Source: Elusimicrobiota bacterium (GTDB taxonomy: Bacteria; Elusimicrobiota; Endomicrobiia; Endomicrobiales; Endomicrobiaceae). From it: a DNA stretch of 43,729 nt. Made by a program: the position numbers and the translations under genes. Of the stretch, positions 1 to 43,729 are shown piece by piece (position 1 is the stretch's first letter; each line of letters opens with the position of its first letter). The stretch spans positions 1-43,729 of the forward strand of contig JAITSO010000020.1 in the NCBI GenBank assembly GCA_031287735.1. Direction: 5' to 3'. The notes beneath the pieces were generated by a model, which was not told where the DNA came from, ran no database searches, and was given only the letters and a program-made list of their open reading frames with translations.

Positions 1-231
1 TCTTAAAACCCCCGCCGCTCTTGCCGAGCGCCACCCCCTTTAAAAAAGGTGGAATTAAAACCAACCCCGACCACACCAAAAAGGTGGAATTAAAGCACCA
101 GGCCAAGCACTGTTATCTATTCCACCAAAACGCTGGAATTAATTAGACTTCCTTTAGTGTTGGCAGCAACCCGCCACATGCTGCTAAACGTTGAAATTTC
201 AATAGTCATCTTTAAGAAAGTTTTTTGCCGT
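1..231 (+). repeat. Direct repeat copy 1 (left arm of element 1)
   Basis: Positions 1-231 and 453-729 are direct copies. Both contain the same stem-loop (CGCTC, loop TTGCC, GAGCG), the same GGTGGAATTAA modules, and the same tail containing CGCCACATGCTGCTAAACG and GTCATCTTTAAGAAAG. This copy begins at the window edge and lacks about 45 bases that copy 2 has gained by repeating the CCACCAAAACGCTGGAATTAA-type module. Confidence 0.9.
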
Positions 232-452
232 GCACGCCTTTTGCCTTTAATTCCCCTTTCCCAAAGAGGTAGCCTTTAATTCACCCTTTTTATCCGTGTT
301 GTGCTTTTGCCTTTAATTCCACCTTTTTTAAAGGGGGTGGGCAGCGATAGCTGGCCGGGGGTTTTAACCCCTAAAACCTAAACCCCAAAGACCCAAACCC
401 TAAAATCCACCCAAGCCCCACACAAATTCACTTAAAAAAATAAATCTAGACA

Positions 453-729
453 TCTTAAAACCCCCGCCGCTCTTGCCGAGCGCCACCCCCTTTAAAAAAG
501 GTGGAATTAAAACCAACCCCGACCACACCAAAAAGGTGGAATTAAACCACCAAGCCAAGCACTGTTATCTATTTCACCACCAAAACGCTGGAATTAAACC
601 CAAGCCCGTTACCCACTCCACCACCAAAACGCTGGAATTAATTAGACTTCCTTTAGTGTTGGCAGCAACCCGCCACATGCTGCTAAACGTTGAAATTTCG
701 GTAGTCATCTTTAAGAAAGTTTTTGCCGT
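453..729 (+). repeat. Direct repeat copy 2 with one extra internal module
   Basis: This is a nearly identical copy of 1-231. The main difference is an extra module around 575-620, where the phrase 'CCACCAAAACGCTGGAATTAA' occurs twice instead of once. The head stem-loop is at 468-482. Differences outside the extra module are few, so the duplication looks recent or is kept homogeneous by conversion. Confidence 0.9.
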
Positions 730-905
730 AATTTCTCATTTTTCAGGCGTTGCGGGTTATTGCCATTAATTTCCACTTTTCTAAAGGTAGCTTGTCCGGG
801 GGTTTTAAAACCTATACTATAAAAAGTGGAATTTTAAGGTTGTTTTTGTGAAAGGATGTACCTGCAAAGCCGCGTTGTTTTTTAAAGTGGAAATTTAATG
901 CTAAT

Positions 906-1172
906 GCGTTACCGAGTGCAGAACTTGAAAACGTGCAAGTTTAGCTCGTCAAAGAAATGATAACGCCTTGGCATATCCTATGGATAAACAGTATTTTGCA
1001 AGGCAAAATATTAAATGACTAGCAATAAAAAAATCTAAGAATTCTAATATTACAAAGTGCAAATTTAAAGGTGTTTTTGTTTGGAAATTCATTGCTGTTG
1101 TTTGAAAAAACAATTAAAGTTTCGCACATTTTTTAAGATATTACGCTTTAAAGTGCAATTATGGCGCCTTTT
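906..1172. other. Gene-free stretch downstream of the RelA/SpoT gene
   Basis: No convincing coding frame, RNA gene or strong terminator is seen here. Weak echoes of the repeat word (AAAGTGCAAATTTAAAGG near 1055 and AAAGTGCAATTATGG near 1150) suggest decayed repeat sequence. One DnaA-box-like word (TATGGATAA near 981) stands alone. In the minus direction this stretch would hold the missing C-terminal part of the RelA/SpoT protein, but no frame continues the protein. Confidence 0.5.
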
Positions 1173-2627
1173 TTAATGTTTTTTAATCTGTTCTTTTAAA
1201 AACTTTCTAATCCTTGCACGTGCATGTGGTGTTATTGCAAACTCAAGCCAACCACTAGTAGGTCTAGAATTCTTTCTTGTCAAAATTTCGCATATGTCGC
1301 CGGTTTTTAATTCAGTATCTATTGTTCCCATTTTGAAGTTAATTTTTGCTCCCATAAAAGAATCGCCGATATCTGAATGTACGGCATAGGCAAAATCTAG
1401 TGCTGTAGCTCCCAATGGTAATTTTATAACTTTCCGCTTTGGGGTAAAAACAAAAATTTGCTCAAAGCTGCATTCTGTTCTAAGAGATTTTAGAAATTCG
1501 CCCGGTTCATTATGTTCTTTTTGATATTCTAAAAATTGTTTGAGCCAATCAAGATTGCTTTCAGTGTGTTTGTTTTTATTGTCATCTTTTTCACAGCTCT
1601 CTACTTTTCTTTTATAACGCCAATGAGCAGCCACGCCGTATTCGCAACGTTGATTCATTTCTTCCGTTCTTATTTGGATTTCAACGATAGCATTTGAATT
1701 TGATACCACTGTTAAATGTAAGGATTGATACATATTTTCTTTTGGAAGATTTATATAATCTGTAAACGAACCATCTAGAAGATTGAAATTGGCATTTATC
1801 ATACCAAGTATTGCATAGCAATTTTCAACGGTGTCCGTAATAATTCTCAAACCAAATAAATCTTGTATTTCTGTAAATGGTTTGTTTTGTCTTTGCATTT
1901 TTTTATATATGCCGTAAAGGTTTTTAGGTCTTGCAGTTATTCTAAATGGAATTTTGAGTTCAACAATCTTATTTTTGATTTGATTTTCAACGCTTATTAA
2001 ATTTTCAAGGTTGCTTTCATCGCGTTTTTGCCATTGAGTTCTTATAAAATTATATTGTTCTGGTTGCAAAGTTTTAAAAGCGACGTCTTCAATTTCACTT
2101 TTCCACTTATAGATTCCAAGTCTATGGGCAAACGGAGCGTATAAATTTAAGGATTCTGAGGCAATGATTTTTTGTTTTTCAACTGGCAGAAAGCTTAAAG
2201 TTCTCATATTGTGCAGTCTGTCTGCAAGTTTTATTATTATCACGCGAATATCTTTAACAACGGCTAAAAGCATTTTACGCCAATTTTCTGCTTGCGCCGT
2301 TATTTCGTCGTCGAATTTGTATTTCGAAAGTTTTGTGACACCTTTTACAAGATTAACTATTTCTTCACCAAACTCTTTTATAAGTTCCTGTTCAGTTGCT
2401 AGGGTATCTTCTAAAACATCGTGTAAAAGAGCAGCTGAAATGGTAGCTGCATCTATTTTTAGCTCTGCTAAATTTTTGGCAACCATAATGCAATGAGAAA
2501 AATAATTTTCACCCGAAGCACGCACTTGATAAGCATGAGCACACTCAGCGTAGAAATGAGCTTTTTCTATGATTTTTAAATCGTTTTGCGGCAGATAAGA
2601 TAAAGTTTCTTTTAAAAAACTTTCCAT
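1173..2627 (-). CDS. RelA/SpoT-family (p)ppGpp synthetase/hydrolase, short form
   Basis: This is a stringent-response enzyme that makes and degrades (p)ppGpp. Domains in order: an HD hydrolase domain (HCIMVA around residue 45, HDVLEDT around 70, DRLHNMRTL around 137), a synthetase domain (ARPKNLYGIYKKM, DLFGLRIIT, EIQIRTEEM, GVAAHWRYK), then a TGS domain (IFVFTPKRKVIKLPLGATA) and the short conserved segment after it. The protein stops there at 484 residues, whereas long Rel/SpoT proteins have about 700-750 with helical, zinc-finger and ACT domains. In the usual motif QIRT..MH..AE.G the His is Asn and the Ala is Cys (MNQRCEYG). The ATG at 2627 is preferred over an upstream TTG at 2633. An extended -10 promoter lies upstream. 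Being a RelA/SpoT homologue is certain; whether both activities survive is not. Confidence 0.93.
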   Translation of the reverse strand: MESFLKETLSYLPQNDLKIIEKAHFYAECAHAYQVRASGENYFSHCIMVAKNLAELKIDAATISAALLHDVLEDTLATEQELIKEFGEEIVNLVKGVTKLSKYKFDDEITAQAENWRKMLLAVVKDIRVIIIKLADRLHNMRTLSFLPVEKQKIIASESLNLYAPFAHRLGIYKWKSEIEDVAFKTLQPEQYNFIRTQWQKRDESNLENLISVENQIKNKIVELKIPFRITARPKNLYGIYKKMQRQNKPFTEIQDLFGLRIITDTVENCYAILGMINANFNLLDGSFTDYINLPKENMYQSLHLTVVSNSNAIVEIQIRTEEMNQRCEYGVAAHWRYKRKVESCEKDDNKNKHTESNLDWLKQFLEYQKEHNEPGEFLKSLRTECSFEQIFVFTPKRKVIKLPLGATALDFAYAVHSDIGDSFMGAKINFKMGTIDTELKTGDICEILTRKNSRPTSGWLEFAITPHARARIRKFLKEQIKKH

Positions 2628-2713
2628 TGTCAAACCCCACTGGTTTTATTGTTGGGGCAAGTAAAGTATTTAAATCCATTTAATTTTTTGCTAACAACTG
2701 AACAGAATTTCAT

Positions 2714-2722
2714 ATTGTACCA
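2714..2722 (-). promoter_or_regulatory. Extended -10 promoter for the RelA/SpoT gene
   Basis: On the minus strand the sequence reads TGGTACAAT, a TGn extended -10 followed by TACAAT, about 85 bases before the start codon. No good -35 hexamer is seen, which fits an extended -10 promoter. A perfect hairpin (CTGTAT, loop, ATACAG) lies just upstream at 2743-2758. Confidence 0.4.
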
Positions 2723-2778
2723 AAAATAATAAACGATTATGTCTGTATAAAAATACAGCGGATATTCTGTGCTTTTGA

Positions 2779-2794
2779 TGTTTCACATGAAACA
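2779..2794. promoter_or_regulatory. parS-like site 1 (ParB binding)
   Basis: TGTTTCACATGAAACA differs from the classical bacterial parS TGTTTCACGTGAAACA at one central base. It is 42 bases, about four helical turns, from an inverted twin at 2821. ParB would load here for chromosome segregation. No parA or parB gene is in the window. Confidence 0.8.
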
Positions 2795-2820
2795 TTATTT
2801 TTTTTGCCTGTGATTTTCAA

Positions 2821-2836
2821 TGTTTCATGTGAAACA
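2821..2836. promoter_or_regulatory. parS-like site 2 (ParB binding)
   Basis: TGTTTCATGTGAAACA is the exact reverse complement of site 1 at 2779-2794, with one central mismatch to the classical parS palindrome. Both sites lie in the gap between the RelA/SpoT gene and thiF. Confidence 0.8.
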
Positions 2837-2931
2837 TTATGGCGTTTTATAAAATTTTTGCCGTTTGTATGAAATTTATTGCTAAAACTAATGTAGCAAT
2901 AACAAAAATTCGCTATAATTTTTGCATAAAA

Positions 2932-3684
2932 TCATATATTGCTGCAAGAAGGACAGTTGTTTCTTTTTTGTAAATCTTTTATTCTGAAAGAATTATTTAT
3001 ACCATTAAAAACAAGCAATTTATTTTTCAAGCAATTTAAATCTAAAATAAATTTTATGACTTCCAACGCTTCCATTACTCCAATAGTTCCGGCTATTGCT
3101 CCAAGTATTCCAAAAACAGTTTTTGTTATGTTTTCACCTGGCTTGTTTGGGTAAATACAATGAAAACATGCTGTTTTCTCTTTGGGAACTATCGTCGTCA
3201 AAATACCGTCAAATTCGCAAACTGCTCCGCATATAAGAGGTAAACCGTTTTTATAAGCTGCGGAATTTATTAAATACCTTGTGGGGAAATTATCTACAGC
3301 GTCTACGATTATATCGTATTTTCTAAAAATTGACTCGATGTTTTCTTCAGATAAACGTTCACAATAGGTTTCAAAAAAAACATCAGAATTGAATTTTTCA
3401 AGTCTTTCTTTTGCAAGTAGTGCTTTTTGTTTTCCCAAATCAGATTCGCAATAAAGAATTTGCCTGTTTAAGTTGCTTTCTGACAATACATCAGAATCGC
3501 AAATTCCTATATTGCCAATTCCTGCTGCTGCCAAATAAGTTAGTACCGGGCTGCCAAGCCCGCCGGCTCCGCATACTAAAACTTTAGATTTTAATAACCT
3601 GTTTTGTCCTTCGCTTCCATTTTCTATACCGAATTCTTTAAGTAAAAGTTGCCTTTGATACCTCTCAAAATTTTCGTTTTTCAT
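2932..3684 (-). CDS. thiF: ThiF/MoeB-type adenylyltransferase
   Basis: This E1-like enzyme adenylates the C-terminal glycine of ThiS so that sulfur can be attached for thiazole synthesis. The N-terminal nucleotide-binding motif GAGGLGSPVLTYLAAAGIG (around residues 38-56) is followed by the acidic DSDVLSESNLNRQ segment, typical of ThiF/MoeB proteins. Two Cys pairs (CFHC around residue 174 and CPSC at the C-terminus) fit the structural zinc site. At 250 residues it has family length and no rhodanese domain. It is the last gene of the thi operon. The ATG follows the thiS stop codon directly, and its ribosome site AGGAGG is made by the codons for the ThiS glycine tail. MoeB is an alternative, but the position after thiS decides for ThiF. 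Confidence 0.93.
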   Translation of the reverse strand: MKNENFERYQRQLLLKEFGIENGSEGQNRLLKSKVLVCGAGGLGSPVLTYLAAAGIGNIGICDSDVLSESNLNRQILYCESDLGKQKALLAKERLEKFNSDVFFETYCERLSEENIESIFRKYDIIVDAVDNFPTRYLINSAAYKNGLPLICGAVCEFDGILTTIVPKEKTACFHCIYPNKPGENITKTVFGILGAIAGTIGVMEALEVIKFILDLNCLKNKLLVFNGINNSFRIKDLQKRNNCPSCSNI

Positions 3685-3885
3685 CTATCCGCCTCCTACA
3701 AATCTTAAAACTTCAAGGCTGTCACCATCTTTTAAAACAACCTTGTCGAGTTCTTCGGTTTTTAAAATTTTCAAATTACATTCAACTACTCCAGAATTTT
3801 TATCAAAACCTATGGAAGATAAAAAATTTGCTGCTGAAACATTTTGTCCAACTTCTTTTTCCTGGCCATTAACTTTAACTTTCAT
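3685..3885 (-). CDS. thiS: Sulfur carrier protein ThiS
   Basis: This 66-residue ubiquitin-fold protein carries sulfur as a C-terminal thiocarboxylate to ThiG. The sequence starts MKVKVNGQEKEV and ends RFVGGG, the glycine tail that ThiF activates. It overlaps the end of thiE by 11 bases and abuts thiF, so translation is likely coupled. The size, the tail and the neighbours agree. Confidence 0.95.
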   Translation of the reverse strand: MKVKVNGQEKEVGQNVSAANFLSSIGFDKNSGVVECNLKILKTEELDKVVLKDGDSLEVLRFVGGG

Positions 3886-4507
3886 CTATAACCTCCCTTG
3901 CTTTTTTTACAGTTTCAGAAATGCTGTTTGATGACGTAATTTCTGAAACCATGCATATATTTTCAGGATGATGTTTTAAAATTTCTTCCAAGTTTGAAAA
4001 TTTAATTCCACCTATTACTATTTTTGGTATTTTTATATTTTTAACGCAATAATCTAAATAATTTAATCCTACAGGCTGTACGCCATTTTCTTTTGTAAAC
4101 GTGTGAAAAATAGGTCCTACACCTATATAATCTGCTCCATTTTCAACAGCTTTTTGTGCTTGAATAGTTGAATGCGTGGATAATCCTATAACCATATCTG
4201 ATCCGACAATTTTCCGTACCTTTTTTATTGGCAAATCATCTTGTCCTATATGGACACCGTCGCTATTTACAGATAAAGCTATATCTATATCGTCATTAAC
4301 TATAAAAAAACAATCGTAATCTAAAGTGAGATTGCGAATAATTTCACATTGTTTAAATTTTTCAAGCTTATTTTTAAATTTTTCTCGGTATTGGATAATT
4401 TTTGCTCCGCCGTCGAGCATTTCTTTTACTACCGTTATATTATCTTTTCCGTTAGAAAAATTTTCAGCTGTTATAGCGTACAAACCTTTGGGTAACTTAT
4501 TTTTCAT
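3875..4507 (-). CDS. thiE: Thiamine-phosphate synthase
   Basis: ThiE joins the hydroxymethylpyrimidine diphosphate and thiazole phosphate moieties to give thiamine phosphate. Family motifs are visible: IQYREK near residue 35, NDDIDIALSVNSDGVHIGQ in the middle, and GVGPIFHTFTKENGVQPVG, with IGGI near the C-terminus. It is a TIM barrel of about 210 residues. I place the start at 4507, where ATGA overlaps the thiH stop; an in-frame ATG 12 bases upstream at 4519 lies inside thiH. It sits between thiH and thiS in the riboswitch-controlled operon. TenI is the alternative, but a lone copy in a full thi operon favours ThiE. Confidence 0.9.
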   Translation of the reverse strand: MKNKLPKGLYAITAENFSNGKDNITVVKEMLDGGAKIIQYREKFKNKLEKFKQCEIIRNLTLDYDCFFIVNDDIDIALSVNSDGVHIGQDDLPIKKVRKIVGSDMVIGLSTHSTIQAQKAVENGADYIGVGPIFHTFTKENGVQPVGLNYLDYCVKNIKIPKIVIGGIKFSNLEEILKHHPENICMVSEITSSNSISETVKKAREVIDES

Positions 4508-5604
4508 AGTATCATCCAATCTTTTAAAACAGGTTGATAGCCTGCTTTGTAAATCATTTCTTTAACCTCATTTACTGTTGTTGTATCATTTACTTTAAAC
4601 TGACCATCGCCATAATTTTTCGTATAACCCCCAACTTCAACTCTTGACGCTGCAGACATTTTTGTTATCCCTAAAGGAACAAGCTTTTTTCTAAATTCAT
4701 TGCTTTCTCTTGTGGAAACTGTAATATTTATGCGGTTAATAAAAAGACGGACAGCACATATTGCCTGCACAAGTTTTTTATCTGATATTTGCGTTTTAGG
4801 CTGATAATGACTGATAGTAGGCCGCAAACGCGGAAAAGACATTCCTATCTCACAAGACGGAAAAAAATCTTGTAGATATTTTGCATGAAGACCTGTAAAA
4901 AAAATTTCACTGATAAAATCATTCAAACCCAACAAAGTGCCGACATTTAAATTTCTAAAATTGGCAAGACCTGCTCTTTGGCAAGTTTCAAGTCTGTATT
5001 CATAGTTTGATTTTGCACCTTTTGTGTGGAGCGTTTTATAAAGTTTTTTGTCATAAGTTTCTTGATAAATAGTTAAACCTTCGGCACCTGCTGACTGTAG
5101 TTTTTCGTAACCTTTAACATCTAAAGGATAAATTTCAATATCTATACATTCAAAGTATTTTTTTAGAACTAATATGCATTTTTCAAGATAATCTAAAGAA
5201 GTTTTTTCAGGACTTTCGCCACAAACAAGCAAAATATGACGAATCCCATATTCGCATATAACTTTGCAATTTTGTTCTATTTCTTCAAAAGTCAAAATTT
5301 CTCTTTTTATATTGTTGGTTGTTGAAAACCCGCAATAAACGCAATTGTTTATGCAAAAATTTGAGACATAGAGAGGTGCATAAAGAATAATATTTTTGCC
5401 AAATTGTCTTACAGAAATTTCGTGTGCTTTTTGAGCCATTTGCTCTACAAAAACCAATGCTTTAGGAGTGAGCAGAGAAAGAAAATCTGTAGCCGAAAGA
5501 CTATCTTTCTGCAGAATTTTTTCAATATCTAAACATTCAACGGAATTAGAAAATTCGTCGAAATCAAAATTGTCGTATTGCTTTTTTAAGTTATAAAAAG
5601 TCAT
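4504..5604 (-). CDS. thiH: 2-iminoacetate synthase, radical SAM (ThiH)
   Basis: ThiH cleaves tyrosine to dehydroglycine (2-iminoacetate), the glycine-derived part of the thiazole, and p-cresol. The radical SAM cluster motif CINNCVYC (CX3CX2C) lies near residue 83, followed by GFSTTNN. At 366 residues it has the length of E. coli-type ThiH. Using ThiH rather than the oxidase ThiO fits an oxygen-sensitive lifestyle. It follows thiG by 72 bases and overlaps thiE by the ATGA arrangement. Confidence 0.95.
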   Translation of the reverse strand: MTFYNLKKQYDNFDFDEFSNSVECLDIEKILQKDSLSATDFLSLLTPKALVFVEQMAQKAHEISVRQFGKNIILYAPLYVSNFCINNCVYCGFSTTNNIKREILTFEEIEQNCKVICEYGIRHILLVCGESPEKTSLDYLEKCILVLKKYFECIDIEIYPLDVKGYEKLQSAGAEGLTIYQETYDKKLYKTLHTKGAKSNYEYRLETCQRAGLANFRNLNVGTLLGLNDFISEIFFTGLHAKYLQDFFPSCEIGMSFPRLRPTISHYQPKTQISDKKLVQAICAVRLFINRINITVSTRESNEFRKKLVPLGITKMSAASRVEVGGYTKNYGDGQFKVNDTTTVNEVKEMIYKAGYQPVLKDWMIL

Positions 5605-5676
5605 TTTGTTGTTTATTTCCTCAAAATTATAGTTTAAAATACTAAGTTTTGGTATTTCTGAGAAAAAAGAAAATTT

Positions 5677-6444
5677 TTATTCTAAAAACCCGGTTAACGG
5701 TGAAGAAGCTTTTGCTGCTTTGGAAGTTTCGCCAAATCCCGCTAAAAAAGATTTACGCCCTGCTGCGACAGCATTTTTAAAAGCTTGCGCCATTAAAATT
5801 GGATTTTTGCTTGAAGAAATAGCCGTATTTATCATAACAGCTGCACAACCCATTTCTAAAGCTTTACAAGCATGAGATGGCTTTCCTATTCCAGCATCGA
5901 CGATTATTGGAAGTTTTATTTCTTCAATTAGAATTTCAATCATTGCTTTTGCTTCTAAACCTCGGTTTGTTCCTATTGGCGATCCCAAAGGCATAATGGC
6001 GCAGGCCCCTGCATTTTTCATATCACGTGCAGCTGACAAATCAGCATTCATGTAAGGAAAAACTTTAAAATTCTCTTTCGCAAGTGTTTCGCAGGCTTTT
6101 GCAGTTTCATAGTTATCAGGTAACAGATATTTGTTATCTGTGATTATTTCTATTTTTATTAAATCTGTAGCACAAGCCGCTTGAGCAATTTTAGCAATAC
6201 GAACAGCTTCTACAGCATTTCTGGCACCTGAAGTATTTGGCATAATTTTTATGTTTTTTGGGATAAACGAAATTATGTTTTCTTTAGGGTTGCCAAAATC
6301 AAAACGTCTAACCGCAACAGTTATGATTTCTGATCCTGAAGCTGAAATGATTTCTGGTATTAAAGAATTATTAGGAAATTTTCCACTTCCTATCATAATT
6401 CTGCTTTTAAGTTCCAATCCTTGAATATTTAAAATATCTTCCAT
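5677..6444 (-). CDS. thiG: Thiazole synthase
   Basis: ThiG condenses deoxyxylulose phosphate, iminoacetate and ThiS thiocarboxylate into thiazole phosphate. The sequence has the TIM-barrel features of the family: [10 protein letters not shown] near the N-terminus, [22 protein letters not shown], and the phosphate-binding part around [19 protein letters not shown] followed by VMINTAI. At 255 residues it is full length. It is the first gene of the operon, and GGAGG lies 7 bases upstream of the ATG, just beyond the riboswitch terminator. Confidence 0.96.
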
Positions 6445-6463
6445 TTTTATTACCTCCGGTATA

Positions 6464-6501
6464 TAAAAAAACCCTATAAAGCAAAATGCCTTAAAGGGAT
6501 T
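6464..6501 (-). terminator. Riboswitch expression platform: intrinsic terminator
   Basis: On the minus strand CCCTTTAAGGC and GCTTTATAGGG flank a short ATTTT loop and pair over 11 positions with one mismatch. GGTTTTTTTAT follows directly. It lies between the TPP aptamer and the thiG ribosome binding site, so bound TPP would be expected to favour premature termination. Confidence 0.85.
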
Positions 6502-6515
6502 CTAAAATAAACTTA

Positions 6516-6611
6516 TTAATTTCCCTATCGATGGCATTACCCACATCAGGTTCAAACGGTCAAAGGAATTCATCCTTATCTCAGCTCTGCTAGTTCGCAA
6601 GGCGCCCGTGT
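6516..6611 (-). promoter_or_regulatory. TPP riboswitch (THI element)
   Basis: The conserved TPP-aptamer cores are present on the minus strand: GGGCGCC at the 5' side, GAGCTGAGA (6579-6587), and ACCTGATGTGGGTAATGCC (6533-6551), followed by the CGATAGGGAA end. The order and spacing match the THI-box family. It stands directly upstream of thiG and controls the thi operon through the terminator at 6464-6501. Confidence 0.95.
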
Positions 6612-6741
6612 TTGTTGTTTTTTGCGTATAAATTATCAATTAATTTGAGCCATGCAAAAATACGTTTTAACTAAAAATTTAATACATGAGCAACTTTAAA
6701 TTCAAAACTGTACATTTTGTTACTTTTGTGTTTCATAGAAT

Positions 6742-6945
6742 TTATTTTAAAGATATCTTGCAACTGTAGTCACTAAAAATAATGTCAATTTTGTTCTCTC
6801 TAGCAAGCCAACCTAAAGCAAGATAAAGCATGGTATTCGATAATTCCAATGAAATTTTTATTTTAATAGAAGTGACCTGTCCGTGTTCAGACAGATATTT
6901 CCAAATTTCTCCAGCCGCAAACCCAATTTCTGATATTTCGCACAT
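6742..6945 (-). CDS. Small winged-helix protein, DUF2582 type
   Basis: This 67-residue protein has the DUF2582 winged helix-turn-helix pattern: GFAAGEIWKYLSEHG, then a helix with SIKIKISLELSNT, then ALGWLARENKI and a short C-terminal wing. The molecular role of the family is unknown; the fold suggests nucleic-acid or protein binding. It starts 2 bases after the accB stop, so it probably lies in one operon with accB and pnp. AccC, the usual partner after accB, is not here. Confidence 0.8.
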   Translation of the reverse strand: MCEISEIGFAAGEIWKYLSEHGQVTSIKIKISLELSNTMLYLALGWLARENKIDIIFSDYSCKISLK

Positions 6946-6947
6946 AA

Positions 6948-7406
6948 TTATACTCTTTCAATATCAAACAAATCCTGCTCTGCTTGTACAACAACACCAT
7001 TTTTTACAAGGCTTCTAACAATTTTAACCTTTAAAAAAGCTTTTATTTCATTCATAACTTTCATCGCTTCTATTATGCAAACAGTTGTACCAATTTCTAC
7101 AGTATCACCGTCTTTTACAAATGCAGGCGAACCTGGTGATGCCGAAGCATAAAACACTCCGGTTACAGGAGATTTTATAGTTTCTGATAGCGTTGTCGTT
7201 GTTGATTTTGAAATCGAAGAAACAGCCGAATCGCTTTCAACAGCGGAAATGGATGTGTTGGCGGTTTGCTGTATATTTTGGCTTTTGTGTTTTTTGCGCT
7301 TTATTTTGATGTTGTAATCTTTAGAACTAACTTCAATGTCACAAATGCTCTCATCTTTCATTACTTCATAAAGAGCTTTTACTTTGCTTTTAATATCGTC
7401 TGGCAT
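6948..7406 (-). CDS. accB: Biotin carboxyl carrier protein of acetyl-CoA carboxylase
   Basis: This carries biotin between the biotin carboxylase and carboxyltransferase steps that make malonyl-CoA for fatty acids. At 152 residues it has an N-terminal helical part, a Ser/Thr-rich linker (about residues 45-80), and a C-terminal biotinyl domain with the lysine motif EAMKVMNEI. The ATG is 16 bases after the pnp stop. A stand-alone biotinyl subunit of a decarboxylase is possible, but the N-terminal region favours AccB. Confidence 0.88.
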   Translation of the reverse strand: MPDDIKSKVKALYEVMKDESICDIEVSSKDYNIKIKRKKHKSQNIQQTANTSISAVESDSAVSSISKSTTTTLSETIKSPVTGVFYASASPGSPAFVKDGDTVEIGTTVCIIEAMKVMNEIKAFLKVKIVRSLVKNGVVVQAEQDLFDIERV

Positions 7407-7422
7407 ATTTATTTGTTCTCTG

Positions 7423-9492
7423 TTATAAAGCTGCTTTTATACTTAAATTTATTCTTCCCTTTTCATCAATTTCTATAACTTTCACCTTAACACAATCGCC
7501 TTCTCTAACAGCTTCTTCAACTTTTTTAACATGACCTTTTGCAAGTTGCGAAATATGTATCAACCCTTCTTTACCCGGAATAATTTCAGCAAAGGCTCCA
7601 AATGGCATAAGCCTCGTAACTTTTCCAGTGTAAATTTTGCCTATCTCAACTTCTGCAGTTAAAGTGATAACATAATCTTTTACTAAACTTACGCTTTCAA
7701 GTGATGCTCCAGAAATAGAAACCTTCCCATTATCTTCAACATCTATTTTAACATTATTATCTTCCTGAATTTTCCTTATATTTTTCCCTCCAGGACCGAT
7801 AAGCTCTCCGATTTTGTTTGGAGGTATCATAACAACAAGCATCTTCGGAGCATAATCTGAAAGAGTTGTTTTAGGGATAGAAATTGCAGCATCCATTTTT
7901 TCTAAAATAAAAAGTCTGCCTCTTTTTGCTTGTGCTAAAGCTTTTTTCATGATTTCTTGTGAAAGACCTGAAATTTTAATATCCATTTGCAAAGCTGTAA
8001 TTCCTTTTCTAGTTCCTGCAACTTTGAAATCCATATCGCCAAGATGATCTTCCATACCCATAATATCTGTGAGAACAGCGTATTTATCGCCTTCTTTTAT
8101 AAGACCCATAGCCACACCCGCAACACTTGCTTTTAATGGAACGCCAGCATTAAACATTGCAAGCGAACCACCGCAAACAGATGCCATAGACGAAGAACCA
8201 TTTGATTCTAAAATATCAGAAACAACTCTTATTGCATATCCAAATTCTTCTTCGTTAGGCAAAACAGCTTTTAAAGCTCTTTTGGCTAAATTTCCATGAC
8301 CAATTTCCCGTCTACTTGTTCCTCTTTCTGGTTTTGGTTCACCGGTAGAAAACCCAGGAAAATTATAATGCAGCATAAATCTTTCTTTGTATTCTCCACC
8401 AAGTTCATCCATAGTTTGCATATCTCCAGTAGCACCCAAAGTGACAGTGGCTAAAGATTGCGTCTGACCTCTTGTAAAAAGAGCTGAACCATGAGAGCGC
8501 GGTAAAACATCGGTTTCAATGGTTATAGGTCTTATTTCTTCAAGATCTCGTCCGTCTGATCGTATATTTTTATTTAAAACCAAACTTCTTGCTTTTTTAT
8601 AATAAATGTCTTCTAATATTGCATCTAGTGCACTTGGAAGTTCTTCTGGATATTTTTCAAGCAATCTTGCTTTTATATCTTTTTTATATGCAGACCAAAA
8701 CGCATCTCTTTCTGATTTTTCTTTTATAACAACTCCTTCTTCTGCTTTTGATATAGCTTCTGCTTCTATGTCGGCTTTTAAAGAAGGGTTATATTGAGGT
8801 TGGCGAACTTCGATTTTATTTTTTTTAGGTAGCGTGTTTTGAAATGATGATATTTCCTGAACAGTTTCTTTTGCAAGTTGTAAGGCTGCAAGCATTTCTT
8901 CTTCAGAAAGTTCCAATGAGGCAGCTTCTACCATAGTAATAGCTTCTTCTGTTCCACTGACAATTAAATCTAAATCGCTTTTTTCCTGCTCTGATTTTGT
9001 TGGGTTTACTATCAAGTTTCCGTTAATTCGTCCTATCCTTACACAAGAAATAGGAGTTAAGAAAGGAATGTTTGAAACGGTGAGTGCTACAGAGGTTCCA
9101 AGTACAGCAGCTACGTCAGTTTCATTTTCTCCATCGTAAGACAAAACCAATGCTGAAATTTGTGTGTCATTTCTCCAATATTCAGGAAAAAGTGGTCTTA
9201 TGCTTCTGTCTATAATTCTACTTATCAAAATTTCACTGTCTTTAGGTCTGGCTTCTCTTTTAAAAAAACCTCCCGGAATTTTACCAGCAGCATAAGTTCT
9301 TTCTCTATAATCTACAGTTAAAGGCATGAAATCAATACCTTCTTTTGGTTCTTTTCCAACAACTGCTGCCACTAAAACTGAAGTTTCACCGACCGTTACC
9401 AAACAAGAACCAGCTGCTTGTTTTGCCATTTTTCCTGATTCTATAGTAAATTTTTTACCTGCTACGTCAATCTCTTTTTTAAAGTATTCCAC
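7423..9492 (-). CDS. pnp: Polyribonucleotide nucleotidyltransferase (PNPase)
   Basis: PNPase degrades RNA 3' to 5' using phosphate. Two RNase PH domains are visible, the first with PGGFFKREARPKDSEIL and ISRIIDRSIRPLFP, the second with IRSDGRDLEEIRPI and FMLHYNFPGFSTGE. They are followed by the KH domain (IPPNKIGELIGPGGKNIRKI) and a C-terminal S1 domain. At 689 residues it is full length. The start codon is GTG at 9492 with GGAGA five bases upstream; an ATG is not available in frame there. It follows rpsO, a widespread gene order that allows autoregulation. Confidence 0.98.
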   Translation of the reverse strand: MEYFKKEIDVAGKKFTIESGKMAKQAAGSCLVTVGETSVLVAAVVGKEPKEGIDFMPLTVDYRERTYAAGKIPGGFFKREARPKDSEILISRIIDRSIRPLFPEYWRNDTQISALVLSYDGENETDVAAVLGTSVALTVSNIPFLTPISCVRIGRINGNLIVNPTKSEQEKSDLDLIVSGTEEAITMVEAASLELSEEEMLAALQLAKETVQEISSFQNTLPKKNKIEVRQPQYNPSLKADIEAEAISKAEEGVVIKEKSERDAFWSAYKKDIKARLLEKYPEELPSALDAILEDIYYKKARSLVLNKNIRSDGRDLEEIRPITIETDVLPRSHGSALFTRGQTQSLATVTLGATGDMQTMDELGGEYKERFMLHYNFPGFSTGEPKPERGTSRREIGHGNLAKRALKAVLPNEEEFGYAIRVVSDILESNGSSSMASVCGGSLAMFNAGVPLKASVAGVAMGLIKEGDKYAVLTDIMGMEDHLGDMDFKVAGTRKGITALQMDIKISGLSQEIMKKALAQAKRGRLFILEKMDAAISIPKTTLSDYAPKMLVVMIPPNKIGELIGPGGKNIRKIQEDNNVKIDVEDNGKVSISGASLESVSLVKDYVITLTAEVEIGKIYTGKVTRLMPFGAFAEIIPGKEGLIHISQLAKGHVKKVEEAVREGDCVKVKVIEIDEKGRINLSIKAAL

Positions 9493-9572
9493 ATTTTCTC
9501 CATTTCCCTATAAAATACAAAAAAAACTGTGCTTTAAGCGCTAGTTATTTGGATTTTAGTTAAGAGTTAATT

Positions 9573-9833
9573 TTATTTTCTGAGATTTAATTTTCCGATA
9601 AGCGAAATATAACCGCTCTCATTGACTCTCTTTAGGTAATCCAATAATCTTCTTCTTTGCCCTATCAACTTAATAAAACCCATTTTTGAGCCAAAATCTT
9701 TAGGAAATTTTCCAAAATGTTGGGAAAGATGGTTAATTCTTGTTGTCAAAAGTGCAACTTGAATTTCAGCTGATCCTGTATCTGTAGGGTGTGTTTTGAA
9801 CTGCTCTATAACTGACTTCTTTTCAAACGCCAT
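9573..9833 (-). CDS. rpsO: Ribosomal protein S15
   Basis: This primary 16S rRNA-binding protein of the small subunit has 86 residues, with DTGSAEIQVALLTTRINHL and the basic GQRRRLLDYLK segment of S15. AAAGGAG lies just before the ATG at 9833. The upstream in-frame ATG at 9851 would overlap that ribosome site and is rejected as the start. It precedes pnp by 80 bases. Confidence 0.97.
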   Translation of the reverse strand: MAFEKKSVIEQFKTHPTDTGSAEIQVALLTTRINHLSQHFGKFPKDFGSKMGFIKLIGQRRRLLDYLKRVNESGYISLIGKLNLRK

Positions 9834-9991
9834 ACTGCATTCTCCTTTCATTACAGCTAAACATGTGCCACCATGGCTTATGTGCTTTTTGAGTATAACA
9901 AAAATTTTTGTGTATGTCTAATTCTGTATAAGTATTTTAGAAATTTGATCAGGCAAAAAACATTCATAAGTGTAAACGTTGCTAAAAGTTT

Positions 9992-10969
9992 TTACTGGCT
10001 TTGGTTGACTTTACAAAAAGCGATAAAGTTTTTTGTTACTTTGAAAATCCAAATTGCAGATAAAATATGCTCATATTTACTTTTGAGCTTAATTTTATTC
10101 ATTACTAAGTTTATGTTGTCACTGTATTTTTTTTCAGGAATAAGTATCTTTAAAATTCTATACTTTATCGCTTCGTCATATTTTGTAAATTTCTTTAAAT
10201 CTATCTTGATTTTATTTTTGGTTGCAGTAGAACATTTTTTTGCATAAATTAAAGAAAGTTTTTCTAAGTAGGCGTCTTCTCTGGCTTGAATTTGGGATAG
10301 CGAAAATATATGTTCAGCAAAAAAAGGATTTATCTTTTTAAATACAGGACTAACGGAAAGTCTGATTTTATTTCTTGTGTAAATATCTAAAAAATTTGTT
10401 TCGTCATGTAAGAATTTTAGATTATGGTTTTTAGCATAATCTTCTATTAAACTCCTTTTTATGCAAAGTAAAGGTCTGATCACAGCAAGAGTGTCAGAAA
10501 TTTTTCTTTCTTGAGGTATGCCAAGGAATGTGCCACTTCCTCTTAGAAGACGCATAATTACAGTTTCAGCATTATCGTCAGCATTGTGTGCTGTTGCAAT
10601 TTTATTGCAATGATGTTTTTTAGCGATAGCTTCAAGATTGGAATATCTTAAAATTCTGCCGGCAGTTTCTATTGAAACTTTTTCTTTTTGTGAGTAGTCT
10701 TTAACTTGTAAATTTTTAAAAACAAAAGGTATTTTTAGATTGTCTGATAATTTTTTGACACAAATGGCATCTTTGTGAGAATTTTTTCTCAAATTATGAT
10801 TGAAATTTACAATAATGCTCTCAAAACTTATCTTTTTTGAAAGCCGGCTAAATAAATGTGCCATAGACACTGAGTCAGCACCGCCTGATACTGCAAGAAC
10901 TATCTTATCGTTTTTTTTCACAAAATCATTAATCTGTATGTTTTTATAAAAAATATCCCAAGCGTTCAT
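9992..10969 (-). CDS. tilS: tRNA(Ile)-lysidine synthase
   Basis: TilS converts C34 of the CAU-anticodon tRNA-Ile to lysidine so that it reads AUA. The N-terminal PP-loop SGGADSVSM (around residue 29) and FNHNLRK, TAHNADDNAETVIMRLLRGSG and IRPLL are typical. At 325 residues it is on the short side, with a reduced C-terminal region. The start overlaps the stop of the upstream MprF-like gene as ATGA, so the two are translationally coupled. Confidence 0.95.
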   Translation of the reverse strand: MNAWDIFYKNIQINDFVKKNDKIVLAVSGGADSVSMAHLFSRLSKKISFESIIVNFNHNLRKNSHKDAICVKKLSDNLKIPFVFKNLQVKDYSQKEKVSIETAGRILRYSNLEAIAKKHHCNKIATAHNADDNAETVIMRLLRGSGTFLGIPQERKISDTLAVIRPLLCIKRSLIEDYAKNHNLKFLHDETNFLDIYTRNKIRLSVSPVFKKINPFFAEHIFSLSQIQAREDAYLEKLSLIYAKKCSTATKNKIKIDLKKFTKYDEAIKYRILKILIPEKKYSDNINLVMNKIKLKSKYEHILSAIWIFKVTKNFIAFCKVNQSQ

Positions 10970-13572
10970 TTTGAATTGTTCTTTTCTTCTATAAAAAATC
11001 TTCTGAGAAAATTTTTTCTAACTTCAAATTTATTTGGAGAAATGAGGGATATAAAGTCTTCTATAAAAGAATAATTGTATTGGTCTGGCAGAATAGCTAT
11101 ATATATGTCGCACCACAAAGGTTGGAATTCACTTTTAAATTTTCTCAGAAGATTATTATCGTAATTGAAATGTTCAGCAAACATAAAAGTTTTTGTTAAA
11201 GTTTCAAATATGGCATCTTTTGTGCTTCCATTTCCTTGTTGATTGCATGTAAAACCTAAATCAAAAAATTTGCAGTTTTTTTCTCTAGCGGCAAGAACAC
11301 TTTTAAAAATTAAGTAAGAAAAAATATCTTTCTCATGTCTTCTGTAACGCACAGCACAGCACATAGCTTCATAATTATATGCCGAGGTTAAAAAAGAGGC
11401 AAAAGCTATGATAATTCCATCTTTTTTGACTACTGCAAAATTAAAATGCTTCATATAAGAAGGATCATATTGGCTGGGAATAAAATCCATTTCAACGTAC
11501 CCAGTGTTTTGCTTCCAATCAGCATCGATATTGCTAAATAACGTGCTGTATTTGTCAAAATCACTTGGCGGCAAAATTTCATATTCAAACCCATCTTGTT
11601 CTAATTCTTTTTCAAGCAAAGAAAATTTGCGGATACTTCCCAAATCTTTATTAAAACTTTTCAAATTTATCTTAGCTTCTTGGCCTATTGTAAAAGCTTC
11701 TAAGTTTACATCGTTGTAAATTTGCAAATATTTTCTATCTACACCTAAAAAAAACGGTTTTGCAGAGGTTTTTTCAGCAAATTCTTTAAAACGCCATATA
11801 AGTTCTGGTTTTCTTTCAGGATTGCCGATTGGATCGCCCAAAGCAATAAGACTGTCTCCTGAACGGGCAAATGCTATAAAAGCGTCTTTGGTGTCACTTA
11901 CAATATATCTTTTATCTTTCAAAAGTGCCGAAAAAGCGTATGTGTATTTACATTTATAGATGATGGTTTTAATATCTTCTCTGGAAAATTTTACTTCGCG
12001 CGTTGTGATTTTCTTAAGAATCTGTTCTATTAACACTGCTAAAATAATAAATGCAAAATATAAAGCGGTTTTTAAAAAATTAGATGCTGGAACACTTAAA
12101 GGAATGTCAGATAAAAATTGACTGATATGTATCCAATAAAAAACGTCGTATCTGTTGATAAAAAAACCCACCCATAAAGATAAAGCGAAAACTCCACAAA
12201 CGGTGCTAAACCACCACATATTTAAAGAGACTGCAAAAATAGATTTTTCTCTATAAAAATATTTTTTTGACAAAATGAATAAGACAAACAGGAAAGCAAA
12301 TAAAATAAAAATTAAAATGTTAAAACTGTAATTAAACGTTACAATTATTGAAAAAGTCATTAAAAAAAGTGCTGCACTGCGAGCAGATTTTACTCTAAAT
12401 TGCAATGCTTTTGAGATAAAAAGCAATGCGATGGCTGAGGCGCTTAACAGAAAACGTGGAAAATCAAAAACCCAAGCCCAAGGCACGAAGTGAAAAGTTT
12501 TTTGCAATAAGTTTGATTGCGAAAGCGTTGATGGCGAAATGCTATAAAACATTAAAACTGTTCCATAAATAAAAGAGAGAATTGTGATAAATTGAACAGA
12601 CAAGGCAGACAATGTTTTGCCAAAAACTTTGACGGACGTTTTGGTCTTTTTTATAAATTGGCTTATCTCAAAAGCACATAAAAGCAAAAGAGCTATTGAA
12701 AGCGGGAAAAAATAAAAAATTGCTCTATATGCCAAAAGTCCACCAATAACAGCCGGATTGCTTGCAGATGATGGAAGCAGCAAAGCGATTGTTGTTTCAA
12801 AAACTCCCATCCCGCCTGGGACTTGGCTTATAATAGCTAAAAGTTGAGCTGCTAAAAATACTTTTAAAAGCATTAAATATGTAAATTCTCCAGATGGCAT
12901 AAGAATATATAAAATTACTGAAGCTATGAGCCAATCACTTACAGATAAGAAAATTTGCCAAAAAGCGATTTGTAAATTTGGAAATGAAAAGGTTTTATTA
13001 AACAAATTTATTTTTTTGAAATGTAAAGAACATAAAATTAGGTATACGGCTAAAATTAAAATAAAAAATATTCCTATAGCTTTTGTTGAAAAGTTAAAAT
13101 TTAAAACTCCATCTAATTGTGCTGGCGAAAAAGTAAAAACAAAACTACCAATAACCAAAAGACCAAGCCAAATTGTAGCAGACGAAAAAAACAAAACCTT
13201 TGTGACATCAAGCATAGAAATATTATGTATAGAATAAAGTCTGTACCTTATAGAACCGCCAAAAAGCATAGAATATCCGGTATTATTGCCTAAAGCATTA
13301 CTTATAAAACAAGAAAGCAAAATATCTGAAAACTTCATTGTGTTTTTTTGCCCAACATATCTAAATGCTACAACATCATAGCAACCTAGTAAAAAATAAT
13401 AAAAAAGTGCTAAAAATAGAGCTGCATAAATTTTAATTGAAGCTATTGACGAGAAGGCGTTTGCTATATCTTTATAATTTAAATTTTTTAATTGATTGTG
13501 AAGCAAGATAATTGCTATAACAAAAATTAGAAGGCCTAAAGGTGCTATGATAAATTTTAGATAACGTTTCAT
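10966..13572 (-). CDS. MprF-like phosphatidylglycerol lysyltransferase/flippase
   Basis: Members of this family add an amino acid to phosphatidylglycerol and flip the product. The first about 520 residues are hydrophobic, with more than ten likely membrane segments, and carry the flippase-type motif VPGGMGVFETTIALLLP. The C-terminal about 330 residues form a cytoplasmic GNAT-like DUF2156 domain (ALGDPIGNPE, FFLGVDRKYL, DPSYMKHFNFAVV, FFDLGFTCN). Total length (868) matches bifunctional MprF. The acceptor-side motifs differ from classical MprF: where YSVDLMR and LGMAPL are usual, this has YEAMCCAVRYR and LGFTCNQ. The amino acid and lipid used are therefore uncertain. It lies directly upstream of tilS. 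Confidence 0.85.
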   Translation of the reverse strand: MKRYLKFIIAPLGLLIFVIAIILLHNQLKNLNYKDIANAFSSIASIKIYAALFLALFYYFLLGCYDVVAFRYVGQKNTMKFSDILLSCFISNALGNNTGYSMLFGGSIRYRLYSIHNISMLDVTKVLFFSSATIWLGLLVIGSFVFTFSPAQLDGVLNFNFSTKAIGIFFILILAVYLILCSLHFKKINLFNKTFSFPNLQIAFWQIFLSVSDWLIASVILYILMPSGEFTYLMLLKVFLAAQLLAIISQVPGGMGVFETTIALLLPSSASNPAVIGGLLAYRAIFYFFPLSIALLLLCAFEISQFIKKTKTSVKVFGKTLSALSVQFITILSFIYGTVLMFYSISPSTLSQSNLLQKTFHFVPWAWVFDFPRFLLSASAIALLFISKALQFRVKSARSAALFLMTFSIIVTFNYSFNILIFILFAFLFVLFILSKKYFYREKSIFAVSLNMWWFSTVCGVFALSLWVGFFINRYDVFYWIHISQFLSDIPLSVPASNFLKTALYFAFIILAVLIEQILKKITTREVKFSREDIKTIIYKCKYTYAFSALLKDKRYIVSDTKDAFIAFARSGDSLIALGDPIGNPERKPELIWRFKEFAEKTSAKPFFLGVDRKYLQIYNDVNLEAFTIGQEAKINLKSFNKDLGSIRKFSLLEKELEQDGFEYEILPPSDFDKYSTLFSNIDADWKQNTGYVEMDFIPSQYDPSYMKHFNFAVVKKDGIIIAFASFLTSAYNYEAMCCAVRYRRHEKDIFSYLIFKSVLAAREKNCKFFDLGFTCNQQGNGSTKDAIFETLTKTFMFAEHFNYDNNLLRKFKSEFQPLWCDIYIAILPDQYNYSFIEDFISLISPNKFEVRKNFLRRFFIEEKNNSK

Positions 13573-13738
13573 TAAAATAACCTAAAAATAACCTAAATTT
13601 TAATTTTCTGCAGGTAAATCAGCAAAAATATGACAGAATTGTTAAATTATCAACTTATATTTAAGTATATCCTATCATTTTTTGCCGAATTGCCAAAAAG
13701 CAATGTATATTTGTGCGGGTAGCTTATTTTTATAAAAA

Positions 13739-14161
13739 TTATTTCTTTATTACTTTGCAGTCTTGAAAAACTATCCACCTGTTCTCCACTCCTTCTATTT
13801 TACCGCCATACATGCATATTCCCTCTATAGTTACCTCATCGTTCGTTGATAATTCAATTATGTCATCGGATGTTTTAAAAAAAAAGACCGGGAATGTTGT
13901 GTTGTAACTTGGTGTGTCCAAATTTAATAGACCCACTACATATTTCCCATTCCCAATTCTTTCCAATTCTTCGCGTGCGTTTACCACGAAAGCAGCCAGT
14001 CCAGAAACAGTCACTCGTTGTCCTATATAATTTTTCTCAAATCTAATACAATTTCTCTCAAATTCAGTAATAATTTCTGTAGCGTCGACTGTTTTTGCCT
14101 CTGCAAGTGCAACAGAATGCATCATAAAAAATGACATTAAAACAATTAATAATTTTTTCAC
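13739..14161 (-). CDS. Secreted OB-fold (tRNA_anti-like) protein
   Basis: This is a hypothetical exported protein of about 140 residues. Starting at GTG (14161), preceded by AAAGGA, gives a clean signal peptide (basic KK, hydrophobic LLIVLMSFFMM, then ALAEA). An ATG frame reaching 14236 would bury that signal and looks wrong. The mature part has the tRNA_anti-like OB pattern: FEKNYIGQRVTVSGLA, a central strand region, then DEVTIEGICMYGG and a final strand with FQDCKVI. The function is unknown. It follows the glycosyltransferase gene and is at the end of the run. Confidence 0.7.
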   Translation of the reverse strand: MKKLLIVLMSFFMMHSVALAEAKTVDATEIITEFERNCIRFEKNYIGQRVTVSGLAAFVVNAREELERIGNGKYVVGLLNLDTPSYNTTFPVFFFKTSDDIIELSTNDEVTIEGICMYGGKIEGVENRWIVFQDCKVIKK

Positions 14162-14238
14162 TGGTGTTTTTCCTTTTTGCAATCTAATTTTGTGTTTTTT
14201 TAAGTATTGTAGAGCCGAAACTAAAAATATTGCCATTT

Positions 14239-15333
14239 TTACATATTTTTTTGATTGAAAACATCTGAAACTTCATTAACGACATCGTAAGGCATTATGT
14301 TTTCTAGACATTTTGGGTTATTGCCATAATAACAAGGGATTTTCAAAACTGTTCTTGTAAAGTTGCAAGGCGAACAAGGCGGTGGTCTGTATAAAATTTT
14401 ACCGCGATGTGTTTGCGGACCGCTATTGCAAGCAGTGTTATTGCCGTAAAGACCTATTACTTTTATAGGCGTAGTTGCAGCTATGTGTATTGCTCCTGTG
14501 TCTACAGAAATCAATAAATCTATTTGTTCAAAAACAGATTTCAAATCTAAAAGCGTGGTTTTTCTACATAGATTGTGAATGGACAAACTCGGAAAAGTGT
14601 TTTTTGCTGCTTTGGAGTATTTGTCAAAAATTTTTGTTCCAATAAAATAGAAATCTATATCAAAATTTAAAGATAGAGTTTTAATTATTTCAAGGGTATA
14701 TTTTAATGGGTAAATTTTCTCATTGCCTTTCACTTTATCTCCACATAGGCAAAAAGCTAAAGAATATTGTTTGGTTTTTGCAAGCAAAGTATAAACTTTT
14801 TCTTTTATTTTATTTGAGGTTTTAGGTAGAACCGGCATCGCTAAATTGTAATTTTTTAAATAAGCTTTAACTATTGTTTGATAACGGACCGACATATGAA
14901 CTTTATCTGAATCTTTAGGAAGCTTTATAACTGTTGTCAAAAATTTAGCATTAGGGTTTGTTATTTTTCCGCACCACCAACTAGAAGGTCCTACAGTTTT
15001 CTTTATAGAATAAAATAAAACAGCTTTTGCCAAAAACCTTGAATGATCTAAAAAAATACATTCATCAAATTTCATTTTTCTTAATTTAAAGAAAGTTTTG
15101 ATAAACCATAAAACTTGATCTAATCTTTGCCTAAAAATGCTTTTGGAGGCCAAAAAATTAGTATAAATGCAATCATCTACAAAATTTAGGTTTTCAACGA
15201 AAGCTCTAACGCGTTCAATTGCTATCAAAACGATAAAATCTGAAGGTAAAGACTCTCTTAATAATTTTAAAGCAGCTGTAGCCATGACGTAATCTCCTAT
15301 ATTTCCATTTGTCACAATGAGTATTTTTTTCAT
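14239..15333 (-). CDS. Family 9 glycosyltransferase (heptosyltransferase-like)
   Basis: Enzymes of this family add heptose or related sugars to the lipopolysaccharide core from ADP-sugars. The N-terminus KKILIVTNGNIGDYVMATAAL is the GT9 donor/acceptor fold start. The C-terminal half has LISVDTGAIHIAATT and VIGLYGNN, the conserved nucleotide-sugar region, followed by CSPCNF and a Cys pair around CYYGNNPKC seen in many GT9 proteins. At 364 residues it is full length. It supports an outer membrane with a glycosylated lipid A core. The exact sugar cannot be told. Confidence 0.85.
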   Translation of the reverse strand: MKKILIVTNGNIGDYVMATAALKLLRESLPSDFIVLIAIERVRAFVENLNFVDDCIYTNFLASKSIFRQRLDQVLWFIKTFFKLRKMKFDECIFLDHSRFLAKAVLFYSIKKTVGPSSWWCGKITNPNAKFLTTVIKLPKDSDKVHMSVRYQTIVKAYLKNYNLAMPVLPKTSNKIKEKVYTLLAKTKQYSLAFCLCGDKVKGNEKIYPLKYTLEIIKTLSLNFDIDFYFIGTKIFDKYSKAAKNTFPSLSIHNLCRKTTLLDLKSVFEQIDLLISVDTGAIHIAATTPIKVIGLYGNNTACNSGPQTHRGKILYRPPPCSPCNFTRTVLKIPCYYGNNPKCLENIMPYDVVNEVSDVFNQKNM

Positions 15334-15353
15334 TATTTTTTAGTTTTATGTTT

Positions 15354-16646
15354 TTATTTTTCTGGTTTTTGCGTTTTTGTAATCTCTCTGTTAATAAATT
15401 TAAGTGATTTTATCCTTTCTAACACTGGAGGGTGAGAATATTCTAAAAAGATTTTGAATTTGTGAGGTGTTAAATTTGAAAGATTATCACAAGAAAGTTT
15501 TTTTAGAGCATTAATTAAACTTTCAGGTTTTCCATAAGTTTTTGCAGCGTAAGCGTCAGCTTCATTTTCATGTTTTCTTGAAAAACAATTTGATATTACA
15601 GAAAGTATAAAAGAAATTGGCGTGTACAAAAAGCCAAAGAAAATAATTCCGTTGTATATATGATGGTTTTGTGGCATAAGAAAAGCATTATAAAGCCATT
15701 CTTGATTTAAAAAAAGCGACATAATATAAAACATAAAACCCATAGATATAAAAGAAAATAACATGTTTTTCTTTATGTGATTGAGTTTGAAATGACCCAT
15801 CTCATGCGCTAAAACGCTTGTAAGTTCGTCAACAGTGTGGTTTTTAATTAAAGTATCAAATAAAACAATGCGTCTAAATTTCCCAAATCCGGTAAAAAAA
15901 GCGTTTGATTTTGTAGACCGTTTAGAACCGTCCATCTTGAATAAACCTTTCATTTTGAAATTTTCTTTTTGGGCATATTGCTCAATAGAACTTTTCAACT
16001 CTCCATCTTCAAGCGGGGTGTATTTATTGAATAAAGGCATTATGACTACCGGTGCTATGAAAATGATAAAAATTTCAAATAAAGCTATTGCTGCAAAAGC
16101 GTAAAGCCAAGCAAGTTCACCTAGAAAATAAAAAGCTGAAACTATTGCTCCAAAAATTATTGCTCCTATGATTATTGATAAAATGCAGGTTTTTATGAGG
16201 TCAAAAACAAAAACTTTGACTGTCATTTTGTTAAATCCAAATTTTTCTTCTATATAAAAAACTCTATAAAACGAAAAGGGAATTTTTAACAAACCAAAAA
16301 GTCCAAATACAATTGCTGCAAAAATTAAAGCTGATGTTAAATAACCAGTGTATAAAAGCAAATTATCAGAGACAAAACGCATAGATAAATCATTTATACA
16401 CTTAAAAGCACCTGATAAAATCAAAATTATTGTGAAAGCTAAAAAAGATGTTGAATAGACAATTGAAAATTTTGTATTGATTTTTAAGTATTTTTGTGCT
16501 TTTGCGTATTTTTCTTTGTCAAAAAGTGCATTAAATTCTTCAGGGATATCGTTTGTCATGCTTTTTAAATTAAGAAAATCCGCAATTTGTTTAACTAAAT
16601 AGGTTGAAAATAAAACAAAAATGACAAAAAAAGTTGAGATGCTCAT
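15354..16646 (-). CDS. M48-family zinc metalloprotease (Ste24/CAAX type)
   Basis: This is a membrane-embedded zinc endopeptidase of 430 residues with several hydrophobic segments. The zinc motif HEMGH (in VLAHEMGHFKLNH, around residue 280) and the later ENEADAYAAKTYG glutamate motif are both intact. The N-terminal region GLLKIPFSFYRVFYIEEKFGFN matches the CAAX prenyl-protease 1 layout. In bacteria such enzymes are thought to act in membrane protein quality control; the substrate is unknown. AAGAGGAAAATT precedes the ATG. Confidence 0.9.
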   Translation of the reverse strand: MSISTFFVIFVLFSTYLVKQIADFLNLKSMTNDIPEEFNALFDKEKYAKAQKYLKINTKFSIVYSTSFLAFTIILILSGAFKCINDLSMRFVSDNLLLYTGYLTSALIFAAIVFGLFGLLKIPFSFYRVFYIEEKFGFNKMTVKVFVFDLIKTCILSIIIGAIIFGAIVSAFYFLGELAWLYAFAAIALFEIFIIFIAPVVIMPLFNKYTPLEDGELKSSIEQYAQKENFKMKGLFKMDGSKRSTKSNAFFTGFGKFRRIVLFDTLIKNHTVDELTSVLAHEMGHFKLNHIKKNMLFSFISMGFMFYIMSLFLNQEWLYNAFLMPQNHHIYNGIIFFGFLYTPISFILSVISNCFSRKHENEADAYAAKTYGKPESLINALKKLSCDNLSNLTPHKFKIFLEYSHPPVLERIKSLKFINREITKTQKPEK

Positions 16647-16715
16647 AATTTTCCTCTTTTATTTACAAATTCGTTGCCTTATATCATGTATTTGGTTTCC
16701 ATAGTATTATAATAC

Positions 16716-18698
16716 CTAAAAGCTTTTAGCATTGGATAGATTGTATTTATCCCACACAGTGTTATACTCAAAAGCTTTTGTAGTGTTATGCAATAGCATT
16801 GTTATTGTCATGGGACCTACGCCGCCGGGAACAGGTGTAATATCTATATTCATGTCTTTTACTCCGTCAAAATCTACATCTCCGCAAAGCCCGTTTTCAG
16901 TTCTATTTATTCCTACGTCTATAACGCAGGCACCGTTTTTGATGAAATCTTTAGTTATAAATTTAGGTTTTCCTAAAGCTGCTACTAAAATATCTGCAGA
17001 TTTGCAGATACTTTGCAGATTTTTTGTTTTTGAGTGTGCTGTAATAACCGTTGCATTATGTTTAAGCAAAAGCGTTGCAAGAGGTTTTCCCACAAGGTTT
17101 GATCTTCCAACAACTACTGCAGTTTTTCCTTCTATTTCTATCTTTGATTCTTTCAAAAGTTCTATCACACCGGCTGGTGTGCATGGAAGTGGCAAGTATG
17201 GGTTCCTATATTCACCGGTATTTAAAAATCCAGCATTAAGAGGATGTAGACCGTCTGCGTCTTTTGAAGGATCTATTGCTTTTATGCATCTTAGCGTATA
17301 GCTATTTAGCTCAAAGATATTGTCAGGCAATGGTAATTGAAGTAAAATTGCGTTAACTTCTTTATTTTCATTTAGTTTTTTTATCAATGAAATAATATCA
17401 TCTGGAGAAGAAGCTTCTGGCAGATCATAATGAAAAGATTTAATACCACAATCTTGGCAGGCTTTAATTTTTGCTTTTACATACACTTGGCTTGCAGGAT
17501 CGCTTCCTACTAAAATGGTTGCAAGTCCTGGCGCCTCGTTCTTAGCTGAAGCTATAACAGCTGCTTTCAGAGCTTCCAGAGCTTTTGGAGTTTCAATAGC
17601 TGATTTCATAGCTTCCAACGACTTCAGAGATTTCGTGCTTTCGATAGCTAATTTCAGAAATTTCAGATTTTTATCAACATCAAAACTAGTAGGTTCACAT
17701 CCGGCACTTGTTTCCTGATGGCGTGCGGCTTTAGTAACTGATATCAGAAAATCTAGCTTCCCAAGAGCTGATTTTATAGATTTCAGAGTTTCAATAGCTG
17801 GGTTCATCTCTGAAATTACCGGAGTAGAGGAGTATACATTCAGAAATTTCGCATATTCAATAGCTACATTCAGAAATTTCGGGACGGAGTCCTCCAGGGA
17901 GCTAGCATAAATTAGAGCCTCCATAATTCCACTAACTAAATGTAGAGATTCCGGAAATGTAGCAGCTAAATTCAGAGCTTCCATAACTTTAATAGTTGAT
18001 TTCAGATATTCTGTAGTTACATCGACCATACCTGATGATACCCAAGGTAGGCAATCTGCAACCGTTGCTTTCAGAGCTTCCAGAGCTTTTGGAGTTTCAA
18101 TAGCTGCTTTCATGGCTACCAACGACTTCAGAGATTTCGTGCTTTCGATAGCTAATTTCAGAAATTTCAGATTTTTATCAACATCAGCTAATTTCAGAAA
18201 TTTCAGATTTTTATCAACATCACTAGTAGGTTCACATCCGGCACTTATTTCCTGAGGTTTCGCAAAATTATTAGCTAATGTTAGAAATTCTAGTTTTTCA
18301 ATAGTTGATTTCATGCCTTCCAGAGCTTCAATGGCTGGTCCCAGTAATTCTGGAGCTTCAACAGTTGGGTACACCGATTCCGTAGTTATCGGAATTATAG
18401 TACAAGATTTCACATATTTAATAGTTAAATTCAGAAATTTCAGTAATTCAGTATTTGAATCGTCCATAGCATACTGCAGAGCTTCCACAACTACACCAGC
18501 TACATTCAGAGATTCCGGAAATGTAGCAGCTAAATTCAGATCTTCCAGGATTTTAATAGTTGATTTCAGAGATTCTGTAGTTACTTTTTCTACGCTTGAA
18601 TATACACTTACTGTAATCATTGTTTTCAGAGACTCAATGCGTTTACTTATTGCTTTTCGCTTTTCATCTGAAATTCTTTTTCCATCTATTATTCTCAT
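16716..18698 (-). CDS. folD: FolD, interrupted by a 358-residue in-frame repeat insertion
   Basis: FolD (methylene-THF dehydrogenase/cyclohydrolase) interconverts methylene-, methenyl- and formyl-tetrahydrofolate. Residues 1-25 (MRIIDGKRISDEKRK...) match the FolD N-terminal strand and helix. Residues 384-660 match the rest: SDPASQVYVKAKIKAC with catalytic Tyr and Lys, QLPLP, KDADGLHP, GRSNLVGKP for NADP, and PVPGGVGPMT. Joining 25 to 384 restores the normal helix length. All usual catalytic motifs are intact. Residues 26-383 are foreign: two diverged repeats of 170-190 residues rich in Lys, Leu, Ala, Ser and Glu, predicted helical. No intein-type Cys or His-Asn ends are seen. The frame has no stop. 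The gene follows gcvPB by 26 bases, a fitting one-carbon context. Whether the insert is retained in the mature enzyme is unknown. Confidence 0.93.
   Translation of the reverse strand: MRIIDGKRISDEKRKAISKRIESLKTMITVSVYSSVEKVTTESLKSTIKILEDLNLAATFPESLNVAGVVVEALQYAMDDSNTELLKFLNLTIKYVKSCTIIPITTESVYPTVEAPELLGPAIEALEGMKSTIEKLEFLTLANNFAKPQEISAGCEPTSDVDKNLKFLKLADVDKNLKFLKLAIESTKSLKSLVAMKAAIETPKALEALKATVADCLPWVSSGMVDVTTEYLKSTIKVMEALNLAATFPESLHLVSGIMEALIYASSLEDSVPKFLNVAIEYAKFLNVYSSTPVISEMNPAIETLKSIKSALGKLDFLISVTKAARHQETSAGCEPTSFDVDKNLKFLKLAIESTKSLKSLEAMKSAIETPKALEALKAAVIASAKNEAPGLATILVGSDPASQVYVKAKIKACQDCGIKSFHYDLPEASSPDDIISLIKKLNENKEVNAILLQLPLPDNIFELNSYTLRCIKAIDPSKDADGLHPLNAGFLNTGEYRNPYLPLPCTPAGVIELLKESKIEIEGKTAVVVGRSNLVGKPLATLLLKHNATVITAHSKTKNLQSICKSADILVAALGKPKFITKDFIKNGACVIDVGINRTENGLCGDVDFDGVKDMNIDITPVPGGVGPMTITMLLHNTTKAFEYNTVWDKYNLSNAKSF
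17563..17681 (-). repeat. Near-identical 119-bp copy (unit B) in folD insert
   Basis: This 119-bp stretch matches 18067-18185 at 116 positions by direct comparison (mismatches A/C, A/G and T/A). It encodes the LKLAIESTKSLKSL to IETPKALEALKA part. The flanking parts of the units are much more diverged. Confidence 0.9.
18067..18185 (-). repeat. Near-identical 119-bp copy (unit A) in folD insert
   Basis: Counterpart of 17563-17681, offset by 504 bases (168 codons). It is followed at once by an extra 36-bp unit that unit B lacks. Confidence 0.9.
18150..18221 (-). repeat. Perfect 36-bp tandem duplication in folD insert
   Basis: Two identical 36-base units (18150-18185 and 18186-18221) encode DVDKNLKFLKLA twice in a row. 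The length is a multiple of three, so the frame is kept. Being perfect, it is probably the most recent change in the insert. Confidence 0.95.
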
Positions 18699-18724
18699 GA
18701 TTTGCTCCTATTGATTCTAAAAAT

Positions 18725-20158
18725 TTATTGCCATTTTAAAATAGGCTTTCTTGCAGCTGTTACTTCATCTAACCTTTTAACCGGAGTATTTTGAGGAGCA
18801 TTTTTAACTATTTGAGGGCATTTTTCAGATTCTTCAAATATAATTTTAATAAGAGTATCTACAAATTTATCAAGCGTTTCTTTTGACTCTGTTTCTGTTG
18901 GTTCTATCATCATAGCTTCTGCTACTATTAGAGGAAAATATATTGTTGGTGCATAATAACCATAATCTAAAAGTCTTTTGGCTACGTCTAAAGTTCTAAT
19001 ATTGTTTTTTAAAACAGATTTTGGTGCTAAAACAAATTCATGCATGCATCTGTTTCCTGCCGGAACTTCTATTTTTTCTCTAATACGTGCAAGCATGTAA
19101 TTTGCATTTAAAACTGCCTGCTGTGAAGCATTTTTCAAACCTTCGCTGCCAAGTGCTTTTATGTAGACATAAGCTTTAAGTAATACTGGAAAATTGCCTA
19201 AAAATGCTTTTAATTTGCCGATGCTTTTGGGTTTTTTATAATCTAAAGTAAAATTGTTTTTACTAGTTTTTTTAATCCTTGGTACCGGCAAAAAAGGTTC
19301 TAAAAATGATTTAACACCAACCGGTCCAGAACCAGGTCCACCGCCGCCGTGAGGCGTTGCGAAAGTTTTATGTAAATTAAGATGCATAACATCAAAACCC
19401 ATGTCGCCAGGGCGTACAATACCCATAACAGCATTTAAATTTGCTCCGTCATAATATAAAAGTGAACCATTACTGTGAACAACTTTTGAAATTTCTAAAA
19501 TTTGTTTTTCAAAAATTCCCAAAGTGTTTGGAACTGTAAGCATTATTGCTGCAACATCTGAAGTTAAAAGACTTTTCAATTTATCAATAGAAATATTGCC
19601 GTCTTTTTCAGACGGTAAATTTATAACTTCAAAACCGGCTAAAGAAGCAGAAGCTGGGTTTGTGCCATGTGCCAAATCAGGAATTATGATTTTTTTTCTT
19701 TTTTGCTTTATATATTTAAAATGTTGGCTGATTATTAAAAGCCCTGCAAATTCTCCTTGTGCACCAGCTGCTGGTTGAAGAGAAAAAGCATCCATTCCGG
19801 TTATTTCGCATAAGTCTTTTTCAAGCTCAAACATTATTTCTAAAGAACCTTGGATGGTTTTTTCATCTTGAAGTGGATGAATTTTTGTGAAATTTTTTAG
19901 CTTTGCAATACGTTCGCTAATTAAAGGATTGTATTTCATTGTGCAAGATCCTAAAGGATAAAAAGTGGTTGAAAGAGCATAGTTTTTGCGCGAAAGGTTT
20001 GTGAAATGTCTTAATAAATCTATTTCTGAAATATTGGGCAAGTCCAATTCTGATTTTCTTTTAAGATTTTGAGGAATTTCACAATCAATCGGCACATCAC
20101 AGTCTATGTCGTAAGCAGCAAGACATTCTGAGGATATTTCATTTAATAATTTTTCCAT
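18725..20158 (-). CDS. gcvPB: Glycine dehydrogenase (decarboxylating) subunit 2
   Basis: This is the PLP-carrying half of the glycine cleavage P-protein in its two-subunit form. The PLP lysine lies in HLNLHKTFATPHGGGGPGSG. Other signs are FYPLGSCTMKYNP near the N-terminus, LQPAAGAQGEFAGL, and PTETESKETLDKF near the end. At 477 residues it is complete. The partner gcvPA, gcvH and gcvT are not in the window; the upstream side is repeat block 2. AGGAAA precedes the ATG. It probably shares a transcript with folD. Confidence 0.95.
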   Translation of the reverse strand: MEKLLNEISSECLAAYDIDCDVPIDCEIPQNLKRKSELDLPNISEIDLLRHFTNLSRKNYALSTTFYPLGSCTMKYNPLISERIAKLKNFTKIHPLQDEKTIQGSLEIMFELEKDLCEITGMDAFSLQPAAGAQGEFAGLLIISQHFKYIKQKRKKIIIPDLAHGTNPASASLAGFEVINLPSEKDGNISIDKLKSLLTSDVAAIMLTVPNTLGIFEKQILEISKVVHSNGSLLYYDGANLNAVMGIVRPGDMGFDVMHLNLHKTFATPHGGGGPGSGPVGVKSFLEPFLPVPRIKKTSKNNFTLDYKKPKSIGKLKAFLGNFPVLLKAYVYIKALGSEGLKNASQQAVLNANYMLARIREKIEVPAGNRCMHEFVLAPKSVLKNNIRTLDVAKRLLDYGYYAPTIYFPLIVAEAMMIEPTETESKETLDKFVDTLIKIIFEESEKCPQIVKNAPQNTPVKRLDEVTAARKPILKWQ

Positions 20159-20395
20159 TTTATTTCCTATTGAATTTATGTGCGATCTACTTAAACTGCG
20201 GTTTTGTTAAATCATGAAAACATTGCATTCGCTTTTTAAAGTAAATACATTTTCCCTTTGAATTCCTAAAAAAAGTGTGAATTTTAAGATTTTAGCTCGA
20301 CTAATTCCCGCTTTCACCAAACAGGTGCTTTGTCTGAAATTTCCGCTTTCACGCATCGGACGGTCGCTTTTGCAGTTATTGCCCCAGCCGTTGCT

Positions 20396-20445
20396 TTTAA
20401 TTCCCATTTTTCAAAGATGAAGCTTTGCCTTTAATTCCACCTTTT
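20396..20445. repeat. 50-bp direct repeat, copy 1 of block 2
   Basis: It begins TTTAATTCCCATTTTTCAAA, contains the small inverted repeat CAAAG, ATGAAG, CTTTG, and ends TTTAATTCCACCTTTT. The copy at 20704-20753 differs at about one base in the shared part. Confidence 0.85.
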
Positions 20446-20703
20446 CAAAGGGTCAGCACTTTTAAAAGTGCGGGGTTTTAAAACCTAAAATTTTTCAGGT
20501 CAAATCTATCTGTCAAGAAACCCGGCAAAATAATGAGAGCCGCTAAAGCTATAGGTTATAAAACCCCCGGCCGCCGTTGGCGACCACCCCCTTTAAAAAA
20601 GTGGGAATAACTGCAAAAGCACCGACCCCCTGCAAGTAAAGGTGGAATTAAAGCGGAGCCCCTTTTTATAGCTATTCGCACTTTATTAAAGAAAGCCGTG
20701 GAC

Positions 20704-20753
20704 TTTAATTCCCATTTTTCAAAGATGAAGCTTTGTCTTTAATTCCACCTTTT
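20704..20753. repeat. 50-bp direct repeat, copy 2 of block 2
   Basis: Near-identical to 20396-20445, 308 bases further on in the same orientation. Here it is followed by TTTAAAGTGGGAATAACT, a module also seen at 20593-20610. Confidence 0.85.
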
Positions 20754-20981
20754 TTAAAGTGGGAATAACTACAAAAACGACTAGACCCTTTAAAAAAGAG
20801 GAAATTAAAACTAGACCTAATATTTTTAGTAAAAACGCCGACGTTTTTCATCGGAAAATCAAAACCCTTCGCCGCTATTGTAGACAACTTATTAGAACCA
20901 AATTCTCTACGCGTGTGATAGGGTTTCGTATCATTGCTACTAATCCGTTCAAATACCTGCGGCCGGCGCGAGTCTTTTTAT

Positions 20982-22247
20982 CTACTTCTCATAAATTTTA
21001 TCTTTTCTTACCAATGAATGTTTTAACGCTTCATCAAAAGAAATATCATTTTCTATAGCAAAATTTGCAATATCGCGATATTCAGCTTTAGATTTTTCAA
21101 CATTATAACCCTTGGCGGTTTTTATCTTAACATTGTTTTTGCCAGTGCTAAATTGCCTTTCTAAAATGTACCTGCTGCAAATTGTTTTTCTAACTCCAAA
21201 AGTTGTGGTGTATTTTAAAATCAATTCAGCAAAAAAATTTGACCTGTCTACCTCGCACAAGCAGGTAAGTAAAAAAGCAGGTCGGTTTTGCTTCATAAAA
21301 ATTGGAATTGTGAAAACATCAAGAGCACCTCGCTTAAGCAAGACATCGCAGGCAAAACTTAAAGCTTCGCCGGTGATGTCATCTAAATTGCATTCTAACT
21401 TTGCTATCTCATCGTTTTCATTACCAAAATTTTGCACTTGGGTTTGTCCTAAAAAAGCTCTCAGACAATTAGTGTTTTCAAAATTTTTTTTGCCCATCCC
21501 ATAACCTATTTTTTTGATTTTCATCGCAGGCATTTGCAAAAACTCATTTGCAAAGTGTTTTAAGAGAGCAGCACCTGTTGGAGTGCATAATTCCGATAAA
21601 ATTCCAGAAGAAAAAATTGGAATATCTTTCAATATATTTGCAGTTGCAGGAGCTGGAACAGGGACAATTCCATGCAGACATTTTATACTTCCACTTCCAG
21701 TATTTATAGGTGAAACTATTATTTTATCAGGTTTTAAAAAATCTAAAAGCACGCAAAAACTGACAATATCTGCAATTGCGTCCATATTTCCAACTTCATG
21801 GAAATGAATTTGCTCAATAGTTTTTCCATGCACTTGGCTTTCGGCGTCTGCAATAATTTTATAAATCGCAAAAACATTGGATTTTATATTGTCAGATATT
21901 TTAAGAGAAGATATTATATTTTCAATTTTGTTGATATTTGCGTGTTGATGAGGTTGGGAATGTGAATTATTATCATGTTTATGATGGTGTTGATGTTGTG
22001 CGTGTTTGTCATTACTGTGTTCATCTAAAATGGATTCTTGCTTTCCGTCAATAAGAACCTTCATCTGAAATCCACTAACTGCCCATTTAACGGCTTTGCA
22101 AAATGAAATTTCTGTATTTTCGAGACCTGCCAAGTTTATATTTTCTAAAAATTTACTTTTATCGCTGTCGTCAAGCAAATCATATAAAGCAGCGTTGAGC
22201 ATATCGCCTGCTGCTCCCATAGAACATTCTAAATAGAGAATTTTCAT
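20982..22247 (-). CDS. larC: LarC, nickel insertion into the pincer cofactor
   Basis: LarC is the CTP-dependent nickel insertase that finishes the nickel-pincer nucleotide cofactor of lactate racemase-type enzymes. The N-terminus MKILYLECSMGAAGDMLNAA and the motifs IHFHEVGNMDAIADIV, GSGSIKCLHGIVPVPAP and ELCTPTGAALL are typical of the DUF111/LarC family. A His-rich run of about 30 residues around 79-107 could hold metal. At 421 residues it is a single continuous frame, unlike lactobacillar LarC, which is made by frameshifting. It overlaps larB by ATGA. Confidence 0.92.
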   Translation of the reverse strand: MKILYLECSMGAAGDMLNAALYDLLDDSDKSKFLENINLAGLENTEISFCKAVKWAVSGFQMKVLIDGKQESILDEHSNDKHAQHQHHHKHDNNSHSQPHQHANINKIENIISSLKISDNIKSNVFAIYKIIADAESQVHGKTIEQIHFHEVGNMDAIADIVSFCVLLDFLKPDKIIVSPINTGSGSIKCLHGIVPVPAPATANILKDIPIFSSGILSELCTPTGAALLKHFANEFLQMPAMKIKKIGYGMGKKNFENTNCLRAFLGQTQVQNFGNENDEIAKLECNLDDITGEALSFACDVLLKRGALDVFTIPIFMKQNRPAFLLTCLCEVDRSNFFAELILKYTTTFGVRKTICSRYILERQFSTGKNNVKIKTAKGYNVEKSKAEYRDIANFAIENDISFDEALKHSLVRKDKIYEK

Positions 22248-23017
22248 TTTGCACTTTCCATTTTGTTTATACAGTTTGCGATAAAACCCGCGCCAAAACC
22301 GTTATCTATATTTACTACAGAAACGCAATTTGCACAAGAATTTAACATTGAAAGCAAAGCCGAAAGACCTTTAAAATTTGCACCGTAACCTACACTTGTA
22401 GGAACAGCTATAACAGGACAAGGCGACAAACCGCCGACCACGCTTGCAAGTGCACCTTCCATTCCGGCAACTGCAATGATAGCACGTGCTTTTGAAATGA
22501 TTTCAACAGAAGCTAAAATTCTATGAATTCCTGCAACACCTACATCATAAAGACGTTCTATTTTGCTTCCTAAAGTTTCAGCAGTAATTGCAGCTTCTTC
22601 GCATACTGGCATATCACTTGTGCCGCCACTTACTATAACAACGCAGCCTGTTGTTTGTCGTTTTAAATTTTTGTTTACCACAGCTATTTTTGCTGTTGGG
22701 AAAAACGTCAAAGGAATTTTCTTAGAAAGCAAAAAATCTGAAGTTTGCTGCTCTATTCTGGTAATCAAGATGTCTTTTAAGCTTTTTTCAAGCATATCTG
22801 ACACAATTCCAAAAATTTGTTCATTGCTTTTTCCCTGACCATAAATAACTTCATTAGTGGATTGACGCGAGCTTCTGTGATAATCAATATTTGCAAAGCC
22901 TAAATTTTTGAAAGGTTCAATATGTAAACCTAATAAAGCGTCCTCAGGAGAAATTTTGCCATTTTGGACGCTTTTCAATAAGTTTAAAATTTCTTTTTTA
23001 TTATTTGCTTTTTTCAT
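22244..23017 (-). CDS. larB: LarB, pyridinium-3,5-biscarboxylic acid mononucleotide synthase
   Basis: LarB carboxylates nicotinic acid adenine dinucleotide in the first step of nickel-pincer cofactor synthesis. The C-terminal PurE-like domain is clear: IVSGGTSDMPVCEEAAITAE, YDVGVAGIHRIL, AVAGMEGALASVVGGL and VPTSVGYGANF. The N-terminal segment NIDYHRSSRQSTNEVIYG is also typical. At 257 residues it is full length. No Shine-Dalgarno is seen; it starts 9 bases after the upstream gene and is probably translationally coupled. It sits with larC and a nickel/cobalt-type permease. Confidence 0.92.
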   Translation of the reverse strand: MKKANNKKEILNLLKSVQNGKISPEDALLGLHIEPFKNLGFANIDYHRSSRQSTNEVIYGQGKSNEQIFGIVSDMLEKSLKDILITRIEQQTSDFLLSKKIPLTFFPTAKIAVVNKNLKRQTTGCVVIVSGGTSDMPVCEEAAITAETLGSKIERLYDVGVAGIHRILASVEIISKARAIIAVAGMEGALASVVGGLSPCPVIAVPTSVGYGANFKGLSALLSMLNSCANCVSVVNIDNGFGAGFIANCINKMESAK

Positions 23018-23026
23018 AACTGTAAA

Positions 23027-23305
23027 CTATTTTGCAAAGCGGTTGGAAACTAAAATTAAAAGTTTATAGAGAATGTACAACAAAACAATTCCGGCAATTC
23101 CAGATAAAAAACTTGATAAAATTTCATTTGAGATGAAAGGAAATGAATAATCTGTAAAAACTGAAGTTATATTTTTTGCAAAACTATCAAAACCATATTT
23201 TTCTGCTACTGCTTCCAATGTGTCTGGATGGGAAGATGCAAATAAACTTGCAAGGAACATTGTAATAATAGGTAAAATCCAAGATAAGAAAAATCTATTT
23301 TTCAT
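23027..23305 (-). CDS. PDGLE/CbiN-like small subunit of a nickel/cobalt ECF transporter
   Basis: This 92-residue protein has an N-terminal and a C-terminal membrane helix joined by an outside loop. The loop has SSHPDTLEAVAEKYGF, a version of the PDGLE motif with Thr in place of Gly. Such proteins associate with CbiM/NikM in metal uptake. It overlaps cbiM by 11 bases, with GGAGG inside the cbiM end. The nearby larB and larC suggest nickel rather than cobalt. Confidence 0.8.
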   Translation of the reverse strand: MKNRFFLSWILPIITMFLASLFASSHPDTLEAVAEKYGFDSFAKNITSVFTDYSFPFISNEILSSFLSGIAGIVLLYILYKLLILVSNRFAK

Positions 23306-23993
23306 TGTTGCCTCCAGTCAAGCTTTTGAAAGCTTTTACCAAAATCAAAGTTATAAACGTTTCTAAAACAGCAAAAATTAAATGCAAATTCATCATATCT
23401 TTTAAAGCTGATCCAAAAGAAACAGTTCCTGAGATGGAAAGCTCTACAACACAGGCGAAAGCCGAAACTAAAATAGAAAAAAAACAAGCTGTTGTAACCG
23501 CCAAATAATAACTTTTATGAGATAAGCTTTTATAGATATAGTAAGAAATGAGTGAACCAATAAAAGCCATGTTGAATATATTTGCTCCAAGTGCTAAAAC
23601 ACCGCCGTCTGCAAAAAAGAAAGATTGGATGATAAGAACCGAAGAAATAACTATAAAGCCGGCAAAAGGTCCTACAAGAATTGCTGCAAAAACTCCACCT
23701 AATAAATGAGCTGATGTGGCCGAAGCGATTGGTAGATTAAACATTTGAAAAGCAAAAACCCAAATTGCTGCTATACACATTTTTTGAAAAAAAGAAGAAG
23801 CACCGTTTGATAAAGAAAAGCTACCACCGTTGAATGCTATGTTAGAATTTCCATCTGCATTTCCAGCAAGAACACCTGATATTACGCTAACTGCTTTTAA
23901 AACTTTGCCTAAACAAAAACCAAGCATAGCAACTGCTCCTGCCAGAAAACCACTCGCTACTCCATTGTTTAAAAATCCATCTGGGATATGCAT
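23295..23993 (-). CDS. CbiM/NikM-type metal-binding permease subunit
   Basis: This is the substrate-specific component of an energy-coupling-factor nickel or cobalt transporter. The N-terminal MHIPDGFL is the metal-binding ATCUN-like start essential in this family. The 232 residues have about six hydrophobic segments, with SATSAHLLGGVFAAILVGP in the middle. GGAGGCG precedes the ATG. The ATPase and Q-type membrane components (CbiO, CbiQ) are not adjacent, so they must be elsewhere or shared. Nickel is preferred by the lar context. Confidence 0.88.
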   Translation of the reverse strand: MHIPDGFLNNGVASGFLAGAVAMLGFCLGKVLKAVSVISGVLAGNADGNSNIAFNGGSFSLSNGASSFFQKMCIAAIWVFAFQMFNLPIASATSAHLLGGVFAAILVGPFAGFIVISSVLIIQSFFFADGGVLALGANIFNMAFIGSLISYYIYKSLSHKSYYLAVTTACFFSILVSAFACVVELSISGTVSFGSALKDMMNLHLIFAVLETFITLILVKAFKSLTGGNNEK

Positions 23994-24219
23994 TTACGCC
24001 TCCAATAAATTGATGATAAAGCTGCTCATTTTTTCTAAAACTTGCACTGGGAGTGTATAAAATTTTTGCTCCTTTTTAAAGTATTTGCAATATAAATAAC
24101 TTAGATTTCGTTGTTGTGCCAGAGCATGTTTTTATATATATTTTACTCTTTTTTGGTGTAGATAACATTAAAGCAAACTTTTTGCATAACAATAGACAGC
24201 TGCCGGGATTTCTATTTTT

Positions 24220-25506
24220 TTACCTTATTTCGCCAAAAAGTGAATTGATTTTTGCAGATTTTATGAACGCGTAAAACTGTTTTCCTAAGTAGGTTTTGTC
24301 AGTTGTTATGAATACTTTTCGGCATGATCGGGTTCTGGCAGACAGAATGCCGTTTTCAAATTTTTCCCCTAAAACTTCTTGCTTTGTGTTGACCATTGCA
24401 GCCGCTATCTTGGCAGAAATTTCATTAGATTCTTTTAAAATAACAGAGTGCCTGTGTTTTTTTTCTTCCAATGAAACATCATCAGGTATTTGAGCAGCTT
24501 TTGTGTTTGGTCTTTGGGAGTATCTAAAAACATACAATCCGTCGAATTTTATATCTTTGATAGCATTTAGTGTTTCTTCAAAATTTTTTTGGCTTTCGCC
24601 TGGAAACCCTACGATAACATCAGTTGTTATACTAATATCTGGCATTGCAGTTCTCAAATTTTTTATCAAATTTAAATAGTGCTTGAAAGTATATTTTCTA
24701 TTCATTTGTTCTAATATTTTATCAGATGCTGATTGCATAGGCAGATGAATATGCCGGCATACTTTTGATTCTTTAGACATAATTTCTATTAAATCATCGT
24801 TTAAATCTTTTGGGTGATTTGTCATAAAGCGAATTCTTGTCAAACTCTCGATTTTAGCGATTTTGCTTATAAGCTTTGAAAAATCAATTTCACCATATTT
24901 ATAAGAGTTTACGTTTTGACCTAAAAGTATTATTTCTTTTGTGCCGTTTTCTACCATTGATACGCAATCGTTCATTATTTTTTTATAGTCAAAACTTATT
25001 TCTTGTCCGCGTACAAAAGGTACAACGCAATAAGAGCAATAATTATTGCAGCCTTTCATTATTGTTATATGTCTGACTATTTTTCCAAAATTTAGTTTGC
25101 AACAGAGGTTTTCTTTAGGCAAACTTTTCGGTTGCTCTGAAAATGGTAATAGTTTTAAAATTTTTTCAGCCAAATTCGCTTCTTTTGTGCCTGCAATAAA
25201 ATCTATATTTTTAAAGCGTTTTTTAATTTTATCCGGAATTCTTTGCGCCATACATCCAATAACTATGATTTTTACTGATGAATTTTCTTTCTTAATGCGT
25301 TCTGCTCTTCCAAGGAACGAAAAAGCTTTTTGTTCTGCTTGCGCTCTAACTGAACATGTGTTTAAAATTACAATATTTGCTTCTTGTAAAGTTTTTGCTT
25401 GCAAAATACCAGAATGCGAAAGAGTTTCAGCAAGGTCGAAAGATTCGTTTTCATTCATTTGGCAGCCGATGGTTTCTATTATGTATTTCAAATCCAAGTT
25501 CTCCAT
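24220..25506 (-). CDS. miaB: tRNA-i6A37 methylthiotransferase
   Basis: MiaB is a radical SAM enzyme that adds a methylthio group to i6A37 of tRNAs reading codons that begin with U. Domains: an N-terminal UPF0004 domain (ETIGCQMNENES and NTCSVRAQAEQKA), the radical SAM cluster CNNYCSYC followed by VVPFVRGQE, and a C-terminal TRAM-like part. At 428 residues it is complete. Its start lies 14 bases after a strong hairpin at 25521-25554, with no good Shine-Dalgarno. Confidence 0.95.
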   Translation of the reverse strand: MENLDLKYIIETIGCQMNENESFDLAETLSHSGILQAKTLQEANIVILNTCSVRAQAEQKAFSFLGRAERIKKENSSVKIIVIGCMAQRIPDKIKKRFKNIDFIAGTKEANLAEKILKLLPFSEQPKSLPKENLCCKLNFGKIVRHITIMKGCNNYCSYCVVPFVRGQEISFDYKKIMNDCVSMVENGTKEIILLGQNVNSYKYGEIDFSKLISKIAKIESLTRIRFMTNHPKDLNDDLIEIMSKESKVCRHIHLPMQSASDKILEQMNRKYTFKHYLNLIKNLRTAMPDISITTDVIVGFPGESQKNFEETLNAIKDIKFDGLYVFRYSQRPNTKAAQIPDDVSLEEKKHRHSVILKESNEISAKIAAAMVNTKQEVLGEKFENGILSARTRSCRKVFITTDKTYLGKQFYAFIKSAKINSLFGEIR

Positions 25507-25520
25507 GATTTTAAAACATC

Positions 25521-25554
25521 AAGCACAAAGCGGTTTTAAAACCTTTTTGTGCTT
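25521..25554. other. Strong hairpin between PPi-PFK and miaB
   Basis: AAGCACAAA and TTTGTGCTT form a 9-base-pair outer stem, and GGTTTTAAAACC inside it folds on itself. A short T-run follows only on the plus strand, while both neighbours are on the minus strand. It may be a weak terminator for the phosphofructokinase gene or control the start of miaB. GGTTTTAAAACC is the same palindrome that ends the intergenic repeat elements. Confidence 0.6.
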
Positions 25555-25575
25555 TTTAGATAAAATACAACAAAG

Positions 25576-27252
25576 TTATTTTCCGGAACTCTCATAGCAC
25601 AAAGTTTTTGTGGTAATATTAGTAACTTCAGCAGGGCCAAAAAACTGTATAGGACCCGGAAATACATAGCTTTCAGATTTCGCCCATATGTCTCTTTTTT
25701 TAACGAATTCTTTAAAAAGTTTCCCTTTCAAATCTACGAGAGCTTTTTGAATCACTGGTTTTTCTTTGCCATGTCTTTTTTCTATATTCATCATCATAGT
25801 GAGCGGCACGCCTCCGCATTCCCATTGTTTCGAAGGTTTTGTGAGCTTTCGCACAGAAGACAAATAACCTGTAAAACCGTTAAGTGCAAGAACAGCAGCA
25901 TTGTAACCTAAAGAATAAGTATAAACTGCATCAAAGTTTGATGGAATTCCACATCGACCTTCATATCCAAAAAAATGCGTTATAGGCAAAAATTTACCGT
26001 CAAATTTGTTTTCTTTTTGAAATTCCGTGAGCTTTTTGCGAACCATTTCAACTAAAAGTTTTTCCGTTTCAATTAAAGAAACTTGAACATTACCGTGCGG
26101 ATCTCTGTCAAGCATAAGCTGAAAGGCAATTACATCAGGCAAAGACTTCATAAGCTCTGCAAGATTTGATGGAAGCTTTGAACAAACAAAATCCTTTTTT
26201 TCTTGCGGGGAGTTCAATTTTTCTATTGTTTCTGCATTTTGCACTAATGTGTCATTGAGTGCAGAAATCAATTCTTTCATTTCAGGGATAAATTCTATCA
26301 GTCCTTCAGGTATTAAGGCTACACCAAAATTCTTGCCGGCTTTTGAACGGCTAATAATGATATCAGTTATATTTTTAACTATTTTTGCCAGCGTCATTTT
26401 TGTTTCCAAGACCTCTTCACCGATAAGAGTTATGTTACTTTGAGTTTTAAAAGCAACTTCTAAAGTTATATGCGAAGCACTTCTGCCCATCAGACGGACA
26501 AAGTGCCAATATTTTTGAGCGGAATTTACATCACGGCATATATTTCCGACAAGTTCAGAATAAATTTTTGTGGCGGTGTCAAACCCGAAGGAGGTTTCTA
26601 TAAATTTATTTTTCAAATCTCCGTCAATAGTTTTAGGAACGCCAATAACGCTCATTGGCAAGTTTTCTTTTTTCGCATATTCTGCAATTAAAGCGGCATT
26701 TGTGTTGGAATCGTCCCCACCGATTACAACCAAAGCGTCTATTTTGTTTTTTTCGCAATTGTTTTTTGTAGCTAAAAACTGTTCAGGAGTTTCTATTTTT
26801 GTTCTTCCAGATTGTATGAAATCAAAACCTCCGGTATTTCTGTAACTTTTTAAATTTTCTTCAGTAATAACTTTAAATTTATTTTCTAAAATCCCCAAAG
26901 GACCGCCTAAAAAGCCGATTAGAGCATTTTTCTTATTTGCTTTTTTTAGCCCGTCAAAAAGTCCGGCAATAACATTATGTCCACCAGGTGCTTGACCGCC
27001 TGAAAGCACAACTCCAACTTTGATTGCTTTTTTGGTGGTCAAAGCGTTTTTGCCTTTTTTAAAAGTTATAGAAGGTAAGCCGTAAGTGTTTGGGAAAATA
27101 TCTTTAACTTTTTCTTGATCTGCAATAGACGATGTGGCTTTTCCTTTAATAGCTTGAATAAAACCCGCTCCTTTCTTTAAAATTTCTGGAAGTTCTGGTT
27201 TAAATTTTAACCTTTCTGCTTGAAGTTCTGAAAATTTTGTTGCTTTGTTCAT
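25576..27252 (-). CDS. pfp: Pyrophosphate-dependent phosphofructokinase, long type
   Basis: It phosphorylates fructose 6-phosphate using pyrophosphate, reversibly. The signature of PPi use is visible: GGDDSNTNA (Asp where ATP enzymes have Gly) and PKTIDGDL (Lys in the PKT motif). Other motifs are VVLSGGQAPGGHNVIAGL near residue 84, MGRSASHITLEVAF and YEGRCGIPSNFDA. At 558 residues it belongs to the long group of plant, spirochaete and related enzymes. AGGAGG precedes the ATG. Confidence 0.95.
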   Translation of the reverse strand: MNKATKFSELQAERLKFKPELPEILKKGAGFIQAIKGKATSSIADQEKVKDIFPNTYGLPSITFKKGKNALTTKKAIKVGVVLSGGQAPGGHNVIAGLFDGLKKANKKNALIGFLGGPLGILENKFKVITEENLKSYRNTGGFDFIQSGRTKIETPEQFLATKNNCEKNKIDALVVIGGDDSNTNAALIAEYAKKENLPMSVIGVPKTIDGDLKNKFIETSFGFDTATKIYSELVGNICRDVNSAQKYWHFVRLMGRSASHITLEVAFKTQSNITLIGEEVLETKMTLAKIVKNITDIIISRSKAGKNFGVALIPEGLIEFIPEMKELISALNDTLVQNAETIEKLNSPQEKKDFVCSKLPSNLAELMKSLPDVIAFQLMLDRDPHGNVQVSLIETEKLLVEMVRKKLTEFQKENKFDGKFLPITHFFGYEGRCGIPSNFDAVYTYSLGYNAAVLALNGFTGYLSSVRKLTKPSKQWECGGVPLTMMMNIEKRHGKEKPVIQKALVDLKGKLFKEFVKKRDIWAKSESYVFPGPIQFFGPAEVTNITTKTLCYESSGK

Positions 27253-27285
27253 TTTTGATCCTCCTGGTTTAATTGTTTTGTCATT

Positions 27286-29070
27286 TCATACAGACAAAAT
27301 TTCATCAATATTTTTTGACAAATCAGCAAATATTTTTTGCTTTATAGCTATGTAACTAAAAATATGGGTTTTGTATTTTTCTATCTCGGCATCTAAATCC
27401 TTTTTTCGTATAGCAAAACATTCTACAACTTCGCGTTTAATTTTTTCTTTAATATCGCCAAGTGTAGTGCTGATTATAGCGTCAAATCTTTGTTTTAAAA
27501 GTGCGTCATTATTAGTTGTAAAACTTTCTTCAATTATTGCATCTTTAGATGTTTTGATTTTAAAAACTATGTCTATGGAATTTGTTGAAGTCCAAAGATT
27601 TCTAGCCATATTTACGACATCAGGTAAAGATTTTTGGTGGTACGCTTCACTTACAAAATCTTTTACTGTTACCTGCGTTTGAGCTGTAAAGTCTAAATCG
27701 GTTAAATTAAATTCTGAATGAATGGCGGCTGTAAAATTTTCAAGTGTTGGAGTGTAATATGTGTTTTCGGGATATAAAAACTTAGCTGGTATTCCCTCTA
27801 TATCTAAAAATACTGTCAAGAGATTGTTTTTATCAGCATTGAAAAACCCAGATAGTTTTATATTTGAGTTTTCGTCATTTCCTTTTATAATAAATTCTGC
27901 CGGCTTGCTGGCAAAAGCCATATCAGAAGCTGCATTTGTTATTTTGCCATCTAATGCAATTGATGATGGCATTGTATTTCCTATTGTGATGTTTGAAAGG
28001 ATTATTTCTGAAATTGAAGTTTTTGGAATTCCATTTTTAACTGGAAATCTGATACTTTTTCCTTTATTTTTATCTTCCAATATTTGGTTTTGAGCAAAAA
28101 CGTTTTTTACTATATTCATAAAGTACTCTACATGCTCTATTTTTTGCAAAAGATATCTTTTAAAAATAATTTCGCTTATATTTTTAAAAATAAAATCTTG
28201 TTCTAATATTTTTCCGCTTATATTATCTACGTCTAAATTTAACGACTCTTCGTTTGTAATATCTTTAGTGGATGCTTTGTATTGTGCGATATGCTCATTA
28301 ATTTCAGTTTGAAATATTTTGAGGTTCTCCATAGTTTCATCTATTGAGTTTTTTTTATCGTTTAAGAGCTTTAAATAGGAAGAATCTGATTTTTTTTTGT
28401 CTATATCTATTAGGATATCTTCCATTTCTTTTTGCTGCTTTTCAATGTTGATAGCATTGACTATTTTGTAATAAGTGTCCATTTTAGACACCAAAAGAAT
28501 GTAATTATCTTGAATTTTATTGACACATTCAATCCAATCTACATTCAGAGTTTCATGAGGTGAAAAGCTGTTTGCTTTTTCTTGCAATTCTACGAAAACA
28601 TGAATATTTGGCAGGCTATCTACAGTTTTTTCAGCGTTTATTTCTACTTCTTTTAATTTTTTTAAGAACTTATTTTTGTCTTCAAAGGCGGAAATTTTGT
28701 TTTTCATACTAATTTTACTGGAAGTTTTTCTTAAAGTGTGGAATTTTATGCCGGAAACATAAAGTTTATCTATAACAAATTTTTTTGAAAGTAATGGTTT
28801 AAACTTGAGCTTAAATGAAATATCATCAATTCCTGCAAGATTTAAGAATTTATTTTTTCTATCTCCGATTTTTAGGTTTTTTATTTCTACAAACATGTTT
28901 TTAAGCGATACGTTTGCACTGGCTACTTCTATTTTTGCCCCAAAAAGATTTTCTAAATAATTGACTATCTGGTTTTTTGCATAAGAATTAAAATCTATTG
29001 AAAACAGATAAAGAACCGCTACTAAAATGGCAAAAATTGTCACTATTCTGTTTAGAGTTATTGTTTTCAT
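27286..29070 (-). CDS. TIGR03545-type conserved protein, AsmA-like
   Basis: This uncharacterised family protein of 594 residues is membrane-anchored by one N-terminal segment (IVTIFAILVAVLYLFSI). After it comes an AsmA-like start (IVNYLENLFGAKIEVASANVSL), then a long central part rich in Lys, Glu and Asn that is likely coiled coil (about residues 115-330), and a C-terminal beta-rich then helical region. It is followed by the TIGR03546-type gene, the pairing in which this family is usually found. A role in the envelope, perhaps lipid handling as for AsmA proteins, is inference. Confidence 0.75.
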   Translation of the reverse strand: MKTITLNRIVTIFAILVAVLYLFSIDFNSYAKNQIVNYLENLFGAKIEVASANVSLKNMFVEIKNLKIGDRKNKFLNLAGIDDISFKLKFKPLLSKKFVIDKLYVSGIKFHTLRKTSSKISMKNKISAFEDKNKFLKKLKEVEINAEKTVDSLPNIHVFVELQEKANSFSPHETLNVDWIECVNKIQDNYILLVSKMDTYYKIVNAINIEKQQKEMEDILIDIDKKKSDSSYLKLLNDKKNSIDETMENLKIFQTEINEHIAQYKASTKDITNEESLNLDVDNISGKILEQDFIFKNISEIIFKRYLLQKIEHVEYFMNIVKNVFAQNQILEDKNKGKSIRFPVKNGIPKTSISEIILSNITIGNTMPSSIALDGKITNAASDMAFASKPAEFIIKGNDENSNIKLSGFFNADKNNLLTVFLDIEGIPAKFLYPENTYYTPTLENFTAAIHSEFNLTDLDFTAQTQVTVKDFVSEAYHQKSLPDVVNMARNLWTSTNSIDIVFKIKTSKDAIIEESFTTNNDALLKQRFDAIISTTLGDIKEKIKREVVECFAIRKKDLDAEIEKYKTHIFSYIAIKQKIFADLSKNIDEILSV

Positions 29071-29134
29071 TTTTTAGCTCTCTCGCATATCTATTTTTCT
29101 TTAATTTTTATCTTTTTGCTGCAAATCTATATTT

Positions 29135-29623
29135 TCATAACTTCGTGTTTTTGATTGTGAGTGTTTTTTTCAGAACTAGTTTAAGTAATTTGTCGCGACA
29201 ATTATTGCGATAATAAAGAGCAAATTTATGTGATATGAAAAATATTGGCAAAAAAAGCACAATGGAAAAAGCGACTCCTCCCATAACAGCAGTGTTATTT
29301 AAGTTTAAAAATGGAATTATTTGAGCATTGTAAAAAAAAACCCATAAAGGCAAGAAATTTGGGATATTTAAGACTAAAAGACCAATTTTGCTAAACAAAG
29401 GTAAAATAAGATAAGCCAGAACAGAAAAAAATGAAGTTGAAATTAAAAAAAGGATGAAGTTTGCATCGTAAATCAAAATAACAAAAACAAAAAGCATTCG
29501 AATTAACATAGATGGGATAAGTCCGCAAGTTGCACCAAGCGTTAATGCAAGTGTTATTTTTTTTAATGGTACGTCGCACATTAAATAATTTAAAAATTTT
29601 TGCAGTATATTCTCAAAAAGCAT
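29135..29623 (-). CDS. TIGR03546/DUF2062-type membrane protein
   Basis: This 162-residue protein has three or four hydrophobic segments. The conserved pattern ITLALTLGATCGLIPSM near the start and the hydrophobic middle (LPLFSKIGLLVLNIPNFLPL) fit the TIGR03546 group within DUF2062-like proteins. The function is unknown. It lies directly upstream of its usual neighbour of the TIGR03545 family, on the same strand with a 64-base gap, so the two probably work together in the envelope. Confidence 0.75.
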   Translation of the reverse strand: MLFENILQKFLNYLMCDVPLKKITLALTLGATCGLIPSMLIRMLFVFVILIYDANFILFLISTSFFSVLAYLILPLFSKIGLLVLNIPNFLPLWVFFYNAQIIPFLNLNNTAVMGGVAFSIVLFLPIFFISHKFALYYRNNCRDKLLKLVLKKTLTIKNTKL

Positions 29624-29690
29624 GAATTTTGCCTTAAATAAATTTTGCAGCTTTTAGTAATTTTTCAAATTGTGGAAAAATTTTAAAATT

Positions 29691-30347
29691 TCAAACTAAA
29701 ATTTCAAGCAATTGATTGATACTTTTAATGGAAAAATCAGGGTTAAAAGTTTTTATCTGCTCTAAACTGCAATATCCGTATTCTGCAGCAACAAAAGAGA
29801 TTTTTGCATTTTTTGCAGCCAAAAAATCATTTGGGCTATCACCTATAATAATGGTACTTTCTAGAGCTGAATTAGTGATTTTTGCTAGTTCTAAAATAGG
29901 TTTCGGATCGGGTTTTTTAGCTAGTGTATCTCCACCCCAGACTTCTTTAAAAAAATCTAAAATTCCAAGTCGTTTTAAAATTTCAAAGCAAAATTTTTGA
30001 GATTTGTTAGATAAAAGCACAAGCGTTTTACCACGTTGTCTATTCAAAACTTCAAGCGTTTCTTTTACACAATTATAGAGAATTGTAGTGTCGGTTAAAT
30101 GAATAGCATAAAAACTTTTAAATTTCTCAATGGCTTCTTTTAAAAGTTTTACGTTTTTTACAGGAAGAGATTTTTCTAAAAGTGAGCTTATTCCATCGCC
30201 AAGATATGAACGTACAGTTGCTGTTGCAATTTCTTCAAAACCATAATTTTTTCTGACAAAATTGACAGCATTTGCCAGATCTTTTTGCGAATCAACAAGC
30301 GTTCCGTCCAAATCAAAAATTAGAAGCTCAAAAGTTTTTAAATCCAT
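29691..30347 (-). CDS. HAD-family phosphatase, phosphoglycolate phosphatase-like
   Basis: The N-terminal motif FDLDGTLVDS carries the two catalytic aspartates. Motif II (LLSNKS), motif III Lys (KKPDPKPI) and motif IV (GDSPNDFLAA) are all present, with a helical cap between. At 218 residues it matches Gph-type enzymes that remove phosphate from 2-phosphoglycolate; substrate specificity in this family cannot be read from sequence. It overlaps the end of glgP by 10 bases, suggesting coupled translation. Confidence 0.85.
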   Translation of the reverse strand: MDLKTFELLIFDLDGTLVDSQKDLANAVNFVRKNYGFEEIATATVRSYLGDGISSLLEKSLPVKNVKLLKEAIEKFKSFYAIHLTDTTILYNCVKETLEVLNRQRGKTLVLLSNKSQKFCFEILKRLGILDFFKEVWGGDTLAKKPDPKPILELAKITNSALESTIIIGDSPNDFLAAKNAKISFVAAEYGYCSLEQIKTFNPDFSIKSINQLLEILV

Positions 30348-32926
30348 TTTATTATTTCAGGAATATATTGAACTTCACCAAGATATTTAGGGAGAATTCT
30401 TATACTATAAGCACATTTGCCAGCTTTATTTACTAAAATTTTTCCCTCAAAAACATAGTTATTATCTTCTTGAGCAATTAAATTCATTTCGCTTGTAGAT
30501 GGAGAATTTATAGCATGTGCTGCATCTATTTGACCATTAAAAATTTGAACACTCACATCCTCAGCGCTTATGCCACTTAAATTTATTTTAGAGCGGATTG
30601 TTATGAAGTTTGAAATTTTTATATCTCCTGAAATAGTATCTTGTGAAGATATAAAATGTATGTTGTTCCAATTTGAACGTATGAAATTTATCCAATCTGA
30701 TTTTTTATAAGCAAGCTCAAAAGCATTAGATTTCAATTTATTGTGTTCTATTGAAGCAGGGATATAAAATTTTTCTACGTATTCTTCAATCATTCTATTT
30801 GTGTTGAAAACAGGACATAAAGTTTTCATAGAGCGTTTCATTTTTTGTATCCAACCGCGGGGAATGTCGTCTCTTGTTTTTGAGAAAAATAATGGAATAA
30901 TATCATTTTCAAGTGTTTCGTAAATTGATTGGCTTTCAGCGTCATCTTGTTCTTCTCTGGATGGATGCTCATTTATTGACCCTATTGACCAACCATTTTG
31001 CTCATCATAACCTTCACACCACCAACCGTCAAGAATGCTAAAATTCAAAACTCCATTTGCAGCTGCTTTCATACCACTTGTGCCAGATGCTTCTTCTGGG
31101 CGCAAAGGGTTGTTTAACCAAATATCGGCTCCTTGTACTAAATACCGTGCCACATTTATGTCATAATCTTCCAAAAATACTATTTTGTGCTTTAATTCGG
31201 GATCTTTAGAAAGAGTTATTATGTTTTCAATAATTTTTTTACCGATTGTATCTTGTGGATGAGCTTTCCCAGCCATAATAATTTGAACAGGATAATCTTT
31301 GTTGGTTAGTATTTTTTTTATTCTTGCCAAATCTCTAAATATAAGATTACCACGTTTATAAGAAGCAAAACGCCTTGCAAAACCTATCGTAAGAGCTTCT
31401 GGGTCTAAAACTTCATCGGCAAAACTTGCCATTTTTTCAGAAACACCGTTTCGTCTAAGTTGCGAATGAAGCCTTGCTCTTGCAAAAGAAACAAGCCGTC
31501 CGCGCCTTATTTCATGACTTCTCCAAAGTTCGGTATCTGGGATTTTTGAAATTCTTTCCCAAACGTTATGTTCAGACGGTTCGTCCTTCCAGCCTAATCC
31601 GAGATATTTATTAAATAGCGAATGAAATTCATAAGATGTCCAAGTATTTATGTGAATACCATTTGTTATATGCGTTATGGGAATTTCTTTCCTTGGTAAA
31701 TCTGTCCAGATATTTTGCCACATATCCCTTGAAACCGTCGCATGAAGCCTGCTTACCCCGTTAGCTTTACTTGTGGCTTTTAAGGCAAAAATTGTCATAG
31801 AAAAATCTTTAGGATTTGCAGTTGGAAAACTACCGAATTTTAAGAAAAAATCATCCGGAATTTGTAATGATCTTGCCATGGGTTGAAGATATTTAAGTAT
31901 TAAGTCGTTGCCAAAAATTTCATTGCCGGCAGGTACAGGTGTGTGTGTTGTAAAGACACTTCCGCTTTTTACAAGCTGAAAAGCAGTTTCAAATGGCAGT
32001 TTGTCATCTTCAATATATTGACGCATTTTTTCAAGCAAAAGAAAAGCTGAGTGACCTTCATTTATGTGAATAACATCAGGCGAAATATTTAGAGCTTTTA
32101 AAAGCTTTGCTCCGCCTATACCTAAAACAATTTCCTGTTGTATGCGCATTTCTTTATTTCCACCATATAATTCTCTTGTTATCTCACACAATGCCGAAGA
32201 GTTCTTTTCATAATCGGTATCTAAAAGATAAAGTGGAACTCTACCAACCTGAACTTTCCAAGCTCTTGCAAAAATCTTGCCTAAAGGACTATCAATTGAC
32301 ACTTCGATGTGTTCGCCATTATCATTTTTAACAGCTGTCAAAGCCATATTTAAAAAGTCGTTTTCAACATATTCTTCATTTTGCCAACCTGTTAAATTTA
32401 ACAATTGCTTAAAATATCCGAATTTATATAAAAGTCCAACGCCTATAAGAGGAAGACCCATATCACTTGCAGATTTTAAGTGATCGCCAGATAATACGCC
32501 AAGACCGCCGGAATAAATCGGAAGGCTTTCGTGAATTGCGAACTCCGTAGAAAAATAAGCGAAATTGAAATTAGCATAATTGGCACAGCGTTCGTCATAC
32601 CAAGTTTTTGCAGATAGATATTTATCAAGAGCATTTTTTACTCTTTCCATATGCAAAATGAAGCTATCATCTCCACAAAGTTCACGAATTTGCTCATTTG
32701 ACAATTTGCCAAGTAGCTTTTTTGGATTATGATAAGTTTCTTCCCACATATCTCTATCTATTCTTCTAAACAATTCTATAGCTTCTGCATCCCAGCTCCA
32801 CCACATGTTGTTTGCTATAGTTATCAAAGGTTGCAAAACTTCAGGAATATTTTGAATTCCTGTGAAAATTCTTTTATTCCTAGCTTTAAATGTTTCTCTG
32901 CTTTCATTAAACAAATCTAAATTCAT
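30338..32926 (-). CDS. glgP: Alpha-glucan phosphorylase
   Basis: It releases glucose 1-phosphate from glycogen or maltodextrin. The protein is of the type with an N-terminal DUF3417 domain (ANNMWWSWDAEAIELFRRID). Catalytic-domain motifs: GGLGVLSGDHLKSASDMGLP, HINEGHSAF, TTHTPVPAGNE, and the PLP-lysine region EEASGTSGMKAAANG. At 862 residues it is complete. A C-terminal extension of about 160 residues has a beta-rich domain. AGAGGAAC precedes the ATG. With PPi-PFK it fits storage-glucan breakdown. Confidence 0.95.
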   Translation of the reverse strand: MNLDLFNESRETFKARNKRIFTGIQNIPEVLQPLITIANNMWWSWDAEAIELFRRIDRDMWEETYHNPKKLLGKLSNEQIRELCGDDSFILHMERVKNALDKYLSAKTWYDERCANYANFNFAYFSTEFAIHESLPIYSGGLGVLSGDHLKSASDMGLPLIGVGLLYKFGYFKQLLNLTGWQNEEYVENDFLNMALTAVKNDNGEHIEVSIDSPLGKIFARAWKVQVGRVPLYLLDTDYEKNSSALCEITRELYGGNKEMRIQQEIVLGIGGAKLLKALNISPDVIHINEGHSAFLLLEKMRQYIEDDKLPFETAFQLVKSGSVFTTHTPVPAGNEIFGNDLILKYLQPMARSLQIPDDFFLKFGSFPTANPKDFSMTIFALKATSKANGVSRLHATVSRDMWQNIWTDLPRKEIPITHITNGIHINTWTSYEFHSLFNKYLGLGWKDEPSEHNVWERISKIPDTELWRSHEIRRGRLVSFARARLHSQLRRNGVSEKMASFADEVLDPEALTIGFARRFASYKRGNLIFRDLARIKKILTNKDYPVQIIMAGKAHPQDTIGKKIIENIITLSKDPELKHKIVFLEDYDINVARYLVQGADIWLNNPLRPEEASGTSGMKAAANGVLNFSILDGWWCEGYDEQNGWSIGSINEHPSREEQDDAESQSIYETLENDIIPLFFSKTRDDIPRGWIQKMKRSMKTLCPVFNTNRMIEEYVEKFYIPASIEHNKLKSNAFELAYKKSDWINFIRSNWNNIHFISSQDTISGDIKISNFITIRSKINLSGISAEDVSVQIFNGQIDAAHAINSPSTSEMNLIAQEDNNYVFEGKILVNKAGKCAYSIRILPKYLGEVQYIPEIIKWI

Positions 32927-33121
32927 AAAGTTCCTCTTTTAATTTTAAATGGTTTTTTATCTAACATAACAACGTTAGTTTTGTATAAAACATAGCTTTT
33001 GTATAACGACAGTCTGCACAATTGCCAAGAATTTCTTTTTTGAGACTAGAAAATCAATGCAAAACCTGCAACACTTGTTTTTTGTAATTTGTATCTACTT
33101 AAGATAAAAACTAAAAACTCG

Positions 33122-34039
33122 CTAAATTCTAGTGGCACCGGCTTTGTCAAAATCAAGTATGAAACCTTTTGCTATTACGTTTTCCGTTTTCCAACATTCT
33201 AACATATTTTTTTTGACATTTTCACTGTTTTCTTTACTGCAGAAAGCGGCAAGTGTTGAACCAGAACCAGAAAGAAAACCGCCATATGCTCCTGAATTTA
33301 GAGCTTTTTCTAAAACTTTATTCATAGCTGGGATCATTTTGCCTCTGTAGGGTTGGTGAATTTTGTCTTGCATCGCTTCTTTTAGTAAAGAGTAATCGTT
33401 TGAACAAAAAGCAGCTGTTAAAAGAGCAACTCTTGAGATATTGAAAACTACATCTTGCAATGGAATATTTTTTGGAATGATTTGACGCGAGTGGTTTGTT
33501 CTGATTTCGAAAGATGGAACGCATAGAATTACTTTTAATTTGGGTAGCGGCAAATTTATGGTTGTTGTGCGAAGTGCCTCTTTGTTTTTTGCACAAGCAC
33601 ACAAACCACCAAATATGGCTGGAACAACATTATCAGGGTGTCCTTCTATTTTGATAGCGAGTTCTGCAATTTGGGATTTATTTAACTTATTTTTACAGAG
33701 TTTATTTGCAAGCGAAATACCGCCAACTATAGCTGTAGCACTTGAACCTAATCCACCGTTTAAAGGAATTTTTGTGGAAATTTCTATGTTCAAATTTTTA
33801 AGATTATACTTTGTTTCGCCAAGTAAATTGAAAGTTTCAGACATTGCTTTCCATAAAAGATTATCCTTGCCTTTTGGAATAGATTCCTTGCCATGACCAC
33901 TTAAAATAAATTTTGTTTTTTTTGCATTTGGTACAAATTCAGCACTAAATTCATTATACAGAGTTAGAGCTGCTCCGAAAACATCAAAACCCGGTCCTAA
34001 ATTTGCTGTTGTGGCAGGTACACGAAATTTTATTTTCAT
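33122..34039 (-). CDS. thrB: Homoserine kinase
   Basis: ThrB phosphorylates homoserine in threonine synthesis. It is a GHMP kinase of 305 residues. The N-terminus has VPATTANLGPGFDVFGAAL, the ATP motif is PLNGGLGSSATAIVGG, and the C-terminal motif is GAYGGFLSGSGSTLAAF. The start overlaps the upstream ligase/TPR gene by ATGA. No other threonine gene is nearby. Confidence 0.95.
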   Translation of the reverse strand: MKIKFRVPATTANLGPGFDVFGAALTLYNEFSAEFVPNAKKTKFILSGHGKESIPKGKDNLLWKAMSETFNLLGETKYNLKNLNIEISTKIPLNGGLGSSATAIVGGISLANKLCKNKLNKSQIAELAIKIEGHPDNVVPAIFGGLCACAKNKEALRTTTINLPLPKLKVILCVPSFEIRTNHSRQIIPKNIPLQDVVFNISRVALLTAAFCSNDYSLLKEAMQDKIHQPYRGKMIPAMNKVLEKALNSGAYGGFLSGSGSTLAAFCSKENSENVKKNMLECWKTENVIAKGFILDFDKAGATRI

Positions 34040-36309
34040 TTTTTCTCCGTCTGTAAAATACCGTTTTTTTCTAAATATGCTTTTGCGTCGACATCGTCTT
34101 TATTTTCAGAATGAATATTCGTCCATATTTGTTTTGCCGCTTCTTTATCGCCAAGATTTTCTTTTGCAGTAGCTAAATTTTTCTTTACCACTAAACTATC
34201 AGGAACAAATTGGAGAGAAGCTTGATAGACGTTTTCAGCTTTATCAAATTTATTTTGCATCATGTATAGATTTCCCAAATGAGAATAAGTTTCAGCATAA
34301 TCGCTTTTTCTTCTTTGTGTCCAATCTTCTTTCCAAGCACTATGTGGTGGACGTTGGAGTTTTTGCGGATATTCAATATGTCTTAGCAAAGTTTTCTCAG
34401 CGTCAATGAAATTTCCTGCATTTGCATACATTGATGCAAGCCCGTAATAAGTGAGAGCGTATATAGGGTCTATTTCGAGGTATTGATTAAAATATTTTAC
34501 TCCATTGTTATAAGCGTCTATTGCTTCAGTTTCCACATCAGATATTGCTTGCGATGATTTGCCAGCTGCTATATAACTTTGTCTTAAAGCAATATCTATA
34601 TTCCATAGTTTTGAATACATCACAGCAGCAAGATATTTTGATTGAACGTAATTAGGAGCGAGCGTCCAAAGTTTATTGAAAGTTTTGCCGGCTAATTGAG
34701 GATCTCCGGCTTTCCATCTATCAACGTGGACATTTGCTTTAAAGTAATATGACATAACATAAGAAGGGTTATATTTATTGGCTTCTGTGTATGTTTCAAG
34801 AGCCACATCCCAGTTGCCAGCACGTGAAAATTCTATAGCACGTGAATGCAAATAATCAGCTTTAAAATGTCTGCCAAAAAACACAATTCCATAGCTTAAT
34901 CCGGCAATGACAATCAATTGTAAAATAATTTTAAAATACCAAGGAAATATAAAAGACGATGGTTTGATCTCACTTTTATTGCGCACAAAATTTACACTTA
35001 TTGTTAAAGTTATCGCAGTTAAAAGCCAAAACATAACGCCAGATGAAACAAATCTCAATGAAACGCAAAAGCAATCGTGAACAAGTTGAGCGGCAAAAGC
35101 ACAAATAACGCCAAGTTGCAGATAAGCTAGAGGACCATCGCGAGTTTTTTGAGATGAACGTAAAAACAAAATGTTCCTATACCCTAAAACAAAAACTGTA
35201 ACTAAAAGCAAAAGAAAGATGGTAAAACCTAATATTCCTTCGTCGTACCAAACTTCTAGATATTCGTTTTCAGGATGATCGCTTTCTGTATTGTGCTTTC
35301 CTTCTATGAAAAATATTTGTGGTCTTCTCCATGCTGGGTAAGTTAAGTAAAAAGTTCCTAGACCTGTTCCTATGGTTGGATGGGTATTTATCATTTCCCA
35401 AGCTGAAAGCCAGGTAAAAACTCTAAAAGAAACACTATCGCTTCTTTCTTTAGATTTCACATAAATACCATATCCTGCTATTGCAGCAATTATAAATCCT
35501 GAAACAATTGCTGATATAACAATTGTTTTACTGAGTTTTTCTCTAAAAAATATGAAAATATATGTAATTAAAAGTATTATATGACCAGCTGCAAAACCCA
35601 TCCAGGTTCCTTTTGACACAGTATAAAAAGCACAAAGGACGATTAAGCAAAATAAAATAGCTAGGTAAATTTTTCTTTTGTAAAACAAAAGGGATAAAGT
35701 TATAGGACCTAGTACTACTAAAAAATCTCCAAAAAAATTAGGGTTGCCAAATGTGGATATTATCCTATAGCCGAATGCTTGGCGCCATCCGAAAGGATCT
35801 AATCCTCGTAGTGCTTCGGGTTTTGGAAAAAAGATGTAATCTAAAATTTGCAAAAACCCGTATAAACAGACAATATAAGATGTGAATATAAGCCAATTTT
35901 TTAGTTTTAGAAGTTTTTTGTCAGAATTGAAAATATCTACTATGATAAATACAAAAGAGCAATATACAAATCTCTTTATAAATTCATTCAAACTTGCAAG
36001 TTTAAATGGCGAAATTATTAAAGAAAACAGTCCAGAGAATAAAAACAAAACCACTGGAAAAACATAAACTAAATTGTTTTTGAAGAAATTAAAGTGGCCT
36101 TCCTGGATTTTTAAAACCAGCCAACTCATTACTAAAAAAAGACCCATCACATGGACTATGGTTATTTTTATTTGTGCTGAATCGTAAGTTCCCAAGTAAA
36201 AAGAAACTGCCATTAAAAAATAGTAAATTGAAATACTGTGTAAAAGGAATTTTTCTAGTGTTTTTTGGAAGAACATGGAAAGGTGCATAAAATTTTGTCC
36301 CAATTTCAT
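34036..36309 (-). CDS. O-antigen ligase-like membrane protein with C-terminal TPR domain
   Basis: The first about 460 residues have around ten or more membrane segments. They carry the Wzy_C/O-antigen ligase pattern FGNPNFFGDFLVVLGP and SKGTWMGFAAGH, then a large outside loop with TGLGTFYLTYPAWR and SDHPENEYLEVWYDEGILG. The rest (about 490-750) consists of TPR repeats (ALETYTEANKYNPSYVMSYY, YFNQYLEIDPIYALTYYGLA, AENVYQASLQFVPDSLVV). Such proteins join glycans to lipid or protein acceptors. The exact acceptor is unknown. Start choice is uncertain: an internal ATG 24 bases in has a better upstream GGGA. A -35/-10 pair lies at 36416-36443. Confidence 0.85.
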   Translation of the reverse strand: MKLGQNFMHLSMFFQKTLEKFLLHSISIYYFLMAVSFYLGTYDSAQIKITIVHVMGLFLVMSWLVLKIQEGHFNFFKNNLVYVFPVVLFLFSGLFSLIISPFKLASLNEFIKRFVYCSFVFIIVDIFNSDKKLLKLKNWLIFTSYIVCLYGFLQILDYIFFPKPEALRGLDPFGWRQAFGYRIISTFGNPNFFGDFLVVLGPITLSLLFYKRKIYLAILFCLIVLCAFYTVSKGTWMGFAAGHIILLITYIFIFFREKLSKTIVISAIVSGFIIAAIAGYGIYVKSKERSDSVSFRVFTWLSAWEMINTHPTIGTGLGTFYLTYPAWRRPQIFFIEGKHNTESDHPENEYLEVWYDEGILGFTIFLLLLVTVFVLGYRNILFLRSSQKTRDGPLAYLQLGVICAFAAQLVHDCFCVSLRFVSSGVMFWLLTAITLTISVNFVRNKSEIKPSSFIFPWYFKIILQLIVIAGLSYGIVFFGRHFKADYLHSRAIEFSRAGNWDVALETYTEANKYNPSYVMSYYFKANVHVDRWKAGDPQLAGKTFNKLWTLAPNYVQSKYLAAVMYSKLWNIDIALRQSYIAAGKSSQAISDVETEAIDAYNNGVKYFNQYLEIDPIYALTYYGLASMYANAGNFIDAEKTLLRHIEYPQKLQRPPHSAWKEDWTQRRKSDYAETYSHLGNLYMMQNKFDKAENVYQASLQFVPDSLVVKKNLATAKENLGDKEAAKQIWTNIHSENKDDVDAKAYLEKNGILQTEKK

Positions 36310-36703
36310 TTAGTTTGATTAACTTGCTGTTAAACGGTGAAAAAAGAGACTACACAACGCTTTGTTTTGTATGAAACAACTAGGTATTTTTGTGCCTTAA
36401 AAATGCTCGTGGGGTATGTTAGCAAATCTAAAGAAAATGTCAATTGTTTAGCTACAGTACACGTATTGCGTTTGTGTTAATTTTAGCATTTAAAAATCTG
36501 ATATTTGCCGACTTGTTTTTTCTGATGTACTTGAAAACAATTGTTGAAAATGTAATACTCCGTGCTTGTTTGGGATGGGTAGCTCGTTGGAAAGAGTGGT
36601 CCTTATAAATAAACCTTATACTGACTGTATTTTCGAGGATATTCTCGTCTATTAAATAGCTTTAGTAGAAGTGTCGTATAATTTTAATGATTGGAGGTTA
36701 AAA
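36310..36703. other. Divergent intergenic region at the strand switch
   Basis: This 394-base stretch separates the minus-strand genes from the plus-strand run. It holds a sigma-70-like promoter facing left (36416-36443), a TATAAT at 36677-36682 facing right, and a degenerate tRNA-like segment at about 36572-36654. No DnaA-box cluster or repeat element is seen. Confidence 0.6.
36416..36443 (-). promoter_or_regulatory. Sigma-70-like promoter for the ligase/TPR-thrB genes
   Basis: On the minus strand TTGACA (36438-36443) is followed after 16 bases by TAACAT (36416-36421). The -35 matches the consensus perfectly and the -10 at four of six positions. It lies about 105 bases upstream of the start codon. 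Confidence 0.5.
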
Positions 36704-37414
36704 ATGAGTAATCCACTTTTGAAAGACAGTGTATTTGAGTCTGCAGAAAGGCAACTTTCTACTATGACAATTTCTGGAACAATAAACAAAAGCATTCTTT
36801 TGTGGCTTTTGCTTGCTGCAAGTGCATTTTTTTCGTGGACACATCCTGGCATAATAGGTCCGTATGTGTTTGCATTTTTGATTGGCGGTTTGGTTTTGTC
36901 TATGGTAACAATATTTCAAAAACAATTATCGCCAATATTATCACCTCTTTATGCTCTATGCGAAGGTTTTGTTTTAGGTGTTTTTTCATTATATTTTGAA
37001 AAATCTTATCCCGGAATTGTTGTAAATGCGATACTGCTAACGGTTTGTGTTTTGTTTTGCATGTTGGCTGCTTATAAAAGTGGAGTTATAAGAGCCACGC
37101 CGACATTTAAAAAAGTAATCATTTTATCAACACTTGCCATTTTTGCCGTTTACATAATAGACATGCTTTTAAATTTGTTCGGTGCTGGGAACTTTCCTTA
37201 TATACACCAGTCGTCAGGTATCGGAATTCTTATAAGTTGTGCGATAGTTTTAATAGCGTCTTTTAACCTCATACTCGATTTTGATTTGATAGAACAAGCT
37301 GAACAATTTAGATCGCCAAAATTTATGGAATGGTATTGTGCTTTTTCTTTGATGATAACTTTAGTTTGGCTGTACATAGAAATGCTTAGGTTGCTCTCTA
37401 AAATGAGGGATTAG
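36704..37414 (+). CDS. BaxI/YccA-like integral membrane protein
   Basis: This 236-residue protein has about seven hydrophobic segments and belongs to the Bax inhibitor-1/YccA-like group. Signs are the N-terminal soluble lead (LKDSVFESAERQLSTMTISG), SPILSPLYALCEGFVLG, TPTFKKVIILSTLAIF and the acidic LDFDLIEQAEQ before the last segments. The bacterial role is not established; membrane stress or calcium handling has been suggested for the family. GGAGG lies 7 bases before the ATG at 36704; an upstream in-frame ATG at 36671 lacks one and falls before the TATAAT. Confidence 0.85.
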   Translation: MSNPLLKDSVFESAERQLSTMTISGTINKSILLWLLLAASAFFSWTHPGIIGPYVFAFLIGGLVLSMVTIFQKQLSPILSPLYALCEGFVLGVFSLYFEKSYPGIVVNAILLTVCVLFCMLAAYKSGVIRATPTFKKVIILSTLAIFAVYIIDMLLNLFGAGNFPYIHQSSGIGILISCAIVLIASFNLILDFDLIEQAEQFRSPKFMEWYCAFSLMITLVWLYIEMLRLLSKMRD

Positions 37415-37420
37415 TTTTAA

Positions 37421-38029
37421 ATGTTGCAGGAAGCAAAATTTTTTAGAGCTGTGATCTCAGCTGCTGAACTTCCAAAAAATTCGGCTGAGGTTATCTTTTC
37501 AGGACGTTCTAATGTAGGTAAAAGCAGTGTTATAAATGCTTTATGCTGCCAGAAAAATTTAGCACGTACATCTAAAACACCAGGTAGAACAAGAAGCATA
37601 AACGTTTACAGCATTTCGATGGGAAAGTGGCTTATAGATTTGCCGGGTTATGGCTTTGCAAGAGTTTCCCCTGTTGAAAAAAAACTTTGGGGCGAAATGA
37701 TTGAAAATTGCATTGTCGTTAGAAATTCAAAAAAGACGGTTTATATGATTATTGATGCTTTTGTAGGTCCTACAGAATTAGATTTAACCATGGCCGATTG
37801 GCTTAGTAACCAAAATGTACCTTTTAAAATTATCGCAAACAAATGCGACAAACTCCCAAAAACAATTTCTGAAACTGAAATTCAAAACAAAGTATTACAA
37901 ACTTTTAACACTGGTGCAATGTCGGTTTTTACTGTAAGTGCAAAAACTAAGAACGGTTTTAGTGGATTGCGGTTAGATATATTAAAGTTTTTAAATAAAA
38001 AAAATAATCACAATGACGACATATTGTAG
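37421..38029 (+). CDS. engB: Ribosome biogenesis GTPase EngB/YsxC
   Basis: EngB helps assemble the large ribosomal subunit. GTPase motifs are complete: G1 GRSNVGKSS, the switch KTPGRTRSIN, G3 DLPGYGFA, G4 NKCDKL and a G5-like VSAKTKNG. At 202 residues it has the usual size. It starts 6 bases after the BaxI-like gene and overlaps gmk by 17 bases. Confidence 0.95.
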   Translation: MLQEAKFFRAVISAAELPKNSAEVIFSGRSNVGKSSVINALCCQKNLARTSKTPGRTRSINVYSISMGKWLIDLPGYGFARVSPVEKKLWGEMIENCIVVRNSKKTVYMIIDAFVGPTELDLTMADWLSNQNVPFKIIANKCDKLPKTISETEIQNKVLQTFNTGAMSVFTVSAKTKNGFSGLRLDILKFLNKKNNHNDDIL

Positions 38030-38615
38030 AATAAAAAATGAGAAAGAAGGAACACTTATTGTAATTTCTGCTCCGTCTGGAACTGGCAAAACTACTATTT
38101 GTAAAGAAATTTTAAGAAAAATTGGAAATCTAGAATATTCTATATCTTATACAACGCGGTTGCCTCGCAAGGATGAGAAAGACGGAAGAGAATATTTTTT
38201 TGTAGATGAGAAAACTTTTAAGAAGATGATTGATAATAAAAAGTTTGTCGAATGGGCTAATGTTCATCAAAATTATTACGGTACTTCAAAAGATTTTTTA
38301 AACAAAGCTTTAAAAAATGGAAAAAATGTTATTTTAGAGATAGATGTGCAGGGTGGTGAGAAAATAAAAGAAATTTATCCATATTCTTGTATGGTTTTTA
38401 TCGCACCGCCAAGTTTCAAAACACTAAAAGAACGTCTTATTGCCAGAAATAAAGACAGTGCAAAAACTATAAAGTTGCGTCTTAAAAACGCTAAAGACGA
38501 ACTTAAATATTTGCCAAAATATGATTATTTAGTGATAAATGAAAATTTAAACGATGCCGTAAGCAATGTGAAAAATATAATACTTTCGCAGTCTTGTAAG
38601 ATAAGAAAAAAGTAG
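38013..38615 (+). CDS. gmk: Guanylate kinase
   Basis: It phosphorylates GMP to GDP. The P-loop SAPSGTGKTTI (from about residue 19), the GMP-binding segment SYTTRLPRKDEKDGREYFF and VILEIDVQGGEKIK are all present. The 200 residues match the family. The ATG at 38013 lies within the end of engB, so translation is probably coupled; no later in-frame ATG leaves the P-loop intact. Followed by rpoZ and coaC, a widespread order. Confidence 0.95.
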   Translation: MTTYCRIKNEKEGTLIVISAPSGTGKTTICKEILRKIGNLEYSISYTTRLPRKDEKDGREYFFVDEKTFKKMIDNKKFVEWANVHQNYYGTSKDFLNKALKNGKNVILEIDVQGGEKIKEIYPYSCMVFIAPPSFKTLKERLIARNKDSAKTIKLRLKNAKDELKYLPKYDYLVINENLNDAVSNVKNIILSQSCKIRKK

Positions 38616-38656
38616 ATAATCTTTGTATTTGAGTTTGATAATTAAGAGGAGGAAAG

Positions 38657-38926
38657 ATGTCAACGCAAAAAATTGAAAATGAGAAAAAGCAAGAAGTAGA
38701 GATGGGTCGCTACGAGAAGGTGGCTCTTGCATTGGATTGGATTTCTATGGTTAAAAATACAGAAGATTATAGAAGGCTTACGCAAACAGAGCTTATAAAT
38801 AAAGCTCTTGAGGACATAGAAACAAATGTAGCAACTCGCCAGAAGGTAGAAGAGCTTCGTGAAAAGGCGAAAAAACAAAGTTCGGAATCTGATCACCAAA
38901 CTAACGCTTATGAAAAAAGAAATTAA
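38657..38926 (+). CDS. rpoZ: RNA polymerase omega subunit
   Basis: This 89-residue protein has the omega pattern: a helix starting RYEKVALALDWISMVK, then RRLTQTELINKALEDIETN, then a charged tail. Conservation is weak, as usual for omega, but its position between gmk and the CoaBC-type gene is the classical one. AGGAGG lies just before the ATG. It would stabilise the beta-prime subunit. Confidence 0.8.
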   Translation: MSTQKIENEKKQEVEMGRYEKVALALDWISMVKNTEDYRRLTQTELINKALEDIETNVATRQKVEELREKAKKQSSESDHQTNAYEKRN

Positions 38927-38929
38927 TAA

Positions 38930-39478
38930 ATGAGTGTTATTCAAAACAAAAACATAATATTAGGCGTGTGTGGAGGTATAGCGGCTTATAAAGTATGTGG
39001 TTTAATCAGAACTCTTGTAAAGTTGGGAGCAAACGTAGAATGTGTTTTAACAGAAAATGCAAAAAAATTTGTAACACCTCTGACTTTGCAAACCTTGTCA
39101 AAAAATAGAGTTTATGCCGATATGTTTGAAAGTATTGACAGATGGGAAATTGAACATATTTCTCTTGCAAAAAAAGCTGACATTATTGTTGTGGTTCCGG
39201 CTACTGCTGAAATTATTTCAAGCCTCGCATGTGGTAGAGCGGACAATTTAGTATCATCACTAATTCTTGCATCAAAATCTAAAATTTTAATTTGCCCGGC
39301 AATGAATTCCAATATGTTTTCCCATAAATCTGTTCAAAACAATATAGAAATTTTAAAGAGCTATTCTTATCAAATTTGTGGTCCACAAAAAGGTGAGCTA
39401 GCTTGTAGCGAAACAGGTTGTGGAAGACTTGCTGACATTGAAACTATAACAGATAAAATAGAAAGCTTACTAAACTAA
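38930..39478 (+). CDS. Phosphopantothenoylcysteine decarboxylase (CoaC domain only)
   Basis: This FMN enzyme decarboxylates 4'-phosphopantothenoylcysteine in CoA synthesis. The flavoprotein start VCGGIAAYKVCGLIRTL, the HIS motif region (EHISLAKKADIIVVVPATAE), PAMNSNM and the clamp GELACSETGCGR with its catalytic Cys are present. At 182 residues it ends after the CoaC part; the CoaB synthetase domain that is usually fused (total about 400 residues) is absent. No CoaB-like sequence follows in any frame down to 39600. CoaB must be separate or replaced. Confidence 0.88.
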   Translation: MSVIQNKNIILGVCGGIAAYKVCGLIRTLVKLGANVECVLTENAKKFVTPLTLQTLSKNRVYADMFESIDRWEIEHISLAKKADIIVVVPATAEIISSLACGRADNLVSSLILASKSKILICPAMNSNMFSHKSVQNNIEILKSYSYQICGPQKGELACSETGCGRLADIETITDKIESLLN

Positions 39479-39608
39479 TAAAATAGCTACTTAATTGCTA
39501 TTCAGATGTTGATGCTGAAAATTTTGTACCTGAATGTCTGTTGACTAACAATGTAAAATAATGCACAATCAAAGTAGATTTGAAAGACAATGAAAGGAGT
39601 GTAGCTGT

Positions 39609-39941
39609 ATGAAAGAAGGAATTCATCCAAAATATTCTGAATGTAAAGTATCTTGTGCTTGCGGATATTCTTTTACGACGCGTTCAACGAAACCTATTAT
39701 TAAATTAGAAATTTGTTCAAATTGTCACCCGTTTTTTACTGGAAAGCAAAAGCTTATAGACACTGCCGGAAGAGTTGAGAAATTTCAGAAGCGTTTTGCG
39801 AAAACTGAAGGAAAAACTGTGGTTCGCAAAAAAGAAGTGAAAGTTGCTAAGCCACGTAAATCTCTTATAAAAACTCTTACAACTAGTCCCAAAAAGTCTA
39901 GAACAGCAATAAAAAAGAAAGACACCAAAGAAAAGAAATAG
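39609..39941 (+). CDS. rpmE: Ribosomal protein L31 with a basic C-terminal extension
   Basis: The first about 65 residues are L31: [33 protein letters not shown] and [13 protein letters not shown]. The Cys set (CAC and CSNC) is the zinc-binding form. The remaining about 45 residues are a Lys- and Thr-rich tail (about 66-110). AAAGGAG is 10 bases before the ATG. It precedes prfA, a common order. The tail makes it longer than the usual 70-80 residues. Confidence 0.92.
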
Positions 39942-40012
39942 ATGTGCTTGCACTTCGAAGCTGCAACAGAATTGTTGAACACAAGTAGTTTTGTGTTTTT
40001 CGTGATCAAAAT

Positions 40013-41083
40013 ATGTTTTTAGAAAAATTGAAACTGTTAAATGATAGATTTAAAGAAGTCGAGCAAAAACTTGGCGATCCTTTTGTCATTTCAAATCAAC
40101 AACAATACAGAGAACTCACCAAAGAGCATTCCTATTTACAACCCATTTCTGAAAAATATGTGCAATATTTAAAACTTTTGGATGACATAACAGACGCTGA
40201 AGAACTAAGAATATCCGACGATGCGGAAATGAAGAACTTTGCCGATTCGGAATATAAAAAACTAAAAGAGCAAAAAATAATTTTAGATGGTGAAATTAAA
40301 ATTTTGCTATTACCGCCAGATATTAACGAAAACAAAAACATTATAGTGGAAATAAGAGCCGGAACTGGTGGGGAAGAAGCGTCTTTATTTGTGGGTGAAC
40401 TTTTTAGGATGTATTTTCGTTTTGCTGAAAGAAACGGTTGGAAATATGAAATTATAGATTCAAATCCTACCGGGCTTGGTGGGTATAAAGAAATAATTTT
40501 TGAAATAAGTGGCGAAAAAGTATGGAAAAATTTTAAATTTGAACGAGGTGCTCACAGAGTGCAAAGAGTGCCTGAAACTGAAGCTTCCGGCAGAGTTCAC
40601 ACTTCTGCTGTAACCGTTGCTGTTTTGCCAGAAGCTGAAGAAGTGGATGTAGAAATAAAAACAGAAGAAATTAGAATTGACACTTATAGAGCCTCAGGAG
40701 CCGGTGGACAGCATATAAACAAGACAGACTCGGCAGTTAGAATCACGCATATTCCTACGGGCATTGTTGTTGCTTGTCAAGATGAGAGAAGTCAGATAAA
40801 AAATAGAGCAAAAGCGTTTAAAGTTTTGCGAGCAAAATTATATGAACAAAAGCTTTCAGAACATGAGCAACAAATATCAAGCGACAGAAAGCAGCAAGTT
40901 GGAACTGGCGACAGGTCTGAAAAAATAAGAACTTACAATTTTCCACAAAATAGGATTACAGATCATAGAATATGCTACAGCGTTTACAATATTAATGAAG
41001 TTATGGATGGCGACCTATCTGAACTTGTCGGGCAATTGATTTCTGCAGAAGCCGAAAACGCTTTAAAAGCCGACAATGTCTGA
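40013..41083 (+). CDS. prfA: Peptide chain release factor 1
   Basis: RF1 reads UAA and UAG and triggers peptide release. The stop-codon recognition region has RVPETEASGRVHTSA with the PxT motif (PET), and the catalytic GGQ lies in ASGAGGQHINKTDSAVRITH. At 356 residues it is full length. It overlaps prmC by 8 bases; PrmC methylates the Gln of GGQ, so the pair is functional. Confidence 0.97.
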   Translation: MFLEKLKLLNDRFKEVEQKLGDPFVISNQQQYRELTKEHSYLQPISEKYVQYLKLLDDITDAEELRISDDAEMKNFADSEYKKLKEQKIILDGEIKILLLPPDINENKNIIVEIRAGTGGEEASLFVGELFRMYFRFAERNGWKYEIIDSNPTGLGGYKEIIFEISGEKVWKNFKFERGAHRVQRVPETEASGRVHTSAVTVAVLPEAEEVDVEIKTEEIRIDTYRASGAGGQHINKTDSAVRITHIPTGIVVACQDERSQIKNRAKAFKVLRAKLYEQKLSEHEQQISSDRKQQVGTGDRSEKIRTYNFPQNRITDHRICYSVYNINEVMDGDLSELVGQLISAEAENALKADNV

Positions 41084-41921
41084 AGTAAATAATTTTACAT
41101 TGCTAAAAAAAGCTCAAAATTTTTTAAAACAAAAAGGTATAGCAGAATTTGAAACAGACGCAGAAGTTCTTTTAAGTGCAGCTTTAAATATCAAGCGTTC
41201 GTCGCTTGCATTACTTAGAGCTGAAAAGCCGACAAAAATACAAAATTTGGCTTTCAAACATTATATTTTAAGACGGGCAAAAAGAGAGCCTTGTGCTTAT
41301 ATCATAGGCAACTGCGAATTTATGGGTCTTGAGTTTAAAGTAACAAAAGATGTATTAATTCCAAGACCAGAGACTGAACTTTTAACGGAAGAAGCTCTAA
41401 TAATTGCCAAAGAAAAAAGGCTAAAAAATGTTTTGGATTTATGCTGTGGAAGTGGTTGTATAGCTATAAGCTTAGCTGTTATGGGAAATTTCGAAAAAAT
41501 CACTGCTTCAGATGTTTCTGCTGAAACGCTTAAAATAGCGAAAGAAAATGCTACTAAACACAACACGCACAATGTGACTTTCGTAAAAAGTTCTCTTTTT
41601 GAAAATATTGGAAACCAAAAATTTGATTTAATAGTTTCTAACCCACCTTATGTTTCTGCTCAAGAATACGAATCTTTAGAATCAGACCTTAAATACGAAC
41701 CCAAAATAGCTTTAACAGATAGTAAAGATGGCTTGTCTTTTTATGAAGAAATATCAGAAAAAGCTGCATTTTATTTAGATAAAGGTGGTTTAGTTTTTGT
41801 TGAATTAAACGCTAATAAATTTAAAGAAATCCAAAGTATTTTTGAAAAAAACAAGTACAAAAATATTGAAATGCTAAAAGATTATGCAGGTCTTTACAGA
41901 ATTCTAAAAACAGAAATTTAA
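41076..41921 (+). CDS. prmC: Release factor glutamine N5-methyltransferase
   Basis: PrmC methylates the GGQ glutamine of release factors. The SAM-binding motif VLDLCCGSGCIAISLA, the substrate motif SNPPYVS and the N-terminal helical domain (GNCEFMGLEFKVTKDVLIPRPET) are clear. At 281 residues it is complete. It overlaps prfA. Confidence 0.96.
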   Translation: MSEVNNFTLLKKAQNFLKQKGIAEFETDAEVLLSAALNIKRSSLALLRAEKPTKIQNLAFKHYILRRAKREPCAYIIGNCEFMGLEFKVTKDVLIPRPETELLTEEALIIAKEKRLKNVLDLCCGSGCIAISLAVMGNFEKITASDVSAETLKIAKENATKHNTHNVTFVKSSLFENIGNQKFDLIVSNPPYVSAQEYESLESDLKYEPKIALTDSKDGLSFYEEISEKAAFYLDKGGLVFVELNANKFKEIQSIFEKNKYKNIEMLKDYAGLYRILKTEI

Positions 41922-41955
41922 TTTCCCAAAAATTGCAAAACTACTTTTAAGTCTA

Positions 41956-43380
41956 ATGGAAAAACCATTTAATTTTTTTACTTTTACTTATATCATCATC
42001 TCCGTTGTAGCTGCTGTCCATATTTTGCTTTACAAGGAAAATGTGAAAAGCTCGATTGGGTGGATAGCTGTTATTTTCTTTTCACCGTTTATAGGAACTT
42101 TATTTTATGTGCTTTTTGGAATAAATAGAGTAAAACGAAAAAGTTTGCGTTTGAGAAGAAAATCCCCGTTTCATTTTAAACTTTTTGCACAAAATAAAAA
42201 CTTACGTCAAGATTTTTATTCGAAGCACAAAAAGCTCATCGATTTCAGTTCCAAAATTTACCCTCAAGATTTTACATTGATAGATGCTGTTGCAATAGTT
42301 CAAAATGGCGATAACGCTTACCCGCAGATGGCCGAAATTATAAAAAGCGCCAAAAGAGAAATTTTAATTTCAAGTTATATTTTTGATTTTGACAACGAAA
42401 CGCAAAAATTTTTGGAAGCATTTAAAAATGCAACTGACAATGGTGCAAAAATAAAAGTTCTAGTGGATGGTATTGGTGGGTTTAGTTTTTCTAAAAAATC
42501 TATACAAAAAAAATTGCTAAAAATTAAAGGAATTGAATATGCGAGTTTTTTGCCGCCACATATACCTGCTGCTATGCCTTTTGCAAATTTGAGAAATCAC
42601 AGAAAAATCATGATTATTGACGGTAAAACTGCATTTTTTGGCGGAATGAATTTATCAAGAGCAAATGTTTTAACTAATAATAAAAAAGGCATTGTAGATA
42701 TTACTCTTAAAATAAGTGGTCCTATAATAAAGCAAATGTGCGATATTTTTGAAAATGATTGGGAATTTGCTTCGGGTAAGAGTTTTACTCCATTTATGGC
42801 AGAAACAAATGTTACAAAAAATGAAAATTTGGTGATTCCAGCACGAATAATTTCTGACGGACCAGATAGTAAAACGCCTATAATAAAGACTCTTTTTTCA
42901 GGCGCCATAAGCTTTGCACAAAAAAAAGTTTTAATAGTTACGCCCTATTTTCTACCCGATGATGAGGTACTTTTTTTGCTAAAAACAACAGCATTAAAAG
43001 GTGTTGATGTGGAGATATTTATTCCGTCTGAAAGCAATCATTTTTTTATGGATTGGGCAGCCGAACCAGTTTTTGGAACCTTAATTGAAAGCGGAGTAAA
43101 AATTTACAAAACTGACAAGCCTTTTGATCACAGTAAAATTTTTATGATAGATGAAGAATGGATTTTTGCAGGTTCAGCAAATTGGGACACCCGAAGTTTT
43201 GAACTTAACTTTGAGAGTATAATAGAGCTTTTTAGCAAAGATTTAGCGAAAGAATTTAACCTTATTGTAGATTGCAAAAGGCAAAAAGCAAAAAAGATAA
43301 CTATTGCAGATTGCAAAAACAAATCTATTTATACTCTACTAAGAAACAAAGCTTCTCGTTTGTTGATGCCATACTATTAA
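41956..43380 (+). CDS. cls: Cardiolipin synthase, phospholipase D type
   Basis: It joins phosphatidylglycerol molecules into cardiolipin. Two N-terminal membrane segments are followed by two HKD domains: HRKIMIIDGKTAFFGG (around residue 215) and HSKIFMIDEEWIFAGS (around 395). Each has HxKxxxxD. At 474 residues it is family length. It is the last gene before repeat block 3. With the MprF-like gene it handles phosphatidylglycerol. Confidence 0.95.
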   Translation: MEKPFNFFTFTYIIISVVAAVHILLYKENVKSSIGWIAVIFFSPFIGTLFYVLFGINRVKRKSLRLRRKSPFHFKLFAQNKNLRQDFYSKHKKLIDFSSKIYPQDFTLIDAVAIVQNGDNAYPQMAEIIKSAKREILISSYIFDFDNETQKFLEAFKNATDNGAKIKVLVDGIGGFSFSKKSIQKKLLKIKGIEYASFLPPHIPAAMPFANLRNHRKIMIIDGKTAFFGGMNLSRANVLTNNKKGIVDITLKISGPIIKQMCDIFENDWEFASGKSFTPFMAETNVTKNENLVIPARIISDGPDSKTPIIKTLFSGAISFAQKKVLIVTPYFLPDDEVLFLLKTTALKGVDVEIFIPSESNHFFMDWAAEPVFGTLIESGVKIYKTDKPFDHSKIFMIDEEWIFAGSANWDTRSFELNFESIIELFSKDLAKEFNLIVDCKRQKAKKITIADCKNKSIYTLLRNKASRLLMPYY

Positions 43381-43729
43381 TGTAACAAAGTTTTGTCCAA
43401 TGATGAATTGAAGCCGAGCAGTGTAATCAGTTTTAAAAAGTTTTTAAAGAGGTTTTAAAACCTCCACTTCAAATAGGTGGTAGCAATCCTTTAATTCCCA
43501 CTTTTCCTTTCGGGGGTGATCGACTTTAGCCGTTATTCCACCTTTCCTTTCAGGGTGACGACTTTAGCTGTTATTCCCCCTTTTTTAAAGGGGGTGGTCG
43601 CTGAAAGCGACCGGGGGTTTTAAAACCTAAAATTTTAAGTGTAAATAAAAATTTTTACCTAAACGTTAAATCTTTGTCTTTTAAAACCCCCCTGCTAACG
43701 CAGACCCCCTTTAAAAAAGGTGGAATTAA
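43381..43729. repeat. Intergenic repeat block 3, running off the window end
   Basis: After cls comes GAGGTTTTAAAACCTC (43450-43465), then three related modules starting at 43489, 43524 and 43562 (CTTTAATTCCC, CTTTAGCCGTTATTCC, CTTTAGCTGTTATTCC) with a spacing of 35 and 38 bases. A right-end module follows (TTTTTTAAAGGGGGTGG, stem-loop 43596-43612, GGGGGTTTTAAAACC). After about 45 bases a new left end begins at 43678 (TTTTAAAACCCCCC, stem-loop 43692-43703, ACCCCCTTT, A-run, GGTGGAATTAA) and is cut off by the window end. Confidence 0.85.

Follow-up and report, generated by a model that had tools for sequence, protein, structure and literature searches.

The window is the whole 43,729-nucleotide contig (C43) analyzed here, one of 60 contigs in a 1.357-Mb, 99.98% complete Endomicrobiaceae genome (Elusimicrobiota; G000, hereafter the window genome); no second member of this organism's genus was found among the relatives searched. 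Its repeats are built from a natural unit, the arm, which is ∼45–60 bp long in the window genome and reads on one strand AAAACCCCC, hairpin 1, CACCCCC, TTTAAAAAA, one of GGTGG, GTGGG, or GGGGG, and AATTAA, where the portion from CACCCCC to GGTGG constitutes hairpin 2. Arms usually lie head to head across an AT-rich spacer of ∼60–80 bp, as at 311–510 and 43573–43729, with their TTTTAAAACCCCCG ends towards the spacer, and the 38 head-to-head pairs of the window genome have a median hairpin-to-hairpin distance of 80 nt.

Arm 1 (1–58, + strand) comprises TCTTAAAACCCCC, hairpin 1 (16–30; CGCTC at 16–20 and GAGCG at 26–30), CCACCCCCTTTAAAAAAGGTGG, which forms hairpin 2 (31–52), and AATTAA. Arm 2 (311–369, − strand) contains GGTTAAAACCCCC, a hairpin 1 of GGCCAGC-TATC-GCTGCC (CAGC/GCTG at 342–353), and CACCCCCTTTAAAAAAGGTGGAATTAAAG, and it faces arm 3 (453–510, +) head to head across an AT-rich spacer (370–452); the copy at 453–510 is 98% identical to 1–127 over 127 nt. 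A sequence-only reading had listed its repeats under 1–368, a stretch that is not one element. The repeat ends are real, but they belong to two arms, a right-pointing one at 1–58 and a left-pointing one at 311–369, that face each other. An arm relic at 797–810 (−; CGGGGGTTTTAAAA) lacks both an intact hairpin 1 and the CACCCCC tract. In the interior of the window, arm 4 (20431–20483, −) has a hairpin 1 formed by GCACTTTT and AAAAGTGC (20456–20471) and a decayed CACCCCC tract, CTTTTCAAAGGG; a spacer (20484–20555) separates it from arm 5 (20556–20608, +), which carries hairpin 1 GGCCGCCGTTGGCGACC (20569–20585) and CACCCCCTTTAAAAAAGTGGG and scores 72.2 bits with the covariance model (E 1.4e-15). 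Outside this pair lies a decayed copy of hairpin 2, TTAATTCCACCTTTTTTAAAGTGGG (20739–20763, −). Arm 6 (43573–43626, −) has a perfect hairpin 1, GGTCGCT/AGCGACC (GGTCGCTGAAAGCGACC, 43596–43612), and a perfect hairpin 2, CCCCCTTT/AAAGGGGG, with a single-strand DNA fold z of −5.1 and a covariance model score of 74.7 bits. Beyond an AT-rich spacer (43627–43678), arm 7 (43679–43729, +) consists of TTTTAAAACCCCC, hairpin 1 CTGC/GCAG (CTGCTAACGCAG, 43692–43703), and ACCCCCTTTAAAAAAGGTGGAATTAA, and is cut by the contig end. The six stems of arms 1, 2, and 4–7 are thus present where the earlier reading had placed them. Degenerate tandem units of ∼40–75 bp (AAAAAGGTGGAATTAAAGGCAAAC..., in G009 AAAAAGAGTGCGAGTGCGCAACAAATAA...) also occur outside the arms, repeating away from the pair, at 60–160 and 560–640 of the window and at L062 and L209, and a TPP riboswitch is located at 6505–6619 (−; Rfam RF00059, 64.7 bits).

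Element ends shared in both orientations, as first described from the window's letters, occur above chance: GGTGGAATTAA (at most one mismatch) has 15 matches in the window compared to 1.1 expected, and CCACCCCCTTTAAAAAA (at most three mismatches) has 7 compared to 0.37. Genome-wide, CCACCCCCTTTAAAAAAG is found in 118 copies and its reversed pattern in none. Because about half of the arrays of the window genome lie at contig ends (L033–L067), where repeats break the assembly, 118 is a lower bound and the true copy number is higher.

Hairpin 1 occurs in the window genome as 58 alleles that fall into 15 clusters. Among the 15 cluster representatives, own halves pair at a mean of −5.70 kcal/mol, compared to −2.75 kcal/mol for permuted halves (sd 0.41, best −4.37; 0 of 2000 permutations). 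The same comparison of own and swapped halves gave 0/2000 in each of three other genomes when all alleles were used, and 10/2000 for the cluster representatives of G062. Compensated alleles of the window genome include GTGCTT/AAGCAC, GCACTT/AAGTGC, and GCGCTT/AAGCGC, with GCACTT/AAGCAC as a broken intermediate. The direct compensatory change from C-G to T-A that had been proposed between 20569–20585 and 43596–43612 is real and occupies the seventh pair of the stem; the third pair is a C·A mismatch in the former and T-A in the latter.

Comparable behavior is observed among lineages. When 29 distinct arms whose hairpins span 17 nt were aligned across lineages, we counted 46 double-changed cells versus 16.6 after shuffling (0/500) and obtained a covariation score of 0.548 versus 0.135 (0/500); the arms of G009 were covered by alignment A3. 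Sliding the partner by 1–3 columns abolished the covariation signal, with every slid control far lower. The frame CCCG...CACCC is unchanged in all 29 arms, demonstrating that the frame is conserved while the letters of hairpin 1 change with pairing kept. At the base of the hairpin, the G-C foot pair is invariant, and the second pair is mismatched in 17 of the 29 arms. Both sides of hairpin 2 differ between lineages as well, from CCCCC/GGGGG to CCCC/GGGG (G009), CCCTC/GAGGG (G088), and CTCC/GGAG (second arm, G060), so that both hairpins covary across lineages within an invariant frame. The original proposal that covariation reflects a constrained hairpin is therefore supported by both the own-versus-swapped and the cross-lineage tests. 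Stem pairing was upheld by the genome-wide collection of copies, covariance model, and stem statistics that it had suggested, and the contrary outcomes that it had named, uncompensated stem variation or mostly stemless copies, did not appear genome-wide. At L266 and L268 of G089, the loop of hairpin 1 holds a 35–40-nt insert, with the stem ACGCG/CGCGT kept.

The two arms of a pair carried an identical hairpin 1 in none of 68 pairs (38 in the window genome, 10 in G060, 17 in G088, and 3 in G062), and each pair can therefore fold as a four-way junction. Pairs whose hairpins belong to the same broad class numbered 7 in the window genome versus 19 expected from shuffles, with a P of 0.0002 that is optimistic because some of these pairs are copies of others. 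For exact identity alone, neither the window genome nor G060 had fewer cases than the shuffles (P ∼0.3 each); G088 did, and its 17 pairs are recent copies of one master and hence not independent. Two different hairpins fold locally at −10.1 versus −8.3 for cross-pairing, while identical hairpins would cross-pair at −32.2. The single-strand DNA fold computed for the pair at 43573–43718 (−38.6 kcal/mol, z −8.1) has a closing stem made from the outer parts and a central stem of GGGGGTTTTAAAA/TTTTAAAACCCCC, with both copies of hairpin 1 folded locally and protruding at the meeting point of the stems. These models suggest that the constrained object may be a four-way junction with different side hairpins, which would account for pairing and diversity occurring together in the stems.

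Arms are inserted DNA. In seven relatives, one of them the window genome, no gap separates rnhB from yraN, the two genes being adjacent or overlapping; in G009 they are ∼540 bp apart, and the gap holds an arm and other repeats. In G088, near-identical pairs are present at about 20 sampled places, and their spacers are close to one consensus length (27–32 nt in 16 of the 18 dimers measured). The spacer at L327 reaches 72 nt because it contains a complete single arm, GCCCCCTTTTACAAAGGGGGTGTCACGAAGTGACGGGGGATTT, and at L320 another single arm, which begins ATCCCCCTGCGG and ends GGGGGCTT, occupies the other end of the spacer. Both nested insertions sit in A/T runs, where a target-site duplication of 2–3 bp at most is suggested, and the filled L327 and L320 sites have many empty counterparts within G088. 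These two nested copies indicate that a run of A or T can take up a single unit of ∼43–46 bp. Pairs at L310–L327 of G088 lie within longer inverted flanks (ACGAGTTACGCGC...GCGCGTAACTCGT; GGTTTTTGAACGAGT...ACTCGTTCAAAAACC; AGACTTCTTGCATAACT...AGTTATGCAAGAAGTCT); at L316, an 18-bp direct repeat, TTTAATCTGCTCTTCCTA, flanks both sides instead.

To count copies across genomes, we used a covariance model built on the arm (R1). It detects 105 copies in the window genome, 97 in G021 (the termite-gut MAG Endomicrobium sp. Gx485_bin123, in which L076 and L085 are one 4,968-bp contig), 25 in G001, and 20 in G009, a complete Endomicrobiaceae genome in a single contig of 1,588,979 bp that is presumably Endomicrobium proavitum; 44 of the 59 Endomicrobiaceae genomes have zero copies. 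Beyond this family, the model finds ∼110 copies in G060 (a MAG titled Oscillospiraceae whose contigs reach 775 kb), 137 and 53 in two genomes from the family of G060, 114 in G062 (a MAG titled Propionibacteriaceae), and single or few matches in 8 of 147 other genomes of the class of G060. Matches in a Christensenellaceae MAG (L096; L162, L166, G061:C155) were not counted as spread, since the arrays on these two contigs have the same hairpin alleles and spacers as the window genome, and the contigs are probably misbinned Endomicrobiaceae DNA. IMG/VR yielded 13 stretches, most with the same arm design; three of its entries (L278, L279, L282) are chance-like matches without hairpin 2. Outside the window genome, the usual tag is CCCCGTC...CCACCCC, within a frame of CCCC(C)GTC...(G)CCACCCC(C), and stems span 3–9 bp, as in GTCAACACTTCGTGTTGCC, GTCACGCTCCGCGTGCC, and GTCAGCGGCTCCGCCGCTGCC. 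A CGTC, TGTC, or CCTC tag is present in nearly all arms of G021, G060, and G062 and in most arms of G009; it is mostly lost in the window genome, where the starts are GGCC, GCAC, GTGC, and CTGC. A literature search by sequence strings, mostly outside subscription journals, found no earlier description.

We also searched for an enzyme that could move the arms. A Y1 transposase (PF01797) is absent from the window genome, G060, G062, and G063 (an Endomicrobium MAG), and a RAYT/Y1 mover is accordingly rejected for these genomes. The sequence-only reading had suggested a site for a REP-type transposase: the REP/REPIN-like anatomy and the character of inserted DNA stand, but the Y1 enzyme is missing from the window genome and three other copy-rich genomes. 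Since repeats of the dRS3 type serve as targets for phages and insertions, we searched seven genomes for IS110: six gave none (the window genome, G009, G021, G013, G001, and G060), and G062 gave two matches. The tyrosine recombinases found were only two, XerD and XerC-like, and an integron integrase was likewise rejected as the mover. A transposase gene with matching ends, which the earlier reading had suggested looking for, did not turn up: none of the 40 ORFs adjoining arrays in the window genome encodes a transposase, and the Y1, IS110, and array-flanking ORF searches brought out no partner insertion sequence whose ends match. Restriction-modification genes account for 6 of the ∼40 array-flanking proteins of the window genome (L032:1365–2891, L067:1944–4682, L034:1979–2680, L035:118–1092, L039:2488–3268, and L051:1765–3000), an observation possibly relevant to reports that restriction-modification systems act as mobile units in Endomicrobium.

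Taken as a whole, the arms are probably, though by no means certainly, non-autonomous mobile palindromic elements of a REP/REPIN-like kind, closest to the CGTC-tagged REPs, whose mover reads structure. The mobile module would be the ∼43–60 bp arm, made of a C-run bearing a G/CGTC tag, followed by hairpin 1, a CCA tail, and hairpin 2 (C-run, TTT, AAA, G-run). An enzyme supplied in trans may recognize the folded single strand through the tag, the hairpin foot, and the mismatch near the foot. If such an enzyme reads the fold and not the stem letters, stems would be able to drift by compensated changes. Within a pair, the shared arm parts would pair mutually while the two different copies of hairpin 1 fold locally; the result would be a four-way junction rather than one long, perfect palindrome, a likely reason for the kept stem diversity. 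What speaks against this explanation is that no Y1, IS110, or integrase mover was found and that most alleles in the window genome lack the tag. A further-reaching claim, that the arms form a class of mobile DNA shared across phyla and recognized by fold alone, that two different hairpins per pair extrude a four-way junction, and that an enzyme family new to REP-like DNA moves them, strikes us as unlikely.

The covariation could instead arise from selection on RNA, with hairpins in untranslated regions that stabilize, process, or terminate mRNA and copies that spread passively; we give this account low credence. The strand bias of G009, in which the G-rich strand is the sense strand in 19 of 21 arms between codirectional genes (p 2e-4), would fit it, as would the excess of A·C mismatches on the C-rich strand (17, versus 6 G·T), A·C being G·U on the G-rich strand. 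Arm orientation in G009 tracks genes and not chromosome position, on which ground replication-strand orientation was rejected. However, the bias is absent in G060, G088, and G062 and non-significant in G021 (6:2), head-to-head pairs are nearly symmetric, and several of the G009 copies share long flanks and are thus not independent. The arrays also matched no Rfam family. A role at transcript ends, raised in the earlier reading, found no support in gene context: of 22 sites in the window genome, 17 are codirectional, 2 convergent, and 3 divergent, G088 has many divergent ones, and a terminator function was rejected for want of a convergent-gene bias.

A purely mutational origin would need no enzyme, since template switching in hairpins (quasipalindrome correction) can copy a change across the stem and produce a compensated change in one step, and the window genome does contain both compensated stems and broken intermediates such as the one listed above. 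Such correction should nevertheless remove the second-pair mismatch as well, which persists across lineages in the proportion given, and it leaves the invariant frame and the never-shared hairpins of pairs unexplained, so that we consider it distinctly improbable. We hold it very improbable that, instead of being mobile modules, the arms serve as sites of recombination or insertion in the manner of attC or of phage targets such as dRS3. Variable stems in a fixed frame are also typical of attC sites, and two restriction-modification genes of the window genome have arrays on both sides; yet the recombinase and IS110 searches described above speak against such sites, no gene cassettes lie between arms, and single arms are themselves inserted in other copies. 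Searches of plasmid collections returned no similar plasmids, and those of phage records no match or one short partial match.

REP-like repeats are common, and how the CGTC kind moves has been a question since 2013. The family described here offers a strong structural signal, two hairpins that covary in an invariant frame, and its natural filled and empty sites suggest the unit size. Its hosts span several phyla with common gut habitats, and its related genomes are a place to seek the enzyme. That paired arms never share a hairpin also opens to testing the question of whether selection acts on a junction-forming structure rather than on a sequence.

Several known systems share parts of this design. 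The attC sites of integrons act as folded single strands and keep their structure although the letters of the stem vary, as is the case here; unlike them, the arms themselves insert, and no integrase, gene cassettes, or R box motifs were seen. MITEs with a DDE-type mover are likewise short, non-autonomous, inverted, intergenic, and of high copy number, but no partner insertion sequence for the arms turned up in the searches above, and the longer outer inverted flanks in G088 differ between sites. REPINs, described together with RAYT systems (PMC3116915), resemble the arms in that short palindromes stand as inverted pairs around a spacer, outside genes and in high copy number. Stem irregularities matter for recognition by TnpAREP (PMC8266576), comparable to the mismatch near the hairpin foot here. 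In REPINs, however, REP ends are conserved and compensatory changes occur in the spacer hairpin (Bertels and Rainey 2011, PMC3116915), and the arms differ further in having neither GTAG, which is found at the palindrome foot of none of the arms listed, nor a Y1 transposase (window genome, G060, G062, and the Endomicrobium MAG).

CGTC-tagged REPs, which include Neisseria dRS3 and Rickettsia RPE-4/RPE-6, have a terminal unpaired CGTC (or TGTC/CCTC) tag, a short unpaired CCA tail, and a stem of 8–9 bp with complementary A-T at the first and second positions and a loop of 4–5 nt; they occur mostly as head-to-head dimers and have no dedicated transposase (Di Nocera et al. 2013, PMC3733652). The arms of G021, G060, G062, G009, and relatives similarly have CGTC before and CCA after the hairpin; CCA or CACA precedes the second C-run in nearly all arms, and CACCC is present in 29/29 rows of the alignment. 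They too form head-to-head dimers (the 38 pairs of the window genome, and also in G060, G062, and G088, while arms of G009 are mostly single), with spacers often of 20–100 bp, frequent heterodimers, and some dimers inside other palindromes, and the Y1, IS110, and array-flanking ORF searches likewise revealed no dedicated transposase. In contrast to CGTC-tagged REPs, stem sequence and length vary here within one genome (3–9 bp, with loops mostly of 3–5 nt), A-T is kept at no more than one of the first two positions, every arm has a second, outer hairpin (C-run/TTT...AAA/G-run), and the hosts are Elusimicrobiota, Oscillospiraceae, and Propionibacteriaceae. Since the A-T stem feature is lacking and arms of the window genome mostly do without the tag, we do not count the arms as members of that group. 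The best reading of their anatomy is REP/REPIN-like, closest to the CGTC-tagged REPs yet set apart from them as a new variant.

Follow-up and report, generated by a model that had tools for sequence, protein, structure and literature searches.

The folD gene of this Elusimicrobiota genome is interrupted in frame by a segment of 358 codons, which is probably a large intragenic minisatellite-type expansion that grew from FolD's own codons, is tolerated by the enzyme, and is drifting neutrally. Self-seeded tandem expansion of this kind was not among the readings offered in the initial annotation of the sequence, but it fits the data best.

Position and context of the folD insert

The window, meaning the whole stretch of 43,729 nucleotides that was analyzed, carries folD as a single long, stop-free ORF of 660 amino acids (16716 to 18698, minus strand). 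The ORF matched both FolD domains in Pfam, PF00763 (E 2.7e-29), for which the match began only at profile position 12, and PF02882 (E 2.2e-64). The invariant residues Y406, K410, Q454, and D480 and the GGVGP motif are kept, and the top PDB matches of the predicted structure were solved FolD structures. Alignment to relatives and AlphaFold2 assigned residues 1 to 25, containing the first strand and helix alpha-1, to the native N terminus (18624 to 18698, minus strand). Residues 384 to 660, with the substrate- and NAD(P)-binding domains and the catalytic motifs (16719 to 17549, minus strand), were assigned as native by Pfam, alignment, the invariant residues, AlphaFold2, and the PDB structure matches. 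Together, residues 1 to 25 and about 384 to 660 amount to an entire FolD, catalytic motifs included. Within this core, 5 extra residues (IFELN) were also observed at about residues 461 to 465 (window positions about 17304 to 17318, minus strand), which the relatives lack.

The insert, residues 26 to 383 (17550 to 18623, minus strand), was delimited by frame, alignment, and periodicity. It consists of degenerate in-frame repeats of 30 nt (10 codons), is predicted to be helical, and is rich in Leu, Ala, Lys, Ser, and Glu, with a GC content of 38 to 40%, somewhat higher than its surroundings. One frame is open across all 358 codons; of the other five, four contain 27 to 53 stops and one contains 3. 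The insert lies after helix alpha-1 and before the strand starting PGLATILVG, and its 3' boundary is uncertain by about 5 to 8 residues because FolD loops vary there.

FolDs of the family are without these extra residues, about 355 in number; aligned relatives matched residues 1 to 25 and 379 to 645 with no long gap. Of the roughly 155 best matches listed in a phylum-wide search, only the one in this genome had an interrupted N-terminal domain. Nearly all of these began at position 1 or 2 of the FolD N-terminal profile and spanned it whole; the only exceptions were this genome (11 to 115) and one gene cut by a contig end. Since the listed matches and the aligned relatives are uninterrupted, the insertion is a genuine feature of the assembly and unique to this lineage, here represented by a single genome of its genus. 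The initial annotation had described a FolD with an in-frame insert of 358 residues and had proposed the alignment of relatives; the open frame, the Pfam domains, the invariant residues, and the uninterrupted family members all bear that description out.

Long internal insertions were surveyed in about 303 kb of the genome (about a fifth) against 400 kb of a relative, giving 94 matched ORFs. No other ORF had a comparable long internal extra segment, and most other length differences came from partial or wrong-frame ORFs. A genome-wide habit of long insertions was therefore rejected, folD being the sole case in the sample of about 303 kb. Other proteins with internal repeats in the sample, namely, a 554-amino-acid protein with S1-like repeats and an autotransporter-like protein of 1603 amino acids, looked ordinary by eye. 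Separately, tandem repeats of 38 to 41 nt with related sequences (TTCCCACTTTTCTTTTAGGGGGTG-like) were observed at window positions 43498 to 43600, at 6768 to 6873 of locus L048, and at 12151 to 12265 of locus L052, possibly forming a dispersed repeat family across these three genome loci. Locus L048 also carries a 93-amino-acid ORF (11801 to 12079, minus strand) in which a 120-nt unit occurs twice, with 90% identity between the copies (KISRSTVTGKFVTNDYAKNHPKTTVRETIKEG); this ORF may encode a small protein that has been duplicated in tandem.

The FolD N-terminal domain was found in one gene only in the genome, this folD, and formate-tetrahydrofolate ligase was looked for in the genome and not found. 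When that ligase is lacking, established folate metabolism leads one to expect that methylene-tetrahydrofolate is converted to formyl-tetrahydrofolate through FolD. As the sole copy on this expected route, with no ligase found, folD is probably needed by the cell, and we infer that the full-length, insert-bearing protein is made and still active. The gene gcvPB (glycine dehydrogenase subunit 2; 18725 to 20158, minus strand) lies 26 nt upstream on the same strand, an arrangement that fits a working glycine-cleavage context. Upstream of the gcvPB-folD pair, the nickel-pincer cofactor pathway genes larC and larB occupy window positions 20982 to 23017; larC is separated from gcvPB by about 820 nt (20159 to 20981), an interval that contains no coding-strand ORF of at least 100 amino acids.

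Repeat anatomy and a putative seed in the host gene

The insert is repetitive at two scales, a coarse duplication with a spacing of ~500 to 560 nt and a fine period of 30 nt. Its first half (18053 to 18605, minus strand) contains the blocks D5 (18467 to 18605), D6 (18208 to 18338), and D4 (18053 to 18186), which recur in the second half (17549 to 18041, minus strand) at 17903 to 18041, 17671 to 17801, and 17549 to 17682, respectively. The copies of the 134-nt block lie 504 nt apart and share 94% identity, those of the 139-nt block lie 564 nt apart (80%), and those of the 131-nt block lie 537 nt apart (74%). All spacings are multiples of three, and the spread of identities needs several events or gene conversion. 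A perfect 36-nt tandem duplication (residues DVDKNLKFLKLA twice; 18150 to 18222, minus strand) is present in the first half only and is the youngest step of array growth. The two diverged units of 170 to 190 residues in the initial annotation correspond well to these recurring blocks; the finer periodicity was absent from it.

At the finer scale, the lag-30 self-match of the insert was 0.426, versus 0.296 in codon shuffles (z 9.4). The same period was detected within each half (z 6.7 and 6.1), and the same test found none in the FolD core. The units center on GAA-nCT-CTG-AAA, reading GAA-nCT-CTG-AAA-nnn-GCT-ATT and similar. With up to 3 mismatches, the 21-nt core pattern occurred 7 times in the window versus 0.04 expected; elsewhere in the genome a single match was found, with 3 mismatches, all other near-core matches being at the folD locus. 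Descent from the unit is not obvious for some stretches, such as residues 94 to 116 and 143 to 160. The copies run head to tail and the unit is divisible by three, as in coding minisatellites, and the insert contains only weak inverted repeats of 13 to 18 nt.

A putative seed for the array is found in the native codons 22 to 25, GAG TCT CTG AAA (18624 to 18635, minus strand), which are 11/12 identical to the repeat core GAATCTCTGAAA. This flank, GAGTCTCTGAAA, matches the core in register and aligns with the same helix end in FolD relatives. By comparison, 64 of 12,144 background 12-mers of the window (about 0.5%) matched the insert at 11 or more of 12 positions. Because codons 22 to 25 share the repeat core, growth from the host gene is indicated, as expected of a coding minisatellite; the match is short (12 nt), which weakens the case for a host-gene origin, and a foreign repeat could instead have landed beside a chance match to these codons. 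The codon usage of the insert bears on the same question: CTG accounts for 28 of its 47 Leu codons, versus 5.2% of those in 94 genes of the genome, an excess better explained by local copying of a seed than by a gene adapted to the genome.

Searches for an outside source gave no second copy of the insert in its own genome, and 341 genomes of the phylum were searched without finding a homologue. A class-level search returned one marginal match (E 0.0036, 27% identity), which was treated as chance. No homologue was found in viral contigs (IMG/VR) or phage collections, and no match in PDB, Pfam, NCBIfam, or PHROGs. Given this absence from the collections searched, the insert does not qualify as a dispersed mobile element, as an intein, or as a known domain taken from elsewhere. 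Among specific candidates, an intein was rejected because neither Pfam nor NCBIfam gave a match to a Hint or intein family, and a viral origin was rejected on the viral and phage searches. An intron or structured RNA was likewise rejected, with no Rfam match above the gathering score and two chance-level matches. MutS is present in the genome, so loss of mismatch repair through mutS cannot explain the expansion.

Drift in the insert and alternative readings

Between the halves of the insert, pN was 0.235 and pS was 0.242, a ratio of about 0.97 to 0.98 (95% bootstrap, 0.70 to 1.40) on 166 codons, a figure that could mask mixed positive and purifying selection. The ratio was near 1 in every block. 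Amino acid differences between the halves numbered 65, versus 64 expected with only stops forbidden, and the replacements were no more conserved in BLOSUM score or hydropathy than chance. No stop codon occurs in the insert, versus about 3.9 expected under unconstrained drift, a moderately significant deficit (P 0.016). The pattern in these codons suggests a passenger that must stay open and whose sequence is not conserved. The dS between the halves was about 0.29, versus at least 1.2 to the nearest relatives; since it is well below the latter, at least the large duplication is recent on the relatives' scale.

The full protein was modeled with AlphaFold2 together with 16 FolD relatives, a prediction that had been proposed with the initial annotation. 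Its outcome was divided: the FolD fold was confident, and the insert gave low-confidence helices. Residues 1 to 20 were placed within the FolD fold despite the insert (pLDDT 96 to 97), and the FolD part was mostly above pLDDT 90. The insert was predicted to be helical at a pLDDT of about 35 to 60, with the first helices extending alpha-1 and the last returning as a helix into the next strand. Folded alone, it reached a mean pLDDT of 37, too poor for a fold search, which leaves no ground for assigning it a fold.

It is rather unlikely, on this evidence, that a new helical domain is arising inside a housekeeping enzyme, self-made from repeats seeded by the host's helix, larger than many enzymes, and now either subject to constructive neutral evolution or in the early stages of being recruited as an assembly module. 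A new domain that already has a function, such as a scaffold, oligomerization, or partner-binding module tying FolD to the neighboring glycine cleavage enzymes, appears unlikely. The length and predicted helicity of the insert, its open frame, and the proximity of gcvPB would suit such a module, but the pN/pS of about 1 in every block, the physicochemical changes at chance level, the lack of a homologue or a confident fold, and the absence of the insert from relatives argue against it. Nothing supports a function for the insert, and the proposal in the initial annotation of a newly acquired scaffold domain fails on the same points: no known domain was matched, no confident fold was predicted, and the differences between halves equal the neutral expectation.

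An assembly artifact or chimera is improbable. The draft assembly consists of 60 contigs, and since misassembly readily affects arrays of similar repeats, the copy number of the array may be wrong; however, the frame is kept at both junctions and through all inner duplications, the insert is free of stops, the genome offers no other source for its sequence, and most copies differ by 6 to 26%, far beyond read error.

A selfish or mobile protein-coding element that inserted into folD, akin to the Rickettsia palindromic elements or to PARCELs, is quite improbable, although in-frame insertion at a surface turn and the repetitive composition would be in keeping with one. The insert occupies a single locus, with the one 3-mismatch core match elsewhere in the genome, and has no homologue in the class, phylum, viral, or phage searches; its inverted repeats are weak, it has no DUF285 match in Pfam, and the repeat core runs on into native FolD codons. 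The initial annotation had offered such an element as one reading and had suggested searching the unit against the same genome; that search returned no second copy, and the suggestion was not sustained. Finally, a decaying folD pseudogene inactivated by the expansion is highly improbable: the insert sequence is indeed unconstrained, but the FolD core has a pN/pS of 0.31 to 0.32 against five relatives (with synonymous sites near saturation), its invariant residues are kept without a stop or frameshift, and this sole folD has no formate-tetrahydrofolate ligase bypass that could be found.

Proposed growth and comparison with known systems

Under the preferred reading, a minisatellite-type expansion, growth would have started from FolD codons where helix alpha-1 ends, with a core such as GAG TCT CTG AAA. 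This core would have been copied in frame in 30-nt steps, presumably by replication slippage or unequal recombination, and the array would then have been enlarged by bigger duplications (about 500 to 560 nt) and lately by one of 36 nt. The encoded alpha-helical excursion is predicted to exit at the turn after helix alpha-1 and to re-enter as a helix, so that the enzyme domain can still fold. Because FolD is single copy, selection would hold the frame open without conserving the insert sequence. If expressed, the protein would show that a single-copy central enzyme can bear an insert that drifts neutrally and exceeds the enzyme domain itself in length. It would also provide a datable natural case in which a few codons of the host gave rise, in frame, to a long orphan segment, as well as a starting point from which the birth of domains de novo could be tested. 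A limited literature search found no paper on such an insert in FolD.

Outside the insert, all domains, motifs, and the fold are those of ordinary FolD, from which the protein differs in the roughly 355 residues added after helix alpha-1, ahead of the next strand. Rickettsia palindromic elements are palindromic, multicopy sequences of about 100 to 150 nt that lie in frame inside housekeeping genes. The FolD insert is likewise in frame and tolerated inside a housekeeping gene, but it is about 1.07 kb long, not palindromic, and confined to a single locus. In this the initial annotation was right: it had placed the insert at a tolerant surface site and had set aside both inteins and these elements, in agreement with the missing Hint match, the missing palindrome, and the single copy.

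PARCELs consist of amphipathic 25-residue repeats in tandem, encoded by dyad-symmetric DNA and found in many taxa, mostly in ORFs not recognizable as housekeeping genes (PMC2996958). Like PARCEL/DUF285 sequences, the FolD insert is made of tandem, helical, sequence-variable repeats in frame. It differs in its 10-codon units (a period of 10 residues), in the lack of dyad symmetry or strong inverted repeats, and in having no homologue.

The insert most resembles bacterial intragenic tandem repeats in its head-to-tail, in-frame units with a length that is a multiple of three, in its successive duplications of different age, and in its orphan sequence. Such repeats are usually found in surface or secreted proteins, whereas this array lies within a single-copy core metabolic enzyme, is highly degenerate, and at over 1 kb is larger than the enzyme domain. 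The closest kind is therefore the coding minisatellite, of which the size, degeneracy, and place in a core enzyme make this insert a striking variant.
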